Shown one piece after another: positions 1 to 64,000 of a stretch of DNA of 64,000 nt. Source of the DNA: Bacillota bacterium (GTDB lineage: Bacteria > Bacillota > Clostridia > Oscillospirales > Feifaniaceae). The stretch's first letter is position 1. Each line of letters starts with the position of its first letter. The position numbers were made by a program, and so were the translations under genes. The stretch lies in the NCBI GenBank assembly GCA_030705925.1, contig JAUZPM010000002.1:1-64000 (forward strand). The letters run 5' to 3'. The notes under the pieces are model-generated. The model saw only the letters and a list, made by a program, of their open reading frames with translations, did no database searches and was not told where the DNA came from.

Positions 1-2
1 GT

Positions 3-401
3 GATCTTTACGATAACAGCATCGTCGCTCACAAAACAGGCACGGAGCAAACGATTAATCTTGTGCTTACAATCAAAGTAGCCAAAGAAAAAGAATCGGT
101 CACCGCAGAGTTACAGCTCCACAGTGACCAAGGGTTTCAATACACTTCGAACGGGTATTTTAACCTAACCAAAGAATACGGCATTACACCATCAATGTCA
201 AGACGCGGAAACTGTTATGACAATGCTATGGCTGAAAATTTCTTTGGTATCCTTAAAACCGAGTGCATTTACAGAAATAAGCCTAAGACATTTGCTGAAG
301 CACGACAGATTATTGATGACTTTATCTTTTTTTACAATCATGAACGAATTCAACTGAAAACAAAACTGACGCCGCTTGAAAAACGACGCCAGTTTGTGTA
401 A
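3..401 (+). CDS. IS3-family transposase (OrfB), C-terminal part
   Basis: This is the C-terminal part of an IS3-family (IS150/IS3 type) OrfB transposase with the DDE integrase fold. The frame is open from base 3, so the gene begins before the window; the first internal ATG at 63 is not the true start. Visible landmarks are the second catalytic Asp region (LHSDQGFQYTS), the SRRGNCYDNAMAENFFGILK block that carries the catalytic Glu, and the C-terminal YNHERIQ...LTPLEKR motif typical of the family. It is a mobile element, with no functional tie to the neighbours. Whether the upstream part is intact cannot be seen. Confidence 0.9.
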   Translation, partial: DLYDNSIVAHKTGTEQTINLVLTIKVAKEKESVTAELQLHSDQGFQYTSNGYFNLTKEYGITPSMSRRGNCYDNAMAENFFGILKTECIYRNKPKTFAEARQIIDDFIFFYNHERIQLKTKLTPLEKRRQFV

Positions 402-479
402 ATCAATGATATTCTACGATAGTGCGGTGCGTGTAATTTTTCGACAGTCTGAACCTTCGGCTAAGTGGCGGCGGTTTTT
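402..479. other. Junction between IS3 transposase and symporter gene
   Basis: After the transposase stop there are 78 bases before the end of the convergent symporter gene. They should contain the right end of the insertion sequence (candidate end near the TTTTTCGACAGTCTGA stretch at about 438-453), but the left end lies outside the window, so the inverted repeat cannot be verified. Next to the symporter stop is a GGCGGCGG run followed by seven T. This looks like one arm of a terminator hairpin whose complementary arm is missing. Confidence 0.35.
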
Positions 480-1817
480 TTAGTGTATGTTCATTTTAAA
501 GTAATGTTTTGTTTCATTAACAACTTCACCGGAAAGCGCCAAAATACCTATCAGGTTTGGAATAATGATTAGTCCATTAAAAGCATCGCTAAGTTTCCAA
601 ACCAAATTAAGTCCGAAAACTGAGCCGATCATAAGGAAAACTCCAAAAAATATTCTATAGTAAACGATTTTCGAAGATCCAAATAAAAAGTGCCAGTAAC
701 TTTCCCCGTAAAAGCTCCAGGCAATGATAGTTGAGAAAGCAAATACTATCAGGGAAAAAGTTATAAAATACTCTCCGAATGGCCCTAGGACTGAGCGATA
801 GGCATAAATAGCGGTGTCGACACCATTAAGATCTTTTTTATCAGCACCGCTGCATAAAACGGAAAATGCGGTAAATGAACATAGTACGATAGTATCTATA
901 AATACCTCCATCATACCCCACAGACCTTGTTTAACGGCGCTTTTCTCGGGTGACGCTGCGTGTGAAGGAGAAGATGTTCCAAGTCCAGCTTCGTTTGAAA
1001 AGATACCCCTTGCACACCCTAGTTTTATGGCCTGATACATGCCGGCTCCAGCCGCACCGCCAGCTATTGAATGAATATCAAAGGCACTGCGAAATATTTC
1101 GTATATTACTTTCGGGAGTGCCGGCAGGTTAAATAATATAACTGCAAGCGATGCTGCAATAAAAAGAAATGACATTACCGGAATAATAAAAGAAGTTATT
1201 GAAAAGATACGTTTTATTCCGCCTGACATTATTACTGCAATTATAATGGCAAACACAATGCCTGTAACAGCCTGCGGGATCTTAAAAGATGTTTTTGCGG
1301 CGCATGCCATTGCGTTCGCCTGTACCATATTCCCCATTCCAAATGATACAAGAAGCCCCATGACGGCATAGAAATATGCCAAAGGTTTTATACCAACGCC
1401 ATTTTTAATATAATAAACTGCACCGCCTTTGTAATTTCCGTCTTTGTCCTTGAATCTGTATAGCATGGCAAGCACTATTTCAGCATACTTTACGATCATT
1501 CCCAATACTGCGCTGACCCACATCCAAAAAATTGCGCCCGCTCCGCCTAACGAAATGGCAGTTGTGACGCCAACAATATTTCCTATGCCGACAGAGCCTG
1601 AAAGAGCTGTAGTTAGTGCAGAAAACGGTGATATACTATTTTTATTTTTTGTTTTGAATAATGTGCCGATCGTATTTTTGATTACAAACCAAATGTGAAA
1701 CTGAAAAAAATTGCAGCCAACAGTAAAATATAAGCTTACTGCAAAAATTACAGCCAGCATAAAAGGTCCCCAAAGGGCAGCATTCAGCGTATCTGAAATT
1801 TTCTCTATCAAAACCAT
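480..1817 (-). CDS. Sodium:alanine/glycine symporter (AGCS family)
   Basis: Integral membrane amino-acid carrier of the AGCS family, which takes up alanine or glycine with Na+. At 445 residues it has the usual family length and about ten hydrophobic segments. The N-terminal block with GSVGIGNIVGV followed by a GGAGAIFWMW segment is the family signature, and the SNEAGLGTSS motif in the middle is also characteristic. The start ATG has a strong ribosome binding site (AGGGGTGAT). It is a single-gene unit, divergent from recJ and convergent with the transposase. Substrate choice between alanine, glycine and glutamine cannot be decided from sequence. Confidence 0.92.
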   Translation of the reverse strand: MVLIEKISDTLNAALWGPFMLAVIFAVSLYFTVGCNFFQFHIWFVIKNTIGTLFKTKNKNSISPFSALTTALSGSVGIGNIVGVTTAISLGGAGAIFWMWVSAVLGMIVKYAEIVLAMLYRFKDKDGNYKGGAVYYIKNGVGIKPLAYFYAVMGLLVSFGMGNMVQANAMACAAKTSFKIPQAVTGIVFAIIIAVIMSGGIKRIFSITSFIIPVMSFLFIAASLAVILFNLPALPKVIYEIFRSAFDIHSIAGGAAGAGMYQAIKLGCARGIFSNEAGLGTSSPSHAASPEKSAVKQGLWGMMEVFIDTIVLCSFTAFSVLCSGADKKDLNGVDTAIYAYRSVLGPFGEYFITFSLIVFAFSTIIAWSFYGESYWHFLFGSSKIVYYRIFFGVFLMIGSVFGLNLVWKLSDAFNGLIIIPNLIGILALSGEVVNETKHYFKMNIH

Positions 1818-1948
1818 TTTATCACCCCTCTGGCACCTCTCAAATTAATATGCATAAGCTTAATTGATTATACTTATAAATTCAAAATGCGGAGAAATAC
1901 AGGTAAAAGTAGAAAAACTTTACCCTGATCCTATAAGGATTAAAATGG

Positions 1949-1977
1949 TTGCTAAAACATAGCATTACTGATATAAT
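1949..1977 (+). promoter_or_regulatory. Candidate sigma-A promoter of recJ
   Basis: TTGCTA at 1949-1954 and TATAAT at 1972-1977 are separated by 17 bases, upstream of the recJ-rel-dtd gene line. The rest of the 1818-2015 intergenic region is AT-rich and shows no other clear element. Confidence 0.6.
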
Positions 1978-2015
1978 AATTATTTATAAGTAATGTATAT
2001 TGTGAGGGGAGTTTG

Positions 2016-4103
2016 ATGAAAGAGAAAAATTGGATAATCAGAAAGCAAGGCGATGAATGTGTTCATCAGCTTTGCTCTGCACTTGCGGTATCTCCTATAA
2101 TTGCCAGACTTTTAATAAACAGAGGCTTTGATACAGTGAGCGCAGCAAAGGACTTTTTAAGTAAGTCTATTGATCAGCTGTATGATCCATTTTTACTTCC
2201 TGACATGGATAAGACCGTAAATAGGATTAGTAAAGCTCTAAGCGATAATGAGCTTATAACAATTTACGGTGACTACGATGTTGACGGGGTGACGTCAACA
2301 ACTATTCTTTTTCAGTATTTAAAGGCAAATGGCGGAAGAGTATCATACTACATACCGGATCGGGTTGAAGAAGGGTATGGCGTTAACAGCAGTGCTGTTG
2401 AAATGATAGCTAAGACGGGGTGTACACTGCTGATTACTGTTGATTCCGGTATTACGGCAGTCGAGGAAATGCGCTATGCCGCATCTCTCGGCATGGATGT
2501 GATAATTACTGACCACCATGAGTGTACGGGAGAAATGCCGCAGGCTGTTGCGGTTATCGATCCCAAAAGGCCTGACAGTGAATATCCATTTAAACATCTC
2601 GCAGGTGTTGGCGTTGTTTTTAAACTTTTATGCGCACTGGCAGGCAGAGATAAGCTTTTTGAAATAGTAGAAGAGTATTCTGAGTTGACCGCTCTAGGTA
2701 CTACCGCTGATGTAATGCCTTTAAATGGCGAAAACCGCATACTTGTATCACTGGGGCTGAAAAGGCTTGAGCATACTAAAAATCTTGGACTGAAAGCACT
2801 CATTTCACTTGCAGGCATAGAAAAAAAGAAGGTAACAACGTCTGTTATAAGCTATTCAATAGCGCCAAGAATAAATGCAGTAGGCAGGGTAGGGTGTGCC
2901 CGTCAGGCTGTGGAACTGCTTCTTGCTGATTCTACCGAGTCCGCAATGCAGGCGGCACAGGTACTTTGTAGTGCAAATGTTCTTCGACAAGAAGAAGAGA
3001 ATAAGCTGCTTGCTGAAGCATATAAGCAGTTGCAGCAGGATGAAGCTATTCTAAAAAATAAGATAATAATTCTAGTTGGAGAAACATGGCATCATGGCAT
3101 TATCGGGATCGCAGCATCGCGTATTAACGAACGATACGGGCTGCCTGCCATTCTGATCACATTTGACGGAGAAATGGGCAAAGGGTCTTGCCGCAGCAGT
3201 AAATCGCCGTTCAATATCTACGGCGCGCTTGAACTTCAGCGTAATTATTTTGAAAAGTTCGGCGGGCACGCGTCTGCTGCTGGCTTCTCTATACGCCGTG
3301 AAAATATAGATCCTTTTAAAAAGGCCTTAACTGAGTATGTAAATAAAACTATAACCCAACAGGATCTTACACCTTGTATAGATGTCGACTGCGAAGTCTT
3401 ATTTTCGGATATAAGTTTAAAAACGATCAAAGAAATATCACTGTTAGAGCCGTATGGAACTGAAAATCCAACTCCTATTTTTTTAGTAAAGGGAGTAAAG
3501 ATTAGTGAAGTTATGCCGCTTTCAAACGATAAGCATACACGGCTTACACTTTCACATGATAATTTAAACGTAAACGCCTTCTGCTTTGGAACACCTGCAT
3601 CGTCGTTTCCTTTTTTTGTCGGGGACAGGGTAGACATCGTATTTAATCTTGATACCAATGTATATCGGGGAGAGACTACACCCCAGGTTACAGTAAGGGA
3701 CATAAAGCTTTGCGAAGAGGAACGTTTAATACTTGAAAAATATTTTGATCTTTTGAAATGCTATGAAAATCACCTTCCCATCGATCAAAAAGATCTTGCA
3801 GATATTTTACCTGACCGGGAAGATTTTCTTTCTGTTCACCGTTACATAAGACGCAATAAAGAACCAAGAACACTTGAAGCAATGGCAAGAAGGATAGCAT
3901 ATACTACTGAAGACACTTTTAATATTTGCAAACTAAAAATTTGTATCGACGTTTTTTGTGAAATGGGATTGATTCAGTCGGAAAAGATAGAGGAACAGGG
4001 TCAGGTGCTTTATAGACTTTCAATCTTGCCAACGGTAGATAAGAAAAATTTAAATAATTCAACTATTTTGATAGGATTAAAGAAGATGCGGGCAGGAAGA
4101 TAG
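2016..4103 (+). CDS. recJ: Single-stranded-DNA-specific exonuclease RecJ
   Basis: RecJ degrades single-stranded DNA 5' to 3' in recombination and mismatch repair. The DHH phosphoesterase domain shows GDYDVDG (about residues 85-91) and the DHH triad in TDHHE (about 166-169). The DHHA1 domain follows with WHHGIIGIAASR and GGHASAAGFS, then an OB-fold region and a C-terminal extension of about 130 residues. I chose ATG 2016 over the TTG at 2013 because the ribosome binding site GAGGGGAG ends only a base or two before that TTG. rel follows 25 bases later, so the two are probably cotranscribed. About 695 residues, normal for Firmicutes. Confidence 0.95.
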   Translation: MKEKNWIIRKQGDECVHQLCSALAVSPIIARLLINRGFDTVSAAKDFLSKSIDQLYDPFLLPDMDKTVNRISKALSDNELITIYGDYDVDGVTSTTILFQYLKANGGRVSYYIPDRVEEGYGVNSSAVEMIAKTGCTLLITVDSGITAVEEMRYAASLGMDVIITDHHECTGEMPQAVAVIDPKRPDSEYPFKHLAGVGVVFKLLCALAGRDKLFEIVEEYSELTALGTTADVMPLNGENRILVSLGLKRLEHTKNLGLKALISLAGIEKKKVTTSVISYSIAPRINAVGRVGCARQAVELLLADSTESAMQAAQVLCSANVLRQEEENKLLAEAYKQLQQDEAILKNKIIILVGETWHHGIIGIAASRINERYGLPAILITFDGEMGKGSCRSSKSPFNIYGALELQRNYFEKFGGHASAAGFSIRRENIDPFKKALTEYVNKTITQQDLTPCIDVDCEVLFSDISLKTIKEISLLEPYGTENPTPIFLVKGVKISEVMPLSNDKHTRLTLSHDNLNVNAFCFGTPASSFPFFVGDRVDIVFNLDTNVYRGETTPQVTVRDIKLCEEERLILEKYFDLLKCYENHLPIDQKDLADILPDREDFLSVHRYIRRNKEPRTLEAMARRIAYTTEDTFNICKLKICIDVFCEMGLIQSEKIEEQGQVLYRLSILPTVDKKNLNNSTILIGLKKMRAGR

Positions 4104-4128
4104 TCGGAAATTATGTGAGGGAGTATCG

Positions 4129-6312
4129 ATGGGTCAATATTATGATAAATTAAAAAACGCTGTCATACAAAGTGGCCAGAGTTATGATATTGAAAAAATC
4201 ACTAAAGCATATAATATTGCTGAATCTGTGCATGAGGGGCAGAAACGTTCTTCAGGTGAAGATTACATTTCGCATCCTGTTGAAGCGGCAATTATACTTA
4301 TCACTTTGGGACTCGACACAGACAGCGTCTGTGCCGGCCTTTTGCATGACACCGTAGAAGACACAGAATTAACCATTGATGATGTCAAAAAAGAATTTGG
4401 TCCTGACATAGCTGAGCTTGTCAATGGGGTTACAAAGCTTGGACGTATTCCTTATACAAGCAAGGAAGAAGAGCAGGTAGAGAATCTTAGAAAGATGTTC
4501 CTTGCAACTGCAAAAGATGCAAGGGTTATTATTATAAAATTATCTGACAGGCTTCATAATATGCGGACGCTTCAGTTCGTCAGCGAGGATAAAAGACGGC
4601 AAAAAGCACTTGAAACAATGGAGGTCTATGCTCCCCTTGCACATAGACTAGGTATGCAGCGCTTAAAAATCGAACTGGAAGACTTGGCTTTGCGATTCCT
4701 TGATCCGATCGGATATGCTGAAATTGAGGAAGGCCTTAAAATTAAAGAAAACGAACGCAAGGCTTTTCTTGAAAATACGATGGATCGAATCAAGCAACAT
4801 TTTGAGGAAATGGGCTCAAGTGTTCAGATAAGCGGGCGTATCAAGCATGTTTACAGCATATACAGAAAAATGTACCGGCAGAATAAAACAATAGATGAAA
4901 TATACGATTTGTATGCAGTTCGTCTTATAGTTGAAACAATTACAGAGTGTTATAATGCGCTCGGGATTATACATGACATGTATAAGCCTATTCCAGGCCG
5001 TTTTAAAGACTATATTTCGATGCCAAAACCTAATATGTATCAGTCACTCCATACAACGGTTATAGGTAAGGAAGGCATTCCGTTTGAACTCCAGATTAGA
5101 ACATGGGACATGCACCGTACGGCTGAGTTCGGTATTGCCGCGCACTGGAAGTATAAGAATAACATTCAAAAACAGGATGGCAGTGAGGGCAAGCTTGAGT
5201 GGGTGCGCAAGCTTTTGGAGATGCAGACTGCTTCAGTTGACCCGGACGACTTTATGCGTGCATTTAAAATCGATTTCTTCGCGGATGAGATTTTTGTTTT
5301 CACGCCGAAGGGAGATCTTGTCAATCTGCCGGCTGGTGCAACAGTAATAGATTTTGCATATGCAATCCACAGCGAAGTTGGTAATAAAATGGTGGGCTGC
5401 AAGGTTAACGGCAAAATGATGCCTCTTGAATATCAGCCAAAAAACGGTGATATTGTAGAAATAATTACTACTAATGCCGGCAAAGGACCTAATCGTGACT
5501 GGCTTTCGTTTGCAAAAACCGCAGAGGCAAAAAGTAAAATTAAAACATGGTTTAAACGTGAACGACGCGAAGAAAATATAGAAAAAGGAACCGAAGATTT
5601 CGAACGTGAGCTTAAAGCAAGCGGCATTACAATTGCGCAAAAACAGCGCGACGAAATATTGCTTCAGATAGCAAAACGAGTTGGCATCACAGGAGTTGAA
5701 GAGCTTTTTGCAACAATTGGTTATGGGGGTATCGCGCTTACAAGGATCATGCCTCGTTTCCGTGACGAATATCAGAAACTATTAAGTGTTAAAAAGACTG
5801 ATGAACAGATCCTTGCAAACTTAAACACAGAGAAAGAGACCCGCCAGAACAGGAAAGATGCATCCGCTGTTATTGTTGAAGGTATTGATAACTGCCTGAT
5901 AAAATACGCAAAATGCTGCAATCCGCTTCCAGGCGATCCTATTGTTGGCTTTATTACAAAAGGCTATGGGGTTTCTATTCACAGAACGGATTGCAGTAAT
6001 GCAGTAAACGGCATGCAGAACGAAGAAAGCGATCGCTGGCTTAAATGCCATTGGGCAAATTCTAAAAATACATCGTTTAAAGCTTCTTTACAGCTGTCAT
6101 GTGTTCAAAGGTATGGACTTTTGGCAGACATATCCACAACGCTTGCCACAATGAAGGTATTTATCCATGCGGTGAACGCAAAAGAAGGCAGCGGAAGCTA
6201 TACTGATATATTTTTAACAATTGATGTTGCGGACACTGATCATCTTGATCATATTATATCGAAATTATTAGCAATCAGCGGCGTCCTAAATATAAAAAGG
6301 GGGGTGAGCTGA
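4129..6312 (+). CDS. rel: Bifunctional (p)ppGpp synthetase/hydrolase Rel
   Basis: Long RSH enzyme that makes and degrades the stringent-response alarmone (p)ppGpp. It has an N-terminal HD hydrolase domain with HPVEAA (H49) and LLHDTVEDTE (HD at 73-74), so hydrolase activity is expected. The synthetase domain contains GRFKDYISMPKPN and YQSLHTT. A TGS domain begins near EIFVFTPKGDLVNLPAGAT, a conserved cysteine region (KCCNPLPGD) follows, and an ACT domain closes the protein at about 655-727. At 727 residues it has the normal length. Its stop codon is directly followed by the dtd start, a gene pair common in Firmicutes. Confidence 0.96.
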   Translation: MGQYYDKLKNAVIQSGQSYDIEKITKAYNIAESVHEGQKRSSGEDYISHPVEAAIILITLGLDTDSVCAGLLHDTVEDTELTIDDVKKEFGPDIAELVNGVTKLGRIPYTSKEEEQVENLRKMFLATAKDARVIIIKLSDRLHNMRTLQFVSEDKRRQKALETMEVYAPLAHRLGMQRLKIELEDLALRFLDPIGYAEIEEGLKIKENERKAFLENTMDRIKQHFEEMGSSVQISGRIKHVYSIYRKMYRQNKTIDEIYDLYAVRLIVETITECYNALGIIHDMYKPIPGRFKDYISMPKPNMYQSLHTTVIGKEGIPFELQIRTWDMHRTAEFGIAAHWKYKNNIQKQDGSEGKLEWVRKLLEMQTASVDPDDFMRAFKIDFFADEIFVFTPKGDLVNLPAGATVIDFAYAIHSEVGNKMVGCKVNGKMMPLEYQPKNGDIVEIITTNAGKGPNRDWLSFAKTAEAKSKIKTWFKRERREENIEKGTEDFERELKASGITIAQKQRDEILLQIAKRVGITGVEELFATIGYGGIALTRIMPRFRDEYQKLLSVKKTDEQILANLNTEKETRQNRKDASAVIVEGIDNCLIKYAKCCNPLPGDPIVGFITKGYGVSIHRTDCSNAVNGMQNEESDRWLKCHWANSKNTSFKASLQLSCVQRYGLLADISTTLATMKVFIHAVNAKEGSGSYTDIFLTIDVADTDHLDHIISKLLAISGVLNIKRGVS

Positions 6313-6774
6313 TTGAAAGCTGTGATTCAGCGTGTTTTGAATGCGTCTGTAACCGTAGAAGGGAACATTATTTCATCCATTGGCAAGGGGTATCTCATAC
6401 TTCTCGGAGTCATGAGGGACGACACGGAAAAGGATATTTTGACGTTGGCGTCTAAAACGTCACGTCTTAGAATTTTCTCAGACGAAGATGGTAAGATGAA
6501 TCAAAGTATTATTGATGTTGACGGAGAAATACTCGTCGTATCGCAATTTACGCTTTGCACCGATGCTAAAAGCGGAAACAGACCTGGTTTTACGTCAGCT
6601 GCGTTACCGGAAAAGGCTGAGACTTATTATAATTTATATATAGAAAAGCTCAAGGAAAACGGGGTTAAACATGTTTTGAGCGGCAAGTTCAGAGCTGATA
6701 TGAAGGTTGAGCTTGTTAATGACGGCCCTGTTACTATAATTTTTGACACAAATGACTGGAGAAAGGGAGACTAA
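6313..6774 (+). CDS. dtd: D-aminoacyl-tRNA deacylase
   Basis: Dtd hydrolyses D-amino acids wrongly attached to tRNA. The protein begins MKAVIQRV, carries the SQFTL motif (about residues 76-80) and the NGPVTI-type motif as NDGPVTI near the C-terminus; these two form the active site across the dimer. The start is TTG immediately after the rel stop, with GGGGTGAG as ribosome binding site, so translation is probably coupled to rel. 153 residues, full length. Confidence 0.95.
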   Translation: MKAVIQRVLNASVTVEGNIISSIGKGYLILLGVMRDDTEKDILTLASKTSRLRIFSDEDGKMNQSIIDVDGEILVVSQFTLCTDAKSGNRPGFTSAALPEKAETYYNLYIEKLKENGVKHVLSGKFRADMKVELVNDGPVTIIFDTNDWRKGD

Positions 6775-6776
6775 AT

Positions 6777-7400
6777 TTGAAACTCGTATCAATGGTTTCC
6801 GGCCCGATTTCGACAAACACATATATAATAATTGATGAGAAATCTAATGATTGCGCTGTTATCGATCCGGCGATAAGAAATCGTGAAATATACAATTTTC
6901 TGGACAAGCATCCAGAGCTCAAAATCAAATATATAATCGCTACTCACGGTCATTTCGATCATGTTACACAGATAGAAGAACTGAAAGAGAAATATGGCGG
7001 TGAGGTTGTGATTCACCGTGCAGATCTTCCGTGGCTTGTTTGTGATTATAATGCGCGATATGCCCGTCATACTGCAGCAGCTAAGCCTCTTTCTGCTGAT
7101 ATGCTGCTTGATGGTGGCGAAACATTATTCGTCGGAGACATTAAACTTATATTTATCCATACACCAGGTCACACGCCTGGCGGGATGTGCATACAATGTG
7201 AAAATTGTTTATTTTCGGGAGATACATTGTTTTTAAATGATGTCGGCAGAACGGATCTTGAGGGCGGAGACGAAACAGCGCTTCATCACTCTGTTAAGGA
7301 AGTCATTGGCTCAATAAACGAAGATTTGAAGGTATATCCTGGGCACGGTGATCCAACAACACTTTCTCACGAAAAAACTCATAATCCGTATTTTAAATAG
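6777..7400 (+). CDS. MBL-fold metallo-hydrolase (glyoxalase II-like)
   Basis: Metallo-beta-lactamase fold hydrolase of the hydroxyacylglutathione-hydrolase-like group. The dinuclear metal site is visible: THGHFDH (residues 56-62), a later HTPGHTPG, SGDTLF with the bridging Asp, and PGHGDPTT near the end. It starts at TTG two bases after the dtd stop, behind GAAAGGGAG. The rel-dtd-MBL-hemZ order is frequent in Clostridia. The substrate is not known; 207 residues is the usual length of this short YcbL/BaeB-like branch. Confidence 0.88.
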   Translation: MKLVSMVSGPISTNTYIIIDEKSNDCAVIDPAIRNREIYNFLDKHPELKIKYIIATHGHFDHVTQIEELKEKYGGEVVIHRADLPWLVCDYNARYARHTAAAKPLSADMLLDGGETLFVGDIKLIFIHTPGHTPGGMCIQCENCLFSGDTLFLNDVGRTDLEGGDETALHHSVKEVIGSINEDLKVYPGHGDPTTLSHEKTHNPYFK

Positions 7401-7418
7401 ATTTGAAATGAGGCAGTA

Positions 7419-8861
7419 ATGCGCATAGAATGTAATGGTCATAGTTACCGCAATTTAATAGAAAGCGTTTCGCTTTTATTTTATCCTGTATCCAGTTTCG
7501 AGGGGGATGAAGGCGACGGACGCGGTGTTGTAAGCACATTGAAAGTCGAACAAAATATGGCTTATGCGCATACTCTGTTATATGACGGACCGCAGAGTGC
7601 AGAATATGAGTGCAATGAAAAGGTGAAAGAGGATGGAGATTACCAGGTTCTTATAGGAAAGTCTGTCTTTCTTGCTTGGCAACGACTATGTAATATAACG
7701 CCGCCATGGGGTACACTTATCGGTATTCGCCCCGCTAAGGTTGCATCAAGACTATTATCGGAAGGTTATACAGATCAGGAAATAATAAACTTTTTTCAAG
7801 ACAATTATTTTACAAGACAGGATAAGGCTTCAGTATGCATTGAGGCGGCTAAACTTGAAAAGAATGCGCTCGGTTTACTCAAGCCCGATATGTTCAGTTT
7901 ATATGTATCCATACCGTTTTGCCCAAGCAGATGCAGCTATTGTTCGTTCGTATCGCATTCTATTGAGAAGGCAAAAAAACTTATCGATCCTTATGTAGAT
8001 CTTTTATGCCGTGAGCTTGCTCTGTGGGGGGAAGCTGCTCGCGGAAGGTCTATGCGCCCATTGACAATTTATTTTGGCGGTGGCACACCTACAACTTTAT
8101 CTGGTCAGCAGCTTTTAAGGATTATGAATACAATAAAAGACAGCTTTGATCTCACTTCACTTCAGGAATATACCGTAGAGGCCGGACGCCCTGATACAAT
8201 CACTAAAGAAAAACTCGAAGCTATTAAAATCGGCGGAGCGGGTAGAATAAGTATAAATCCGCAGACAATGTCGGATAATACGCTTGCAGCGATTGGCAGA
8301 AGGCATACATCGGATGATATCCGCACAGCATTTAAAATTGCCCGTTCTGTTGGATTTGACACTATCAATGCTGATCTTATTGCAGGACTGCCGGGAGAAG
8401 GAATAGAAGACTTTTCACATACTTTAAAGGGGATTTTGGATCTTAGCCCGGAAAATATAACGGTTCATACTTTAAGCATTAAAAAATCGGCATTTCTAAA
8501 GGAAAACGGAGGAGATTTGCTTAGTAAACAGGCGGCTGTTACAGGAGAGATGGTATCTCTTGCATCAGAAGTATTGCGAAAAGAGAATTATCATCCGTAT
8601 TATTTGTATCGCCAGAAGAACACGGCAGGGAATCATGAAAATGTAGGTTATGCAAAAGACGGGCATGACGGTTTATATAACATATATACCATGGGTGAAC
8701 ATCAGTCGATTTTAGCGGCTGGTGCCGGAGCTGTCACAAAGATCGTAAAAATGCCCGAAAACCGCATTGAACGATTTTTTGAATATAAATATCCATATGA
8801 ATATATAAATAATTTCGAAAAAGCAGAAAATAATATCAAGCAGGCAATGAGACTGATTTGA
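7419..8861 (+). CDS. hemZ: Coproporphyrinogen dehydrogenase HemZ (radical SAM)
   Basis: Radical-SAM enzyme of the HemN/HemZ family, annotated in Firmicutes as oxygen-independent coproporphyrinogen III dehydrogenase. The iron-sulfur motif CxxxCxxC is at C168, C172 and C175 (PFCPSRCSYCSF), followed by the family's YFGGGTPTTL motif. A roughly 150-residue N-terminal extension precedes the radical-SAM core, which fits HemZ rather than HemW. No other haem genes are nearby, so the role could differ from haem synthesis. The frame ends next to the following kinase gene, suggesting one transcript. Confidence 0.88.
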   Translation: MRIECNGHSYRNLIESVSLLFYPVSSFEGDEGDGRGVVSTLKVEQNMAYAHTLLYDGPQSAEYECNEKVKEDGDYQVLIGKSVFLAWQRLCNITPPWGTLIGIRPAKVASRLLSEGYTDQEIINFFQDNYFTRQDKASVCIEAAKLEKNALGLLKPDMFSLYVSIPFCPSRCSYCSFVSHSIEKAKKLIDPYVDLLCRELALWGEAARGRSMRPLTIYFGGGTPTTLSGQQLLRIMNTIKDSFDLTSLQEYTVEAGRPDTITKEKLEAIKIGGAGRISINPQTMSDNTLAAIGRRHTSDDIRTAFKIARSVGFDTINADLIAGLPGEGIEDFSHTLKGILDLSPENITVHTLSIKKSAFLKENGGDLLSKQAAVTGEMVSLASEVLRKENYHPYYLYRQKNTAGNHENVGYAKDGHDGLYNIYTMGEHQSILAAGAGAVTKIVKMPENRIERFFEYKYPYEYINNFEKAENNIKQAMRLI

Positions 8862-8875
8862 TTCAGAGGTGCACG

Positions 8876-9844
8876 ATGGACATAAATAAGGGTATTAGCG
8901 TTATCGATATCGAAAAAATATCAAGGGCTGTTTTAGAAAACCCTCAAGCCGTTATTGATGAAGCTGAAAACACATATATTTCACAGTTAAATACTGTTGT
9001 AAATGCTGTATCAAGTGATTTATATAAACACAAAATAATAATGCTGTCAGGACCGTCTTGCAGCGGAAAAACGACAACTGCACTTATAATAGAGAGTATG
9101 CTCGAAAAGCGAGGCATTAAAGCATATACCATATCTCTTGACGATTTCTTTTTGGATCGCGAGAAAGTGCCGAAAAACGCTAAGGGCAACCCTGATTTTG
9201 AAAGCGTTCAGACACTGGAACTTGACTTATTGGAACGCTGCCTGTGTTCTCTTGCGAGAGGAGATGAAACGCCGCTTCCTCATTTCCATGTTGATAAAGT
9301 AATCAGGGAGGACAACGCCAGAACCTTAAGGCTTTTAGATAATGAAGTTGCAATTGTTGAGGGCATTCATGCTTTAAACGATCTCGTGCTTAATCATTTG
9401 CCCTCAGATCGTTCATATAGGCTTTATGTAGGACTTAGAAGCAATTATTTGAAGGATAATAAGCTTTTTCTTGCAAAAAATGAATTAAGATTACTTAGAC
9501 GGACAGTGCGTGACAGTAAATTCAGAAGTAATCATGCGATTGGAACATGGGATATGTGGGCAGATGTTAGGCATGGTGAGGCAGAATATATAATCCCATT
9601 CGCTGATCGAGCGGACATCGTTATAAATTCAGCATTTTCTTATGAGCCGATGCATATGAAGCCTTTCGTTCTTCCACTGCTTGAAACGCTTTTTGATACC
9701 CGACATGCAGAAAAAGCTAAGAGACTTTATAATGCAATAGCCTCGCTTCCTGAGATAGACAGAAAGCTTGTTCCTGCAATTTCCATGCTTAGGGAGTTTA
9801 CCGGAGGTTCTTCGTTTTATAAGAATAATGACTTGAATGTTTAA
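8876..9844 (+). CDS. Uridine-kinase-like P-loop nucleoside kinase
   Basis: P-loop kinase of the uridine kinase/phosphoribulokinase superfamily. The Walker A motif GPSCSGKTT is at about residues 59-67, the SLDDFF block of the family follows, and VEGIHALND resembles the Walker B region. ATG 8876 is preferred because AGAGGTG lies 4-5 bases upstream; an in-frame TTG at 8858 that overlaps the hemZ stop is the alternative. A 50-residue N-terminal lead-in precedes the kinase core and the C-terminus extends past the usual Udk length, as in the standalone Firmicute family next to hemZ. The true substrate is unproven. Confidence 0.82.
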   Translation: MDINKGISVIDIEKISRAVLENPQAVIDEAENTYISQLNTVVNAVSSDLYKHKIIMLSGPSCSGKTTTALIIESMLEKRGIKAYTISLDDFFLDREKVPKNAKGNPDFESVQTLELDLLERCLCSLARGDETPLPHFHVDKVIREDNARTLRLLDNEVAIVEGIHALNDLVLNHLPSDRSYRLYVGLRSNYLKDNKLFLAKNELRLLRRTVRDSKFRSNHAIGTWDMWADVRHGEAEYIIPFADRADIVINSAFSYEPMHMKPFVLPLLETLFDTRHAEKAKRLYNAIASLPEIDRKLVPAISMLREFTGGSSFYKNNDLNV

Positions 9845-9900
9845 AAGCTTTTGGTATATCATATATACATGAAGGCATATCTAAAAAGGAGTGAGTTTTA

Positions 9901-10257
9901 ATGAGCTTTACCACTGAACTGCTTTGCAAAATTAAAAAAGCAACAGATGTCGCAGGAAAAAAGGTTGGAGAATTTACAGAGGCATCGAAACTGCACCTTG
10001 ATCTTTTAAATGCGCAGGCATCACTTGAAGATTTGTATCTGTCTCTTGGAAAAGAAGTATATGCAACATCAAAAACTGATAATCAGGATGTAACAAAAAT
10101 TAATGAAATGTCTGGCCAGATCGATTTGAAACTGGCTGATATTGAAAGTATTCAGGCTAGAATTGCTGAAAACAAAGGGAAGAAGACATGCGGTACATGC
10201 GGAGCATGTAATGACGATGAGGCGGTTTTCTGTTCTCGCTGCGGCAGTAAGCTTTAA
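9901..10257 (+). CDS. Small coiled-coil protein with C-terminal zinc ribbon
   Basis: A 118-residue protein with a helical, charged N-terminal region (residues about 1-90, heptad-like pattern) and a C-terminal zinc ribbon CGTCGACNDDEAVFCSRCG that provides two CxxC pairs. The family is seen in many Clostridia as an unnamed zinc-ribbon protein and its function is unknown. It has a strong ribosome binding site (AAGGAG) and ends just before an intrinsic terminator, so it closes the recJ-to-here gene line or forms its own unit. Confidence 0.7.
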   Translation: MSFTTELLCKIKKATDVAGKKVGEFTEASKLHLDLLNAQASLEDLYLSLGKEVYATSKTDNQDVTKINEMSGQIDLKLADIESIQARIAENKGKKTCGTCGACNDDEAVFCSRCGSKL

Positions 10258-10268
10258 TACAGCCTGCC

Positions 10269-10309
10269 AAAAAGCGCAAAAGGGAGTTATTGCTCTTTTG
10301 CGCTTTTTT
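10269..10309 (+). terminator. Intrinsic terminator after the zinc-ribbon gene
   Basis: Stem AAAAAGCGCAAAAG pairing with CTTTTGCGCTTTTTT across a short loop, followed by a T run. Confidence 0.85.
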
Positions 10310-10384
10310 GCGTTTACATAAATATTACTCGAGATCAAAAATGCTCACAAAAAAGAATAAATTGTTAATAAATAATAAATTAAA

Positions 10385-10414
10385 TTGTATTATAACTTAA
10401 CATTGCTGTATAAT
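10385..10414 (+). promoter_or_regulatory. Candidate promoter of the spoVB-mazG unit
   Basis: TTGTAT at 10385 and TATAAT at 10409-10414 are separated by 18 bases in an otherwise AT-rich leader. Confidence 0.5.
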
Positions 10415-10478
10415 TCATAATGTTTGTTTTTAGGAAGTATATTAAAGCAAGAATGTAATTGAAAGGGTTAATCTATTT

Positions 10479-12086
10479 ATGGCTGCAAAAAAACAGAATT
10501 TCATGGAGGGCGCACTTGTTCTGATGCTGGGCGGCATCATAGTTAAAATTATAGGCGCTCTTTTCAAAATACCGCTCTCAAACCTGCTTCATGGCGTCGG
10601 TATGTCCTATTTTACCGTTGCGTATGACATTTATACTTGGGTTTATATTATAACAACGGCAGGCCTGCCGATCGCGATTTCACGAATGGTTTCTGAAAGT
10701 AACAGCCATGGGAGATATACTGATTCCAAGCACATACTCCAGGTCGCTTTTAGAACATTTTTTGCGTTTGCAATCGTTACATCGGGATTCCTGCTGATAT
10801 TTGCTAAACAGCTTGCAGATTTGATGGACAACAGCGACGCTGTTTATTGTATTATTGCTGTTGCTCCGGCTATTCTTTTTGAGATTATTATGTCTTCGAA
10901 CCGCGGTTATTTCGAGGGCCATAAAAATATGGTTCCAACAGCTATATCACAGATTATTACTGCAACTGCAAAACTTACCTTTGGCTATGCGCTGGCGTAT
11001 ATTCTCTTAAAGAGAGGTTACGGGCTTCCAATCGCGGCTGCAGGAGCAATTTTCGGTGTTACAATCGGCGGCGCACTCGGCGCAATCTACTTATTTTTTA
11101 AGCGTATACATTATAAACCGGAACGTGAATCGATTTTTACCACAGATGTTGCAACTCCGCGGCGTAAGCTTTTGAAAAGGCTTCTTGCAATAACGATTCC
11201 AATAACGATTGGATCTTCCGTACTTAGCATTACTAACTTGATAGATACCGGTATGGTTATGAACCGTCTTAGTAGCGCAGGAATTGCTATGGATAGGGCA
11301 AAGTTGCTGTTTGGCAGCTATTCTGCCCTTGCGCGTACCATGTTTAATTTGCCAACAGCAGTTATAATTCCAATGGGTGTCAGCGTAATTCCATCTCTTG
11401 CCGAAAAATTTGCAACTGGGGTCAATAAGCAGTCTAGGGGAATTGCAGAATCCGCATTACGCGTTGTTATGATTCTATCAGTACCAGCAGGATTTGGACT
11501 TGCGATGATGTCAAAACCTATTTTGTCATTACTTTACTCTTCTCTGACAGAAGAAGTAAAAATTGCTGCCCCGCTTCTTACTTCTCTTGGGCCGGCTGTA
11601 GTTTTTGTTTGCCTCGTCTCAATTACAAATGCTATACTACAGGCGATTGGAAAAGAGAAGGTTCCGGTAGTTACGATGCTTATCGGTGGAACAATGAAAC
11701 TTGTTTGCAACTATATCCTTGTAGGAACACCTAATATTAATATCTCTGGGGCTCCTTTTGGTACAAACCTCTGCTATGGCACAATAGCTTTATTAAATAT
11801 TATTGTCATCTGGCGCTCGCTTGATGGTTTACCGACCATAATACCGACAACAATAAAGTCTGTCGGCTCCGCTCTTGTTTCATGCGGAGTTGCAGCGCTG
11901 CTCTTTAATCCTATTGCTGCAGCTATAGGTGCCACACTTTCTACCCTAATTTGTATAATAATCGCAGTATCTGGTTATTTTATAATATTGTTAACGTTCA
12001 AGGGTATGAACGAAGAGGATATTTTGCTGCTGCCTAAAGGAGAAAAAATTAAAAAAATACTTGCAAAATACGGATGGATAGGATAA
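10479..12086 (+). CDS. SpoVB/YabM-type MOP-superfamily flippase
   Basis: Polytopic membrane protein of the polysaccharide-transporter/MurJ-like branch of the MOP superfamily (SpoVB, YabM, YtgP). It has 535 residues and about 14 hydrophobic segments, with the family's early GGIIVKIIGALFKIPLSN and the IPLGVSV-like IPMGVSVIPSLAE motifs. Members move lipid-linked cell-wall or exopolysaccharide precursors; SpoVB itself is needed for spore cortex. The gene sits directly in front of mazG, as yabM does in Bacillus, so I read it as the YabM position rather than true SpoVB. Confidence 0.85.
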   Translation: MAAKKQNFMEGALVLMLGGIIVKIIGALFKIPLSNLLHGVGMSYFTVAYDIYTWVYIITTAGLPIAISRMVSESNSHGRYTDSKHILQVAFRTFFAFAIVTSGFLLIFAKQLADLMDNSDAVYCIIAVAPAILFEIIMSSNRGYFEGHKNMVPTAISQIITATAKLTFGYALAYILLKRGYGLPIAAAGAIFGVTIGGALGAIYLFFKRIHYKPERESIFTTDVATPRRKLLKRLLAITIPITIGSSVLSITNLIDTGMVMNRLSSAGIAMDRAKLLFGSYSALARTMFNLPTAVIIPMGVSVIPSLAEKFATGVNKQSRGIAESALRVVMILSVPAGFGLAMMSKPILSLLYSSLTEEVKIAAPLLTSLGPAVVFVCLVSITNAILQAIGKEKVPVVTMLIGGTMKLVCNYILVGTPNINISGAPFGTNLCYGTIALLNIIVIWRSLDGLPTIIPTTIKSVGSALVSCGVAALLFNPIAAAIGATLSTLICIIIAVSGYFIILLTFKGMNEEDILLLPKGEKIKKILAKYGWIG

Positions 12087-12087
12087 A

Positions 12088-12894
12088 ATGAAAACAATCA
12101 GTAAATATTTGGTTAATTTTGACGGTAACTACGATTTTGACGACCTAAAGGAAATAGTGCGAATCCTGAGAGCTCCGGGCGGTTGTCCGTGGGACAGGCA
12201 GCAGACGCATGAATCTATACGCAAAAACTTTATTGAAGAAACTTATGAGGCTATTGAGGCAATCGACAATAAAGACGCTGAACTTCTCGAAGAGGAACTT
12301 GGAGATGTATTGCTACAGGTTTTGCTTCATGCAGAGATGGAAGAGGAAAGCGGCATATTCGGAATTAGGGATGTAGTAGATGGGATTTGCAAAAAACTTA
12401 TACTCCGACATCCTCATGTTTTTGGTGATGTTTCAGCGGAAACAAGCGAACAGGTGTTGAAAAATTGGGACGAAATCAAGAAAAAAGAAAAAAGTCAGAA
12501 AAATGAGTCTGAGGTTCTTAACAGCGTTGCCAAAAGCCTTCCCGCTTTAATGAGAGCTGTTAAACTTCAGCACAAAGCGTCAAAAGCGGGATTTGACTGG
12601 GACGATTATAGCGGCGCTCTTGAGAAAATAAAAGAGGAAACTTCTGAACTTGAATTGGCTATCAAAAACAATGATCAGCCTAATATAGAAGAAGAACTTG
12701 GCGATCTTCTGTTTTCAGTTGTTAATGTATGCCGCTTTTTTAAAGTCGAACCTGAAGAGGCACTTACAAAAACAAGCGACAAATTTGTGTCGCGTTTCTC
12801 CAAAGTTGAAAAGCTTGCGGCGGGGCAGGGCAGAGACATGAAAGAAATGACGCTTGAAGAGTTGGACAAGCTTTGGGAAAAAAGCAAAGGTTAA
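12088..12894 (+). CDS. mazG: Nucleoside triphosphate pyrophosphohydrolase MazG
   Basis: MazG hydrolyses NTPs and dNTPs to monophosphates and helps clear damaged nucleotides. Two MazG repeats are visible: the first with LRAPGGCPWDRQQTHESI and EELGDVLLQVLLHAE, the second with KIKEETSELE and EEELGDLLFSVVN, supplying the EExxE...D metal ligands. This 268-residue protein lacks the N-terminal tetrapyrrole-methylase domain that YabN of Bacillus carries. It begins two bases after the flippase stop, so the pair is probably translated together. Confidence 0.93.
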   Translation: MKTISKYLVNFDGNYDFDDLKEIVRILRAPGGCPWDRQQTHESIRKNFIEETYEAIEAIDNKDAELLEEELGDVLLQVLLHAEMEEESGIFGIRDVVDGICKKLILRHPHVFGDVSAETSEQVLKNWDEIKKKEKSQKNESEVLNSVAKSLPALMRAVKLQHKASKAGFDWDDYSGALEKIKEETSELELAIKNNDQPNIEEELGDLLFSVVNVCRFFKVEPEEALTKTSDKFVSRFSKVEKLAAGQGRDMKEMTLEELDKLWEKSKG

Positions 12895-12948
12895 ACTTTC
12901 GTTGTTTAACGGATTATATAAAATTACTTAAAATGCTGGAGGGTATTT

Positions 12949-13221
12949 ATGAACAAGATGGAATTAATAGCTGCCATAGCTGAAGATGCCGAGATTTCTA
13001 AAAAAGACGCTGAAAAGGCGCTTAATGCTTTTACAGACATTGTTGAAAAGGCTCTTAAAAAAGGTGACAAGATTCAGCTTGTTGGTTTTGGATCTTTTGA
13101 AGTTAAGGTCAGAGCGGCTCGCACAGGCAGAAATCCTCAGACAAAAGAGGACATCCAAATTCCTGAAAAGAAACTTCCTGTTTTCAAGGCTGGTAAGAAA
13201 TTAAAGGATTCCATTGCATAA
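12949..13221 (+). CDS. hup: HU-family DNA-binding protein
   Basis: Histone-like HU protein that bends and compacts DNA. It has 90 residues, begins with the HU helices (MNKMELIAAIAEDAEISKKD) and carries the GFGSFEVKVRAARTGRNPQT arm segment with the intercalating proline. Strong ribosome binding site GGAGGG. It lies between mazG and rqcP as in many Firmicutes and is followed by its own terminator. Confidence 0.95.
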   Translation: MNKMELIAAIAEDAEISKKDAEKALNAFTDIVEKALKKGDKIQLVGFGSFEVKVRAARTGRNPQTKEDIQIPEKKLPVFKAGKKLKDSIA

Positions 13222-13238
13222 GTTTTAAAATACTGTTA

Positions 13239-13273
13239 AAATGGTTGACGTGAATCCGTCAACCATTTTTTTT
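13239..13273 (+). terminator. Intrinsic terminator after hup
   Basis: A perfect 12-bp stem AAATGGTTGACG/CGTCAACCATTT with a six-base loop is followed by a T run. Confidence 0.9.
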
Positions 13274-13332
13274 AAATTTGGCTATCCGTTTGCCGTAAAA
13301 GCGGACCCAACACAAGTTGCGGTTATAATTTT

Positions 13333-13575
13333 ATGAGATTAGACAAATATTTAAAAGTATCACGTATTATAAAAAGAAGAACTGTAGCTAACGAGGCTTG
13401 TGACGCTTCACGTGTCACAGCTAATGGTAAGCCTGCCAAAGCGTCATATGAAGTTAAAATAGGGGATATTCTCGAGCTTCGTTTTGGACAAAAAACGCTT
13501 AAGGTTGAGGTTACCGGATTAAATGAACATATATCAAAAAACGATGCCCAAACCATGTATAAGGTAATAGAATAA
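13333..13575 (+). CDS. rqcP: S4-domain RNA-binding protein RqcP (YabO)
   Basis: Small S4-domain protein of the Hsp15/YabO/RqcP group, 80 residues. In Bacillus the protein works with RqcH to add alanine tails to stalled nascent chains on 50S subunits. The S4 fold is clear from MRLDKYLKVSRIIKRRT, VTANGKPAKASYEVKIGD and the strand that follows. It starts 111 bases after hup, past a terminator, so it may have its own transcription start. Its usual partners yabP, yabQ and divIC are not next to it here but 14 kb away. Confidence 0.88.
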   Translation: MRLDKYLKVSRIIKRRTVANEACDASRVTANGKPAKASYEVKIGDILELRFGQKTLKVEVTGLNEHISKNDAQTMYKVIE

Positions 13576-13601
13576 GAGGGCTTCTATTTCGGAAGCCCTC
13601 T
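13575..13601. terminator. Hairpin between rqcP and manA (likely bidirectional)
   Basis: A perfect 10-bp stem AGAGGGCTTC/GAAGCCCTCT with a seven-base loop lies between the two convergent genes. The following T content is weak, but the position and stability favour a terminator. Confidence 0.6.
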
Positions 13602-13637
13602 AAATGTATTAATTGTGTTTTTATTAAATAATAATTA

Positions 13638-14525
13638 TTATACAGTTGTTACAATTACTTCGCCACATCCCTCTATGACATAGTTCCCATATCCTGACGG
13701 AATAAATATGCTGTCACCTTTGCGTGCGCTTATTCCATCTATATTAAAATCACCGCTTAGTACAAGCAGATGATGAAAACTGTCTTCATCAGCAGAGAGA
13801 GAAGCTTTGCTTTTTATATCTAAACGATGTGACGTAAAATATTCACATGAGGATAGAAGAACGCAGGTATAGCCATCATATGACTCTGCAGCGTAAGAGT
13901 GCCTGGCGGAAGCGGGTTTTAAGTCTGTGACGTCAATCGCCTTGTCAATATGAAGCTGCCGTCCTCTTCCGTAATCAAATACTCTGTAGGTAGTATTTGA
14001 GTTTTCCTGTATTTCAGCGATTATAATCCCTTTTCCAATTGCGTGGAGCGTTCCTGCCGGAATAAAAAATACGTCTCCGCGCTTTACTTTTACAGAATTC
14101 AATATCTCTTCGACTGTTCCGTTTTTGATATGGGTTTCAAATTCATCCTTTGTAACTTCATATTTTAGTCCGTAGTATAAATAAGCATCCTCTTCGCAGT
14201 CTACGATGTACCACATTTCTGTTTTGCCTGGTTCTCCTTCGTGTTTATATGCATACTCATCATTTGGGTGAACCTGTACTGAAAGGTTTTCCTTTGCGTC
14301 AATAAGCTTTATCAGAATCGGAAAATTATCTGTTTTCAGATATTCCCTGAGGGGCTGACCGGCAAATTCGCCGTTAGCAATAATACTATCCCCATCTTTA
14401 TGACACGCAAGTTCCCAGCTTTCGGCCAGCGGGGTGATATCAGTGATTTTATTATATTCGGTTTTTAGCCTGTTACCGCCCCATATATAGTTTTTATATA
14501 TAGGATTTAGCTTTAAAGGTGTCAT
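13638..14525 (-). CDS. manA: Mannose-6-phosphate isomerase, class I
   Basis: Interconverts mannose-6-phosphate and fructose-6-phosphate. The cupin zinc site is visible as Q84 and H86 in LSVQVHPNDE, E103 in KTEMWYIVD, and the later His in GTLHAIGKG. At 295 residues it matches the short Firmicute class I enzyme. It has a strong ribosome binding site (AAGGAGAG), stands alone on the minus strand and is divergent from the lipid kinase gene. It would feed mannose into glycolysis or supply GDP-mannose precursors for surface glycans. Confidence 0.92.
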   Translation of the reverse strand: MTPLKLNPIYKNYIWGGNRLKTEYNKITDITPLAESWELACHKDGDSIIANGEFAGQPLREYLKTDNFPILIKLIDAKENLSVQVHPNDEYAYKHEGEPGKTEMWYIVDCEEDAYLYYGLKYEVTKDEFETHIKNGTVEEILNSVKVKRGDVFFIPAGTLHAIGKGIIIAEIQENSNTTYRVFDYGRGRQLHIDKAIDVTDLKPASARHSYAAESYDGYTCVLLSSCEYFTSHRLDIKSKASLSADEDSFHHLLVLSGDFNIDGISARKGDSIFIPSGYGNYVIEGCGEVIVTTV

Positions 14526-14610
14526 TTTCTCTCTCCTTAAGTTTTTATCTATTATAACGCAATAAATTAGACATGGTATAATATTTTTATAAAATAAGTC
14601 TAAGGATACG

Positions 14611-15486
14611 GTGAATAAGATGAAACTTAAATTTATTTATAATCCGAAGGCAGGCCGTGGAAAAATTCTTAGATGGTTAAGCAGAATAGAATATAGATTT
14701 AAAAAAGCGGGAGCTGAACTGGAGGTATTTTGCCTTGATGGTAAAGCCGATATGCAGGATTTTATAACAAAAACTCCTGTGGATTATGACGGAATAGTTG
14801 TTGCCGGCGGCGATGGAACAGTCAACCGTGTAATAAACTGCATGATCAAAAATGATGTAGTCACGCCGTTAGGCATACTTCCAACGGGGACAGCAAATGG
14901 GTTTTCACGTTTTATGAGAGGAAAACACCATATTCTGAAGGCTGTGGACGTCATTTTAGAAAACCGCGTAGTAATGACGGATCTTGGGTGTGTCAATGGA
15001 ACATATTTTATAAATGTATGCTCTGCCGGGGTTTTTACAGATGTTTCACAAAAAGTCGATATTAATCTAAAAAACAAAGTCGGAAGCCTTGCTTATGTAT
15101 TTGCGGGGATTAAAGATTTAAAAGAATTCAGTCCCATAACGCTTTCTGTAAACGGAGAAATTGTTGAAGCATTATTTTTTCTTGTGTTCAACGGGCGTGG
15201 AGTTGCTGTACTGGATAAGCTTGCGGATAAAGCAAGTATTCGTGACGGACTTCTTGACGCTGTTGTAGTAAAAAAGTGTAATTTTTTAAGAAGGATCCGT
15301 GTATTTACCAAAATGGTTTTTGGAAAACATTTTGGCGATAGCGCAGTGATGTTTAAACAGTGTGACCATATAATTATTAAGAAACTGAATGGGACATGTT
15401 CTCTTCCTGATGTTGACGGTGAACCAGCCCCTGAATTTCCTCTTGATATTATCTGTGAAAAGAGAAAAATGCCGATTTTTATGTAA
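14611..15486 (+). CDS. Diacylglycerol/lipid kinase (DagK/YegS family)
   Basis: Lipid kinase of the diacylglycerol kinase catalytic family, related to DgkB and YegS/BmrU. The nucleotide-binding motif GGDGTVN is at residues 66-72, followed by LPTGTANGFSRF. In Gram-positive bacteria DgkB recycles the diacylglycerol released during lipoteichoic acid synthesis; an LTA-synthase-type gene is present at 49-51 kb but the link is only inference. GTG 14611 fits the AAGGA ribosome binding site better than the ATG at 14620. Confidence 0.85.
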   Translation: MNKMKLKFIYNPKAGRGKILRWLSRIEYRFKKAGAELEVFCLDGKADMQDFITKTPVDYDGIVVAGGDGTVNRVINCMIKNDVVTPLGILPTGTANGFSRFMRGKHHILKAVDVILENRVVMTDLGCVNGTYFINVCSAGVFTDVSQKVDINLKNKVGSLAYVFAGIKDLKEFSPITLSVNGEIVEALFFLVFNGRGVAVLDKLADKASIRDGLLDAVVVKKCNFLRRIRVFTKMVFGKHFGDSAVMFKQCDHIIIKKLNGTCSLPDVDGEPAPEFPLDIICEKRKMPIFM

Positions 15487-15501
15487 GAAAGGGTGAGTAC
15501 C

Positions 15502-16767
15502 GTGCAGCCTCTTGCTGACAGAATGAGACCAAAATCGCTGTCTGACGTGGTCGGACAAAAGCATCTACTTGGCAATAACGGGATACTAAAGCGCATTATC
15601 GAAAGCGGCATAGTGCCCAATATGGTATTTTTCGGGCCTCCCGGAATAGGCAAGACTACAGTTGCAGACATAATAGCAAAGTCAGCCGGCAAAACTTTAT
15701 ACAAGCTTAACGGGACAAGCGCTTCGACATCGGATATAAAGGCAATTATTAGCGGGCTTGGCACTTTTGAAGCACAGGGAGGAGTGCTCGTTTATCTTGA
15801 CGAGATCCAATATTTCAACAAAAAACAGCAGCAGTCTCTCCTTGAGTATATGGAAAACGGTGATATCACGCTTATAGCATCGACTACCGAAAACCCTTAT
15901 TTTTACGTCTATCCGGCTCTGCTATCAAGATCTACCGTATTTGAATTTATGCCCCTTGACGAAAGTGACATTATGATGGTCATTAACAGGGGCATCATCG
16001 AAATGGAGCATACAACAGGCGTCACCTTTGATATCGAAAAGGGTGTTTTGGAGCATATTGCTTTCTCCTGCGGCGGGGATGTGAGAAAATCTCTTGTAGC
16101 AGTGGAACTCTTATGCCTAGCCGCAGCTTCTAAAGAGTCGCATACTATTAGTTTGGAAGATTCGAAGCTGGTTACGCAAAAGTCTGCAATAAAGTATGAT
16201 AAAGACGGCGACAGCCATTATAATATATTAAGTGCCTTTCAGAAAAGTATCAGAGGTTCAGATCCCGATGCGGGGCTTTATTACTTAGCTAGACTGGTTG
16301 CAGCCGGGGATCTGCCGTCCATTTGCCGCCGGATCCTTGTTATAGCAGCTGAAGATATAGGGCTTGCATATCCGCAGGCAATTTCAATTGTTAAGGCATG
16401 TGTGGACAGCGCTTTACAGCTTGGCTTTCCTGAAGCGAGGATTCCTTTGGCTGAAGCTGTCATTTTGCTCGCTACAGCCCCTAAATCAAACTCTGCCATT
16501 ATTGGAATAGACACTGCACTTTCGAGGATGCAAGCCGGAAATACGGGCGATATACCGGCACATTTAAAGGATTCGCATTATTCCGGAGCTGAGAAACTTT
16601 CACATGGGGTCGGTTACAAGTATCCGCATAACTACGACAATCACTATGTTGCTCAGCAATATCTTCCCGATAAATTAAAGAATACGCATTTTTATGAATA
16701 CGGCGATAATAAGTTAGAGCAGATAACACGTGAATATTGGATAAAGATCAAAGATAAAAAGGGGTAG
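15502..16767 (+). CDS. rarA: Replication-associated recombination protein RarA (MgsA)
   Basis: AAA+ ATPase of the RarA/MgsA/WRNIP1 family that acts at stalled replication forks. Walker A GPPGIGKTT is near residues 45-53, Walker B is VYLDEIQ, and sensor 1 lies in ASTTENPYF; the C-terminal tetramerisation domain ends with the characteristic PHNYDNHYV. I place the start at GTG 15502 (protein begins MQPLADRMRP, as in homologues), with GAAAGGGTGA as ribosome binding site; the upstream GTG at 15493 overlaps that site. Confidence 0.93.
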   Translation: MQPLADRMRPKSLSDVVGQKHLLGNNGILKRIIESGIVPNMVFFGPPGIGKTTVADIIAKSAGKTLYKLNGTSASTSDIKAIISGLGTFEAQGGVLVYLDEIQYFNKKQQQSLLEYMENGDITLIASTTENPYFYVYPALLSRSTVFEFMPLDESDIMMVINRGIIEMEHTTGVTFDIEKGVLEHIAFSCGGDVRKSLVAVELLCLAAASKESHTISLEDSKLVTQKSAIKYDKDGDSHYNILSAFQKSIRGSDPDAGLYYLARLVAAGDLPSICRRILVIAAEDIGLAYPQAISIVKACVDSALQLGFPEARIPLAEAVILLATAPKSNSAIIGIDTALSRMQAGNTGDIPAHLKDSHYSGAEKLSHGVGYKYPHNYDNHYVAQQYLPDKLKNTHFYEYGDNKLEQITREYWIKIKDKKG

Positions 16768-16776
16768 GGGGACATT

Positions 16777-17244
16777 ATGAAAACTTTAATTGTATATGCA
16801 AGCAAGTCTGGCACAACGGAAAAATGTGCGCAGATTTTGGCAGAAAAGCTTTCAGCTGACGTTAAAGACGCAGGAAAAGAAAAAATCGATATTGAAGGAT
16901 ATGATACTGTAATTATCGGCAGTTCGATACGCATGGGGAGAATTCAAAAATCTGTTAAGGACTTTATTGATAAGAATATTGGCTTGCTTCTTAAGAAAAA
17001 AATAGGGCTTTTCATTTGCTGTGGTTTCACGGAAAATGCGAACCAGTTTTTCTCAGCTAATTTTCCTCAAAATTTGCTAGATTCGGCAATTGCAAAAGAA
17101 TGTTTTGGCGGTGAGCTTGATAAAAACAAACTTCACGGCCTAGATAAAATAATCGCGGGCATGGTTACCAAAACTGATCCCAACCGTCCCGCTCCAAAGA
17201 TTTTGCTTGAGAATATCAATAAACTTGCTGCAAGCTGCAGATAA
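16777..17244 (+). CDS. Flavodoxin-domain protein
   Basis: FMN-binding flavodoxin-fold protein of 155 residues. The phosphate-binding loop is YASKSGTTEKC at residues 7-17, followed by DTVIIGSSIRMG and LFICCGF strands. The fold resembles the HemG/flavodoxin-domain group (Flavodoxin_5) rather than short-chain electron carriers, but the partner is unknown. It begins nine bases after rarA and ends at a shared hairpin with the opposite-strand gene. Confidence 0.8.
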   Translation: MKTLIVYASKSGTTEKCAQILAEKLSADVKDAGKEKIDIEGYDTVIIGSSIRMGRIQKSVKDFIDKNIGLLLKKKIGLFICCGFTENANQFFSANFPQNLLDSAIAKECFGGELDKNKLHGLDKIIAGMVTKTDPNRPAPKILLENINKLAASCR

Positions 17245-17247
17245 AAA

Positions 17248-18000
17248 TCACCCCGAATGTCTATAAGACCTTCGGGGTTTAAAATACCTTTTGGGCAGCG
17301 TTTCAGAAATCTCAGAAGTTTGTATCGCCATTGTCAGATGTCCTGCGGTATAACATTCAGATTTTAACACGACGCCATATTCAAGTGAAATCCAATATTT
17401 TTCGGTTTGACTGAAAGATGGTGAGGTATATTCCACATATAAAATCTGCCTGTTGTCCATCAGTTCAAATCGAGCAGCCGTAATATCCTTAACAGGAGCA
17501 TTCAAAAAATATGATAATTCAGGCATTCTCATTAGAGATGAACGTGAATACTGTTCGGATGCTGCTGTACTGAACGATTCACCGTTAAGATAATTCGAAA
17601 TTTTTACATTCCCGCCTGAAATAGAGTAGGAATATTGCAGCCCTCCGTTAGCGGTATATATCTCTATAAGTTCGCTTCCGTCTTTTTTATAGTATCTTGC
17701 GTTATTTGTAATGGACGCTGCACCATTATATATAGTTGTTTTAATATTCCAGTAAAGTGTATTAGGTGTCTTATAAGTTTTAAGATATGCTTTGATATTT
17801 TCTTTTGATATTTCCGGAGTTACACCCTCACCTGTAATTTTAGGAGGAGATAACTCGGGATTTTTTGCAAATTCGCTTTCAGGCATGGAGACGCTTTCTT
17901 CCGGAACAACCGGGGCAAGATGTGTTCTGCCCCACCATACCAGCGCACAGAGTGCGGCTGCAAGCAGGACGTATTTTAAAATTGAAAGCTTTTTTTTCAA
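17248..18000 (-). CDS. Membrane-anchored protein of unknown function
   Basis: I do not recognise this 250-residue protein. The N-terminus has a basic start and one hydrophobic segment (about residues 8-25), so it is probably anchored in the membrane with the rest outside. The outer part begins with an acidic, proline-rich stretch and continues as a beta-rich region with repeated Tyr and Ser. It follows wecB on the same strand with a 24-base gap, so it is probably the last gene of the trpS-tagO-wecB unit and might act in the cell envelope, though that is inference from position only. Confidence 0.75.
   Translation of the reverse strand: MKKKLSILKYVLLAAALCALVWWGRTHLAPVVPEESVSMPESEFAKNPELSPPKITGEGVTPEISKENIKAYLKTYKTPNTLYWNIKTTIYNGAASITNNARYYKKDGSELIEIYTANGGLQYSYSISGGNVKISNYLNGESFSTAASEQYSRSSLMRMPELSYFLNAPVKDITAARFELMDNRQILYVEYTSPSFSQTEKYWISLEYGVVLKSECYTAGHLTMAIQTSEISETLPKRYFKPRRSYRHSG
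17250..17283. terminator. Terminator hairpin overlapping the end of the minus-strand gene
   Basis: CCCCGAA pairs with TTCGGGG across a 13-base loop. T-rich tracts flank it on both strands, so it can serve the flavodoxin gene and the convergent gene. Its stem is inside the last codons of the minus-strand protein. Confidence 0.65.
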
Positions 18001-18024
18001 ACGTCCTCCCCCCTTAATCGGAAG

Positions 18025-19182
18025 CTATATTCCAAACTCCTTTGGCGCGGGCTGATCCGCAAATTTATGAAGTATTGCCTGGACTATCCTCTCGCTTGCG
18101 TGTCCGTCTCCATACGGGTTTACAGCTTTAGCCATTTTATCATATACAGCACTGTCGGTAAATAAAGTAACAAGGTCGTTATAGACATCCTCTTCTTCAA
18201 CGCCTGATATTTTTACTGTACCAGCAGTTACAGCCTCAGGACGTTCTGTTTCATGTCTTAAAACAAGAACCGGTTTTCCAAGCGCGGGAGCTTCTTCCTG
18301 CAGACCGCCTGAATCGGTGAGCACCAAAAAGCTATCGTTCATGATATTATGCATATCGTCAGTATCGATTGGAGAGGTGAGAACGACATTTTCGACATTT
18401 CCTAATATGCGCTTTGCAGTGTTTTTGACGCGAGGGTTAGGATGAACGGGATATAAGAACAAAACGTCTTTGAATTCATCGGCGGCGCGGTGTACTGCGT
18501 TAAAAATATTTTCAAAAGGCTGGCCGAGATTTTCTCTTCTGTGAGCAGTCATAAGCACTATGCGCATATTGTTTTCACGGGCGCGCTCAACAGCTTTTTG
18601 AACGTCAGGGCTTTTGTATTTATAATTAGGGTGTATTGTATACTTTAAAGCATCTATAACGGTGTTGCCTGTTATATAAATATTATCATGAATATTTTCA
18701 CGGTTTAGATTTTCCTTATTAGCATGGGTAGCGGCAAAGTGTATATCAGCTATGTCGCTGATAACTAGCCTGTTGAGTTCCTCAGGATATGGCGAATATT
18801 TATCAAATGAACGAAGCCCTGCTTCAACATGTCCCACCCTTGCCCCGGCATAGAAAGATGCCAGAGCCGCAGTAACTGCTGTTGTTGTATCGCCGTGAAC
18901 CAGTACAAGATCAGGCTTAAATTCAGTCACGGCGTCTTGCATGTGCGATATTACTTTTGAGGCGATAGAATTTAATGTCTGAGATGGTGTCATAATATTA
19001 AAGTCGAAGTCAGGTTTAATATCAAAAAGGTTAAGAACCATATCAAGCATTTCTCTGTGCTGAGCGGTTACGCAAACACCGCATTCAATGCGGCGATTTT
19101 TCTTTAATTCCTTAACTAATGGCGCCATTTTAATTGCTTCAGGCCTTGTTCCGAACACAACAAGAGTTTTTAGTTTTGACAT
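18025..19182 (-). CDS. wecB: UDP-N-acetylglucosamine 2-epimerase (non-hydrolysing)
   Basis: Converts UDP-GlcNAc to UDP-ManNAc for wall teichoic acid or other surface polymers. Family signatures include VFGTRPEAIKMAPL at the N-terminus, VHGDTTT, GHVEAGLRS, MTAHRRENLG and LTDSGGLQEEAPALGKP. Full length at 385 residues. It follows tagO by nine bases, so the two consecutive steps of linkage-unit synthesis are encoded side by side. Confidence 0.95.
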   Translation of the reverse strand: MSKLKTLVVFGTRPEAIKMAPLVKELKKNRRIECGVCVTAQHREMLDMVLNLFDIKPDFDFNIMTPSQTLNSIASKVISHMQDAVTEFKPDLVLVHGDTTTAVTAALASFYAGARVGHVEAGLRSFDKYSPYPEELNRLVISDIADIHFAATHANKENLNRENIHDNIYITGNTVIDALKYTIHPNYKYKSPDVQKAVERARENNMRIVLMTAHRRENLGQPFENIFNAVHRAADEFKDVLFLYPVHPNPRVKNTAKRILGNVENVVLTSPIDTDDMHNIMNDSFLVLTDSGGLQEEAPALGKPVLVLRHETERPEAVTAGTVKISGVEEEDVYNDLVTLFTDSAVYDKMAKAVNPYGDGHASERIVQAILHKFADQPAPKEFGI

Positions 19183-19191
19183 AGCAGCCTC

Positions 19192-20259
19192 CTAATTCTT
19201 TTCATTGTCAGCTTTTTCTGAGGATTTGCTGTTTTCATGATACATACGGGCAGCAACAAGAAAGACAACGAGGGCTGTGCAGACGATAAGTACCGCTTTT
19301 GTCGTTCCTGTCTGCGTAAGCAGAACAGCGGATATACCGCAAACAATGCTTACAGAATAAATTATGGCGACTGTCTGCTTCTGCGAAAATCCCATATCAA
19401 TCAGCCTGTGATGCAGATGACTTCTGTCGGGCGACATAGGTGACCTGCCTGAGGCAATTCTGCGAAGTATAGCAAACGCAGTGTCAAATATGGGCAATCC
19501 TAAAATTAGAAACGGAACAGCAAATGATACTAAAGCGTAAAACTTAAATAGACCTTGAATTGAAATTATGGCTAGTATATACCCTAAAAATGTCGACCCG
19601 GTGTCACCCATGAATATTTTTGCGGGATTTAAATTATATGGCAAAAATCCGATACAGGCTCCAGCAAGAGCAGCGGTTAAAATCTCAACATCTCTTTCAC
19701 CGAGGATCAACGCAATGCAAAGGAGTGAGAAACATGCAATAGATGAAACTCCGCAGGCAAGTCCATCAAGTCCGTCTACAAAGTTAACAGCATTCGTAAT
19801 GCCTACTATCCAAAATACTGTAATCGGAACAGTCAGCACGCCAAGATTTAAGTAAGGGTTATTTGAAAATAAATTTATATTTGAGAAAAAATTGATTTCC
19901 ACGCCGGATAAAGCGGGGATAAGAGCAGCCACGATTTGTACGATAAATTTCGGCATGGCGTCAAGCCTGTATATATCATCAAATATTCCAAGCACTAGAA
20001 TTATCACACCGCCGATAAGTATTGCGCGCATCTGGGTTGTCAGATCAACCATTAGCAGAGCTGTAAAAAAGAAACCGAAAAATATAGCAAGTCCGCCAAG
20101 ACGCGGAATAGGTTTTTTATGCATTCTCCGGCTGTCTGTAGGAACGTCAATCGCACCTACTTTTTGAGCGAAAGATTTTACGACAGGTGTAAGCAAAAAA
20201 GATATAAAAGCTGCCGCAACAAATGCTATTACAACATAAATATACCGAAGGGGGAACAT
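19192..20259 (-). CDS. tagO: Undecaprenyl-phosphate GlcNAc-1-phosphate transferase (TagO/WecA)
   Basis: MraY/WecA-family membrane enzyme that transfers GlcNAc-1-phosphate to undecaprenyl phosphate, starting teichoic acid or capsule lipid-linked synthesis. About ten membrane segments are predicted. Conserved cytoplasmic motifs are visible: PRLGGLAIF, GIFDD (Mg-binding Asp pair), NAVNFVDGLDGLA, and MGDTGS, ending with HLHHRL. Its ATG shares one base with the trpS stop (TAATG), which implies translational coupling. Confidence 0.94.
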   Translation of the reverse strand: MFPLRYIYVVIAFVAAAFISFLLTPVVKSFAQKVGAIDVPTDSRRMHKKPIPRLGGLAIFFGFFFTALLMVDLTTQMRAILIGGVIILVLGIFDDIYRLDAMPKFIVQIVAALIPALSGVEINFFSNINLFSNNPYLNLGVLTVPITVFWIVGITNAVNFVDGLDGLACGVSSIACFSLLCIALILGERDVEILTAALAGACIGFLPYNLNPAKIFMGDTGSTFLGYILAIISIQGLFKFYALVSFAVPFLILGLPIFDTAFAILRRIASGRSPMSPDRSHLHHRLIDMGFSQKQTVAIIYSVSIVCGISAVLLTQTGTTKAVLIVCTALVVFLVAARMYHENSKSSEKADNEKN

Positions 20260-21272
20260 TAAACACCCTTCCTTTCAATAAAACCGATTTTGCGCTGAAC
20301 TTTTGAAAGGGTCTTTTGAGCTATCCAAGAAGCTTTTCTAGCTGACTCTTTATATAACGACTCAAGATAATCCTTATTTTTTAGCAGGTCTTCTGTCTTT
20401 TCACGAAGCGGTCGGAGCATCTCAACAACGGCCTCACCAACCGAGCTTTTGAATTCGCCGTATCCTTTACCGTCAAATTCAGCTTCGATCTCTTGAAAGT
20501 TTTTGCCGGTCGCAATACTGTAAATAGTCATTAGGTTGTTTATTCCGAGTTTGCCTTCTTTATAAATGACTTGAGTATCGCTGTCGGTAACTGCTCTTTT
20601 GAATTTGCGGGCGATAACGTCAGGCTTATCCATAAGCAAAATAAACGCGTTTTCATTGCTATCCGACTTAGACATTTTGCGCTCAGGTTCAGCAAGACTC
20701 ATGATCCGTGCGCCTACTTTTGGAATTATAGGCTCAGGAATTTTGAAAACGTCACCATAAACTCCGTTAAATCTTGTTGCCACATCCCGGCAGATTTCAA
20801 CGTGCTGTTTTTGATCCTCTCCAACAGGAACAGCATCCGTTTGGTATAAAAGTATGTCTGACGCCATTAGAACAGGATAGGTGAACAGACCTGCGTTAAT
20901 ATTGTCGGCATTTTTTGCAGATTTATCCTTAAATTGGGTCATTCGGGAAAGTTCACCGAACATCGTGTAGCAATTTAAAATCCATGAAAGTTCTGCATGC
21001 TGAGGAACATGGCTTTGTATAAATAAAAGCGTATTGTCGTTATTAACGGGATCGATGCCGCAGGATATAAGCTGCGCGTACAGTTCAAGTGTCTGGCGCC
21101 TTAAATCGGCGGGGTTTTGACGAACTGTGATGGCATGCATGTCCACAACAGAAAAAATGCAGTTATACTCATCCTGCATACTCACCCAGTTTTTAACAGC
21201 TCCAAGGTAATTTCCAAGTGTTATTTTACCGCTGGGCTGTATACCGCTGAATACGGTTTTTTTGTTGTCCAT
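20259..21272 (-). CDS. trpS: Tryptophanyl-tRNA synthetase
   Basis: Class Ic aminoacyl-tRNA synthetase that charges tRNA-Trp. The HIGH-type motif is PSGKITLGN (Thr in the place usually held by His), the KMSKS loop is intact at residues 199-203, and DMHAIT and GEDQKQH are in place. 337 residues, full length. Ribosome binding site GAGGTAA. The promoter lies close upstream and leaves a short leader with no room for a T-box, so charging-dependent attenuation is unlikely. Confidence 0.96.
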   Translation of the reverse strand: MDNKKTVFSGIQPSGKITLGNYLGAVKNWVSMQDEYNCIFSVVDMHAITVRQNPADLRRQTLELYAQLISCGIDPVNNDNTLLFIQSHVPQHAELSWILNCYTMFGELSRMTQFKDKSAKNADNINAGLFTYPVLMASDILLYQTDAVPVGEDQKQHVEICRDVATRFNGVYGDVFKIPEPIIPKVGARIMSLAEPERKMSKSDSNENAFILLMDKPDVIARKFKRAVTDSDTQVIYKEGKLGINNLMTIYSIATGKNFQEIEAEFDGKGYGEFKSSVGEAVVEMLRPLREKTEDLLKNKDYLESLYKESARKASWIAQKTLSKVQRKIGFIERKGV

Positions 21273-21308
21273 TAACTTTTTACCTCAAATTAAATATTTA
21301 TCTTATGT

Positions 21309-21337
21309 ATTATATACCATTATTCCCGCCTTTTCAA
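21309..21337 (-). promoter_or_regulatory. Promoter of the trpS-tagO-wecB operon
   Basis: On the minus strand TTGAAA (21337-21332) and TATAAT (21314-21309) are separated by 17 bases, giving a leader of about 30 bases. Confidence 0.75.
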
Positions 21338-21405
21338 TTAAAAAAAGGATTGGGCATAGGTATCTTTGGTTCCATATCAAGGATACTTAGTTAAAACTCT
21401 TTGTA

Positions 21406-21434
21406 TTGACTTGAAGGAATAAAAAACGTATAAT
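21406..21434 (+). promoter_or_regulatory. Strong promoter of SRP RNA/dnaX
   Basis: TTGACT at 21406-21411 and a perfect TATAAT at 21429-21434 are separated by 17 bases, placing the transcription start near 21441. Confidence 0.85.
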
Positions 21435-21445
21435 AAGTAAAGTAT

Positions 21446-21767
21446 AAAGCAAAGCCTTGATGACAGATAAAGCCGCGCTAACCGGGGAGTCAGCGGTGCC
21501 CTGTACCTGCAATCCGCTATAGCAGGGGCGAACGTCCGAACTGAGGTAATCGACTGTGCAGCTGCCGCGTGGTATGGTGCGTTGAGAGGCAGGCCTTATG
21601 CAATCAAAAACTGTGAACTATGTCAGGCGGGGAACCGAGCAGCATTAAGCAGATCTTTTGATGTGCCATGAGTATCCCTGCCTTGAGCATCTACCGAGCG
21701 TTCCGTGTATAGCCTATTTTCGAAGCGGACTGCGCGGTTTTATGTGACATCAAGGCACTTTGCTTTC
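21446..21767 (+). ncRNA. ffs: Signal recognition particle RNA, large (Bacillus-type)
   Basis: This stretch matches the Bacillus-type SRP RNA (scRNA) with Alu and S domains. The Alu region shows GGTGCCCTGTACC and GCAATCCGCTATAGC. The S domain contains the helix 8 core GGGGAACCGAGCAGC with a GGAA tetraloop, followed by ATTAAGCAG. The flanks pair over about 30 bases with small bulges: 21446-21478 pairs with 21732-21766. In Bacillus the precursor is trimmed by RNase III, so the mature ends probably lie inside these limits. The 3' arm ends four bases before the dnaX ribosome binding site. SRP RNA next to dnaX is a conserved Firmicute arrangement. Confidence 0.9.
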
Positions 21768-21782
21768 AATGGAGGTGACAAT

Positions 21783-23336
21783 ATGTACCAGGCACTGTAC
21801 CGCAAGTGGCGGCCTCAGATTTTTGATGAGGTTTCGGGTCAGGAACATATTGTACCACTTTTAAAAAAGGAAGTAGCCGATAATAAGATTTCTCATGCGT
21901 ATCTCTTTTGCGGGACACGCGGAACGGGAAAAACAACGCTTGCAAAGATACTTGCAAAAGCAGTTAACTGCGAGAATCCGAACAACGGCAATCCCTGTAA
22001 TGAGTGCGAATCTTGCAAAAGCATTACAAACGGAAGCAACATCGACGTTGCTGAAATCGATGCAGCATCAAACAATGGTGTCGATAATATAAGAGAAATA
22101 CGTGAGGAAACTCAATATACACCTGCAAGATCGAAGTATAAGGTGTATATTATTGATGAGGCGCATATGTTATCTACGGGGGCATTTAATGCGCTTTTAA
22201 AAACTTTGGAAGAACCCCCTGAGCATGTTATATTTATTCTTGCTACAACCGAGTTTGCAAAGGTGCCTGCAACGATTCTTTCAAGGTGCCAGAGATTCGA
22301 TTTTCATAGAATACCAAACGAAGTAATAGAAAAAAGGCTTAAGCAGGTCTGTGATTCTGAGGGCTTTAAAGAAGACCATGAAGCGCTTACCCTGATCGCC
22401 AGGCTTTCAGACGGGGCTCTGAGAGATGCTTTGTCTATTCTGGATCAGTGCGCTTCAGGCGGGAGCGTCACCTATAAACGGGTTGCAGATATTACTGGAA
22501 TCGGTGATAGGGGCTATCTTAAAGACCTTGCTGCTGCAGTAGCAAAAGAAAGTTTTGAAGACGCGGTTCAGGCGATTGCAGCTCTTGAAGGAACAAGTAA
22601 GTCGCTTGAAACTGTCGCAGACGAGCTGTCGTCATATTTTCGAGATATTCTGATAGTTAAAACATGCAACGCCTGGCAGGGGCTTTTGTTATCGCCGCCC
22701 GCTGAATGGGACACGATCAGGTCATTCTCAGAATGTTTCAGTGTACAGCATCTTCTTTCTCTTATAAATATTCTTCAGCGTGAGAATGATAATATAATTA
22801 AAAGTGCCAATAAAAAAATCGAACTTGAAATGACTCTGTTTAAGCTTTGTTCAGTTTTAAACAAGGCATTTGTTGAAACAAAACCTGAAACTGTAACAGT
22901 TGCAAAACCTTCTAAAAAGGCTCCGCATACGGATGATGCTCCACCGTGGGATACAGATTCGAATAATGAAAAAAGAGTGCCTGAGTCGCCGAAAGTTGAG
23001 ACTGCAGTAAAACCAACGATGATAAAAGACGGTGACCCTGAATTTTGGCCGGAAGTGCTTGCTTCGCTTCATCCATCATTATCGGCTTCGCTAAAACGTT
23101 CAAATGTTGCAGTGAAAGATGGAAAACTTATTATAGCTACCTTTAGCCCGCTGACTTATAAAACATTATCTGAAAATAGGGCTACGATAAGTGAAATACA
23201 AGAGAAAGTTGCAGGAATAAGCGGACTGAAGCTTGAAATTGAAGTGAAAAAAATTGATGAAGCCGGTGAAAAAAGCACAGCCGATGATAATAGAAAACAA
23301 TTTTTAAAAAATGCTCAAAATTTTATGAATAAATAG
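21783..23336 (+). CDS. dnaX: DNA polymerase III subunit gamma/tau
   Basis: Clamp-loader ATPase of the replicative polymerase. Walker A GTRGTGKTT is at about residues 44-52, the four zinc-binding cysteines are C63, C72, C75 and C78, Walker B with IIDEAHML follows, and the sensor region is ATTEFAKVP. The C-terminal third is a charged linker followed by a tau-like domain. I place the start at ATG 21783 (MYQALYRKWRP, as in homologues) with GGAGGTG upstream; the longer frame from 21705 runs through the SRP RNA. No canonical slippery heptamer in frame was seen. Confidence 0.95.
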   Translation: MYQALYRKWRPQIFDEVSGQEHIVPLLKKEVADNKISHAYLFCGTRGTGKTTLAKILAKAVNCENPNNGNPCNECESCKSITNGSNIDVAEIDAASNNGVDNIREIREETQYTPARSKYKVYIIDEAHMLSTGAFNALLKTLEEPPEHVIFILATTEFAKVPATILSRCQRFDFHRIPNEVIEKRLKQVCDSEGFKEDHEALTLIARLSDGALRDALSILDQCASGGSVTYKRVADITGIGDRGYLKDLAAAVAKESFEDAVQAIAALEGTSKSLETVADELSSYFRDILIVKTCNAWQGLLLSPPAEWDTIRSFSECFSVQHLLSLINILQRENDNIIKSANKKIELEMTLFKLCSVLNKAFVETKPETVTVAKPSKKAPHTDDAPPWDTDSNNEKRVPESPKVETAVKPTMIKDGDPEFWPEVLASLHPSLSASLKRSNVAVKDGKLIIATFSPLTYKTLSENRATISEIQEKVAGISGLKLEIEVKKIDEAGEKSTADDNRKQFLKNAQNFMNK

Positions 23337-23361
23337 CATACTGAAAGGCGGACTTAGAAAA

Positions 23362-23712
23362 ATGAAAGCAAGACTACCTGCGGGGTTCAATCAAGGCGGC
23401 CAGGGCAATATGAATAACATAATAAAACAGGCGCAAAAGATGCAGGAGGATATGGCCGCCCTTCAAAGTGAACTTGAAGAACGAGAGTATGAAGTCACTG
23501 GCGGCGGCGGTGCAATCAAAGTCGTTATGACTGGAAAAAAACGTTTAAAATCAGTTGAAATAACCCCTGAGGTTATCGACCCTGATGATATAGAAATGCT
23601 CCAGGATATAATAGTTGCTGCTGTTAATGAGGCGGCGGATAAAGTGGAAGCGGAAGCTGAAAAAGAGATGGCATCTATAACTGGCGGTATGAACCTTCCC
23701 GGAATGTTTTAA
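23362..23712 (+). CDS. YbaB/EbfC nucleoid-associated protein
   Basis: Small DNA-binding protein of the YbaB/EbfC family, 116 residues. It has the long N-terminal helix (NIIKQAQKMQEDMAALQ), the GGGGAIKVVMTGKK strand pair and the VNEAADKVEAEAEKEM helix near the end. The dnaX-ybaB-recR order is one of the most conserved in bacteria. It is 25 bases from dnaX and 16 bases from recR, so all three are probably one transcript. Confidence 0.93.
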   Translation: MKARLPAGFNQGGQGNMNNIIKQAQKMQEDMAALQSELEEREYEVTGGGGAIKVVMTGKKRLKSVEITPEVIDPDDIEMLQDIIVAAVNEAADKVEAEAEKEMASITGGMNLPGMF

Positions 23713-23728
23713 CTGCAGGGGGTAAGAT

Positions 23729-24331
23729 ATGCAATATCAGGTGCCTGCGGTTGCTAAACTTGTTGAACAATTCGCACGTCTTCCCGGAATCGGGCGGAAA
23801 ACAGCTCAGCGGCTGACTTTTGCCATTATCGGAATGTCGAAAGACGAGGCTTTAGCTTTTGCCGAAGCCGTGAAAGATGTAAAAGAAAGCGTTAGATACT
23901 GTAAGGTCTGTCAGAATATTTCGGATACGGAGGTTTGTGCAATTTGTGACAGCCCTGTGCGTGACAAGACGACGATATGTGTTGTTGAGGATGCTCAGGA
24001 TGTTGAGGCGTTTGAAAAAACCAAGGAATACAGGGGACTTTATCACGTTTTGCATGGCCTTATTTCGCCAGCAGATGGTATAGGCCCTGATAATATCAGG
24101 GTAAAAGAATTACTTTCACGTCTGTCGGGTGGGACGGTTCGTGAGGTGATTATGGCGACGAATCCTACCATTGAGGGAGAGGCAACCGCAATGTATATTG
24201 CAAGACTCCTTAGCCCTCTAGGTGTAACAGTCACGCGGCTTGCTTTTGGTATTCCTATAGGTGGAGAACTAGAATATGCAGACGAAAACACTTTGCTTCG
24301 TGCAATAGAAGGACGGCACGAAATAAAATAA
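23729..24331 (+). CDS. recR: Recombination protein RecR
   Basis: RecR works with RecO and RecF to load RecA at gaps. It has the N-terminal helix-hairpin-helix ([12 protein letters not shown]), a four-cysteine zinc finger (C58, C61, C70, C73) and a Toprim domain beginning at [13 protein letters not shown], with the Walker-like GGELEYADE near the end. 200 residues, full length. Ribosome binding site AGGGGGTAAG. Confidence 0.96.
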
Positions 24332-24354
24332 CGGTAATGAAGGGGGATATCCTT

Positions 24355-25236
24355 ATGTTGGGATTTAGAAGTGATGGTAAGCTGGTTAAGCCGGAGGATC
24401 CAATGTTTTCGGTTATTCCGCTTATAATGACGCGTCGTAGTGATGCCCAGGTATTCCATAAGATTACCATCAACACCGACGCCATTGATAACTATATCAG
24501 GGAAAAGCGTGAAAACGGTTTGCGCTATACGTACATGGATGTGGTGATAGCGTCTTTAGTAAGGATATTTGCTCTGCGACCCGACCTTAACAGGTTCATT
24601 GCAGGCGGCAGGCTTTATCAGCGTAAAGGAATATTCATTTCTTTTGCTGTAAAAAAGGCGATGTCTGATGATGCCCCGGAAACAACTGTTAAAATAGGTT
24701 TTACCGGCAACGAGACTATGGAGGAAATATCAAGGAAGATTCAGGATGAAATTACTTTCAATAAGCAGGCCGAAGGACAAAACGATACAGATTTGCTTGT
24801 AAAAGTGTTTCAATTTGTCCCACATATTGCACTTAGAGCCTTTGTCGGTTTTGCCAAATGGATGGACAGAATGGGCGTTTTGCCAAAAAGTTTGATTAAG
24901 CTAAGTCCTTTCCATACGACTGCATTCTTTTCTAACCTTGGCTCAATCAATCTTGACTATATATACCATCATATTTACGACTTTGGAACAACAAGTGTAT
25001 TTATAACGCTTGGTAAACGAGTAAGAATTCCAGAAGCTGTTGATGGTGAAGTTGCTGTTAAAAAATGCACCAATATCGGTGTTGTCGTAGATGAACGTAT
25101 CTGTGACGGATATTACCTGTCAAAAACACTTAAGCTGCTGGATAGACTGTTCAATCACCCGAATATGCTTGATGTGCCATTATACGAAAGCGATGGGATG
25201 GTTTCCGAAATGGAAGAAAACAAGGCCACAATATAA
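24355..25236 (+). CDS. E2/CAT-like acyltransferase-fold protein lacking the catalytic His
   Basis: About 293 residues that resemble the catalytic domain of 2-oxoacid dehydrogenase E2/chloramphenicol acetyltransferase. The C-terminal motif corresponding to HxxxDG reads DERICDGYYL, so the catalytic histidine position holds Glu (E247) while Asp and Gly are kept. No lipoyl or subunit-binding domain is present, and no dehydrogenase E1/E3 genes are near. This predicts either loss of classical acyl transfer or a different chemistry. ATG 24355 is chosen for its AGGGGGAT ribosome binding site; ATG 24337 has none. Confidence 0.75.
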   Translation: MLGFRSDGKLVKPEDPMFSVIPLIMTRRSDAQVFHKITINTDAIDNYIREKRENGLRYTYMDVVIASLVRIFALRPDLNRFIAGGRLYQRKGIFISFAVKKAMSDDAPETTVKIGFTGNETMEEISRKIQDEITFNKQAEGQNDTDLLVKVFQFVPHIALRAFVGFAKWMDRMGVLPKSLIKLSPFHTTAFFSNLGSINLDYIYHHIYDFGTTSVFITLGKRVRIPEAVDGEVAVKKCTNIGVVVDERICDGYYLSKTLKLLDRLFNHPNMLDVPLYESDGMVSEMEENKATI

Positions 25237-25263
25237 TTATCTAAAAATTCAGCTAAGTTATTA

Positions 25264-25309
25264 AAAAGCGGTGTAAACTAGTTTATGAGAATTAGTTTAC
25301 ACCGCTTTT
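25264..25309. promoter_or_regulatory. BirA operator embedded in a terminator-like dyad
   Basis: A perfect 17-bp inverted repeat with a 12-base centre lies between the acyltransferase gene and birA. Inside it the half-sites GTGTAAACT (25271-25279) and AGTTTACAC (25294-25302) are 14 bases apart, which fits the known BirA operator (TTGTAAAC...GTTTACAA, spacing about 14-16). The right half-site contains the -35 box of the birA promoter. The flanking AAAAGCG/CGCTTTT arms and T run let the same dyad act as a terminator for the upstream gene. Confidence 0.8.
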
Positions 25310-25324
25310 CCTTTGGGGTATAAT
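25296..25324 (+). promoter_or_regulatory. birA-bioY promoter
   Basis: TTTACA at 25296-25301 and TATAAT at 25319-25324 are 17 bases apart. The -10 box overlaps the first possible ATG at 25323, which rules that ATG out as the start. Confidence 0.8.
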
Positions 25325-25340
25325 GTTTTTGGGTGATGAT

Positions 25341-26330
25341 ATGTTAGATAAAAAAATATATGCTATTTTAAACAGGAGCCGGGGCAAGATTATCTCTGGA
25401 GGAGAAATCAGCCGGGAATTAGGGGTTACACGCGCAGCGGTCTGGAAAGAGATTAGGCATCTGATAGCTGAGGGCACTGAGATAGAGAGCATTCATGGCA
25501 GGGGATACTGTTTAAACAGCGAAGATGATACTCTAAGTGAAGAAGCCATAAAAGCCCATCTTGCTACTAATGAAATCGGCAGGAATATTGCAATATTAAA
25601 AACTGTTGATTCAACAAACAATTATGCAAAAGCAGAGGCTGCATCGGGCGCACCTCATGGTTTTACTGTCATATCCGAAGAGCAGACAGCAGGAAAAGGC
25701 AGGCTTGGACGAAAGTTTGAATCTCCGGCAAAGAAAGGGATTTACTTAAGCATAGTTCTACGTCCAAACATCCCTGCTAGAGATATGGGATTTTATACCA
25801 TTTCCGCTGCTGTAGCAGTTTCAGAGGCAGTTGAAAAAATATCAGGGCTAATTCCAGAGATAAAATGGGTAAATGACGTTTTACTTTCAGGTAAAAAACT
25901 GTGCGGAATACTTACTGAAGCATCTGTTGAAGGTGAAAGTCATCATCTTGAATATGTCGTTGTTGGTATTGGAATTAACGTATCTACAGACAAAAAGGAT
26001 TTTAGCGAAAATGTCGGTGATATTGCGGTATCTTTATCACAGGAGGGCTTAACGAAGGTTAACCGTTGCCGGCTTATCGCTGAGATTTTAAATCAATATG
26101 AAAAATTGTACAGTATGTTTTTATTTGAAAATAATAAAAAAGAAGTACTTGACCTATATAAAAAGCGTCTTTGCGTTTTGGGAAAGGAAATAGATATAAT
26201 TTCAGGAAACACAAAGCGACAGGGAAAAGCTGTTTTGCTTGATGAGGAAGGCGGGCTTGTTGTTGAACTGCCGGACGGCAAACGCGAAACTTTGACTTAC
26301 GGTGAGATCAGTATAATGAATAAAGAATGA
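25341..26330 (+). CDS. birA: Bifunctional biotin ligase/biotin operon repressor
   Basis: Group II BirA: attaches biotin to carboxyl carrier proteins and, as a biotinyl-AMP-bound dimer, represses biotin genes. The N-terminal winged helix-turn-helix is at about residues 15-45 (SGGEISRELGVTRAAVWKEI). The ligase core has GKGRLGR (118-124), KWVNDVLL, and the C-terminal SH3-like domain. ATG 25341 is used because the promoter -10 box covers the upstream ATG and GGGTGAT sits before 25341. The gene overlaps bioY by four bases and carries its own operator upstream, so self-regulation is likely. Confidence 0.95.
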   Translation: MLDKKIYAILNRSRGKIISGGEISRELGVTRAAVWKEIRHLIAEGTEIESIHGRGYCLNSEDDTLSEEAIKAHLATNEIGRNIAILKTVDSTNNYAKAEAASGAPHGFTVISEEQTAGKGRLGRKFESPAKKGIYLSIVLRPNIPARDMGFYTISAAVAVSEAVEKISGLIPEIKWVNDVLLSGKKLCGILTEASVEGESHHLEYVVVGIGINVSTDKKDFSENVGDIAVSLSQEGLTKVNRCRLIAEILNQYEKLYSMFLFENNKKEVLDLYKKRLCVLGKEIDIISGNTKRQGKAVLLDEEGGLVVELPDGKRETLTYGEISIMNKE

Positions 26331-26875
26331 AAAAGTTTAATATTAAGAATATGGCGCTATGTGCGATGTTTGCGGCACTGTCGGCTGTGTCTGCATTCAT
26401 AAAAATCCCTTCACCTATAGTCCCGTTTACAATGCAGGTTTTTGTTGTGGTTCTTTCAGGTGTTTTGTTGGGATCACGTCTAGGAGCTATTTCTCAGGCA
26501 CTTTATGTTGCAATCGGGCTTATTGGCCTGCCGGTGTTTACAACAGGCGGTGGTTTAGGATATGTATTTCAGCCCAGTTTTGGCTATCTTTTCGGGTTTA
26601 TTTGCGGTTCGTTTGTTGCTGGGTTTATTACGGAAAGAATAAAGAAACCATCTTTTCTAGGTTATTTTTTAGCTTTGATCATAACGATTATTGCAGTATA
26701 TATACCGGGTGTTATTCATTTATACATTATAAAAAACTTATATCTGGGAACGTCAATGTCAATCGGAAAGACGTTATGGTATGGCGCGGCATTGTTTATT
26801 CCAGAAGATTTAATTACAGGTATTATTGCAATATTGATTGCTTTACGTATCCGACCTGTAATTAATAACCTGTAA
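26327..26875 (+). CDS. bioY: Biotin transporter substrate-binding component BioY
   Basis: Six-segment S component of the biotin ECF transporter, 182 residues. It has the family sequences MCAMFAALSAVSAFIKIP-like N-terminus, GAISQALYVAIGLIGLPVF and the glycine-rich GGGLGYVFQPSFGYLFGF. The ATG overlaps the birA stop (ATGA), so ligase and importer are cotranslated. Energising EcfA/T subunits are not in the window. No biotin synthesis genes are seen here, which suggests scavenging. Confidence 0.95.
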   Translation: MKKFNIKNMALCAMFAALSAVSAFIKIPSPIVPFTMQVFVVVLSGVLLGSRLGAISQALYVAIGLIGLPVFTTGGGLGYVFQPSFGYLFGFICGSFVAGFITERIKKPSFLGYFLALIITIIAVYIPGVIHLYIIKNLYLGTSMSIGKTLWYGAALFIPEDLITGIIAILIALRIRPVINNL

Positions 26876-26891
26876 AAATCTGCACATGCTG

Positions 26892-26920
26892 TTGACACTG
26901 CTTTTAGATGATGATACTAT
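26892..26920 (+). promoter_or_regulatory. Candidate promoter of the membrane-protein gene
   Basis: TTGACA at 26892-26897 and TACTAT at 26915-26920 are 17 bases apart, just after bioY. Confidence 0.55.
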
Positions 26921-26943
26921 AAGACGAAAGGGAGGAAATCTCT

Positions 26944-27690
26944 GTGAAAGACAGCATTTTTAAACAATCGTTTAGGGATATTAAAGAAAATTATTGGTTT
27001 TTTATTGTTTTGGCTGTCGGCGTAATGATTTTTTTATTTTTAGGGTTAGATATATTTTCTGGAATAATAGTAGATTTAATGTATATGTCGGATCATACAA
27101 GCGTCATTATTAAATCATTAACGTTATTATTGGTAATCGCAGTATTAACTTTAACACTATCTGTTTCAGCAGGTTTGTTTAGAAAAATTCATGATGGAAA
27201 TGTAAGCGCACAAAAAGTGTCGTTAAAATATTTTATTTGCTCTTTCTGCGCTGTCATTCTATTTTACGTTATACCGGGTATTTGTTTGTCAGTAATAAAC
27301 TTTTACAGCAATGCCGGTGATTTATTACAGATCGTATATATGCTTTTAAACTGGTTATTTATTTCGCTTGCTGTTGCTTTTGTATTGGCATCAACTTATA
27401 GAATTAATACATTTAAATATATTCTGACTTCAGTGAAGTATTGGATCACAACTGCTATATTTATGGCGGCAGGCTATATCACAAAAATATTTTCGTTTTA
27501 TTTTTCAAATATACTGTTTCCATTAAAAATTTCTGAAGAAGATTATTCATATGGATTAACGGCGGCTTATAGTTGTAATATACTTTTTTACAAAATAATC
27601 TACACTCTTTTAGCGGCTGTTTGTATTTTGCTGCTTTACGAAATAATTGTCAGGATTTATATAAGTCAGCTTGACAGGCACAAGGAATAA
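26944..27690 (+). CDS. Unknown polytopic membrane protein
   Basis: A 248-residue hydrophobic protein with about six membrane segments, a short charged N-terminus (MKDSIFKQSFRDIKENYW) and a basic C-terminal tail. The pattern resembles the DUF624/YesL-like small membrane proteins of Firmicutes but I cannot assign it. The start is GTG with a GGGAGGAAAT ribosome binding site. It lies between bioY and yabP and has its own candidate promoter. The region is AT-richer than its neighbours. Confidence 0.72.
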   Translation: MKDSIFKQSFRDIKENYWFFIVLAVGVMIFLFLGLDIFSGIIVDLMYMSDHTSVIIKSLTLLLVIAVLTLTLSVSAGLFRKIHDGNVSAQKVSLKYFICSFCAVILFYVIPGICLSVINFYSNAGDLLQIVYMLLNWLFISLAVAFVLASTYRINTFKYILTSVKYWITTAIFMAAGYITKIFSFYFSNILFPLKISEEDYSYGLTAAYSCNILFYKIIYTLLAAVCILLLYEIIVRIYISQLDRHKE

Positions 27691-27713
27691 TAGCAAGCGC
27701 TGTATCATACTCT
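27685..27713 (+). promoter_or_regulatory. Possible sigma-E promoter of yabPQ
   Basis: GAATAATA (27685-27692) and CATACTCT (27706-27713) with 13 bases between them resemble the sigma-E consensus. In Bacillus yabP and yabQ are sigma-E dependent. The match is partial. Confidence 0.4.
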
Positions 27714-27743
27714 TTAGTAATAAAACTAAGGAGGATAAAGGAC

Positions 27744-28025
27744 ATGGCGGAAGAAAAGAAAACCCAAAAAACAGCGCATAATATAATTCTTGAAAACAGA
27801 CACTTGGTTAGTATTTCTGGGGTAGAAGATGTGGACAGCTTTGACGACGAGAGCGTATCACTTTATACAGTTGCAGGCGAACTAGTTGTTAGCGGGACAG
27901 ATTTACATATTAATCGGCTGAACGTTGAGAGTGGAGATGTGCAGATCGAGGGGGAAATTGATAGTCTGGAATATACCGCGCAGGAGAGCAAAAAAGGCGG
28001 CTTCTTCTCACGGTTGATTAAATAG
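27744..28025 (+). CDS. yabP: Sporulation protein YabP
   Basis: Spore-formation protein of the YabP/YqfC family, 93 residues. The core has LENRHLVSISGVEDVDSFDDESV, followed by TVAGELVVSGTDLHINRLN and ends with the YTAQ...GFFSRLIK tail. In Bacillus it is expressed in the mother cell and is needed for normal sporulation. Ribosome binding site AAGGAGGAT. One base separates it from yabQ. Confidence 0.92.
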   Translation: MAEEKKTQKTAHNIILENRHLVSISGVEDVDSFDDESVSLYTVAGELVVSGTDLHINRLNVESGDVQIEGEIDSLEYTAQESKKGGFFSRLIK

Positions 28026-28026
28026 T

Positions 28027-28542
28027 ATGGAGCTGTCGGTTGCCAACCAGGCTGTAGTATTTCTTCTGTCAGTTGCACTTGGCTTCGTGCTTGGATTTAT
28101 TTACGATATATTCCGAATACTTCGTATTGCCGTGCGGACGAAGGGCATTGGCGTTTTTATCGAGGACATGTTATTCTGGATAATATGTGCTGTTGCAGTG
28201 CTTTTGTTCTTGTTTGTATTCACGAGCGGCGAAGTCAGAATGTACACATTTATTGGGACAGCTCTTGGCGCAGTTATCTATTTTATGTCCTTGAGTATTC
28301 TAATTATGTCAAGCGCGAAAATAATTATTATACAAATTAAAAAAATTATAAAATTTCTTTTGCATATCGTGGCAATGCCGATTATAATAGTATCAATGGC
28401 TACTAAGCCACTTATGGTTCGGTATAAGAGAAAAACCGTAAGGCGGGTGTATTTTATTACTCACCCGTTTCATATGTTTGGGCGTAAACCACGTGTTAAA
28501 AAACGGCGCGTAAAGTCACGCGGAGGAGAAAATGAAACGTAA
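28027..28542 (+). CDS. yabQ: Spore cortex biosynthesis protein YabQ
   Basis: Membrane protein of the YabQ family, 171 residues, with about four hydrophobic segments and a very basic C-terminus (KRRVKSR). YabQ is needed for cortex formation in Bacillus and localises to the forespore outer membrane. The conserved N-terminal stretch LGFVLGFIYDIFRILR is present. Its end overlaps divIC by 11 bases. Confidence 0.9.
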   Translation: MELSVANQAVVFLLSVALGFVLGFIYDIFRILRIAVRTKGIGVFIEDMLFWIICAVAVLLFLFVFTSGEVRMYTFIGTALGAVIYFMSLSILIMSSAKIIIIQIKKIIKFLLHIVAMPIIIVSMATKPLMVRYKRKTVRRVYFITHPFHMFGRKPRVKKRRVKSRGGENET

Positions 28543-28813
28543 AAAAAGCGGATGGATTGTTAAACTGTGTCTGGCGGCATTTATAATCTATACCGCATAT
28601 AAACTTGTAAATCTTCAGATGGAGATTCACGGAAAACGTGCTGAAATTGCTGATTACAAGGTGAAAATTGAGGAACAGCAACGTCAGAATGAGAATCTAC
28701 AGCAGGATATCGATCATAAGCTGACTGAGGATGAGATCAAGCAGATAGCTCGAGACAAATTGGGACTTGCCACTCCCGATGAGCGTATCTTCGTCAATGT
28801 TACAGGGCAGTAA
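28532..28813 (+). CDS. divIC: Septum formation initiator, DivIC/FtsB family
   Basis: Small bitopic division protein of 93 residues: a short basic cytoplasmic start, one membrane segment (about residues 8-25) and a coiled coil (about 28-68) followed by ARDKLGLATPDERIF, the family's conserved end. DivIC works with FtsL and DivIB in the septum. It is at the same place in the Bacillus yabP-yabQ-divIC-yabR cluster. Confidence 0.9.
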   Translation: MKRKKSGWIVKLCLAAFIIYTAYKLVNLQMEIHGKRAEIADYKVKIEEQQRQNENLQQDIDHKLTEDEIKQIARDKLGLATPDERIFVNVTGQ

Positions 28814-28871
28814 TGGGTCAGTTACAGCTTATGGCTGTTAAATATGTATATTAAACAAGGGGGACATTTAT

Positions 28872-29303
28872 TTGGGGTTCGAAGTCGGAATGGTGGTTGA
28901 CGGGAAAATAACCGGCATTACAAAGTTTGGCGCTTTTGTCGCACTGCCGGACGGAAAGTCAGGCATGATTCATGTGTCCGAAATTTCAAATGAGTATGTA
29001 AAGGAAATCCGTGATTACGTAAAAGAGGGAGATACGGTTAAGGCTAAAGTTATATCTATAGATAACGAAGGCAGAATTAGCTTATCAATTAAACAGCTCA
29101 CGGAAAATAAACAGCAAAAACGTGCTCCGCGCCCGGTCAGGGTTTTCAGCGGAGTGCCTGATGATATTGACTGGTCAAGGAAGACAGAAACGGGATTTGA
29201 GGATATGATGAGCCGTTTTAAACAGGACAGTGATGAAAAAATCTCCGCGATCAGACGGAATTTTGAATCAAAACGTGGCACTTCATATAAAAAAAGAGGT
29301 TAG
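28872..29303 (+). CDS. S1-domain RNA-binding protein (YabR/general stress protein 13 type)
   Basis: One S1 domain covers residues about 1-75: GMVVDGKITGITKFGAFVAL, GKSGMIHVSEIS, VKAKVISID and GRISLSIKQ. A basic tail follows with a conserved DDIDWSRK-like and FEDMMSRFKQDSDEKI segment seen in YabR. 143 residues. It starts at TTG with an AAGGGGGA ribosome binding site. Exact role unknown; relatives associate with ribosomes. Confidence 0.85.
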   Translation: MGFEVGMVVDGKITGITKFGAFVALPDGKSGMIHVSEISNEYVKEIRDYVKEGDTVKAKVISIDNEGRISLSIKQLTENKQQKRAPRPVRVFSGVPDDIDWSRKTETGFEDMMSRFKQDSDEKISAIRRNFESKRGTSYKKRG

Positions 29304-29312
29304 TAAATATTT

Positions 29313-29360
29313 AAAGCCCGTTAAACGCTGGATCATCCGGCGCTTTTCGGGCTGTTTTCT
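29313..29360 (+). terminator. Intrinsic terminator after yabR
   Basis: A two-tier stem, AGCCCG/CGGGCT outside and AACGCTGG/CCGGCGCTT inside, is followed by GTTTTCTTT. Confidence 0.8.
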
Positions 29361-29381
29361 TTACTGTTTGTTCTTTTTTAT

Positions 29382-29459
29382 AAAATAAAAAGACCGGCAT
29401 TCTTGCCGGCCGCAAAGGAAAACAAAACAATGAAAGGGCAAATGAAGGGAGTAAACAAC
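29382..29459 (-). ncRNA. Candidate small regulatory RNA
   Basis: The minus strand has a consensus promoter at 29494-29466, a predicted start near 29459, and a compact terminator (CCGGCA/TGCCGG stem at 29409-29394, then TCTTTTTATTTTAT). The predicted RNA is about 78 bases long and contains no obvious start codon with a ribosome binding site. Its 5' half has unpaired C-rich motifs CTCCCTTC (29451-29444) and CCCTTTC (29438-29432) that are complementary to Shine-Dalgarno sequences, like known C-rich sRNAs in Firmicutes. No database match was possible. Confidence 0.55.
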
Positions 29460-29465
29460 AGCTAT

Positions 29466-29494
29466 ATATTAACACGACTTACATAATATGTCAA
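29466..29494 (-). promoter_or_regulatory. Consensus promoter of the candidate sRNA
   Basis: On the minus strand TTGACA (29494-29489) and TAATAT (29471-29466) are separated by 17 bases. No minus-strand protein gene lies downstream. Confidence 0.65.
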
Positions 29495-29532
29495 CAGGTT
29501 TTCTGAAAAAGTTTTATTTTTTTGGAGGAAAA

Positions 29533-30687
29533 ATGTTAATCATTAATGCACATATATTGCCAATGGACGGAACTTCGATCGAAAACGGATATATCTATAT
29601 CAAAAACGGCAAGATTTCCGCTGTCGGAAATATGGATGATATTCCGGATACTTTAAATAATTCAGGTAATAAATTTGATGCAAAGGGTGCTCTGGCATTA
29701 CCAGGATTTGTGGACGCACATTCACATATCGGCATGTGGGAGGATGGGCTTGCGTTTGAAGGTGATGACGGCAATGAAAACACAGATCCGTCAACACCTA
29801 ATATGCGCGCAGTTGACGCAATAAATCCAATGGATTTTGCATTTACAGAAGCACTTGACGGAGGAGTTACTACTGTTGTAACCGGACCCGGCAGTTCCAA
29901 CCCTGTGGCTGGGCAATTTGCCGCCATTAAAACTTATGGACGCAGGATTGAAGATATGCTGATCAAGGCTCCTCTTTGCATGAAATTTGCTCTCGGAGAG
30001 AATCCGAAAATCAGTTTTACTGAAAAGGGAAACGCTCCGAAAACGAGGATGGCAACTGCTGCAATTATTAGAGAAACGTTGTCTAAAGCGGTTGAGTATG
30101 CAGAAGGCAAGCGGAAAAAGAATAAGGACGATCGTCCTGAGTATGATGCAAAAAGTGAAGCAATTCTTCCTCTTTTGGAGGGCAAAATATTTGCGCAGTT
30201 CCATGCTCACAGGGCAGATGATATATTCACAGCGATAAGGATCGCAAAAGAATTTAAAATTAAATATGTAATTACCCATTGCACTGAGGGGCATCTTATA
30301 GCGGATATACTTGCTAAGGAGGGCGCAAGGGCTATCGTAGGGCCAAGCCTTGCCACGCGCAGCAAACCGGAACTGAAAAATCAGTCTTTTGAAACGCCTG
30401 CTGTATTATCTAAAGCCGGAGTAACTACTGCTATTACCGTTGACCACCCGGTGTTGCCTCAGCAGTTTTTGCCACTTGCAGCCGCTTTAGCGGTTAAAGC
30501 CGGTATGGAAAAAGAGGAAGCCTTAAGGGCGATAACCATAAATGCCGCTGTTATTTCCGGGATTGATGAAAGAGTTGGATCAATTACTGTAGGAAAAGAT
30601 GCGGACATTGTGGTTTTTGATCGGGATCCGCTTGATATAATGGCTAAAACGATTTTTATTACGGTGAATGGCAAACGGGTAAAGTAG
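29533..30687 (+). CDS. Amidohydrolase (imidazolonepropionase-like)
   Basis: Metal-dependent amidohydrolase-superfamily enzyme, 384 residues. The first metal motif appears as PGFVDAHSHIG, then HAHRADDIF and YVITHCTEGH supply further His ligands, and VDHPVLP follows; the C-terminus has the composite-domain GSITVGKDADIVVFD. It is a cytoplasmic hydrolase of a cyclic amide or related compound; the substrate is not evident. I start it at ATG 29533 with GGAGG five bases upstream; the ATG at 29488 has no ribosome binding site. It is followed seven bases later by the fumarase alpha gene. Confidence 0.85.
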   Translation: MLIINAHILPMDGTSIENGYIYIKNGKISAVGNMDDIPDTLNNSGNKFDAKGALALPGFVDAHSHIGMWEDGLAFEGDDGNENTDPSTPNMRAVDAINPMDFAFTEALDGGVTTVVTGPGSSNPVAGQFAAIKTYGRRIEDMLIKAPLCMKFALGENPKISFTEKGNAPKTRMATAAIIRETLSKAVEYAEGKRKKNKDDRPEYDAKSEAILPLLEGKIFAQFHAHRADDIFTAIRIAKEFKIKYVITHCTEGHLIADILAKEGARAIVGPSLATRSKPELKNQSFETPAVLSKAGVTTAITVDHPVLPQQFLPLAAALAVKAGMEKEEALRAITINAAVISGIDERVGSITVGKDADIVVFDRDPLDIMAKTIFITVNGKRVK

Positions 30688-30693
30688 GAAAAT

Positions 30694-31536
30694 ATGAGAG
30701 AAATTAATGTAAATATTATTACTCAAACAGTCGAAAGACTTTGCATTGAAAGCAATCTTAAACTTCCGGCTGATATTGAGAAAGCAATAAGAGATGCGTC
30801 TAAAAATGAAGAATCAGCATTGTCATGCGACGTTATGCAAACTATATGTGATAACATGGATGCCGCGGCTGAAATGAATCTTCCAGTTTGTCAGGACACC
30901 GGTATGGCAGTGGTATTTTTGTCAATTGGTCAGGATGTTCATTTTACAGACGGAAACCTTTATGACGCAGTAAACGAAGGTGTGCGAAAAGGTTATCTAA
31001 ATGGATATTTGCGGCTGTCTGTTGTAGAGGACCCGTTAAGACGTAAAAACACCGGTGATAATACCCCAGCTGTAATTCATACAGAAATTGTGCCGGGTGA
31101 CCGGGTTCGTGTAATCGTCGCCCCAAAAGGATTTGGCAGTGAGAATATGAGTGCCCTTAAAATGTTTACACCATCAGCGACTCGTGACGATATATTGACA
31201 TTCATTACTGATACTGTAAAGAAGGCCTCAAGTAATCCATGCCCTCCAATCATAGTCGGCGTTGGTATCGGTGGCACATTTGAAAAATGTGCGGTACTTG
31301 CAAAGCAGGCTCTTATTACACCGTTAGACTGTCCAAATTCAGACTCTTTTTATGCAGAAATGGAGAAAGATGCGCTTTCTGCCATTAACGAGACCGGCAT
31401 AGGACCTGCCGGTTTAGGCGGGAAAACAACTGCTCTCGGAGTGCGCATCAAAGCATTTCCTACACATATTGCCGGGCTTCCCGTTGCTGTTAATATCGGG
31501 TGTTACGTGTCCCGCCACAAAGAGGAAACCATTTGA
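30694..31536 (+). CDS. Fumarate hydratase class I, alpha subunit
   Basis: Alpha (N-terminal) subunit of the two-subunit iron-sulfur fumarase/L(+)-tartrate dehydratase, 280 residues. The cysteines for the [4Fe-4S] cluster are seen in LPVCQDTGMAVVF, the EKCAVLAKQAL region and near the C-terminus in NIGCYVSRH. Class I enzymes of this split form need a beta subunit, which normally follows directly; here the next gene is hpf, so the partner must be elsewhere. The tartrate-versus-fumarate question cannot be settled from the alpha subunit. Confidence 0.88.
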   Translation: MREINVNIITQTVERLCIESNLKLPADIEKAIRDASKNEESALSCDVMQTICDNMDAAAEMNLPVCQDTGMAVVFLSIGQDVHFTDGNLYDAVNEGVRKGYLNGYLRLSVVEDPLRRKNTGDNTPAVIHTEIVPGDRVRVIVAPKGFGSENMSALKMFTPSATRDDILTFITDTVKKASSNPCPPIIVGVGIGGTFEKCAVLAKQALITPLDCPNSDSFYAEMEKDALSAINETGIGPAGLGGKTTALGVRIKAFPTHIAGLPVAVNIGCYVSRHKEETI

Positions 31537-31561
31537 CATTGTACCCTTGTTGCGTTAAAAT
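31533..31561 (+). promoter_or_regulatory. hpf promoter
   Basis: TTGACA (31533-31538, overlapping the fumarase stop) and TAAAAT (31556-31561) are 17 bases apart, so hpf has its own start with a leader of about 60 bases. Confidence 0.75.
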
Positions 31562-31628
31562 GAATTTGAGGGAATAACAATCCTTCACTGACAAAAGATA
31601 GATATAAAAAGCAAAAGGGGTGTCATTT

Positions 31629-32153
31629 ATGGAAATCAACATTACTGTATTGGGAAAATATGAACTGCCTAAAAATGCAGCAGAGCACATTGAAAAGAAA
31701 CTTACCAAGCTCAACAAATTTTTCAGCGAAGACACCGTTGCCCAAGTCAAAGTTTACGAAGTTAAATTAGGCGTTTCTATTGAGGTTACTGTTTACTATA
31801 AGGACATGATTTTTAGAGCAGAAAGGACTGCTCCGAAGTTATACCCTGCACTTGATTCTATTGAAGATATACTGGAAAGACAAATACGCAAGAATAAAAC
31901 CAGACTTGAAAGGCGGCTTAAAGAGGGCGCCTTTGCCGGAGGATTTGAAACACCAGTTGAAGAGGAGAAAGATTTTGATGTTCTCAGAGTCAAGAAATTT
32001 AGCCCGAAACCTTTAAATGTTGACGAGGCCATACTTCAAATGAACCTTCTCGACCATACATTTTTCGTATTCCATAATGCAGAAACTGATAAAGTAAACG
32101 TTGTATATAGAAGAAACGATGGCGGTTACGGATTGCTTGAACCAAATGTTTAA
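31629..32153 (+). CDS. hpf: Ribosome hibernation promoting factor, long form
   Basis: Long HPF (YvyD/HPF-long) that pairs 70S ribosomes into inactive 100S dimers in stationary phase. The N-terminal RaiA/HPF domain spans about residues 1-100, and a linker leads to the C-terminal dimerisation domain with VRVKKF-like VLRVKKFSPKPLNVDEAILQ and FFVFHNAETDKVNVVYRR. 174 residues. ATG 31629 has AAGGGGTG seven bases upstream, better placed than the in-frame GTG at 31620. Confidence 0.95.
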   Translation: MEINITVLGKYELPKNAAEHIEKKLTKLNKFFSEDTVAQVKVYEVKLGVSIEVTVYYKDMIFRAERTAPKLYPALDSIEDILERQIRKNKTRLERRLKEGAFAGGFETPVEEEKDFDVLRVKKFSPKPLNVDEAILQMNLLDHTFFVFHNAETDKVNVVYRRNDGGYGLLEPNV

Positions 32154-32157
32154 TAGA

Positions 32158-32196
32158 AAAAATAAAGGTACCGAATTTCGGTGCCTTTATTTTTTT
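32158..32196 (+). terminator. Intrinsic terminator after hpf
   Basis: ATAAAGGTACCGA pairs with TCGGTGCCTTTAT and runs into seven T. Confidence 0.9.
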
Positions 32197-32208
32197 ACGA
32201 ATAGCATA

Positions 32209-32237
32209 TTGACAATGAATGGAAAGAGTTATAAAAT
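32209..32237 (+). promoter_or_regulatory. Promoter of the zinc-uptake operon
   Basis: TTGACA (32209-32214) and TAAAAT (32232-32237) are 17 bases apart; predicted start near 32244. Confidence 0.8.
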
Positions 32238-32244
32238 AAATGCG

Positions 32245-32263
32245 AATGCGAATAATTTGCATT
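32245..32263. promoter_or_regulatory. Candidate Zur operator
   Basis: AATGCGAAT-A-ATTTGCATT is a 19-bp near-perfect palindrome (one mismatch pair) with the 7-1-7 layout of Fur-family sites and the AAT-N-ATT core of Firmicute Zur boxes. It covers the predicted transcription start and abuts the TAGGAGG ribosome binding site of znuA. The operon ends with a Fur-family gene. Confidence 0.65.
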
Positions 32264-32275
32264 TAGGAGGATTAA

Positions 32276-33190
32276 ATGAAAAAATCGATTTCTTTTTTAT
32301 TGTCTATATGTTTGACGTTAGCGTTTACAGGATGTTCAACAGGTAATCAGATGAATGGGGCAGGAAAAACAGAGATAAAAGTTTATGCCAGTATATATCC
32401 TGTATATGACTTTGCAAAAAAAATAGGCGGCGATAGAATAAATTTAAAATGTATAGTTCCATCAGGGACCGAGCCGCATGACTGGGAGCCGGCATCAACC
32501 GATATTGCTAATTTGGAAAAAGCGGACGTCTTTTTATATAACGGCGCGGGTATGGAACAATGGGCGGAAAAAGTAACTAAATCTATTAAAAATAAAAATA
32601 TAGTTATATCCGAAGTCTCAAAAGGGATTGAACTTTTGACTGAAAAGTCAGAAGGAAAAGCTGAAACGCAAAGTGATCCACATGTTTGGCTAAATCCGCA
32701 AAACGCCAAAATCGAAATGGAAAACATAAAAAATGCACTTGAAAAGGCTGACCCTCAAAATCAGGATTTTTATGAGCAGAATTACAGCGATTGTTCAAGA
32801 CAGCTTGATGAACTTGATAAAGAGTTTAAAGATACACTTTCGACTCTGCCAGGTAAAGATGTAATTGTTGCCCACCAGGCATTTGGCTATTTATGTTCTG
32901 CATATGGGTTAAATCAGGTCGCAATTGAGGGGCTCACAGCTGATTCTGAGCCTGATCCGGCTAAAATGGCTGAGATAATAGACTATGTAAAGAAGAATAA
33001 TATTAAGGTTATATATTATGAAGATCTAATTAATCCTAAGGTCGCGAAATCAATTGCAGATGCAACTGGGGCTAATACAATGGCTCTCAATCCTGTGGAA
33101 GGACTTACTGATGATCAGCAGGCATCCGGTCTTGAATACTTTTCAGTTATGCGAAGCAACTTATCGGCGCTTTCACAAGGTTTAAGGTGA
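32276..33190 (+). CDS. znuA: Zinc (or manganese) ABC transporter substrate-binding lipoprotein
   Basis: Cluster A-1 metal-binding lipoprotein of the ZnuA/AdcA/TroA group, 304 residues. The signal peptide ends at the lipobox LAFTGC (Cys about 20). Metal ligands are seen in EPHDWEP, SDPHVWLNP and VAHQAFGYL, with a later Glu/Asp site in SEPDP. The acidic, His-rich loop typical of many ZnuA proteins is short (KSEGKAETQSD) with few His. Zinc is favoured over manganese because the operon carries a Zur-like gene, but this is inference. Confidence 0.88.
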   Translation: MKKSISFLLSICLTLAFTGCSTGNQMNGAGKTEIKVYASIYPVYDFAKKIGGDRINLKCIVPSGTEPHDWEPASTDIANLEKADVFLYNGAGMEQWAEKVTKSIKNKNIVISEVSKGIELLTEKSEGKAETQSDPHVWLNPQNAKIEMENIKNALEKADPQNQDFYEQNYSDCSRQLDELDKEFKDTLSTLPGKDVIVAHQAFGYLCSAYGLNQVAIEGLTADSEPDPAKMAEIIDYVKKNNIKVIYYEDLINPKVAKSIADATGANTMALNPVEGLTDDQQASGLEYFSVMRSNLSALSQGLR

Positions 33191-33194
33191 TAAA

Positions 33195-33938
33195 ATGGAA
33201 GTAATAGCACAGGCAGAAAACCTTTGTTTCAGATATGGTGACGAGCCGGTTTTGGAACAGGTCAACTTTGCAATTAATGAAGGGGATTTTGTAGGTATTA
33301 TAGGTTCAAACGGGTCAGGCAAAAGCACTCTTCTAAAACTCCTTTTAGGGCTAATTAAACCAGCGTCCGGAAGGATAAAATTGTTTGGAAAAGATGCGCA
33401 TACTTTTACTGACTGGACGAAAATTGGGTACGTTCCGCAAAACAGCGGTACGAGTGCAGGGGGATTTCCTGCCACTGCAGAGGAAGTCGTAAAAGCAAAC
33501 CTGTTTTCACAAATAGGGCTGCTGCATTTTCCCAAAAAACAGCATACTGCAATGACACTTGACGCTCTTGAAATGGTTGGAATGCGTGAACATGCAAAAC
33601 AGCTTGTAAGCACAATGTCTGGCGGACAGCGGCAGAGAGTTATGCTTGCAAGGGTGCTGGTAAACAAGCCAAAGCTTTTGATTTTGGACGAGCCTACCAC
33701 AGGGGTAGATGCGAAGTCGGTTGAGATGCTTTATGACTTGCTTAGAGGTTTTAATCACGATGGGATGACGGTATTAATGGTTACTCATGATACAGAACGT
33801 GTTTCAAATATTACAAACAGGATGTTATGCATTGAAGATGGATCGCTTGTAGAATTAGCTCGCGATGAGCTTGCAAGCGAACTGAAACATAAGCATAAAC
33901 ACCCGCTTAGACAGCAGAACGGGGATAAATTAATATGA
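33195..33938 (+). CDS. znuC: Zinc ABC transporter ATP-binding protein
   Basis: ABC ATPase of the metal-uptake group, 247 residues: Walker A GSNGSGKST, Q-loop YVPQNSG, signature TMSGGQRQRV, Walker B LLILDEPTTGVD and the switch His in MVTHDT. The C-terminal tail has an extra His/Lys-rich stretch (KHKHKHP) that might bind metal. It starts four bases after znuA and overlaps znuB by four bases, a tightly coupled operon. Confidence 0.9.
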   Translation: MEVIAQAENLCFRYGDEPVLEQVNFAINEGDFVGIIGSNGSGKSTLLKLLLGLIKPASGRIKLFGKDAHTFTDWTKIGYVPQNSGTSAGGFPATAEEVVKANLFSQIGLLHFPKKQHTAMTLDALEMVGMREHAKQLVSTMSGGQRQRVMLARVLVNKPKLLILDEPTTGVDAKSVEMLYDLLRGFNHDGMTVLMVTHDTERVSNITNRMLCIEDGSLVELARDELASELKHKHKHPLRQQNGDKLI

Positions 33939-34753
33939 CGCTATTTCAGTATGATTTTATGAGACGTGCCTTTATTGTCGGAATATTGCTTGCAACAATA
34001 ATCCCATGCATAGGAATTATTGTCGTACAAAAAAGACTTTCCATGATCGGAGACGCTTTATCGCATACATCACTTGCGGGCGTTGCGGCAGGACTTATTT
34101 TAAATATCAATCCTATTTTGGGAGCCGTTGTAGCATGTATCGCCGCCGCTCTGAGTATTGAGGCAATAAGAAAAAGGATCCCTAAATTTTCTGAGATGTC
34201 TATAGCAATAATCATGTCAGCCGGCATAGGGCTTGCCGGCGTATTGTCGGGTTTCGTTAAAAACGCTGCAAATTTTAACAGCTTTCTATTTGGCAGTATC
34301 GTTGCTATAAGTGATTTTGAACTGATTATGGTTATTGCTGTAAGCATTGCCGTTATGTTATCGTTTATCTTTTTATTTAAAGAGCTTTTTTATGTTGCTT
34401 ATGATGAACAGGCAGCAAAGCTTGCTGGAATCCCAGTAAAAACTGTTAATTTTATTTTTACGATTTTAACAGCCGTAACAGTCTCAGCTGCGGCTAGAAC
34501 AGTTGGAGCGCTGATTGTCTCTTCGCTGATGGTATTACCTGTTGCATGCGGTATGCGGTTTGGAAAAAGTTACAGGCAGACTGTAATTTATTCAGTAGCT
34601 TTTGGAATATTGTTTACAATAGCAGGATTATTTATTTCATATTACGCAAGCCTAAAGCCCGGTGCAACAATTGTTCTTGTGGGAGTTATTTCACTTGTTT
34701 TTATTATGATTATACAATCTATATTTCATAGGGGAGTGGGTAATAATGCTTGA
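33935..34753 (+). CDS. znuB: Zinc ABC transporter permease
   Basis: ABC-3 family membrane permease, 272 residues with about eight hydrophobic segments. The family motifs MIGDALSHTSLAGVA near the start and the RTVGALIVSSLMVLP segment are present. It overlaps znuC and also the zur-like gene by eight bases, so the four genes are translated as a chain. Confidence 0.9.
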   Translation: MTLFQYDFMRRAFIVGILLATIIPCIGIIVVQKRLSMIGDALSHTSLAGVAAGLILNINPILGAVVACIAAALSIEAIRKRIPKFSEMSIAIIMSAGIGLAGVLSGFVKNAANFNSFLFGSIVAISDFELIMVIAVSIAVMLSFIFLFKELFYVAYDEQAAKLAGIPVKTVNFIFTILTAVTVSAAARTVGALIVSSLMVLPVACGMRFGKSYRQTVIYSVAFGILFTIAGLFISYYASLKPGATIVLVGVISLVFIMIIQSIFHRGVGNNA

Positions 34754-35159
34754 TGATAAATGGCCTGACGGAATAAAAAAGACAAGACAGCGTGAATGTG
34801 TTTTAACTATTTTAAAAAATGCAGATACACCGCTTACGGCTCTTGATATATATGAAAAAATCGATCAGTCAACTGCGCCAGTATGGCTGTCAACAGTGTA
34901 CAGAGTACTTGAGCTGTTGGCTGAAAAAGGCTTTGTTAGTAGGACAACGTTAATTGACAAGGGTATAATGCTTTACGAGATTAACAGGAATGAACATAAG
35001 CATTATGCGGTCTGTATACATTGTCATAAGAGGATTGCCCTTCAAAACTGCCCGCTTGAAATCTTTACGCCTGAGCTTACTGAAAATAATTTTCATGTTG
35101 TCGGGCATAAAGTTGAAATGTATGGTTATTGCAGTAAATGCTATGCTGAAATGTTATAA
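34746..35159 (+). CDS. zur: Fur-family zinc-uptake regulator (Zur-like)
   Basis: Ferric-uptake-regulator family repressor, 137 residues. The winged helix covers about residues 10-80 (KKTRQRECVLTIL, VWLSTVYRVLELL), followed by a metal region HKHYAVCIHCHK and a C-terminal CSKC pair, making the four-Cys structural zinc site. Placement as the last gene of the znuACB operon, with a Fur-type palindrome at the operon promoter, points to Zur with feedback control. A PerR or Mur identity cannot be excluded by sequence alone. Confidence 0.85.
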   Translation: MLDDKWPDGIKKTRQRECVLTILKNADTPLTALDIYEKIDQSTAPVWLSTVYRVLELLAEKGFVSRTTLIDKGIMLYEINRNEHKHYAVCIHCHKRIALQNCPLEIFTPELTENNFHVVGHKVEMYGYCSKCYAEML

Positions 35160-35181
35160 GAACTAAACCATATTTTCAGCC

Positions 35182-35210
35182 TTGTAAAATGATGTTTACT
35201 ATGTTAATAT
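35182..35210 (+). promoter_or_regulatory. Promoter of the P1B ATPase gene
   Basis: TTGTAA (35182-35187) and TAATAT (35205-35210) are 17 bases apart, so the pump has a start separate from the znu operon. No second copy of the znu palindrome was found here. Confidence 0.6.
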
Positions 35211-35243
35211 ACATTAAAAAGGTCTTTTTATGGGGATGATTGT

Positions 35244-37826
35244 TTGAGAAAATCAAATGCAAAAACCTGGTTTAAATTCGGCTGCATCGCTTCTGCATTG
35301 TTCGTTCTTGTATCTTTTTTTGCGTTTTACTGGACTAAAATGCCGTTTCGCTATAATAACATGATTTATACTTATAAATTCACGTTATGGGATCTAGTCA
35401 GGTATCTAGGAAATATGGATGCATTTAAGGCGCATATAGGCAATGATAAAGTTGCTGAAGAAATGATGAAAGTATTTAGGGATTTTACATTAATTTTTTA
35501 TACCATGATGCTGATTCCTATACTTTACGCCATTTATGCTGTTTTGGCCGTTACCAAGTTTGAAAAAAGCCATTTTTTTGGAAACATAGCTGCCACTACA
35601 ACTATGGTGCTTACGGTTTTTATGGCGGTTGTTGATGTGGATATCTGGGAACGCGCCAGTATGGATCCTAATGCTAAATATGTACTTCCTGGTTTTTTAA
35701 CTCTTATAATCTGTAAAGGAGTTTTTATTGTGCTTTTAGGAGCGACTGTACATAAAACACTTATACATAGGTTTAGAGACGACAAGAGGGTTTGGACATG
35801 CTCTTCCTGCGGTCAGGAGAACTCGATTGAAACACATATGTGTGGGTCTTGCGGGTCTTTACGCTATAACTCGGGAAAATCAAAGTACGAGAGATACCTT
35901 CTCCGTTTTTGGTATGACCATGATTTCAGAACTATGATTTTTACGATCATTTCAGGTATTACACTGGTCTTAAGTCTTTTAAAAGTTAAGTTTTCGTTAT
36001 TTGGTTTTGAATTTGATATTGCATGGATTGCAATTATATTATCGGGCACTCCTATGCTTTGGATGGCGATTTATGGATTATTTACTAGGCTTGATATAAA
36101 AGCTGGTGTTCTTGTTTCGCTTGCGCTTATCGCAGCTGTCTATATCAATGCTTATTTTGCTGCCGGCGAAGTGGCGTTTATAATGATGGTCGGAGAACTT
36201 CTGGAAAACAGCACTATGCGAAAGGCAAGAGAAGGATTATCAGGTCTGATAAGTCTAGCGCCAAAGACTGCAAGAGTTCTGGTGGATGGAACCGAAAAAG
36301 TTATTTCAGCGTCTCAGGTGAATATCGGTGATCATATCTTGGTAAAGCCGGGTGAAACGATTCCTGTTGACGGCAAAATTTTAAGTGGAGAAACTTCGGT
36401 AAATCAGGCAGTTATGACAGGCGAGTCGATGCCTGTTGCCAAAACGGCCGGAGATGAAGTTTTTGTCGGGACAATTAATCAGCACGGTGCTATTGAAATC
36501 GAAACAACAAAGATTGGCGCAGATTCTTCTCTTGGCAAGATGATCAGCCTTGTCAAAGAAGCCGAAGAAAAGAAAGCACGTGTAGTAAGGATTGCGGACA
36601 AATGGGCTGGATATATTGTGCCGGTTGCACTCTTTATTGCAATCCTTGTTTATTTTGGCGGCGCCTCACTGAGCCAAGGAATGGTTATACTTGCAAGCCA
36701 TCATAAAACCGGGAGCCAGTATTATAACCAGATTCAAAGAGCAGTTACAGTGCTTGTTGTTTTTTGCCCATGTGCACTGGTGCTTGCAACGCCTACCGCA
36801 ATGATGGCGGCAATCGGGAACGCAACCAAAAAAGGAATACTTATAAAATCAGGCGAAGCTCTTGAACTTATGAGCAGGATTACGGCGATCGCATTTGATA
36901 AGACAGGGACTATTACAGAGGGAAAGCCAGCCGTAGTTTCCACTTTATGCTTCAATGGCTCAAGAGAAAATGAACTCATAAGTCTTGCGGCAAGTGCAGA
37001 GCGTCTTAGCGAACATCATCTTGGGCAAGCTGTCATTAGATTCGCTGAACAAAAAGGTATTGAAACACTTCCTGCTGATAACTTTCTAATGCACTCCGGC
37101 AAAGGTATATCTGTCAATATAAAAGGTTATCCCGTATTTGTTGGCAACATCCGCCTTATGGAGGAAAACGGCATTGCTATATCAGAGGATGAAAAAGAAC
37201 AGGTTCAGGAACAGCAGAAAAACGGAAAAACTGTTTTACTTGTATCTGATCAAAAACATCTATTAGGGTTTATATCTGTTGCAGATACCGTAAAGAAAAA
37301 TGCTCGGGATTCTGTTTTAAAGCTAAAAAATGCGGGCATAAAAAATGTTGTGCTGATCACCGGCGATAATGAAGTAACAGCTAACGCTATTGCAACTCAA
37401 ACAGATATTGTAAATGTTTATTCTTCACAACTTCCGGAAGATAAGGTGAACGTCGTCAAAAAGCTTATGGAGAATTCAAGCGTTGCAATGGTTGGAGACG
37501 GTGTAAACGATGCACCGGCTCTAGCAACAGCTAACGTAGGTATTGCTATGGGTGCGATGGGAACTGATATAGCGATAGAGGCGGCTGACATAGCTTTGAT
37601 GAGTGATGAGCTTGAAAGGCTGCCTGAGCTTATTGATCTCTCAAAAAAGACAATGAGTACAATAAAAATCAATATTATTATATCTATGTGTATAAATGCC
37701 CTCGCAATTACAGCTGCAGCAGCAGGAATTTTAAATCCGGCTATGGGTGCAATTGTTCATAATGCCGGCTCTGTCCTGGTTGTAGCAAATTCAGCCATGA
37801 TGCTGAAATACAAGCTTAATCAATGA
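35244..37826 (+). CDS. P1B-type metal ATPase with membrane/zinc-finger front end
   Basis: Heavy-metal-transporting P-type ATPase, 860 residues. Core motifs: TGES (392-395), CPC in the sixth-core helix (508-510), phosphorylation site DKTGT (552-556), and GDGVNDAP. The usual SEHP motif reads SEHHL (H591-H592), an oddity. Instead of an HMA domain, the first 180 residues hold about four membrane segments and the next part a RanBP2-type zinc finger: W184, C186, C189, N193, C200 and C203 fit WxCx2Cx3Nx6Cx2C exactly. The last membrane block ends VHNAGSVLVV. Zn, Cd, Co or Mn export is possible; the position next to zur favours zinc. Start is TTG with GGGGAT upstream. Confidence 0.88.
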   Translation: MRKSNAKTWFKFGCIASALFVLVSFFAFYWTKMPFRYNNMIYTYKFTLWDLVRYLGNMDAFKAHIGNDKVAEEMMKVFRDFTLIFYTMMLIPILYAIYAVLAVTKFEKSHFFGNIAATTTMVLTVFMAVVDVDIWERASMDPNAKYVLPGFLTLIICKGVFIVLLGATVHKTLIHRFRDDKRVWTCSSCGQENSIETHMCGSCGSLRYNSGKSKYERYLLRFWYDHDFRTMIFTIISGITLVLSLLKVKFSLFGFEFDIAWIAIILSGTPMLWMAIYGLFTRLDIKAGVLVSLALIAAVYINAYFAAGEVAFIMMVGELLENSTMRKAREGLSGLISLAPKTARVLVDGTEKVISASQVNIGDHILVKPGETIPVDGKILSGETSVNQAVMTGESMPVAKTAGDEVFVGTINQHGAIEIETTKIGADSSLGKMISLVKEAEEKKARVVRIADKWAGYIVPVALFIAILVYFGGASLSQGMVILASHHKTGSQYYNQIQRAVTVLVVFCPCALVLATPTAMMAAIGNATKKGILIKSGEALELMSRITAIAFDKTGTITEGKPAVVSTLCFNGSRENELISLAASAERLSEHHLGQAVIRFAEQKGIETLPADNFLMHSGKGISVNIKGYPVFVGNIRLMEENGIAISEDEKEQVQEQQKNGKTVLLVSDQKHLLGFISVADTVKKNARDSVLKLKNAGIKNVVLITGDNEVTANAIATQTDIVNVYSSQLPEDKVNVVKKLMENSSVAMVGDGVNDAPALATANVGIAMGAMGTDIAIEAADIALMSDELERLPELIDLSKKTMSTIKINIIISMCINALAITAAAAGILNPAMGAIVHNAGSVLVVANSAMMLKYKLNQ

Positions 37827-37852
37827 TAAAAAAATTATATCTTTAATTGAAG

Positions 37853-37884
37853 AAAAATCCCCGTTATCTGCGGGGATTTTTTTG
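37853..37884 (+). terminator. Terminator after the P1B ATPase
   Basis: AAAATCCCCG pairs with CGGGGATTTT and is followed by TTTTG. Confidence 0.85.
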
Positions 37885-37992
37885 TTTTCAAGATAGAAAC
37901 TGTGCTTTTTACAAACAGTCAAAGGGAACGAATTTATTTCTTTACACGTATAGTGTTATTGTCAATCCATGTAGAAAGGATGAAATATACTA

Positions 37993-38187
37993 ATGATAAA
38001 CGAAATGAAACAAGAAGACACTATGAGATATAGGCAGCCTACATTGTTTCTCGGATATGCCGCTGTTCCAAACCAAAGTTTACAGCAGGTCTATGATGAA
38101 GCAAGGGCGTTAACAAGAGGAACAATTTTCCCTGAATTGGATTTGCCTTATGGGGTTTACGGCAGGGAGGGATATTTACCATGGTAG
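37993..38187 (+). CDS. cotJA: Spore coat-associated protein CotJA
   Basis: Small coat protein of 64 residues whose central part (VPNQSLQQVYDEARAL, RGTIFPELDLPYGVYG) matches the CotJA family. In Bacillus cotJABC is a sigma-E operon encoding spore-coat inner components. Several in-frame ATGs exist; the first has AAAGGATG somewhat far upstream (11 bases), so the exact start is uncertain. It overlaps cotJB by seven bases. Confidence 0.88.
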   Translation: MINEMKQEDTMRYRQPTLFLGYAAVPNQSLQQVYDEARALTRGTIFPELDLPYGVYGREGYLPW

Positions 38188-38558
38188 ATTACGGATATGA
38201 TGATTTTATGGAAGAATATCTCCAAAAGAGAGAATCAAAAGAAGTAAACGCTAAGCCAATGGAAATTCGCCAGCCCGAAATGCGTCAGCCTGAAATGCGG
38301 ACTACCCCAATGAGTAACAGGCAGGAAAGTCTTTTACGTAAAATTCAAGAGTATGAATTCTATGCAATAGACTTGAATTTATATCTTGACACTCATCCGA
38401 CTGATAAACGTGCATTGCGCATGTTTAAAGAGACAGTTGAAAAGTCGAAACAGCTAGAATCTGAATACGTTGAGAATTACGGCCCGCTTAAGGCAAGCGA
38501 CGCAACAAACAAAGACTATTGGACATGGATCGAAAGCCCATGGCCATGGGAAAGATAG
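38181..38558 (+). CDS. cotJB: Spore coat protein CotJB
   Basis: 125-residue protein. The CotJB family domain begins near residue 45 (RQESLLRKIQEYEFYAIDLNLYLDTHP) and ends at YWTWIESPWPWE. The 45-residue N-terminal extension has three near repeats of RQPEMR-type hexapeptides (about residues 29-40), low-complexity and not seen in short CotJB. It is coupled to cotJA by overlap and to cotJC by a 14-base gap. Confidence 0.9.
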   Translation: MVDYGYDDFMEEYLQKRESKEVNAKPMEIRQPEMRQPEMRTTPMSNRQESLLRKIQEYEFYAIDLNLYLDTHPTDKRALRMFKETVEKSKQLESEYVENYGPLKASDATNKDYWTWIESPWPWER

Positions 38559-38572
38559 ACGAGGTGTAGTAT

Positions 38573-39142
38573 ATGTGGATTTATGAAAAGAAAACAGAGT
38601 ATCCGATTAAAATTAGAAATAAAAACCCCAAACTCGCACAGTTCATTTTGACACAATATGGCGGCCCTGATGGCGAGCTTGGAGCGTCGTTGCGTTATTT
38701 GTCTCAGCGTTTTTCTATGCCTGATGATATTTCCAAAGGTACATTAAATGACATAGGTACAGAGGAACTGGCCCATTTGGAAATAATCGGCGCAATTGTT
38801 CATCAATTGACTTCAGGAGTAGGAGCAAAGGATTTTGAAAAATCGGGCGTTGGTGCTTACTACGTAGATCATACCAATGCCGTATATCCTGCCTCTGCAT
38901 CCGGTTCTCCTTGGACGGCGGCGTATATTCAGTCAAAAGGTGATCCGATAACAGACATTATGGAGGATATGGCTGCTGAACAAAAGGCACGTACAACATA
39001 TGATAACATACTGAAACTTTCAGATGACCCTGATGTAAATGAAATTATCAAGTTTCTGCGCGAAAGGGAAGTAGTGCATTTTCAACGTTTTGGCGAGGTT
39101 TTAAATAATCTTCAAGCTAATATCAAGCCTAGGAAACTATAA
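38573..39142 (+). CDS. cotJC: Spore coat protein CotJC (manganese-catalase family)
   Basis: Member of the manganese catalase family in the spore coat, 189 residues. The dinuclear manganese ligands are visible: Glu in GELGAS, ExxH in EELAHLE, Glu in EDMAAEQKAR and ExxH in REREVVHFQ. Begins MWIYEKKTEYP as in homologues. It probably detoxifies peroxide in the coat, but coat-bound activity has not been shown here. Confidence 0.93.
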   Translation: MWIYEKKTEYPIKIRNKNPKLAQFILTQYGGPDGELGASLRYLSQRFSMPDDISKGTLNDIGTEELAHLEIIGAIVHQLTSGVGAKDFEKSGVGAYYVDHTNAVYPASASGSPWTAAYIQSKGDPITDIMEDMAAEQKARTTYDNILKLSDDPDVNEIIKFLREREVVHFQRFGEVLNNLQANIKPRKL

Positions 39143-39163
39143 TACAATAATACAGTTTCTATT

Positions 39164-39206
39164 AAAAAAGCATCTTTTATGCGTTTTTGCAAGGGATGCT
39201 TTTTTG
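39164..39206 (+). terminator. Terminator after cotJC
   Basis: AAAAAAGCATC pairs with GATGCTTTTTT across a 20-base loop, ending in T. Confidence 0.6.
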
Positions 39207-39365
39207 TATAATGCGGCAGTCGATGCGGAGCTTTCCACAAGAAAGGATGGCCACGATTGTAGGCACTGCGTCAAGGCTTATGAATCAGCGAAAACTGGAC
39301 GTAACTGCTTGAATGAACATTTAGAACGCGAACAAGATATCATAGTATCAAAGGGGGCTACATAA
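39204..39365 (+). CDS. Unrecognised 53-codon frame coupled to the next gene
   Basis: A short frame starting at TTG reads as a plausible soluble peptide with cysteines (KDGHDCRHCVKAYESAKTG, then NCLNEHLERE). Its stop TAA shares a base with the ATG of the next gene (TAATG), and AAAGGGGG precedes both. There is no clear ribosome binding site at the TTG, which sits at the base of the cotJC terminator. It could be a small gene or the 3' end of a truncated one brought in with the phage-like gene that follows. Confidence 0.35.
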   Translation: MYNAAVDAELSTRKDGHDCRHCVKAYESAKTGRNCLNEHLEREQDIIVSKGAT

Positions 39366-39619
39366 TGAAGAAACGCAAAAGAAAATATGAATTCTCGAAA
39401 GTGATACTTACCTGGGTGACGGGCGGCGTCATATTTGTGACTGTTTTTGCGTGTATTATGTCTTGGAAGACCAATGATATGAGCGTGTTCCAGTATCTTA
39501 TCCCGGCAGTTTTCACGGAACTCGCGACTGCGACGGGGTTTTATTTCAACAAGGCAAAAGCTGAAAACTTAGTTAAAATTCAAAAGAATGTGCCGCAGGA
39601 TAAAAGCGAAGGCGAATAA
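39365..39619 (+). CDS. Small two-segment membrane protein, phage-type
   Basis: 84 residues with a basic start (MKKRKRKYEFSKV) and two hydrophobic segments (about 14-30 and 42-60), ending in a charged tail with FYFNKAKAEN. This pattern is typical of small membrane proteins in Clostridial prophage tail/lysis regions and mobile elements. No other phage gene is present, so it may be a remnant or a recruited gene. Strong ribosome binding site AAAGGGGG. Confidence 0.55.
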   Translation: MKKRKRKYEFSKVILTWVTGGVIFVTVFACIMSWKTNDMSVFQYLIPAVFTELATATGFYFNKAKAENLVKIQKNVPQDKSEGE

Positions 39620-39647
39620 AAGAAAGGATTTTTAAAATATGTTGTTA

Positions 39648-39676
39648 TTGACAATAAGTGAGTACTTTGATACATT
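39648..39676 (+). promoter_or_regulatory. Promoter of the endonuclease/phosphatase-family gene
   Basis: TTGACA (39648-39653) and TACATT (39671-39676) are 17 bases apart. Confidence 0.65.
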
Positions 39677-39704
39677 AAGCAGGTAATTAAAAAGAGAGAG
39701 GAAA

Positions 39705-40544
39705 ATGCAAATGAACAGCGTGAATGTTAAAGAAGACGGCTTCATTCGCATAATGACAAGTAATGTTTGGGGCAACTGTGGTGCGAATTTAATTGCTAAC
39801 AGAGATGATTTGCTGGCGCAGGTTTTTCTCAGTTTGTTGCCGGATGTAATCGGTATGCAGGAGTTTTCGCCTAAAATTCGCGGAGAGATACCTAACCTCA
39901 CGGAGCTTATATCAAGCTGTTATGCCGAGGTGGAGGTGGAAGCAGGGGAGTATTTAAACAATTACACTCCGCTGGTGTATCTTCGTGATAAATACAGTGT
40001 GCTTAAATCTGGATTTCACTCATACAGCGGGCTTAATGACAAAAATTCAAAATCTATCACTTGGGCGGTGTTTCAAAGTCATGTGGAGGATGTCCGTTTT
40101 GCCGTATGCTCAACGCATTTTTACTGGACTGGCGATGAGGCAGGCAATGCTGCAAGACTTAATAATTGCGATGAGTTAAAGGCTGTTACTGATGGGATTT
40201 TAAAAGACTATAATGTACCTGTTTTCTGCATAGGGGACTTTAACTGCACTATCGGAAGTGAGCCAATGAGCAAGCTTTTTGCACACGGTTTTACTGATAC
40301 GCATGATGCGGCAACTTTACACGCATCTAATTCAGGGGGGCATCATAATTATCCGGAATGGGATGAAAAAACGAATACATTTAAAAATGCGCCTAAACCC
40401 ATAGGTACATATGATAATTCAATTGATCATATTCTTTTAACGGGGGAACGGGCAGACATTTTTGTTTACGAAACTGTTGAAATGCAAGATGCGCTTGATG
40501 CATCTGACCATTGCCCGGTTTTTGCTGATGTCAGAATTGATTAA
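39705..40544 (+). CDS. Endonuclease/exonuclease/phosphatase (EEP) family protein
   Basis: 279-residue EEP-fold hydrolase without a signal peptide. Motifs in order: TSNVWG (Asn), GMQEF (metal Glu), CIGDFNC (catalytic Asp and Asn), SIDHILL and ASDHCPV (catalytic Asp-His). The fold covers nucleases, lipid and sugar phosphatases; no extra domain identifies the substrate. It has its own promoter and terminator and is not linked to neighbours. Confidence 0.82.
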   Translation: MQMNSVNVKEDGFIRIMTSNVWGNCGANLIANRDDLLAQVFLSLLPDVIGMQEFSPKIRGEIPNLTELISSCYAEVEVEAGEYLNNYTPLVYLRDKYSVLKSGFHSYSGLNDKNSKSITWAVFQSHVEDVRFAVCSTHFYWTGDEAGNAARLNNCDELKAVTDGILKDYNVPVFCIGDFNCTIGSEPMSKLFAHGFTDTHDAATLHASNSGGHHNYPEWDEKTNTFKNAPKPIGTYDNSIDHILLTGERADIFVYETVEMQDALDASDHCPVFADVRID

Positions 40545-40549
40545 ATATA

Positions 40550-40580
40550 AAGCCGTTTGCTTTTGAGCAAGCGGTTTTTG
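40550..40580 (+). terminator. Terminator after the EEP gene
   Basis: CCGTTTGCT pairs with AGCAAGCGG (one G-U pair), followed by a T run. Confidence 0.8.
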
Positions 40581-40624
40581 TTTTAGTTCATTTTTATGCC
40601 AATGTAAATTAACATTAATGATTA

Positions 40625-40652
40625 TTGACATATGCCGAAAAAGAAGTATAAT
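40625..40652 (+). promoter_or_regulatory. Promoter of the DUF134-Mrp-NifX operon
   Basis: Perfect TTGACA (40625-40630) and TATAAT (40647-40652) with 16 bases between. Confidence 0.85.
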
Positions 40653-40674
40653 AAATATAAATGGCATATGCCGA
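40629..40674. repeat. Paired CATATGCCGA repeats at the promoter
   Basis: CATATGCCGA occurs at 40629-40638, overlapping the -35 box, and again at 40665-40674, just past the predicted start. The second copy is part of a perfect palindrome GGCATATGCC (40663-40672). This arrangement is a candidate operator, perhaps for the HTH protein encoded first in the operon. Confidence 0.55.
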
Positions 40675-40693
40675 TAATGGGGTGGTGAAAGAT

Positions 40694-41068
40694 ATGGCAA
40701 GACCAAAAAAATGGCGGCGTGTATGCTGTATGCCAATGAGTCAAAGCTTTGGCCCATTAGAGACAGAAGTCCGAGATCGAAACATTATTCTAATGACTGT
40801 AGATGAATATGAATCTATACGTTTGATAGACTTGGAAGGCATGACCCAGGAAGAATGCGCCGAAGTTATGACTGTTGCCAGAACCACTGCACAGGCTATA
40901 TACAACAGCGCGCGTAAAAAGCTGGCAGAAGCATTGGTAAATGGAAAAGAGCTGCACATCAACGGCGGCGATTTCGTTATTTGCAATGGCGAGCCGCCGG
41001 GATGCGGCTGCAATCATTGTCATAAGAGAAGATGTCAACAAGATTTAGGAGATGAAAATAATGAGTGA
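40694..41068 (+). CDS. DUF134-family DNA-binding protein
   Basis: DUF134 protein of 124 residues. It begins [14 protein letters not shown] and has FGPL, then a sigma-70-region-4-like helix-turn-helix (about residues 35-75: [26 protein letters not shown]). A cysteine cluster near the end ([18 protein letters not shown]) may bind metal or an iron-sulfur cluster. I start it at ATG 40694 for homology to the family and GGGGTGGTG upstream. The gene is followed by Mrp with an eight-base overlap. A regulatory role is inferred. Confidence 0.8.
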
Positions 41069-41897
41069 GGAATGTTCACACGATTGTTCTTCTTGCGAGA
41101 GCGAATGTAATGAAAGAACGGGGGAAAAAACAGATTTTAGGGAGAAATCTAACGAACTGAGCCACATAAAAAAAGTTATAGGGGTGGTCAGCGGCAAGGG
41201 TGGCGTAGGCAAGTCGATTGTTACCTCTATGATGGCAGTATTGGCACAGCGAAAAGGTTTTCAAACTGCTATACTAGACGCAGATATTACCGGACCGTCT
41301 ATACCTAAAGCATTTGGTATCCATGAAAAAGCATCCGGCAGTGAATTGGGATTATTTCCTGCGAAGACAAAGACCGGTATCTCTGTGATGTCTTTAAACC
41401 TTCTTCTTGAAAATGAAACCGATCCAGTAGTATGGCGCGGTCCAATCATTGCCGGTACAGTCAAGCAGTTCTGGACGGATGTTATATGGGGAGACGTGGA
41501 CTATATGTTTATCGACATGCCTCCTGGAACTGGTGACGTACCGTTGACAGTGTTTCAATCAATACCTGTTGATGGAGTTATCATAGTTTCTTCACCTCAG
41601 GAATTGGTTGGCATGATTGTTGAAAAGGCAGTTAATATGGCTAATATGATGAATATACCGATTTTGGGGCTTGTTGAAAATATGAGCTATGTAAAATGTC
41701 CGGACTGCGGTAAAGAATATAAATTATTCGGCGAAAGTCATATAGACGCAATTGCTGAAAAGTTTGGCGTTAAGACAGTGTCTAAAATTCCAATTGATTC
41801 GAAACTTGCCGTTGCCTGTGACGCTGGCATGATCGAACTCTTTGATGGAGGCTGGCTTGATAATATGATTAACATGATTGAAAGCGAGGTAAAATAG
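41061..41897 (+). CDS. Mrp/NBP35-type iron-sulfur carrier ATPase
   Basis: P-loop ATPase of the Mrp/ApbC/NBP35 family that carries and transfers [4Fe-4S] clusters, about 278 residues. The N-terminus has a cysteine set [12 protein letters not shown] as in NBP35; the deviant Walker A is GKGGVGKS, followed by [17 protein letters not shown], and the C-terminal CxxC in [10 protein letters not shown]. The start at ATG 41061 uses AGGAG nine bases upstream. It acts in the cytoplasm; the likely partners are the NifX-like protein encoded next. Confidence 0.9.
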
Positions 41898-41898
41898 C

Positions 41899-42285
41899 GT
41901 GAGAGTTGCGGTTACTTATGAAGACGGGCAGGTGTTCCAGCATTTTGGACATACAGAGAGTTTTAAGGTGTATGATATTAAAAATAATGAAGTTGTCTTA
42001 GCCACAATAGTGAGTACGAATGGCAGCGGGCATGGAGCGCTTGCGGAAATGCTAAAAAGGCTCAATGTAACGACTCTAATCTGCGGCGGCATTGGAGGCG
42101 GGGCTAAGCGCGCATTAGCAGAGGCAAAAATCGAACTATTTGGCGGGGTGACTGGCAGTGCAGACGCTGCAGTTGAGTCGCTTTTAAAAGGAAATTTGGT
42201 ATTTGATTCTGAAGCGACATGCGATCATCACGGCGAACATCACGAAGGTAATTGCAATACGAACGGATGCAAAGATCACAATTAA
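41899..42285 (+). CDS. NifX/NifB-type iron-molybdenum cofactor-binding domain protein
   Basis: Protein of the dinitrogenase iron-molybdenum cofactor (NifX/NafY, PF02579) fold, 128 residues. It contains GQVFQHFGHTESFKVYD and the conserved ICGGIGGGAKRALAEAKIE block. The C-terminus is rich in His and Cys (CDHHGEHHEGNCNTNGCKDH), a likely metal-binding tail. Starts at GTG, two bases after mrp. With Mrp it forms a metallocluster unit; there is no nitrogenase here, so a role in other iron-sulfur handling is inferred. Confidence 0.85.
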   Translation: MRVAVTYEDGQVFQHFGHTESFKVYDIKNNEVVLATIVSTNGSGHGALAEMLKRLNVTTLICGGIGGGAKRALAEAKIELFGGVTGSADAAVESLLKGNLVFDSEATCDHHGEHHEGNCNTNGCKDHN

Positions 42286-42297
42286 AGTAAAAAAATT

Positions 42298-42335
42298 TAA
42301 AGCGGCTTCCGGAAAATCGGTAGCCGCTTTTCGTT
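42298..42335 (+). terminator. Terminator after the NifX-like gene
   Basis: AAAGCGGCT pairs with AGCCGCTTT and is followed by TCGTTT. Confidence 0.75.
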
Positions 42336-42404
42336 TATACTATACAATCTATGAAACTTAGTATATTTTATTATTTAAATTGTATAATAAATTATATAAC
42401 ATTG

Positions 42405-42433
42405 TTGACAAATTAAATAAATAATACTACAAT
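42405..42433 (+). promoter_or_regulatory. Promoter of the RHH-like gene and clpB
   Basis: TTGACA (42405-42410) and TACAAT (42428-42433) are 17 bases apart. No CIRCE or CtsR-type operator is visible in the 180-base gap. Confidence 0.75.
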
Positions 42434-42464
42434 AAACTTATAAAATACAGGAATTGGAGCAAAT

Positions 42465-43100
42465 ATGAAAAAAAGTTTATATAGTCTGTTGCTTTATGAT
42501 GATTTAGTAGCTGCTCTTGACAGGGTAGGATATACAATGAATATAAGCAGGTCAAATCTTATCAATCAGATTATTGCAGATTATTTGTCAATGCAGACGC
42601 CTCATGGTCAACGCCGCGATATATTTGATGAACTTGCACGGCTTATGGTTTCAAAGCCGCCGTTTAGAGTGCAGAGCGATCCGACTGACTCAATGATGTC
42701 TGTATATTCTCGGCTTCAATATCGATACAATCCTACGATAAGGTATTGTATCGAATTATCAAAAGATGGGGATATTGCAGAGGGAGTGCTTAGAGTTACA
42801 ACTCGTACGCAAAGCAATGAACTTTTGGAAGCGCTTAAGAGCTTTTTTACCCTCTGGAAGAATATCGAAAACTACTGTTTGGGCGGAAATGTTCACAGCG
42901 AACTGTCAGAAGGGCGGTTTGAACGCAGTTTTTCGCTAAAAGATAAAAAAATCGGAAGCAGTTCAGATATTGCGGAGGCTATTTCAGGTTATATAAATAT
43001 TTTACACAATGGCTTATCAAATTACCTTTCGGGAGGGACAGAAAGGGAACTTCTGAATCTTTATCAAAACTATATATCAGAGCAATCATCAATAAGTTAA
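42465..43100 (+). CDS. Unknown protein with ribbon-helix-helix-like N-terminus
   Basis: I do not recognise this 211-residue protein. Its first 45 residues (SLLLYDDLVAALDRVG, then SRSNLINQIIADYLS) have the strand-helix-helix layout of ribbon-helix-helix DNA-binding proteins; the rest is a mixed alpha/beta region with no known motif. It lies 12 bases before clpB and shares its promoter, so it may regulate or assist ClpB, which would be an unusual replacement for the missing CIRCE/CtsR control. Inference only. Confidence 0.65.
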   Translation: MKKSLYSLLLYDDLVAALDRVGYTMNISRSNLINQIIADYLSMQTPHGQRRDIFDELARLMVSKPPFRVQSDPTDSMMSVYSRLQYRYNPTIRYCIELSKDGDIAEGVLRVTTRTQSNELLEALKSFFTLWKNIENYCLGGNVHSELSEGRFERSFSLKDKKIGSSSDIAEAISGYINILHNGLSNYLSGGTERELLNLYQNYISEQSSIS

Positions 43101-43112
43101 AGGAGGCTTAAT

Positions 43113-45710
43113 ATGAATGTTTCAAAATTAACGCAAAAATCTATAGAGGCTGTTCAGAATGCTCAGCGGACTGCAACTGAATATAATCATGTAAATGTCG
43201 ATTGCGAGCACCTGCTTTTTGCCATGCTTTCACAGGAGGATGGGTTAATTCCTGCTCTGCTTCCCAAAATAGATTTGGATATTGAATCTATGCGCCGTGC
43301 CGCAGAGGAAGCGCTAAAACGTATTCCAGGAGTTACGGGACCGGGAAGAGAGATAGATAAAATCTATGTATCGCCGGAACTTGACAAGGTTTTAAACGCT
43401 TCGGAAGATATTGCGTCAAAAATGAATGATGAATATGTTTCTGTTGAACATCTTATGCTCTCGCTTATAGAAAACGGAAATAAAGCTGTGACATCGATAT
43501 TCCAACAGTTTAAAGTTACGAAAGATGCTTTTTTATCGGCTCTTGCGGCTGTGCGCGGTAATACTAGAGTTACAAGTGACACGCCTGAGGACACATACGA
43601 TGCGCTAAAAAAGTACGGTCAGGACCTTGTCGAACTGGCGCGCCGTCAGAAACTCGATCCCGTTATAGGGAGAGATGATGAAATACGCAGTGTTGTTCAA
43701 ATTTTATCCCGTAAAACTAAAAATAACCCTGTGCTGATTGGTGAGCCTGGCGTTGGTAAGACGGCCATTGCAGAAGGTCTTGCACAGCGAATTGTACGAG
43801 GAGATGTGCCGGACGGCTTAAAAAACCGTCAGGTATTCTCACTTGATATGGGCGCTTTGATTGCAGGCGCTAAATTCAGAGGAGAGTTTGAAGAGCGTTT
43901 AAAAGCTGTTCTTCAGGAGATCAAGGCATCTGAAGGCAGGATCATTCTGTTTATTGATGAGCTTCACAATATCGTCGGAGCGGGGAAAACAGACGGCGCA
44001 ATGGATGCAGGAAACCTTTTAAAGCCAATGCTGGCACGCGGTGAGCTTCACTGCATCGGAGCTACCACTATTAACGAATATCGCCAGTATATCGAAAAAG
44101 ATCCTGCGCTTGAGAGACGTTTTCAGCCGGTTATGGTTGAGGAACCTACAGTAGAAGATACGATTTCAATACTCCGCGGACTTAAGGAGCGCTATGAGGT
44201 ATTCCACGGGGTCAAAATATTGGACAGTGCGCTTATTTCGGCAGCAGTATTATCTCATCGTTATATATCTGACAGGTTTCTGCCTGATAAAGCCATAGAT
44301 CTTATAGATGAGGCTTGCGCAATGATAAGGACAGAGATTGATTCCATGCCTGCTGAAATGGACGATATCTCAAGAAAAATTATGCAGCTTGAAATAGAAG
44401 AGGCGGCACTTAAAAAGGAGAAAGACAGCCTATCGGCGGCTCATCTGAGCGAAATCCAGTCTGAGCTATCCAATCTTCGCGACCAGTTTAAGACAATGAA
44501 GGCGAGATGGAACTCTGAAAAAGAGGGAATAGGCAAAGTTCAGAAGCTTCGCGAAGAGATAGAATCAGTTGGCGCACAGATAGAAAAGGCGCAAAGAGAA
44601 TATAATCTTGAAAAGGCGGCAGAGCTTAGTTATGGTCGTCTGCCGCAGCTTCAAAAAGAGCTTGCCGAGGAGGAACGGAAAGCACAGCAGGCTGCATCAC
44701 ATAAAACTCTTTTACGGGATAAGGTGACAGAAGAAGAAATTGCACGCATAATTGCAAGGTGGACCGGAATACCTGTGTCCAAACTTATGGAGGGCGAAAG
44801 GGAAAAATTGCTTCATCTTGACATCGAACTGCACAAACGCGTGATTGGTCAGGACGAGGCAGTTCAAAAGGTCTGCGAGGCAATTATCAGATCAAGAGCC
44901 GGAATACAGGACCCCAACCGCCCAATAGGTTCATTTATGTTTTTGGGACCGACAGGTGTTGGTAAGACAGAGCTCGCGAAAGCCCTTGCGTCTGCGCTGT
45001 TTGACGATGAACATAATATGATCCGAATTGATATGAGTGAATATATGGAGAAATATTCAGTTTCAAGGCTTATTGGCGCGCCTCCGGGATATGTCGGCTA
45101 TGACGAGGGGGGACAGCTTACCGAAAGCGTCCGCCGCAGACCCTATTCGGTTATTTTGTTCGATGAGGTGGAAAAGGCTCATCCTGACGTATTTAATGTG
45201 CTTTTACAAGTGCTTGACGACGGTCGTGTAACAGATTCACACGGAAGGACGGTTGACTTTAAGAACACCATTATAATAATGACATCAAACCTTGGGTCAA
45301 GTTATCTGCTTGAGGGGATAGATGAGCAGGGGAATATAACTTCTAAGGCGAAAGCCCAAGTTGAAAATGTATTGCACGCTTCTTTTCGTCCCGAGTTTTT
45401 GAACAGACTCGATGATATCGTATTCTATAAGCCGCTTACAAAAAAAGAGATTTCAAGTATTGTTGATTTGATGATAAAATCACTCTCTGACAGACTTGCC
45501 GACAGGCAGCTTTCTGTAGAATTGACTGCACGTGCAAAGGACTTTGTTGTTGATCAGGGGTATGACCCGGTATATGGGGCCCGTCCGCTTCGCAGGTTTA
45601 TACAAAAGAATATAGAAACACTGATCGGCCGAATGATAATAGCACAGGATATAAAACCTGAAACTAATATAGTTGTTGATTATGATGGTGAAAGGCTTAT
45701 TGCAAAATAA
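43113..45710 (+). CDS. clpB: ATP-dependent chaperone ClpB
   Basis: Hexameric disaggregase of 865 residues. The Clp N domain covers about 1-145; the first AAA domain has GEPGVGKTA (Walker A); the middle coiled-coil domain runs about 405-530 with long heptads; the second AAA domain has GPTGVGKTE; the C-terminal small domain ends [14 protein letters not shown]. The presence of the long middle domain identifies ClpB rather than ClpC. Ribosome binding site AAGGAGG. Confidence 0.96.
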
Positions 45711-45736
45711 AAAAGGGCTTCAAGCCCTTTTTTATT
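45707..45736. terminator. Bidirectional terminator between clpB and the ABC permease
   Basis: AAAAAAGGGC and GCCCTTTTTT form a stem with A and T runs on both sides, serving the two convergent genes. Confidence 0.8.
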
Positions 45737-46360
45737 TTAGAGATCTTTCTTTGAAAATATTGATATTGAGATATTATATGAAAGGAATAGTGAGGCTAAA
45801 GTTATAACAGGTGAGGCAAACATCAATCCCTTAATAAAATTATCGCTGGGCATCGGTATATTAGCCTTAAATAAAACAAAAGCAAGCATAAATGGAACTG
45901 CCATTATCAAAATCAGCATAATTCGGCTTTTTTCTGTGCCAAATTTATAAATTAGCGGAATCATTATACTGATGAATATCAATGCTATCTCCGAGACAAC
46001 AAATGCTGTCAGAAACCATTCTGGTTTTATGCTGAGAGATCGAACCATACAAGTAATAAATGTTATCAAAATGGAAGACAGGGAACCGAATAATACTAAA
46101 GCCAGGCTGAGGCAATATTTTTCTAAAATAAAGCTGCTTCTAGAAATAGGCATTGTCATTGCATAGATATTCCATTTTGCTAAATCATCATAAGAGAATG
46201 ACGTTAGAACCATCATAGAAAATACAAAAATTATTATACCTATAACGAAACTTGGACTGTTCATTGTAATGGCAAAAATGCCGTAAAATATAAGGGTTGT
46301 AAAAAGCAATTTTGAGTTACGAATCAGGTTAAAGTAGTCTTTCAAAAATAAACCTTTCAT
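45737..46360 (-). CDS. ABC-2 type transporter membrane protein
   Basis: 207-residue integral membrane protein with about six hydrophobic segments, resembling the ABC-2/YtrC-like permeases. Conserved features include an N-terminal KDYFNLIRNSK start and a FSYDDLAKWNIYAMTMPISR segment common in this ABC-2 group. It overlaps the ATPase gene by four bases. Substrate unknown; such operons respond to cell-wall antibiotics or other envelope stress in Bacillus. Confidence 0.82.
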   Translation of the reverse strand: MKGLFLKDYFNLIRNSKLLFTTLIFYGIFAITMNSPSFVIGIIIFVFSMMVLTSFSYDDLAKWNIYAMTMPISRSSFILEKYCLSLALVLFGSLSSILITFITCMVRSLSIKPEWFLTAFVVSEIALIFISIMIPLIYKFGTEKSRIMLILIMAVPFMLAFVLFKANIPMPSDNFIKGLMFASPVITLASLFLSYNISISIFSKKDL

Positions 46361-47217
46361 TGCACATTCTCCTTTTCCATCAAAAGCAGGATTTCTTCTG
46401 TCGTTATATTGTCAATTACATAACCTGGATACTTTCTAGCTGCGTCTTTTTTATTTCTAACAAGTATTTCATAGCCGAAACTGTTGTGGCGCATTCCGGC
46501 AATATCGTCTTTTGATATTTTTGAAAATGGTTCTTGACCGCATTTGATCAAACCATAGTTATCAAGCAATATGTCCTTTTCATCAGATAAAATAATTTTT
46601 CCGTCTCTAATAAAAGTGATATAGTCAGCGACTTTCTCAAGATCTGAAGTAATGTGTGATGAAAGTAATATTGAATGATCTTCGGCCTGTATAAACTCTA
46701 AGAAAATATCTAATATCTCATTTCTTACTACCGGATCCAGACCGCTTGTAGGTTCATCTAAAATTAAAAGTTTTGGGTTATGGGCAAGCGCTACGGCAAT
46801 AGACATCTTCATTTTCATACCGCGGGAATACTGCTTCATAATTTTATCTTTCGGTAACGAAAACTTACTTAGGTATGATGAAAAAAGACTTTTGGACCAG
46901 GAGGCATAAATCTTTGACATGATTTTTGAAATATCGGCAGCATTTAGATTATCATGAAAATAACACTCGTCAAATACTACGCCAATTTGTTCTTTAATCT
47001 CTTTTTCATCTTTAATATTATCTTTTCCAAAGATCGAAATTGTTCCGGAGTCTCGCTGGATAAGATTCAGCAGCAGTTTTAATGTGGTAGTCTTTCCGGC
47101 TCCGTTTGCGCCGATCAAACCCATTATCGAGCCCTTCGGTAAAGAGAATGACACATTGTCTAGGGTAAAATCACTGTAGTGTCTGGTTAGGTTATTGACT
47201 GTTAATATGTTTTCCAT
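46357..47217 (-). CDS. ABC transporter ATP-binding protein
   Basis: ABC ATPase of 286 residues. Walker A GANGAGKTT, a signature that reads YSRGMKMKM in place of LSGGQ (typical of the YtrB/BcrA-type exporters), Walker B LLILDEPTSGLDP, and switch His in LLSSHIT. The C-terminal 60 residues form an extra domain. It lies between the GntR regulator and the permease in one operon. Confidence 0.88.
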   Translation of the reverse strand: MENILTVNNLTRHYSDFTLDNVSFSLPKGSIMGLIGANGAGKTTTLKLLLNLIQRDSGTISIFGKDNIKDEKEIKEQIGVVFDECYFHDNLNAADISKIMSKIYASWSKSLFSSYLSKFSLPKDKIMKQYSRGMKMKMSIAVALAHNPKLLILDEPTSGLDPVVRNEILDIFLEFIQAEDHSILLSSHITSDLEKVADYITFIRDGKIILSDEKDILLDNYGLIKCGQEPFSKISKDDIAGMRHNSFGYEILVRNKKDAARKYPGYVIDNITTEEILLLMEKENVQ

Positions 47218-47220
47218 TTG

Positions 47221-47595
47221 TTATTCCTCCAGGTAAAATATCTCAAGAAGGCTGCGGAGCTCATCAAGTGTAATTCCGCTAGTTCTAGCTGTATTAACTG
47301 CTTTTTGCAAATAATCTTCAACGATGCGCCTGTGTTCCTCTTGAATAAATTCTAAGTTTTTTGCTGCGACGAAGCTTCCTTTTCCTGTTACAGTTTCTAT
47401 AAAACCGTCTCTTTCTAAGTCTTCATAAGCTCGTTTTGTTGTTATAACGCTTATTTGAAGTTCTTTAGCAAGAAATCTCATAGAAGGAAGCATATCGCCT
47501 TCCTTTAATGTTCCGCTAATAATTAAGTTTTTTATTTGCGAAGTGATCTGCTCATATATCGGTTTGCCGCTTGAGTTGCTTATAATAATATCCAC
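47221..47595 (-). CDS. GntR-family regulator (YtrA type)
   Basis: Short GntR regulator of the YtrA subfamily, 124 residues: winged helix at about 10-75 (GKPIYEQITSQIKNLI, MLPSMRFLAKELQISVITTKRAYEDLERDGFI) with only a short C-terminal helical part and no ligand-binding domain of the FadR type. It is the first gene of the ABC operon and has a perfect palindrome at its promoter, so self-repression is likely. Confidence 0.9.
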   Translation of the reverse strand: MDIIISNSSGKPIYEQITSQIKNLIISGTLKEGDMLPSMRFLAKELQISVITTKRAYEDLERDGFIETVTGKGSFVAAKNLEFIQEEHRRIVEDYLQKAVNTARTSGITLDELRSLLEIFYLEE

Positions 47596-47610
47596 AAATT
47601 CACCTGCCGT

Positions 47611-47645
47611 GTTATATTGTATATATTGAATATATACAATATAAC
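47611..47645. promoter_or_regulatory. 35-bp perfect palindromic operator of the GntR/ABC operon
   Basis: The sequence is a perfect inverted repeat of 17 bases around a central G (47628), with arms GTTATATTGTATATATT. It covers the -10 box and start of the minus-strand promoter. This fits YtrA-family sites; the arm length is unusually long. Confidence 0.75.
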
Positions 47646-47666
47646 ATTATATGTAGTTGCTGTCAA
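47638..47666 (-). promoter_or_regulatory. Promoter of the GntR/ABC operon
   Basis: TTGACA (47666-47661) and TATATT (47643-47638) are 17 bases apart on the minus strand. Confidence 0.8.
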
Positions 47667-47676
47667 GGCATTTAAA

Positions 47677-47707
47677 TAAAAAAAGCATCTGAATTAATTC
47701 AGATGCT
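47677..47707 (-). terminator. Terminator after the lipoprotein gene
   Basis: A perfect 24-bp palindrome AGCATCTGAATT/AATTCAGATGCT is followed on the minus strand by seven T. Confidence 0.85.
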
Positions 47708-47723
47708 CGAGTAAATAGGTTTA

Positions 47724-48473
47724 CTATTTCAATGGGGGATATGCACTTTCATCTATATCAACAGGTGTATAAGCTTGGTTAATGTTTTTAAATTCTATGC
47801 TGTAATTTAGGGTTATATTTTTCTTAATATTATTATTATCAAGTTTAAATGTGCTTGAAGCAGTGACATCTGTGATTTGCCCAGATTTATTTATTTTAAC
47901 GATATAAGAAACATCACTTATGGATATTGCCTGACCTTTTGAATCGAGGTCTGGAACTGAATCAAACAGAATGCTGCTCAAAGGATCTAGCAGCGTATTT
48001 CCACTTACGGTAAATATTATTTGACTGCCTGTTTCGGTTTTTGAAGGGCGATATGATTTTACAGCTTTTCCATCGAACTTCATTAGATAACGCAGAGCCG
48101 AGACCTTATCAGGTTCTAAATCTTTCCGATATTTGACTCCGTTTTCATCGGAGTATAACGTTCCATTAGCATAGTATGACTTTAACGCCGTTGTTACATC
48201 AACCATCTTAGATGCTGATTCCTTAGTAGCAGCTGTTGTAACACCATTTTTCAACTGTTCAGAAACGTTTTCGTTTTTTATAAACTCGTCGACTTTTCCG
48301 TTGTATCTGATAGTTGTATTCATTTGCATAACAGAATTTATACTATCTGCATTCTGCAGCATTTTAAATGCATCATCATATGTTTTCAATATTTTAGAAT
48401 TTGATGTTCCGCATCCAGTTAGTAATGTAGTAAGAATACCAAATAAAGTAATAATAGACAAAAGTTTTTTCAT
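47724..48473 (-). CDS. Lipoprotein of unknown function (first of two)
   Basis: 249-residue lipoprotein. The signal peptide has a short basic start, a hydrophobic stretch and the lipobox LLTGC (Cys about 19). The mature part has beta-strand-rich sequence with paired Tyr and Lys, similar in style to the next gene, and resembles the DUF6612/LppX-like lipoprotein group, though I cannot name it. Start ATG 48473 is chosen for the lipobox distance and GGAG upstream. It is 25 bases from the second lipoprotein. Confidence 0.78.
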   Translation of the reverse strand: MKKLLSIITLFGILTTLLTGCGTSNSKILKTYDDAFKMLQNADSINSVMQMNTTIRYNGKVDEFIKNENVSEQLKNGVTTAATKESASKMVDVTTALKSYYANGTLYSDENGVKYRKDLEPDKVSALRYLMKFDGKAVKSYRPSKTETGSQIIFTVSGNTLLDPLSSILFDSVPDLDSKGQAISISDVSYIVKINKSGQITDVTASSTFKLDNNNIKKNITLNYSIEFKNINQAYTPVDIDESAYPPLK

Positions 48474-48498
48474 TATGACTCCGTTTCCTGTAAGTGTA

Positions 48499-49167
48499 CT
48501 ATTTTTTGAAATAAGAATCCAAGTCTGATGGTGTGGTAACTGTATTTCCATCTTCACGGCCGATGTTTATTGTATATTTATATTTAACAGTAACGCCCTG
48601 TTTTTTATCGTTTGCAGTAAAATATAGTATCTTTTCATTTTCTTTGGCATCTGATAAAAGTACTTTATCATATTTTAGATTTTTCAAGTTCAGATCTGAA
48701 AATCTAAGGGCTGATTTAATATATGCGTCAAGGCTATTTTTCACAACATTTGGATTGAGTTTTAAACCGTTTAATCCATCTAGTTCGCTGGAGGATTTAA
48801 TGGTGTTGCTTTTTGAACTAATTGGGAATCGGGTATTAAATAGAAACATTGCTTGCTCAGCTTGTCTACTATTAGCTGTAGTAAAGCTTTTTAATTCTGA
48901 ATCATCTTCATATAGTTTTCCATTAGTATAATAATAATGTAACTTATAGGTACTGTTTGATTGGCTTAAATTTACGTCAGCGTAATAGCTGTTATCTGAC
49001 TTCTTTATATTTGAATTAATAGAAATTTTATAGCTTCCGCCACTGGTCGATATGTTTGTCTCGATTTTTACTTTATATATGTCTGTAAAATTTCTGGTCT
49101 TATTGCTGCATCCCGAAAGCAACATAGATAGGCAAAGCAAAATAGTTAAAAGTAACCCTTTTTTCAT
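48499..49167 (-). CDS. Lipoprotein of unknown function (second of two)
   Basis: 222-residue lipoprotein with lipobox SMLLSGC (Cys about 20) and a beta-rich mature region. Like its neighbour it contains a segment around YYYTNGKLYED that has a counterpart (SYYANGTLYSDENG) in the first lipoprotein, so the two appear to be distant paralogues. It lies 14 bases after the LTA-synthase-type gene, on the same strand and probably on the same transcript. Confidence 0.78.
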   Translation of the reverse strand: MKKGLLLTILLCLSMLLSGCSNKTRNFTDIYKVKIETNISTSGGSYKISINSNIKKSDNSYYADVNLSQSNSTYKLHYYYTNGKLYEDDSELKSFTTANSRQAEQAMFLFNTRFPISSKSNTIKSSSELDGLNGLKLNPNVVKNSLDAYIKSALRFSDLNLKNLKYDKVLLSDAKENEKILYFTANDKKQGVTVKYKYTINIGREDGNTVTTPSDLDSYFKK

Positions 49168-49181
49168 TTAACACCTTATTT

Positions 49182-51032
49182 TCATTTATTGCTTAAGGAT
49201 GGCTGAGAATAACCTTTGCCAAGCAAACGGTCATAAGTTATCATTTCGTGTAATGCATCCATCTTGGAGATCGTTTGCGCATCATTACCGTTTGTTACGT
49301 AGTAAACGGGATTTTTGACAGGCATAGTGTTCGCCAATTTAACAAGGAATGACATGTAATTATCCTGTGGGGCACCTATATACTGGGATACCAGAGCTAA
49401 AACATTATATGGGGAAATACCGCTGTCAGGAATCGTTAACTTCTTTCCGGTGTTATAGTTAGAATAAATAATTAACGGAGTGCCGTACATTTTGTTGTTT
49501 TCCGATAAACTCCACTCTGTTGGCTGATCTGATTTCACTAAGCCTGATTTAACATAAATCGAATTGTTAGTGCCTAAAGCGGGTAAATGATCGCCGAAAT
49601 AAACGAGTATTGTCGGTTTGTTTCGGGTATTTATATAGTCAATAATTTTTTGAAAAGCCGCGTCATTATCTTTTGTTCCCTCGCAGTAGTTTTCAAGGAT
49701 ATTTATTTCCTCATCTGAAAAAGATGAATTAGATACTGTAACCGAATGTGAATCGTACTTATCAAGATAGGGAGTATGGTTTTGCATAGTGATACCAAAT
49801 AGGAATGTTGGCTGTTTTGCTTCGTCTAATGCCTTAATTACTGTATTAGCAAAAGTATCGTCGGAAATAAGTTTATTTTTATAAACAGGTGTTATTCCGA
49901 AATCCTCTAAATCCTGCATGCCAATAAATTTATCAAAACCTAAAAGGGGATAGCACCTTTCACGGTCAAAAAATGTTTTGTTATACGTATGGACAGCAAC
50001 AGTGCTATAACCCAGATCCTTATAGTGCCAAGCATAGGACCAAACAGGATTTTTAACATACTGCTGATACGGGACAGTTCCGGAAGGCAGTTCGTTAACG
50101 GTGAGACCGGTAAGCATTTCAAACTCTGGTCTTACTGTTCCCCCGCCAAATGTCGGTGAAATCATTGTCCCCCTTATGGACTGATTATTTATATTATGAA
50201 TGTTTTTCAGAGGATCAACGCTAAATTTTGTATTTGGGAGCTGCGTTACATCAAATAATGCTTCAGATAGAATAACTATTACGTCAGGCTTTTCAAAGTT
50301 ACTACTTTCGACAGGCGGATAAGAAGATAAACCTTCCTCGATTGAACTACTTGAATATCCATCCGGCGCAGTGAGACTGTTTTTATTCACACTCATCGAA
50401 AAAGATGCGATAAGTCCATTTTTTTGATAGTTATCCGATGGATTTTTTACGCTTGTCATCCCCATAGCCGGAAGTGCCTTTGTACTTATATATCCGCTCT
50501 TAAATGATATGACAATTGCAAATACCATTGCAGCGCTTACGGCAAAACGTCTTATAAGAGTGAGATTTATTCGCATATTGGCAACCAGCAAGATAAATAA
50601 ATACGATAGTAATAGGATCAGCATTAGAATCGAATAGAAAGAAAAATAGACAGCCGATATTGTAGTAAAGCTATCCGCATTTTTCATCAAATAAAGATCC
50701 CAAGGAAAAAGATACTGCCTCAACGTTTCGTATTTATTGTAGTCAACCATCGCTAAAATGTATAGCGCTATACCTGTGATTGAGGCGGCCTGCCATATCC
50801 TACGTAAAATAAGAAGGCCGACAATATAAATTATTGATATTAATAAAATATCAAATAAGAAAATTAAAGTATTTTCATTAATAAATTTAAAGAGTAGCGA
50901 TAGGCTATTGAAATGTATAAGCTCTACCATAATTACTAAGAATACAGGGAAAAGAACCGCACCAATAAGTGCAGATATATGAACCCATCGTTTTGCTTTT
51001 AATTTATTTGCTATTCGATTTAATGTTTTCAT
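49182..51032 (-). CDS. LTA-synthase-family membrane sulfatase
   Basis: Membrane-anchored phosphoglycerol/phosphoethanolamine transferase of the alkaline phosphatase superfamily, 616 residues. About five N-terminal membrane segments precede the sulfatase fold: VIVILSEALFD with metal Glu, the nucleophile Thr in SPTFGGGTVRPEFEMLTG, and later FGDHLPAL with metal ligands. The group includes LtaS; it makes lipoteichoic acid or modifies another polymer outside the cell. I start it at ATG 51032 with GGAG upstream. Confidence 0.85.
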   Translation of the reverse strand: MKTLNRIANKLKAKRWVHISALIGAVLFPVFLVIMVELIHFNSLSLLFKFINENTLIFLFDILLISIIYIVGLLILRRIWQAASITGIALYILAMVDYNKYETLRQYLFPWDLYLMKNADSFTTISAVYFSFYSILMLILLLSYLFILLVANMRINLTLIRRFAVSAAMVFAIVISFKSGYISTKALPAMGMTSVKNPSDNYQKNGLIASFSMSVNKNSLTAPDGYSSSSIEEGLSSYPPVESSNFEKPDVIVILSEALFDVTQLPNTKFSVDPLKNIHNINNQSIRGTMISPTFGGGTVRPEFEMLTGLTVNELPSGTVPYQQYVKNPVWSYAWHYKDLGYSTVAVHTYNKTFFDRERCYPLLGFDKFIGMQDLEDFGITPVYKNKLISDDTFANTVIKALDEAKQPTFLFGITMQNHTPYLDKYDSHSVTVSNSSFSDEEINILENYCEGTKDNDAAFQKIIDYINTRNKPTILVYFGDHLPALGTNNSIYVKSGLVKSDQPTEWSLSENNKMYGTPLIIYSNYNTGKKLTIPDSGISPYNVLALVSQYIGAPQDNYMSFLVKLANTMPVKNPVYYVTNGNDAQTISKMDALHEMITYDRLLGKGYSQPSLSNK

Positions 51033-51102
51033 AATAGCTCCAAACTGCAAAAGCTATGCAGTTAAAATAAAGTTAGTTAATTCCGAAATTTATACCATCA
51101 AG

Positions 51103-51131
51103 ATTATACGCTATTAGATATTATAATGCAA
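51103..51131 (-). promoter_or_regulatory. Promoter of the LTA-synthase-type gene
   Basis: TTGCAT (51131-51126) and TATAAT (51108-51103) are 17 bases apart on the minus strand. Confidence 0.65.
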
Positions 51132-51160
51132 CACACCTTAGTTATATGTTAAGAAATTGT

Positions 51161-51196
51161 AATAAAAAAGCGGCCCTGATAGGTCGCTTTTTTATT
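51161..51196 (-). terminator. Terminator after the first SLH gene
   Basis: AAAAAAGCGACC pairs with GGCCGCTTTTTT (one G-U) on the minus strand, overlapping the stop codon of the SLH gene. Confidence 0.8.
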
Positions 51197-52802
51197 ATTT
51201 AGTTATAGTTAAATCTCGAAGTAAGTAATACAATATTTTTGCTGCTTCCTGTCTTGTAGCGTTTGAGGATGGATTAAAATTGCTGTTTTCATCTCCTGCG
51301 ATATACCCTGAGCTATTAAGAGCTGTTACAGCATCTAATGCGTAACTTGCAATATTAGACGAATCTTTGAAACTTATTGTATTTGAAGATTTGAATAGAT
51401 TTTTAGCTGATGCAGCATTATAGATGATTTTGCATAAATCCTGACGGGTAATTGGCTGACCGACACCGAATTTATTATCACCAACGCCGTTTATTATTCC
51501 TGCTTTATATGCGCTTGATACATAAGGGAAATACCAGTCACTACTATTTACATCAGCAAAGCCCGGATTATCATTTGATTGTAAATTAAAAAGCTTAACA
51601 ATAAGTTTGACAAATTCTTCTCTTGATATTTTATCGTTTGGTGAAAATAGCCCGTCGCCTTTGCCCCCAACAATTCCGCGCAGAGCAAGCTGGTTTATGT
51701 AATCTGTTCCCCAGCCATTATTATCTTTAAATGGTGCAGAGTTTTGTTTTATAAGATAACGACCGCTTTTTTCAATACGTGCTGTAAATTTGCCATTTTC
51801 ATATGTTGACAAAAGCACAACATTTCCGTCAGTATCGTGGAGCGTCATTAGAGGATTGTCACAGGTAAAGCTGATTACGCAGGATTGTGGAAGCAAACCA
51901 TCAGGCTGTTTATCATTATTGCTGTAAACACTGACATTGATTGCCTTTACATAGCCTTGCGATTTTTCGCTAGCCGTAGTATCAGCATTCTCAACTTTTA
52001 ATTCTAAACCGTTTTCATTCCAATCACTGCTTGTAGGTGAACCAATTTCTGAATCATTGTTTTGTATTACACAAACCCCGGTTTTTTGAAGCAGTTCTGC
52101 TATTTTAGGTTTAGCATCCGTTGTAACAGTGTTAAGACGGTCTGCGGTCTCCTCAGCAAGCTTTTTAAGTGAAATGGGGTCACCATTAGAGGTACTTAAC
52201 GAATTTAAACTACTTTCAAATGTAGAAGATACATAATTCACGGAAAAATAGCTATCAGAATAAGATAACATTGGCTTGCTATCATTGATTTCAGAAAAAA
52301 TGCCCAGGAAATTCAATAAAACGCCGGATGTAATTCCATCTTCATCAAATAATGTTTGAAGGTTTGGATAGTCTTCATAAATCAACAATAATATAGAATT
52401 GGCATTGTTTGCTTCATCAGTAGTCAACGGGGTCTCTGTACGATTTTGGTAAATATCAGCGTATTTCTTGCGAGTATCTTCAGGAATTAAACGTAAAACT
52501 GATATCGCTGTTTTGGCGTCTTGTGGCTCGATATACTGAAAAATTGGAGCTAGTAATGCGCTCGCGACATCTCCACCGCTGGGGTCGTAATTATCGATGT
52601 AACTATCGATTAAATCAAGCCCTTTATCGACGATAAGCAAGGGTTTTAAGAATGTAAACAGGTTAGCGCGTTCCTCAGCCGAATAAGTTAACAATCCGTC
52701 TATTATTTTTGACATAGAATCAGCGCCAAATGCTGTCGGCGGTGAAATAACCGCCGACAGCATTAAACATATGCATAGTGTAATAGAAATTATTTTTTTC
52801 AT
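51195..52802 (-). CDS. SLH-domain surface protein (paralogue A)
   Basis: 535-residue exported protein. A signal peptide (about 1-28) is followed by a helical domain of about 160 residues that is clearly related to the same part of paralogue B (shared pattern IPED-RKK and a downstream run of hydrophobic helices). A beta-rich middle part follows, then three SLH repeats (about 355-535: GVGDNKFGVGQPITR type). SLH domains bind pyruvylated wall polymer. It starts two bases after paralogue B's stop, on the same transcript. Confidence 0.85.
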   Translation of the reverse strand: MKKIISITLCICLMLSAVISPPTAFGADSMSKIIDGLLTYSAEERANLFTFLKPLLIVDKGLDLIDSYIDNYDPSGGDVASALLAPIFQYIEPQDAKTAISVLRLIPEDTRKKYADIYQNRTETPLTTDEANNANSILLLIYEDYPNLQTLFDEDGITSGVLLNFLGIFSEINDSKPMLSYSDSYFSVNYVSSTFESSLNSLSTSNGDPISLKKLAEETADRLNTVTTDAKPKIAELLQKTGVCVIQNNDSEIGSPTSSDWNENGLELKVENADTTASEKSQGYVKAINVSVYSNNDKQPDGLLPQSCVISFTCDNPLMTLHDTDGNVVLLSTYENGKFTARIEKSGRYLIKQNSAPFKDNNGWGTDYINQLALRGIVGGKGDGLFSPNDKISREEFVKLIVKLFNLQSNDNPGFADVNSSDWYFPYVSSAYKAGIINGVGDNKFGVGQPITRQDLCKIIYNAASAKNLFKSSNTISFKDSSNIASYALDAVTALNSSGYIAGDENSNFNPSSNATRQEAAKILYYLLRDLTITK

Positions 52803-52804
52803 AG

Positions 52805-54301
52805 TTATGAAAGATATCCGTCTATATACATTAGCCTATAGATCATAACAGCTGATTCAGAACGTTTAATTTCTTCTTTTGGCTTAAATGATCCATCTTC
52901 GTAACCAGATACAATCCCTAATGCAGAACAAGTATTGATATTATCCTGAGACCAGCTGCTAAAAGACGATTTGTCGCTAAAGCTTAATGGATTGGATTTT
53001 GGGGCTTGTTTTACCACTCTTGCAACTAATGCAGCAAACTCTTCACGTGTGAGTGTAGCTTCAGGATGGAAACCACCGTCATCATATCCTTTAAATATGC
53101 CTAGCTCATCAAGTAAAGCTATATATGGTTCCGACCAGTCTGCAATACTATCTTTATCTGTGAAATTAACTGTTGCATCTGATTTTAGTTCACTTTCAAT
53201 ACCAAGAGCTTTAACTAATACTACTGCAATTTCTTGACGTGTTATTTTTGCTTCAGGATGAAAACCGCCGTCAGGGTATCCTGCAAAAATATGGCGACTC
53301 TCTAAAGCGCCTACATAGGGTTCACTCCATGTATTCTGAACGTCTGTGAAAGTTGAGGTTGCCACCGGAGCTGCAATAACTGGGGGGTTTACTGTTGGAG
53401 TTTCGGGTTCAGTACCTGAGCCGTTATCAGTGCCTGAGCCATTGGTAGATCCACTGCTACTGCCGCCGCTTGAACCACCGCCAGAACCACCGCCATAACC
53501 GCCGCCGCCAACTGTTGAAGGCTCAAATAATCCAATTTCTCTTAACACTTTTGTTATATCAGAGCGAATTGGATCAATAGTTGGGTCTGCAGCGTTAAAT
53601 GCGCTGCAAAGAACATTTGAAAGGCTATATGTATCGGTAATAGTTGTGCCGTTAATAACAGTGCCACTAAGATAAGATTGTACTGCGTTATCAAATGTAA
53701 CAGATGATGTTTTGAGCTTTAATTCAGTACTGCTTGTTGATGTGTTTGTAAGATAAATAGAACCCTTTAATGCCGTAAATAAAGTTAATATTGTGTTTGC
53801 ACCTATACCATGATCGTTTCTGAGCATGTCAATAGTATTCGCAGGAACTAGTGCAACATAAACATTATTTAAAGCATTTTGTGTATCAGTTGAAGAAATT
53901 GTAACATCAGATTTATTTTCAAAATCAGTTAATGATTCTTTACGTTTTTCCTCCGGGATACATTTCATAAATTTAAGCAAAAATATTGCATCATCTTTGT
54001 TAGCCGTTAAAGCAGCAGAGTAATTATTGTAAAATTCAGTGAGTGCAGAAGGAACTTTGCTGCTATCCTGTAATCCTGCGACTAAAGCGTCAATACCGTC
54101 ATTTGTCTGAAGATATGTACTCAAAAGGTTAAAATATTCGGTTCTTTTTGCTGCAGTAAGCGATAATAAATTATCACTTATTTTCGTGATTGCACTGGAA
54201 ACAGATGAAGAGTTTAAATCAACTGCTGCAAAAGCCGACGTAGAAAATAGGCTTGCAATGATTGAGAAAACGAGAAATAAACTGAGTAATTTCCTTTTCA
54301 T
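52805..54301 (-). CDS. SLH-domain surface protein (paralogue B)
   Basis: 498-residue exported protein. The signal peptide (about 1-25) is followed by an N-terminal helical domain related to paralogue A (IPEEKRKE block), then a low-complexity linker of Gly, Ser, Thr and Pro (about 263-310), and three SLH repeats at about 315-498 (PDGGFHPEAKITRQE, DDGGFHPEATLTREE, EDGSFKPKEEIKRSE). The linker may act as a wall-spanning spacer. Ribosome binding site AAAGGAGC. Confidence 0.88.
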   Translation of the reverse strand: MKRKLLSLFLVFSIIASLFSTSAFAAVDLNSSSVSSAITKISDNLLSLTAAKRTEYFNLLSTYLQTNDGIDALVAGLQDSSKVPSALTEFYNNYSAALTANKDDAIFLLKFMKCIPEEKRKESLTDFENKSDVTISSTDTQNALNNVYVALVPANTIDMLRNDHGIGANTILTLFTALKGSIYLTNTSTSSTELKLKTSSVTFDNAVQSYLSGTVINGTTITDTYSLSNVLCSAFNAADPTIDPIRSDITKVLREIGLFEPSTVGGGGYGGGSGGGSSGGSSSGSTNGSGTDNGSGTEPETPTVNPPVIAAPVATSTFTDVQNTWSEPYVGALESRHIFAGYPDGGFHPEAKITRQEIAVVLVKALGIESELKSDATVNFTDKDSIADWSEPYIALLDELGIFKGYDDGGFHPEATLTREEFAALVARVVKQAPKSNPLSFSDKSSFSSWSQDNINTCSALGIVSGYEDGSFKPKEEIKRSESAVMIYRLMYIDGYLS

Positions 54302-54320
54302 TTTATATGCTCCTTTGAAT

Positions 54321-54908
54321 TTAATTTAATAGATTAGCATATTTAGTGTAAATTTTGGCTATTTGATTTTTTTTATCAGATGATAATGACTGCCTTAAAA
54401 TTAAGTATGCTCTGCTTATTTCGTCACTTGTTATCCCACCTTTCGGCATACTCAATAATTCGAGGTATTCATTATTCGATAAAGAACTGCTTATTATTGA
54501 CATTACTTTTAATTTATCGGAAAAAGATACTTCAGACTCAAGCTGTTTTACAGATTCTTCTGTATATTTTAATTTTTGCTGGTTATCCGATACTGAATTA
54601 TTCGCGTTTTTCCGGGCATCTGTTTCACTTTTATTTGAGCTATCATTACTTTGGGCATCTTGATTTTTATTTATGTTTCCAGATCCACTATTAATATTAT
54701 TTTTGTTATCATTAGAAGCCGAATCAATTTTTGTATTAGGAGGTGTTTTATTAAAATTTTTCTGATTTTCTGTTGCGATTTCATCAAATACAACTGAAAA
54801 TGTATGGTTAACGAAGTAAATGCCGCCTATTCCTGCCAATATCAATAGGCTTATAATAATTGAAAGTATTATTAGGATCTTTTTCTTTTTAATCAACCTT
54901 ACCACCAT
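54321..54908 (-). CDS. Membrane-anchored protein of unknown function
   Basis: 195 residues: a basic N-terminus (KKKK), one hydrophobic segment (about 11-31), a low-complexity Asn/Ser/Lys linker, and a C-terminal helical part with LSMPKGGITSDEISRAYLILR. The start overlaps the end of the sugar-dehydratase gene by 20 bases; a TTG four codons later (54895), after GGTGG, is an alternative. I do not recognise it. It sits between the glycan-type genes and the SLH genes. Confidence 0.65.
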   Translation of the reverse strand: MVVRLIKKKKILIILSIIISLLILAGIGGIYFVNHTFSVVFDEIATENQKNFNKTPPNTKIDSASNDNKNNINSGSGNINKNQDAQSNDSSNKSETDARKNANNSVSDNQQKLKYTEESVKQLESEVSFSDKLKVMSIISSSLSNNEYLELLSMPKGGITSDEISRAYLILRQSLSSDKKNQIAKIYTKYANLLN

Positions 54909-56874
54909 CTTTATTGGAAGTAACTAATGTATCCAAAGTTTTAACGGATCTAAATAATTCAGGGGAAGATATAATTTCAGTAAATACCCCTTCAGCTGAA
55001 GCAAACTTAAACTCGTCAATATTAGGAGAAGAATAGCTTGGAACAACTTGCTTTATGACTTCTTTTATGTTACTTGTATTATTAGATAAAATCACAGACT
55101 GAAGTAAAGCGAGGTTTTCCTCAATTTTGTTTAAATTAATCAAGTTTGGTTTTGCAATGTAGATTTTTTGGTGAGTAGTTTTTGTCAAACCTTCTTCTGC
55201 TGTTAATAATTCTTCATAAAGCTTTTCACCCGGTCGAAGTCCGGTTATTTTAATAGGAATATCGACATTTGGCTCTAACCCGGACAAGCGTATCATATTA
55301 ACTGCTAAATCATAGATTTTAACTGGTTCTCCCATATCGAGAACAAAAATTTCTCCGCTTTTAGCAAATACACCAGCTTGAAGTACAAGTTGTGTAGCTT
55401 CTGATATAGTCATGAAATACCGGGTGATATCCTTATGTGTAACAGTGACTGGCCCGCCTTTTAAAATTTGCTTCTTGAATAGGGGAACGACAGAGCCATT
55501 GCTTCCTAGAACATTTCCGAACCTAACCGCTACAAATTGTTTACCTGTTTTCTTCCATGCACTTTGAACAATCATTTCGCAGATGCGTTTGGTTGTACCC
55601 ATTATGCTTGTAGGCCTGACAGCTTTATCGGTTGATATTAAAACAAATTTACTTACGCCGTATTTTACGCTGGTATTAACAAGATTTAATGTACCAAAAA
55701 CGTTATTTTTTATAGCTTCGACAGGATTAGCCTCCATAAGCGGAACATGCTTATGCGCAGCTGCGTGGAATACTACTTCCGGCGAAAAATTAGAAAATAT
55801 CCTGCATAAACGCTGGTGGTCACGGATACTAGCAATGATGGATACGCATTCTACGTCGGGGAAATTATTGAGCATCTCAAGACCAATATCATAAAGACCA
55901 TTTTCCCAAATATCCAGAATCAAAATCTTTTTTGGCTTAAAACGGGCAATTTGACGGCATAATTCAGAGCCAATTGACCCTGCGCCACCTGTGACCATAA
56001 CGACTTTATCTTTTAAATATTCCGAAATTCCGGCGTTATCTAATTTAATTGGATCTCTCGCCAGAAGATCTTCAATTTCAACGCTTCTTAGGTTATCTGA
56101 AAAGTCACCTGACATTACTAAGTCATCAACATGCGGCAATACACGAACTTTACATCCAGTTTTACTGCATATGTCGAGGATATCTTTTTTATCCTCATTG
56201 GATATTGCAGCTATTGAAAGTAAAATCGTGTCAACTTCGCCTTGCTGACATATTTGTTCAATTTTTTTTCTTGTACCCAGTACCTTTACTCCGCAGATTT
56301 CTTTTCCTTTCTTTTTTTTATCGTCATCTATTATTCCTATAAACTCATAATCATTTTTGCCGGTTTGTTTTAAATTGTTGACAATAATTCCACCAGCAGC
56401 GCCGGCACCTATTATCAGCACTCTGTTTTTCTTGCGTTCTTCTTCTTGATGAAACCCGAGGGCGCGTCTATTATGTATGAAATAAAAATGTGCAAATATT
56501 CTGCTGGCAGTTGTAAGGAGAATGATTAAACATAAAGATATTAAATATACAAGCAGTGCATAATCACCGATTACTTCCCGTATTGCAGGACTGATGGCTA
56601 TTAACAGAATTGTTGAAACAGAGCAAGCGAAAGCAATACGCAAGTAATCATTTATGTCGGCATAGATAATCACAATACTATAAACTCGGAAAGCAAAAAA
56701 CGATATAGAGTATACAACAGCAGCCTTTAATACAATAATCCTAAGCGATGTTAAATGCCCTATAGACCAAAAACTTCGAATAACAAGACCTACAAATAAA
56801 AATGAGCATACGACAAACAACATATCTAATAGATATAATATGATTTTTCGCCTGCTCAGATAAATTGACTCCAT
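54889..56874 (-). CDS. CapD/FlaA1-type nucleotide-sugar 4,6-dehydratase
   Basis: 661-residue membrane enzyme of the WbpM/CapD/PglF family that makes UDP-4-keto-6-deoxy sugars from UDP-GlcNAc. Four N-terminal membrane segments, a first Rossmann part with LIIGAGAAGGI, and the catalytic Rossmann domain with VTGGAGSIGSELC and the SxxxMGxxK-type active site in TSIMGTTKR. The enzyme supplies diacetyl-bacillosamine-type or related sugars for surface glycans or glycoproteins. Last gene with a sugar function before the SLH genes. Confidence 0.92.
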   Translation of the reverse strand: MESIYLSRRKIILYLLDMLFVVCSFLFVGLVIRSFWSIGHLTSLRIIVLKAAVVYSISFFAFRVYSIVIIYADINDYLRIAFACSVSTILLIAISPAIREVIGDYALLVYLISLCLIILLTTASRIFAHFYFIHNRRALGFHQEEERKKNRVLIIGAGAAGGIIVNNLKQTGKNDYEFIGIIDDDKKKKGKEICGVKVLGTRKKIEQICQQGEVDTILLSIAAISNEDKKDILDICSKTGCKVRVLPHVDDLVMSGDFSDNLRSVEIEDLLARDPIKLDNAGISEYLKDKVVMVTGGAGSIGSELCRQIARFKPKKILILDIWENGLYDIGLEMLNNFPDVECVSIIASIRDHQRLCRIFSNFSPEVVFHAAAHKHVPLMEANPVEAIKNNVFGTLNLVNTSVKYGVSKFVLISTDKAVRPTSIMGTTKRICEMIVQSAWKKTGKQFVAVRFGNVLGSNGSVVPLFKKQILKGGPVTVTHKDITRYFMTISEATQLVLQAGVFAKSGEIFVLDMGEPVKIYDLAVNMIRLSGLEPNVDIPIKITGLRPGEKLYEELLTAEEGLTKTTHQKIYIAKPNLINLNKIEENLALLQSVILSNNTSNIKEVIKQVVPSYSSPNIDEFKFASAEGVFTEIISSPELFRSVKTLDTLVTSNKDGGKVD

Positions 56875-56929
56875 AATATCCCCCGTTAGTGAAATAGTTT
56901 TTACTCACATAATACTAAAAGCTTATATT

Positions 56930-57637
56930 TCAAATAAGAGGCTTTTTATTTGATAGTATTAAAGCTGCATTTTTATCTATATGATTTAGGAAATCAGCTC
57001 CAAAATATTTAGTTATTTTGCCTGCGGCGATATCCATTTTGGGGAATCGGGTTTTTAGATTATGTGTATCAGAACCAAGAAGATGGAATTTTTGTTCCTT
57101 ATATAATTTAATAATATTTCTTCGACCGGTAAAATAGCTTAAAGAGTCAGCATTTATTTGTGAAATAACATCCATCTCTAGTAATTTCAATATTCGATTA
57201 AAGCTCATTACGCCCATATATCTTTCAACATGTGCTATAATGGGGTGGAGACCTCTAAGCACAATTTTATATACAGACTCATATATCCAATCCTGCCATG
57301 GTTCCATCGGTGGTTCAATTAAAATATATGAAGTATTTTCTATACATAGTTTTTCAAGACCTTCAATAGAATCCACCCCCCGAGTGAGAAAAACCTCAGC
57401 GCCAAGTTTAATTGAGATATCGCCCGGTAATGCGAGCTTTTGAAATGATAACGATCTTCGGTTTAAAAAATCATCAACAGACATATGAGCGGCATTATAA
57501 TGCGGAGTTGCAAGAATAATCGAAACATTCTGATTTTTTAAGAGATCAATCAACTTCAAAGAAGTATCTAGATCAGACGCGCCATCGTCAATCCCAGGCA
57601 GTATGTGAGAATGAAAGTCTATCAATGTTTTCACCAC
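56930..57637 (-). CDS. Tyrosine-protein phosphatase CpsB/YwqE (PHP domain)
   Basis: PHP-fold manganese-dependent phosphatase, 235 residues, which removes phosphate from the CpsD-type kinase and other targets. Metal ligands are seen in DFHSHILPGIDDGA, ATPHYN, AHVERYM and GSDTHNLK. It follows the kinase gene and completes the phosphorylation cycle. Confidence 0.92.
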   Translation of the reverse strand: MVKTLIDFHSHILPGIDDGASDLDTSLKLIDLLKNQNVSIILATPHYNAAHMSVDDFLNRRSLSFQKLALPGDISIKLGAEVFLTRGVDSIEGLEKLCIENTSYILIEPPMEPWQDWIYESVYKIVLRGLHPIIAHVERYMGVMSFNRILKLLEMDVISQINADSLSYFTGRRNIIKLYKEQKFHLLGSDTHNLKTRFPKMDIAAGKITKYFGADFLNHIDKNAALILSNKKPLI

Positions 57638-57669
57638 CCCATTGAGGATAACTCATATAACAATAAATC

Positions 57670-58500
57670 TTATAAGTTTTGTTTTACCGGGGATTCAACT
57701 TTACTTTCATTACTATCTTCTTCGTTTTCTTTTCCATACCCATAGCCATACCCATAGCCGTATCCATAACCGTAAGAATTTTTCTTTTTATAAGAATTAT
57801 ATTTAGCACCTTTACTCATTGAGTCATTAAGTACAAATCCTAAAACTTTTGTACCTGTAAAATTGATAGTATCAAGTGACCGTTCAATCATATCGTGCGT
57901 TGAGTATGCTTGACGGGCAACAACAATAACTCCATTAGCCAAATTTGATATTGCTGTACAGTCTGTAACTACTGTAACAGGAGGGGTATCGATAAAGATA
58001 TAATCGTAATCTGCAAGTTTCTCATTTAAAAGTTCTGACATATTTGAAGATGACAGAAGTTCAGCCGGGTTTGGGGGAATTGGACCTGAAGTAATGCAGT
58101 CATATCCATATTGAGTGTGTTTTATTACTTCGTCGATTTTACAAAAGCCACCGAGAATACTTGAAAGCCCCTTATCATTTTCAAGCTCAAGAAAAACATG
58201 TACTCTAGGCCTGCGCAAATCACCGTCAATAATCATAACGCGTGCGCCCATTTCGGCAAAAACATTTGCAAGGTTCATAGTAGTAGTAGTTTTTCCTTCA
58301 CCGGGAACAGCGCTTGTTATTATTATTCGTTTGCAACCGACAACAGATGATAACGAAAACATTATGTTTGTACGAGCTGTTTTATATGATTCTCTTATTG
58401 AAAATCCAGTTTTATCAGACAATAATGTGGCCGGGCGCTGTCCTGATGGAGAAAAGTGAATATTTCTAAATAATATTGGTAATTTTTTTTTATTATTCAT
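57670..58500 (-). CDS. CpsD/YwqD-type bacterial tyrosine kinase
   Basis: BY-kinase, about 276 residues, working with the membrane activator encoded upstream. Walker A SAVPGEGKTTT, Walker A' MIIDGDLRRPR and Walker B YIFIDTPP are present. The C-terminal tyrosine cluster contains two separate Tyr and a run of seven Tyr-Gly pairs. ATG 58500 is my preferred start; GGAG lies shortly upstream. The in-frame ATGs at 58518 and 58509 and a TTG at 58530 are weaker alternatives. Confidence 0.9.
   Translation of the reverse strand: MNNKKKLPILFRNIHFSPSGQRPATLLSDKTGFSIRESYKTARTNIMFSLSSVVGCKRIIITSAVPGEGKTTTTMNLANVFAEMGARVMIIDGDLRRPRVHVFLELENDKGLSSILGGFCKIDEVIKHTQYGYDCITSGPIPPNPAELLSSSNMSELLNEKLADYDYIFIDTPPVTVVTDCTAISNLANGVIVVARQAYSTHDMIERSLDTINFTGTKVLGFVLNDSMSKGAKYNSYKKKNSYGYGYGYGYGYGYGKENEEDSNESKVESPVKQNL
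57733..57774. repeat. Hexanucleotide repeat coding for seven Tyr-Gly pairs
   Basis: Seven in-frame six-base units (TAT/TAC + GGN) in a row, inside the tyrosine cluster of the kinase. The unit number could change by slippage. Confidence 0.8.
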
Positions 58501-58552
58501 AAACTCCATGCACCTCATTAAATATTTCAAAAAACGCCTTTAATTTAAGAAT

Positions 58553-59230
58553 TTATCTATCAGTAATAAGATTCGGGATCACTCCTAGAACAGGTAAATT
58601 ATATTTTGCTAAAAGCTCTTCCTCGTCACGAACACGAGTATCAAACATTTCAAGCAGGAAACTTATTAAAACACCTATTACTATCCCCAGTAAAATTCCT
58701 ACAGAAGTATTAGTTTTTATATTAGGAGAGGATGGCACTGTCGGCAAACTGGCATTATCAACAATTTCGACTGAACCACCCTTAACAACGCCGATAATAG
58801 CAGAATTCGCGTTGCTTAATACAGTTTCAGCAATAATTCGAGCATGTTCAGGATTAGCACTTGAAACACTAATTTGAATGATTTCTGTATTATTAACTGC
58901 AGTAATATTAATCATTTTTTTGAGTTTTTCAACTGACAGCCCAATATTTGTATGCTTAGATACTGCATCCAAAAATGTATCGCTCTTTAAAATAATGCCA
59001 TATGTATTTGCCAGCTTTTGAGAAGCTGATATATCATTAATATTAAGAGATTCTTCGCCTGCTTTACTGTTATGTACGTAAAGCATGCCCTTAGATGTGT
59101 AATTTGGATCAATAAATATCGTGCTGTAGATGTAGGATACAATGCCGGATATTATAACCAATGAAACTATTAGCCAAGCTCTGGCTTTAAGTATCCGAAT
59201 AATATCTAATAAAGTTAGTTCATTAGCCAA
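58553..59230 (-). CDS. CpsC/YwqC-type chain-length and kinase-modulator protein
   Basis: Wzz-domain protein of 225 residues with membrane segments near both ends (about 17-37 and 176-196) and an external loop in between; a PSSPNIKTN motif precedes the second segment, as in Wzz/YwqC. It activates the CpsD-type kinase through its cytoplasmic C-terminus. It is the first gene of the minus-strand polysaccharide-regulation block and has a promoter about 40 bases upstream. Confidence 0.9.
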   Translation of the reverse strand: MANELTLLDIIRILKARAWLIVSLVIISGIVSYIYSTIFIDPNYTSKGMLYVHNSKAGEESLNINDISASQKLANTYGIILKSDTFLDAVSKHTNIGLSVEKLKKMINITAVNNTEIIQISVSSANPEHARIIAETVLSNANSAIIGVVKGGSVEIVDNASLPTVPSSPNIKTNTSVGILLGIVIGVLISFLLEMFDTRVRDEEELLAKYNLPVLGVIPNLITDR

Positions 59231-59273
59231 AATTCACACCGCCTGTTTGAAATAAATATATTAAAACATTTAA

Positions 59274-59302
59274 ATTATAACATGTGTGATAATTCACAAC
59301 AA
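59274..59302 (-). promoter_or_regulatory. Promoter of the cpsC-cpsD-cpsB block
   Basis: TTGTTG (59302-59297) and TATAAT (59279-59274) are 17 bases apart on the minus strand. Confidence 0.7.
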
Positions 59303-59571
59303 GGACTTTTATATAAAAATATCAAATATAATATAAAAAGTGTAAGAAATTGTAACCAAAAATTTACTAATTACTGACAGATATTTAAATGGCAAAAGTT
59401 TTTAGCATGTTGCAATTTAATTTTTTTAACTAACATGTGCACTAGCAATATGAATAATTTAGTAAATATTAATAGAAACAAAAACAATATTAAGTGTAAA
59501 TTAATGTAAACTCAATAATTACGATACAAATACTTTAAGGTTTTATTAATACTTTTTAAAAAGACTGATAA
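59303..59571. other. AT-rich gene-free stretch
   Basis: Nearly 270 bases with no convincing frame on either strand. I see only A/T-rich sequence and no repeat or hairpin apart from the terminator that follows. It separates the cell-surface block from the accessory region. Confidence 0.6.
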
Positions 59572-59608
59572 ATAAAAAAAGAGCCACTGATATTATTATC
59601 AGTGGCTG
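59572..59608 (-). terminator. Terminator of the hydrolase pseudogene
   Basis: An 11-bp perfect stem AGCCACTGATA/TATCAGTGGCT and a T run on the minus strand. Confidence 0.8.
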
Positions 59609-59632
59609 ATTGGTATGTAGTTAAAAAAGACA

Positions 59633-60296
59633 TCATAGCTGCTCATTTTTGCAAATGAAAAACCATTTTTTTAACTGTTCTGTTACTTTAGTAAAGGTAT
59701 CCTCTAATAAATAAATATCGTTATGTAGTGCATTTTTGATTTCAAAAATATCCACAACATCACATTTTATATTTTTGCATTTGTCGACTATTTCAGGGAC
59801 ATCTCTTGAACCATATAAAATCATAGTTGGATTTTGCTCATTATATTTCCATTCAGGAAGATTTTTTATTATTTGATGATTTATACCGCGATATAATTCT
59901 TTAACACGATAGCTTCTCAGATTGTCAAGTAATTCTCTTGTTCTTCCGCCATAATCAGAGGCAAGTGCCGGAGAAATTCCGATAGAGAAATCTGCGGAGC
60001 TTGACATAGCGAAACGGCCTCCGGAGGAATGCCCAACTGCTACTACTTTTCCATACTGTCGGCAAAACTGAGTTGCGGATTCTATTTCCTCTAAAACCCG
60101 ATCATCCAAAGGATTATTATTTTCTCCATGACCACGCTGATCGATTACATTTACTGTAAGACCAATTTCAGCAATACGCATTGCCAAGCCTACAGCCAGT
60201 GAATTACCAAAGCAGCACCGTATGATTCTTCTGGAGTTAATAATATACTCGGGGTATGAAACTCGTTCTTTTCTATTAATATTCTTTGTATTTTCA
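59633..60296 (-). pseudogene. Alpha/beta-hydrolase gene broken by a frameshift
   Basis: An ATG at 60296 with AAAGGAGACG opens a frame that reads like the start of an alpha/beta hydrolase up to YGAALVIHWL, then stops at TAG 60192-60190. The rest (from about 60187) lies in another frame, LAMRIAEIGLTVNVIDQRGHGEN through the nucleophile motif GHSSGGRF and the final HND-type His, and looks intact. The break falls exactly where the HGFGG-type oxyanion segment should be, so a small deletion has removed it and shifted the frame. The downstream 184 residues alone lack the first strands and are unlikely to fold normally. Confidence 0.8.
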
Positions 60297-60360
60297 TTGT
60301 ACGTCTCCTTTGAATAACAACAATTGTAAATTCATAAAAATATGTGAAACAAGAATACTA

Positions 60361-61200
60361 TTATTTTTTAATTTTAGTTGGTGAGGTACCCGAAATTTTC
60401 TTGAATTGAGAATTGAAGGTAGACAAAGATTCGTAACCACATAAAAAGCAAATGTCTGTAATTAAGTAATCTGTATTTTCAATCAAAAATTTGGCTTTTT
60501 TAAACCTTTTGTTATTTATCCATTGCTTGGGGGTTGTTCCGTAAATATCTGCAAATTTTCTTTTAAAGGTACTGACACTCATATGAAGCGCGTTTGCAAT
60601 ATCCGTAATACTCATGTGTGATGTATAATTTAATTCCATATAATCCTTAATATCGTCACTTATACTTAAACACGAATTGATAAAAGCGAGTATGTCATTA
60701 ATAGTATTGTCATGAAATAAAAACATTAGCAATTCTCTTATTTTCAACTTCAGTATGTCGCGATAATCGTTACGATCATCCGTTAAAAGCTTTGTAATCT
60801 GTTCGGCTTCCTTTTGCATATAGGTTCCCATGATTCCATGCACATATGGAACCTGGCTGGCACAAATTTTATAAATTCGGTTTTTATCATATAACTGTTT
60901 GATTTCTTGTAAGCACTCATTAGAAATAAAAACAAGGAGACTTTCATATCTGTCATTGGTCAAAATCTGATTCATAATATAATTGCCTTTGCGAAAAAAA
61001 CCAAACTCACCTTTTGAGAGTACAGTCGTATAATCACCGCAGATTAATTTTTTCTTCCCCTCCAAAACTATTATGAGCAGATTATCAATTACATTGGTTG
61101 GTATTTTGGACGGAGCGCATTCCATATATTTTGTAATATATAATTGCGATTTAAAATCGTCTATTTCAACAATATTTTGCAATTCATTGGGTACAATCAT
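60361..61200 (-). CDS. AraC-family transcriptional regulator
   Basis: About 279 residues with a C-terminal double helix-turn-helix (about 185-279: MSITDIANALHMSVSTFKRK, PKQWINNKRFKKA). The N-terminal part is a beta-rich sensing domain without a clear cupin motif. ATG 61200 follows AGGTGG by six bases; the track of in-frame upstream Met is weaker. It lies downstream of the C_GCAxxG_C_C gene on the same strand and upstream of the broken hydrolase, which it may once have controlled. Confidence 0.85.
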   Translation of the reverse strand: MIVPNELQNIVEIDDFKSQLYITKYMECAPSKIPTNVIDNLLIIVLEGKKKLICGDYTTVLSKGEFGFFRKGNYIMNQILTNDRYESLLVFISNECLQEIKQLYDKNRIYKICASQVPYVHGIMGTYMQKEAEQITKLLTDDRNDYRDILKLKIRELLMFLFHDNTINDILAFINSCLSISDDIKDYMELNYTSHMSITDIANALHMSVSTFKRKFADIYGTTPKQWINNKRFKKAKFLIENTDYLITDICFLCGYESLSTFNSQFKKISGTSPTKIKK

Positions 61201-61222
61201 GAAATGCCACCTTCTCAAAAAA

Positions 61223-61657
61223 TTAAAGGAAATTACTTTCTAATAGTTCCACAGTCTTACCTACTAATGTCCTGCATCTTGTTCCAAACACATTTTTTTG
61301 CGCTTGCGCCATATCTTCTGAATTATTTAAATCAAGTTTAATCAGTTCCCGGCAGTCTGTTGCACCGAAAGCTTCACGGAATAACTGTATAAACTGTTTA
61401 CCACCATTATAGGCGTCAATTCTCTTTTTTACAACTGTGGCCGAATCTTCCCCATATTTAAGTCCTACTACCATTAAGGCGCCGGTTAAGCATCCGCAGG
61501 TTTTTCCCGTTTTGCTCATGCCTCCGCCAAATGCAACAGCCATTCTCTCGACTACCTCCTTTGGAACATGCAGTTCATCAGCGTAAGACATTACTACCGC
61601 TTGCGCACAATTGCAACCGTTGTCAAAGTAATTCATCGCAGCTTCATTCTTATTCAA
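61223..61657 (-). CDS. C_GCAxxG_C_C family redox-type protein
   Basis: About 144 residues of the C_GCAxxG_C_C family (PF09719), with NGCNCAQAV, a conserved CGCLTGALM block, and later Cys in TDCREL and RCRTLV. The pattern of conserved cysteines suggests a redox or metal centre; no function is established. TTG 61657 is preferred because AAGGAAGG lies six bases upstream; ATG 61675 is the alternative start, with no ribosome binding site. Confidence 0.75.
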   Translation of the reverse strand: MNKNEAAMNYFDNGCNCAQAVVMSYADELHVPKEVVERMAVAFGGGMSKTGKTCGCLTGALMVVGLKYGEDSATVVKKRIDAYNGGKQFIQLFREAFGATDCRELIKLDLNNSEDMAQAQKNVFGTRCRTLVGKTVELLESNFL

Positions 61658-61675
61658 TGTAATCCTTCCTTTCAT

Positions 61676-61828
61676 TTTTATAAGAATAGATTACAGCTTT
61701 TCTATGGGAGAAACCAACCAAAAAAGTTCAGAATATTACAGAAAAGGTTCAATGCTTATCTGCGTCACCTAATATTAATAATCTGAAAACTATTTTATTT
61801 TGAGTATTACCAAATATGAAGACAACGT
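61676..61828. other. Gene-free stretch upstream of the redox-type gene
   Basis: The gap between the C_GCAxxG_C_C gene and the strong hairpin at 61829 holds no convincing gene. It probably carries the minus-strand promoter for the redox-type/AraC pair, but I could not identify a clear -35/-10 pair. Confidence 0.5.
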
Positions 61829-61876
61829 AAAAGATCCATGTGTGGGGTTTAAACCCTGACACATGGATCTTTTTTG
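61829..61876. terminator. Strong bidirectional terminator
   Basis: A 15-bp perfect outer stem AAAAGATCCATGTGT/ACACATGGATCTTTT and an inner GGGTTTAAACCC. T runs on the plus side and a weaker one on the minus side. On the minus strand it ends the metallopeptidase transcript. Confidence 0.85.
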
Positions 61877-61886
61877 GCAAGTCTGG

Positions 61887-61991
61887 TCAAAAAAGAAATG
61901 CGTTATCACTTCCCAGTTTGCTCATTACACGCAATTCAACTTGCTTGTGAAATATTTCATAGCTGTAGCCTGCTTCTCTAATCTGATATAT
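61887..61991 (-). other. Open, protein-like stretch after the metallopeptidase stop
   Basis: After the TAA of the metallopeptidase, the same frame stays open for another 34 codons to a TGA at 61889-61887 and reads as ordinary protein (QIREAGYSYEIFHKQVELR). This may be the tail of another decayed gene or a case where the TAA is a disabling mutation. No homologue is recognised. Confidence 0.3.
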
Positions 61992-62486
61992 TTATTGATA
62001 ATAATTCTTAAGGTACTCTATCCATTCCGAGTATATCTTGTTGGCACTTTTTCCAAAAGTCTTTTGATAATCTTCAGTTTTTATCAGTTGCAAAACCTTA
62101 TTCCAACCATAATCATCGTTGATGAATTGTATATAAGTCGGCGCAAGTTGATAGCCTCCCATACCTGAAAATTGGATGGGATTCTTTGTCTGGAGATCTG
62201 AATAGGATGGAAGTATATGATCCTGCAGATATGACCTATAGAACGGCTCTCCATTTGACATATACAGTGCCATGCCTTCTGTTAGCCATAAATGAATATG
62301 TGGATTAAGAATGTTTGCATAGGCATGAACCATTTCGTGAAGCACGGCTTCTTTATTATCATCATATGTATGTATTTTTCTGGGGTTGGCGGGAGAAGTA
62401 AGAATTACCCTCGTACCTATATTATCCCCGATATACCTGTCGAGTCCCAGCAATGGCGCAATGTACCCGTATTTTTTTGCCTGCAT
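61992..62486 (-). pseudogene. HExxH zinc metallopeptidase, probably truncated at the 5' end
   Basis: Gluzincin-type zinc peptidase domain. The catalytic motif is HEMVHAY, followed by WLTEGMALYM with the third-ligand Glu. The frame continues upstream of ATG 62486 as plausible protein (NKNVTIYIYDHQST and NILSNELKIFE), without any ATG, GTG or TTG, into the end of the reductase gene at about 62590. The natural N-terminus is therefore missing. Whether a 164-residue product from ATG 62486 is made is uncertain; no ribosome binding site precedes it. Confidence 0.6.
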
Positions 62487-62565
62487 GGTAGATTGATGAT
62501 CATAGATGTAAATCGTAACATTCTTGTTTTGAGTTTCAAATATTTTTAACTCATTTGAGAGAATA

Positions 62566-63264
62566 TTACCAAGGCCTTTCTTTCTCGAGCCAGCCTTGCT
62601 CTTGCCAATACCTCACATCCGCAGGGTTAAAATGAAATTTTTTCTGCATAAATCTCATGGCATAAAATAGGCCTTTTACCCTTAGCGAAGGCTTGATATT
62701 CCTGCTTGCAGCTTTTATTTTTACCGACATTTTTTCGATATCCTTTTGAAACTGAAATTTCTTTTTTTCGCTTACGGTATTCCAGTCGGCCGCATTGACA
62801 TTTCTCCCAAAGATGTGAATTCGTGCAACCCCCCAGAATGTCATGCTGTCTTTCAGATCTTTCAGCGTAGACTTTGTTCCAGCACCCGCCGCTGTAGAGA
62901 TAAGAAGCGCTTGCTTATGAAACATTTCCCTCATCGGCTGATGCGGCATCCAGCGATATCCAAAATGATCAAGGAAAGCCTTTACCTGCCCAGGAACATG
63001 ATAGACATAAACGGGCGCGGTAAATATCATCAGATCGGCCTCACGCATGGATTCGATCATTGGTTTGAGATATTCGTAATCAGGGCATTTTGTATATTCG
63101 GTAAAGCATTGCCAGCATCCTCTGCAAAAATTGGGCATACTTTTAGGCAAAAAGAATTCCGTTACGTCGCAGCCTTCGGATAATTGACCGATAAATTGTT
63201 GTGCGATATTGTACGTACTGGATTTTGCTTTTCGCTGTGTTCCATATATAACAGCAATTTTCAT
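62566..63264 (-). CDS. Flavodoxin-fold NAD(P)H-dependent oxidoreductase
   Basis: FMN-reductase family protein of 232 residues. The FMN phosphate loop is IYGTQRKAKSSTYNIAQ at the start; a Cys-rich segment CRGCWQCFTE...CPDYEYL follows, as in the NADPH-dependent FMN reductases with extra cysteines; FTAPVYVYHVPGQVKAFLD is the typical flavin-binding strand. ATG 63264 after GGGGAA is chosen over the weak upstream Met. Substrate unknown. Confidence 0.82.
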   Translation of the reverse strand: MKIAVIYGTQRKAKSSTYNIAQQFIGQLSEGCDVTEFFLPKSMPNFCRGCWQCFTEYTKCPDYEYLKPMIESMREADLMIFTAPVYVYHVPGQVKAFLDHFGYRWMPHQPMREMFHKQALLISTAAGAGTKSTLKDLKDSMTFWGVARIHIFGRNVNAADWNTVSEKKKFQFQKDIEKMSVKIKAASRNIKPSLRVKGLFYAMRFMQKKFHFNPADVRYWQEQGWLEKERPW

Positions 63265-63644
63265 TTTATTCCCCATACTTTCAAGCATAAATATAGACGG
63301 CATTTCTTTTATTGAGGGCGTTTTCGGACGCTACGTTATATGTTGGAAAGGCCGACATTCACAAAATTTAGTTTATAAATAAGATAGTCGGAAAGCAGTA
63401 AGTCATTTTAAATCAATTATATCAAACAAACGAATTATTGTCAGTCAATTTTGTTTCCGAGTATAATTAAAGCCCTGTTACCAGCCATATCCAAAGCCTG
63501 TGCGACTTTAAGGTTAGAACGTATTGCATCGGCGAAATCGCTATTCTTCATCCGTATCATAACAATTTGGTCAAAAACGTAATTTGTTTACATGTGCATG
63601 TCTCCATCATAATAAAGATATAATGTATGATAATTCATTATAAA
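63265..63644. other. Intergenic region with a small coding remnant
   Basis: Nearly 380 bases without a full gene. Between 63441 and 63560 on the minus strand there is a short frame (listed separately). The remainder is AT-rich, with no promoter I would trust for the reductase gene. Confidence 0.5.
63441..63560 (-). other. 39-codon coding-like remnant
   Basis: Minus-strand frame with helical, charged sequence (NSDFADAIRSNLKVAQALDM, then AGNRALIILGNKID). Codon use resembles a real gene, but it has no clear ribosome binding site and no recognised family. It may be the tail end of a deleted gene next to the tRNA. Confidence 0.25.
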
Positions 63645-63695
63645 TAAAAAACGCATATACGCAAATTAATTTTATAATTAGCGTATATGCATTTT
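63645..63695 (-). terminator. Terminator of tRNA-Pro
   Basis: GCATATACGC pairs with GCGTATATGC across an AT-rich 18-base loop, followed on the minus strand by a T run. Confidence 0.8.
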
Positions 63696-63772
63696 TGGTC
63701 GGAGTGGCGGGAGTTGAACCCACGGCCTCTTGGTCCCGAACCAAGCGCTCTACCAAACTGAGCCACACCCCG
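63696..63772 (-). tRNA. tRNA-Pro (anticodon CGG)
   Basis: The minus strand folds as a complete cloverleaf of 77 bases: acceptor CGGGGTG/CACTCCG (one G-U pair), D-arm GGCTCAGTTTGGTAGAGC, anticodon arm CTTGG-TTCGGGA-CCAAG with CGG at the anticodon, T-arm GTGGGTTCAACTCCC-type, and an encoded CCA. Its position at the edge of an accessory region makes it a possible integration site. Confidence 0.93.
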
Positions 63773-63791
63773 GAATTTTCATTGCTTAATA

Positions 63792-63820
63792 ATTATAGTT
63801 ATGTTTCTCTTATATGTCAA
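63792..63820 (-). promoter_or_regulatory. Consensus promoter of tRNA-Pro
   Basis: TTGACA (63820-63815) and TATAAT (63797-63792), both perfect, are 17 bases apart on the minus strand. Confidence 0.9.
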
Positions 63821-63949
63821 GAAAAGATTTGTGTTACAAGGCATTATTATTATACAAATTTACCAAAAAGATAATTTGATAGTTTTTTGAAACATAAAAT
63901 CTTTAATTTATTTTTTAATTGCTTTATAATTAAATAAAGGAGAATGCAT

Positions 63950-64000
63950 ATGAAAAAATCAATTATTCTGTTAACAGTAGTTGCAACTGCCTGTATTGTA
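63950..64000 (+). CDS. Start of a secreted or lipoprotein gene (runs off the window)
   Basis: ATG 63950 is preceded by AAAGGAG at good distance; an in-frame ATG at 63944 overlaps the spacer. The 17 visible residues (MKKSIILLTVVATACIV) form the start of a signal peptide. Nothing more can be said about the protein. Confidence 0.7.
   Translation, partial: MKKSIILLTVVATACIV

Follow-up and report, generated by a model that had tools for sequence, protein, structure and literature searches.

In the LhrC family of Listeria, UCCC-type motifs presented in the hairpins of multicopy small RNAs (sRNAs) act at ribosome-binding sites. The RsaE/RoxS sRNAs of Staphylococcus and Bacillus are small and have several unpaired C-rich regions that can pair with G-rich Shine-Dalgarno (SD) sequences (PMC4409812). 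FsrA from B. subtilis is reported to bind SD sequences via a C-rich motif, and IsrR from S. aureus, which is regulated by iron and Fur, is composed of three stem-loops with C-rich loops (PMC9410917). Here we describe a well supported, conserved sRNA gene at 29494-29382 on the minus strand of the window, meaning the whole 64,000-nucleotide stretch of DNA that was analysed. Like RsaE/RoxS, the predicted sRNA is small, with its own promoter and terminator and unpaired C-rich regions. It shares exposed C-rich regions with the iron-sparing sRNAs IsrR and FsrA, and UCCC-type motifs with LhrC. However, RoxS contains a duplicated CCCCUUUGUU box and conserved structured regions, whereas the window sRNA lacks that box (motif as given in PMC4409812), carries ACUCCCUUCA..RCCC at its extreme 5' end, and is structured only in its terminator. 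It further differs from RsaE/RoxS in order and in synteny. Unlike IsrR, it has a linear 5' seed and a consensus vegetative promoter, and unlike LhrC, it is linear and present in a single copy.

The features of the locus and its neighbourhood are:

28872..29303, plus strand: yabR-type S1-domain RNA-binding protein (GSP13/CvfD-like), convergent with the sRNA
29382..29411, minus strand: intrinsic terminator, with a stem at 29411-29392 (8 bp, 6 G-C, loop of 4) and a T-rich tail
29384..29459, minus strand: predicted sRNA of about 76 nt, part of a unit conserved in about 20 genomes
29432..29438, minus strand: C-rich box 2, CCCTTTC (CCCUUUC in the RNA), putative second seed
29443..29452, minus strand: C-rich box 1, ACUCCCUUCA, a nearly invariant candidate seed that lies 5-10 nt from the predicted RNA 5' end
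29451-29444, minus strand: C-rich motif CTCCCTTC, inside box 1
29466..29474, minus strand: extended -10 box TGtTAATAT
29494-29489, minus strand: -35 box TTGACA of the sRNA promoter
29533..30687, plus strand: amidohydrolase-family protein, divergent from the sRNA
30694..31536, plus strand: fumarate hydratase (Fe-S class) alpha-type protein

The original prediction placed a TTGACA-17-TAATAT promoter and a tight terminator around an RNA of about 78 nucleotides with C-rich boxes in its 5' half, and the locus agrees closely. The promoter lies at 29494-29466, with TAATAT at 29471-29466 separated from the -35 box by a 17-nt spacer and additionally preceded by a TG extension. The hairpin reads GGCCGGCA-agaa-UGCCGGUC and is followed by the tail TTTTTATTTT. 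Start and end positions predicted from the promoter and terminator (about 29459 and about 29384) would give a transcript of about 76 nt, with its two boxes at 29451-29444 and 29438-29432 within the sequence UGUUGUUUACUCCCUUCAUUUGCCCUUUCAUUGUUUUGUUUUCCUUUGC that separates the -10 box from the terminator stem. Folding predicts that the whole RNA outside the terminator hairpin is unpaired, and the probability of being unpaired reaches 0.97 for box 1 plus the start of box 2, as the original prediction had supposed for these motifs. Across copies the corresponding value for the motif is 0.60-0.99, above shuffled sequences in every copy tested.

Viewed singly, the signals at this locus are weak evidence. 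Between 28000 and 31000 we found eight promoter-like sites where 7.8 are expected, so the promoter match alone is no better than chance. Terminators exceed expectation in the same interval (nine against 2.7), and single terminator sites prove little by themselves. The locus nonetheless stands far above chance because the whole promoter-motif-terminator unit is conserved in other genomes.

Two kinds of search establish this conservation. A blastn search with positions 29375-29500 against 59 related genomes returned same-family matches that cover only the promoter through the C-rich box, the remainder having diverged. Within these, the 5' block TTGTTTACTCCCTTCAAATGCCC is identical in four genomes (G001, G002, G006, and G007), each with a different terminator stem sequence. 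A pattern search with ACTCCCTTCAWWTRCCC (one mismatch) and a sequence-only covariance model (R1), run over 394 genomes of the order, then gave clear copies in the window's own family (f1) and in families f4, f5, f9, and f10. The original prediction had staked itself on conservation of the promoter and hairpin in relatives, and both recur in six of the eight same-family genomes as well as in at least four other families. When GTDB 220 was scanned with one genome per species, an extra copy emerged on contig L088, from a metagenome-assembled genome (MAG) labelled Oscillospiraceae, together with a weaker case without a clear -10 box on contig L081, labelled Marvinbryantia. Altogether, related genomes in at least five families of this order yielded about 20 further copies, of which two lack a scoring promoter, and each genome holds one copy. 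Named carriers include 'Candidatus Galloscillospira excrementipullorum' and several 'Clostridia bacterium' MAGs from rumen and gut. Among 391 genomes sampled from the class, none outside the order had a convincing copy, and two model matches there were judged by their context to be chance. Most contig matches outside Clostridia (Helicobacter, Bacteroidales, Saprospiraceae, and others) were likewise attributed to chance by context, as was one IMG/VR viral contig match in unrelated surroundings.

Alignment of the copies shows where constraint is concentrated. The 5' block, with consensus ACUCCCUUCA-(0-2 nt)-DRCCC and usually ACUCCCUUCA-WW-DRCCC, is almost invariant, lies 9-14 nt beyond the -10 box, and is predicted to be unpaired; exceptions are the G015 copy, which is missing both W positions, and the G148 copy, in which the CCC box is altered. 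Upstream, all f1 copies have TTGACA/T as the -35 box, and the -10 box is TG-extended in most copies of the unit. The second box is kept in f5, f9, and L088 as CCCTTTCAC, also given as ACCCUUUCAC(UUCC), is recognisable in f4 as CCCTTTGAC, and is missing from several copies in f1 and f10. The expectation that both C-rich boxes would be conserved was thus borne out for the first, which is the most conserved part of the unit, and for the second in f5, f9, and L088, but not in much of the window's family. Two promoter-distal forms are seen in f10, one copy (L064, from G098) has an additional hairpin 5' of the motif, and the terminator stem that lies downstream of the motif in other copies varies in sequence between families.

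The search pattern itself partly imposes the invariance of the core. Copies were compared with 20 loci carrying one-mismatch cores and with 20,000 random positions, under a single scoring rule (promoter score of at least 9/12, with the -10 box ending 4-17 nt before the motif). The one-mismatch loci have no comparable promoters; they were rejected as members and served as controls. Promoters at this score accompany 13 of 21 copies, none of the 20 controls, and 1.7% of random positions, and a strict terminator scan succeeded for 16 of 21 copies, three of 20 controls, and 4.6% of random positions. Both signals coincide at 0.1% of random positions. The f4 copies fail the -35 criterion only and have a perfect, TG-extended TATAAT as their -10 box, and the copies on L041, L008, L064, L088, and L081, which fail the strict terminator rule, have terminator-like hairpins by eye. 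Because the copies outperform the controls for both promoter and terminator, both belong to what is conserved. Two observations speak against the copies being purely an artefact of the search: blastn recovered the f1 copies without use of that pattern, and mismatched cores lack promoters.

A conserved block behind a promoter could be explained without an RNA element. The block spans roughly +3 to +20 of the promoter, where a DNA operator might be expected, but it is not palindromic, it occurs once per genome whereas the operator of a regulon would recur, and a terminator follows within about 35-75 nt with no open reading frame between. We therefore regard an operator as very unlikely. The block could also be read on the opposite strand, where the original prediction had noted a 14-codon peptide as an alternative. 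Its complement in the copies is [AT]TG AAG GGA GT, so that an open start (ATG/TTG-AAG-GGA-GTN, encoding MKGV...) is always present, with AAAGGG as a possible ribosome-binding site. However, the lengths of these frames are very different, and after MKGV they share no residues beyond those that the complementary promoter dictates (for example, MKGVADLA* in L008 and MKGVANI* in L088). The AAG and GGA codons show no synonymous variation, even in G+C-rich genomes, the initial ATG is TTG in G001, G002, G006, and G007, and the promoter and T-run terminator are oriented the opposite way. With neither length nor continuation conserved, a small peptide gene appears highly improbable.

The order and orientation yabR - sRNA - amidohydrolase - fumarase is retained in full or in part in f1, f5, f9, and L088. 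The sRNA adjoins yabR and/or the amidohydrolase-fumarase pair in the window's genome (G000), G004, G011, G015, G057, L088, and L081, and a fumarase gene adjoins it in two f10 genomes (G181 and G249). Wherever the arrangement is readable, the sRNA is directed to yabR and away from the amidohydrolase. In other f1, f4, and f10 genomes it sits at other locations, and the regions upstream of amidohydrolase orthologues in 28 further genomes of the order yielded no copy. This distribution is consistent with vertical inheritance from an ancestral site followed by relocation, and shows that the sRNA is independent of the genes beside it, a point in favour of action in trans. A terminator shortly after a promoter is also what a cis-acting attenuator or leader would display. 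However, the next gene, yabR, is convergent in the window and in syntenic genomes, and no alternative antiterminator fold is apparent. Because the genes downstream in the direction of the sRNA vary among genomes, it is not the leader of one gene, and we consider a cis-acting role extremely improbable. As to the neighbours themselves, yabR apparently starts with TTG at 28872 (GGGGGACATTTATTTG), and although the amidohydrolase is listed as a 399-aa open reading frame from 29488, a start at 29533 behind TTTGGAGGAAAAATG is more likely. Elsewhere in the window, a 248-aa probable membrane protein (26944-27690, plus strand) adjoins yabP and has no Pfam or NCBIfam match.

Comparison with catalogued RNAs returned no family for this sRNA. 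Searching Rfam 15 over 29384-29459 yielded nothing at gathering score or credible at permissive thresholds; the best match was a sub-threshold rseX (30.9 of 50 bits), and the RsaE covariance model gave no match at gathering score or at E up to 10. RsaE, which the original prediction had offered as an example, is therefore an analogue only, and an RsaE-like mode of action is plausible by that analogy. Searching the literature for the sequence gave only unrelated papers among the matches listed, and we found no sRNA study of the clade and no description of this sRNA in open-access papers. As in known C-rich, SD-pairing sRNAs, the locus forms a predicted independent transcription unit (promoter, intrinsic terminator, and no open reading frame), and its motif is predicted to be unpaired and is conserved across species. 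The best reading is a previously uncatalogued sRNA family of this known kind. Other RNA genes in the window are a full-length bacterial large signal recognition particle RNA (21473-21737, plus strand; 175 bits, Rfam) and a tRNA-Pro (CGG) (63696-63772, minus strand; ARAGORN and Rfam). In genome G052, a sub-threshold Gut-1 RNA match (L050, 1855-1911, plus strand; 38.6 bits against a cut-off of 50, E 1.6e-4) lies about 340 nt downstream of the sRNA motif.

We think it likely that the gene encodes a trans-acting sRNA with its own sigma-A promoter and terminator, whose C-rich seed pairs with SD stretches. The vegetative promoter and intrinsic terminator would yield the RNA of about 76 nt, whose first 30 or so nucleotides are predicted to be unstructured and to carry the seed ACUCCCUUCA followed by the R-CCC box. 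The 5' block is an anti-SD-like sequence predicted to be single-stranded at the very 5' end, a layout familiar from the C-rich sRNAs RoxS/RsaE, IsrR, and FsrA of Bacillota (PMC4409812; PMC9410917), and from this we infer seed pairing with ribosome-binding sites. The seed probably base-pairs with GAAGGGAG-type SD stretches of several mRNAs, and such pairing would block ribosome binding and thereby lower translation and mRNA stability. In the window's own genome, GAAGGGAG and TGAAGGGAGT precede start codons at seven and two sites, respectively, and the candidates named by eye include two ECF-sigma-like genes and homoserine-dehydrogenase-like, Wzz-like, and DnaE-like genes. The two ECF-sigma-like genes (L154 and L156, on contigs C12 and C80) are 36% identical, and both have GAAGGGAG as their ribosome-binding site; they are the most suggestive of these candidates. 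Scans for GAAGGGAG/TGAAGGGAGT before start codons found no target with a complementary ribosome-binding site clearly common across families; the one cross-family orthologue pair (a glutamyl-tRNA synthetase-like gene, L181/L226) could be chance. Across 69 gene starts in the window, duplex energies were no better than those of shuffled sRNA (mean -17.5 versus -17.1, sd 0.6), and the duplex with the amidohydrolase start (-9.0 kcal/mol) is the weakest among nearby genes, so that this neighbour is not a predicted target.

The main live rival accepts a real, conserved sRNA but supposes that its C-rich block binds a protein, either the neighbouring S1-domain protein or another, as a sponge or cofactor without antisense pairing. 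The 5' block is conserved letter for letter over families while the predicted SD targets are not, and the S1-domain gene yabR adjoins the sRNA in G000, G004, G011, G015, and G057. However, many copies keep the block outside any yabR neighbourhood, and similar C-rich, SD-pairing sRNAs are well documented in Bacillota (PMC4409812; PMC9410917). On balance we judge a protein-binding role unlikely, and prefer SD pairing in trans. A bolder reading, which we hold to be rather improbable, is a clade-wide global riboregulator in which the seed has been frozen across families as its targets turned over, possibly with YabR as RNA partner. If such a partnership existed, the sRNA and its chaperone would be genetic neighbours in the ancestral arrangement.

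To our knowledge, reports of trans-acting sRNAs whose conservation extends past a single genus are rare in Bacillota, and we know of little sRNA annotation in this order, many of whose members are uncultured bacteria of the gut and rumen. This locus supplies a defined gene, together with its putative seed, its promoter, and a conserved genomic position. If confirmed, the sRNA family would merit an Rfam entry, and would provide a test case for an sRNA seed that stays fixed over families without an obvious fixed set of targets.
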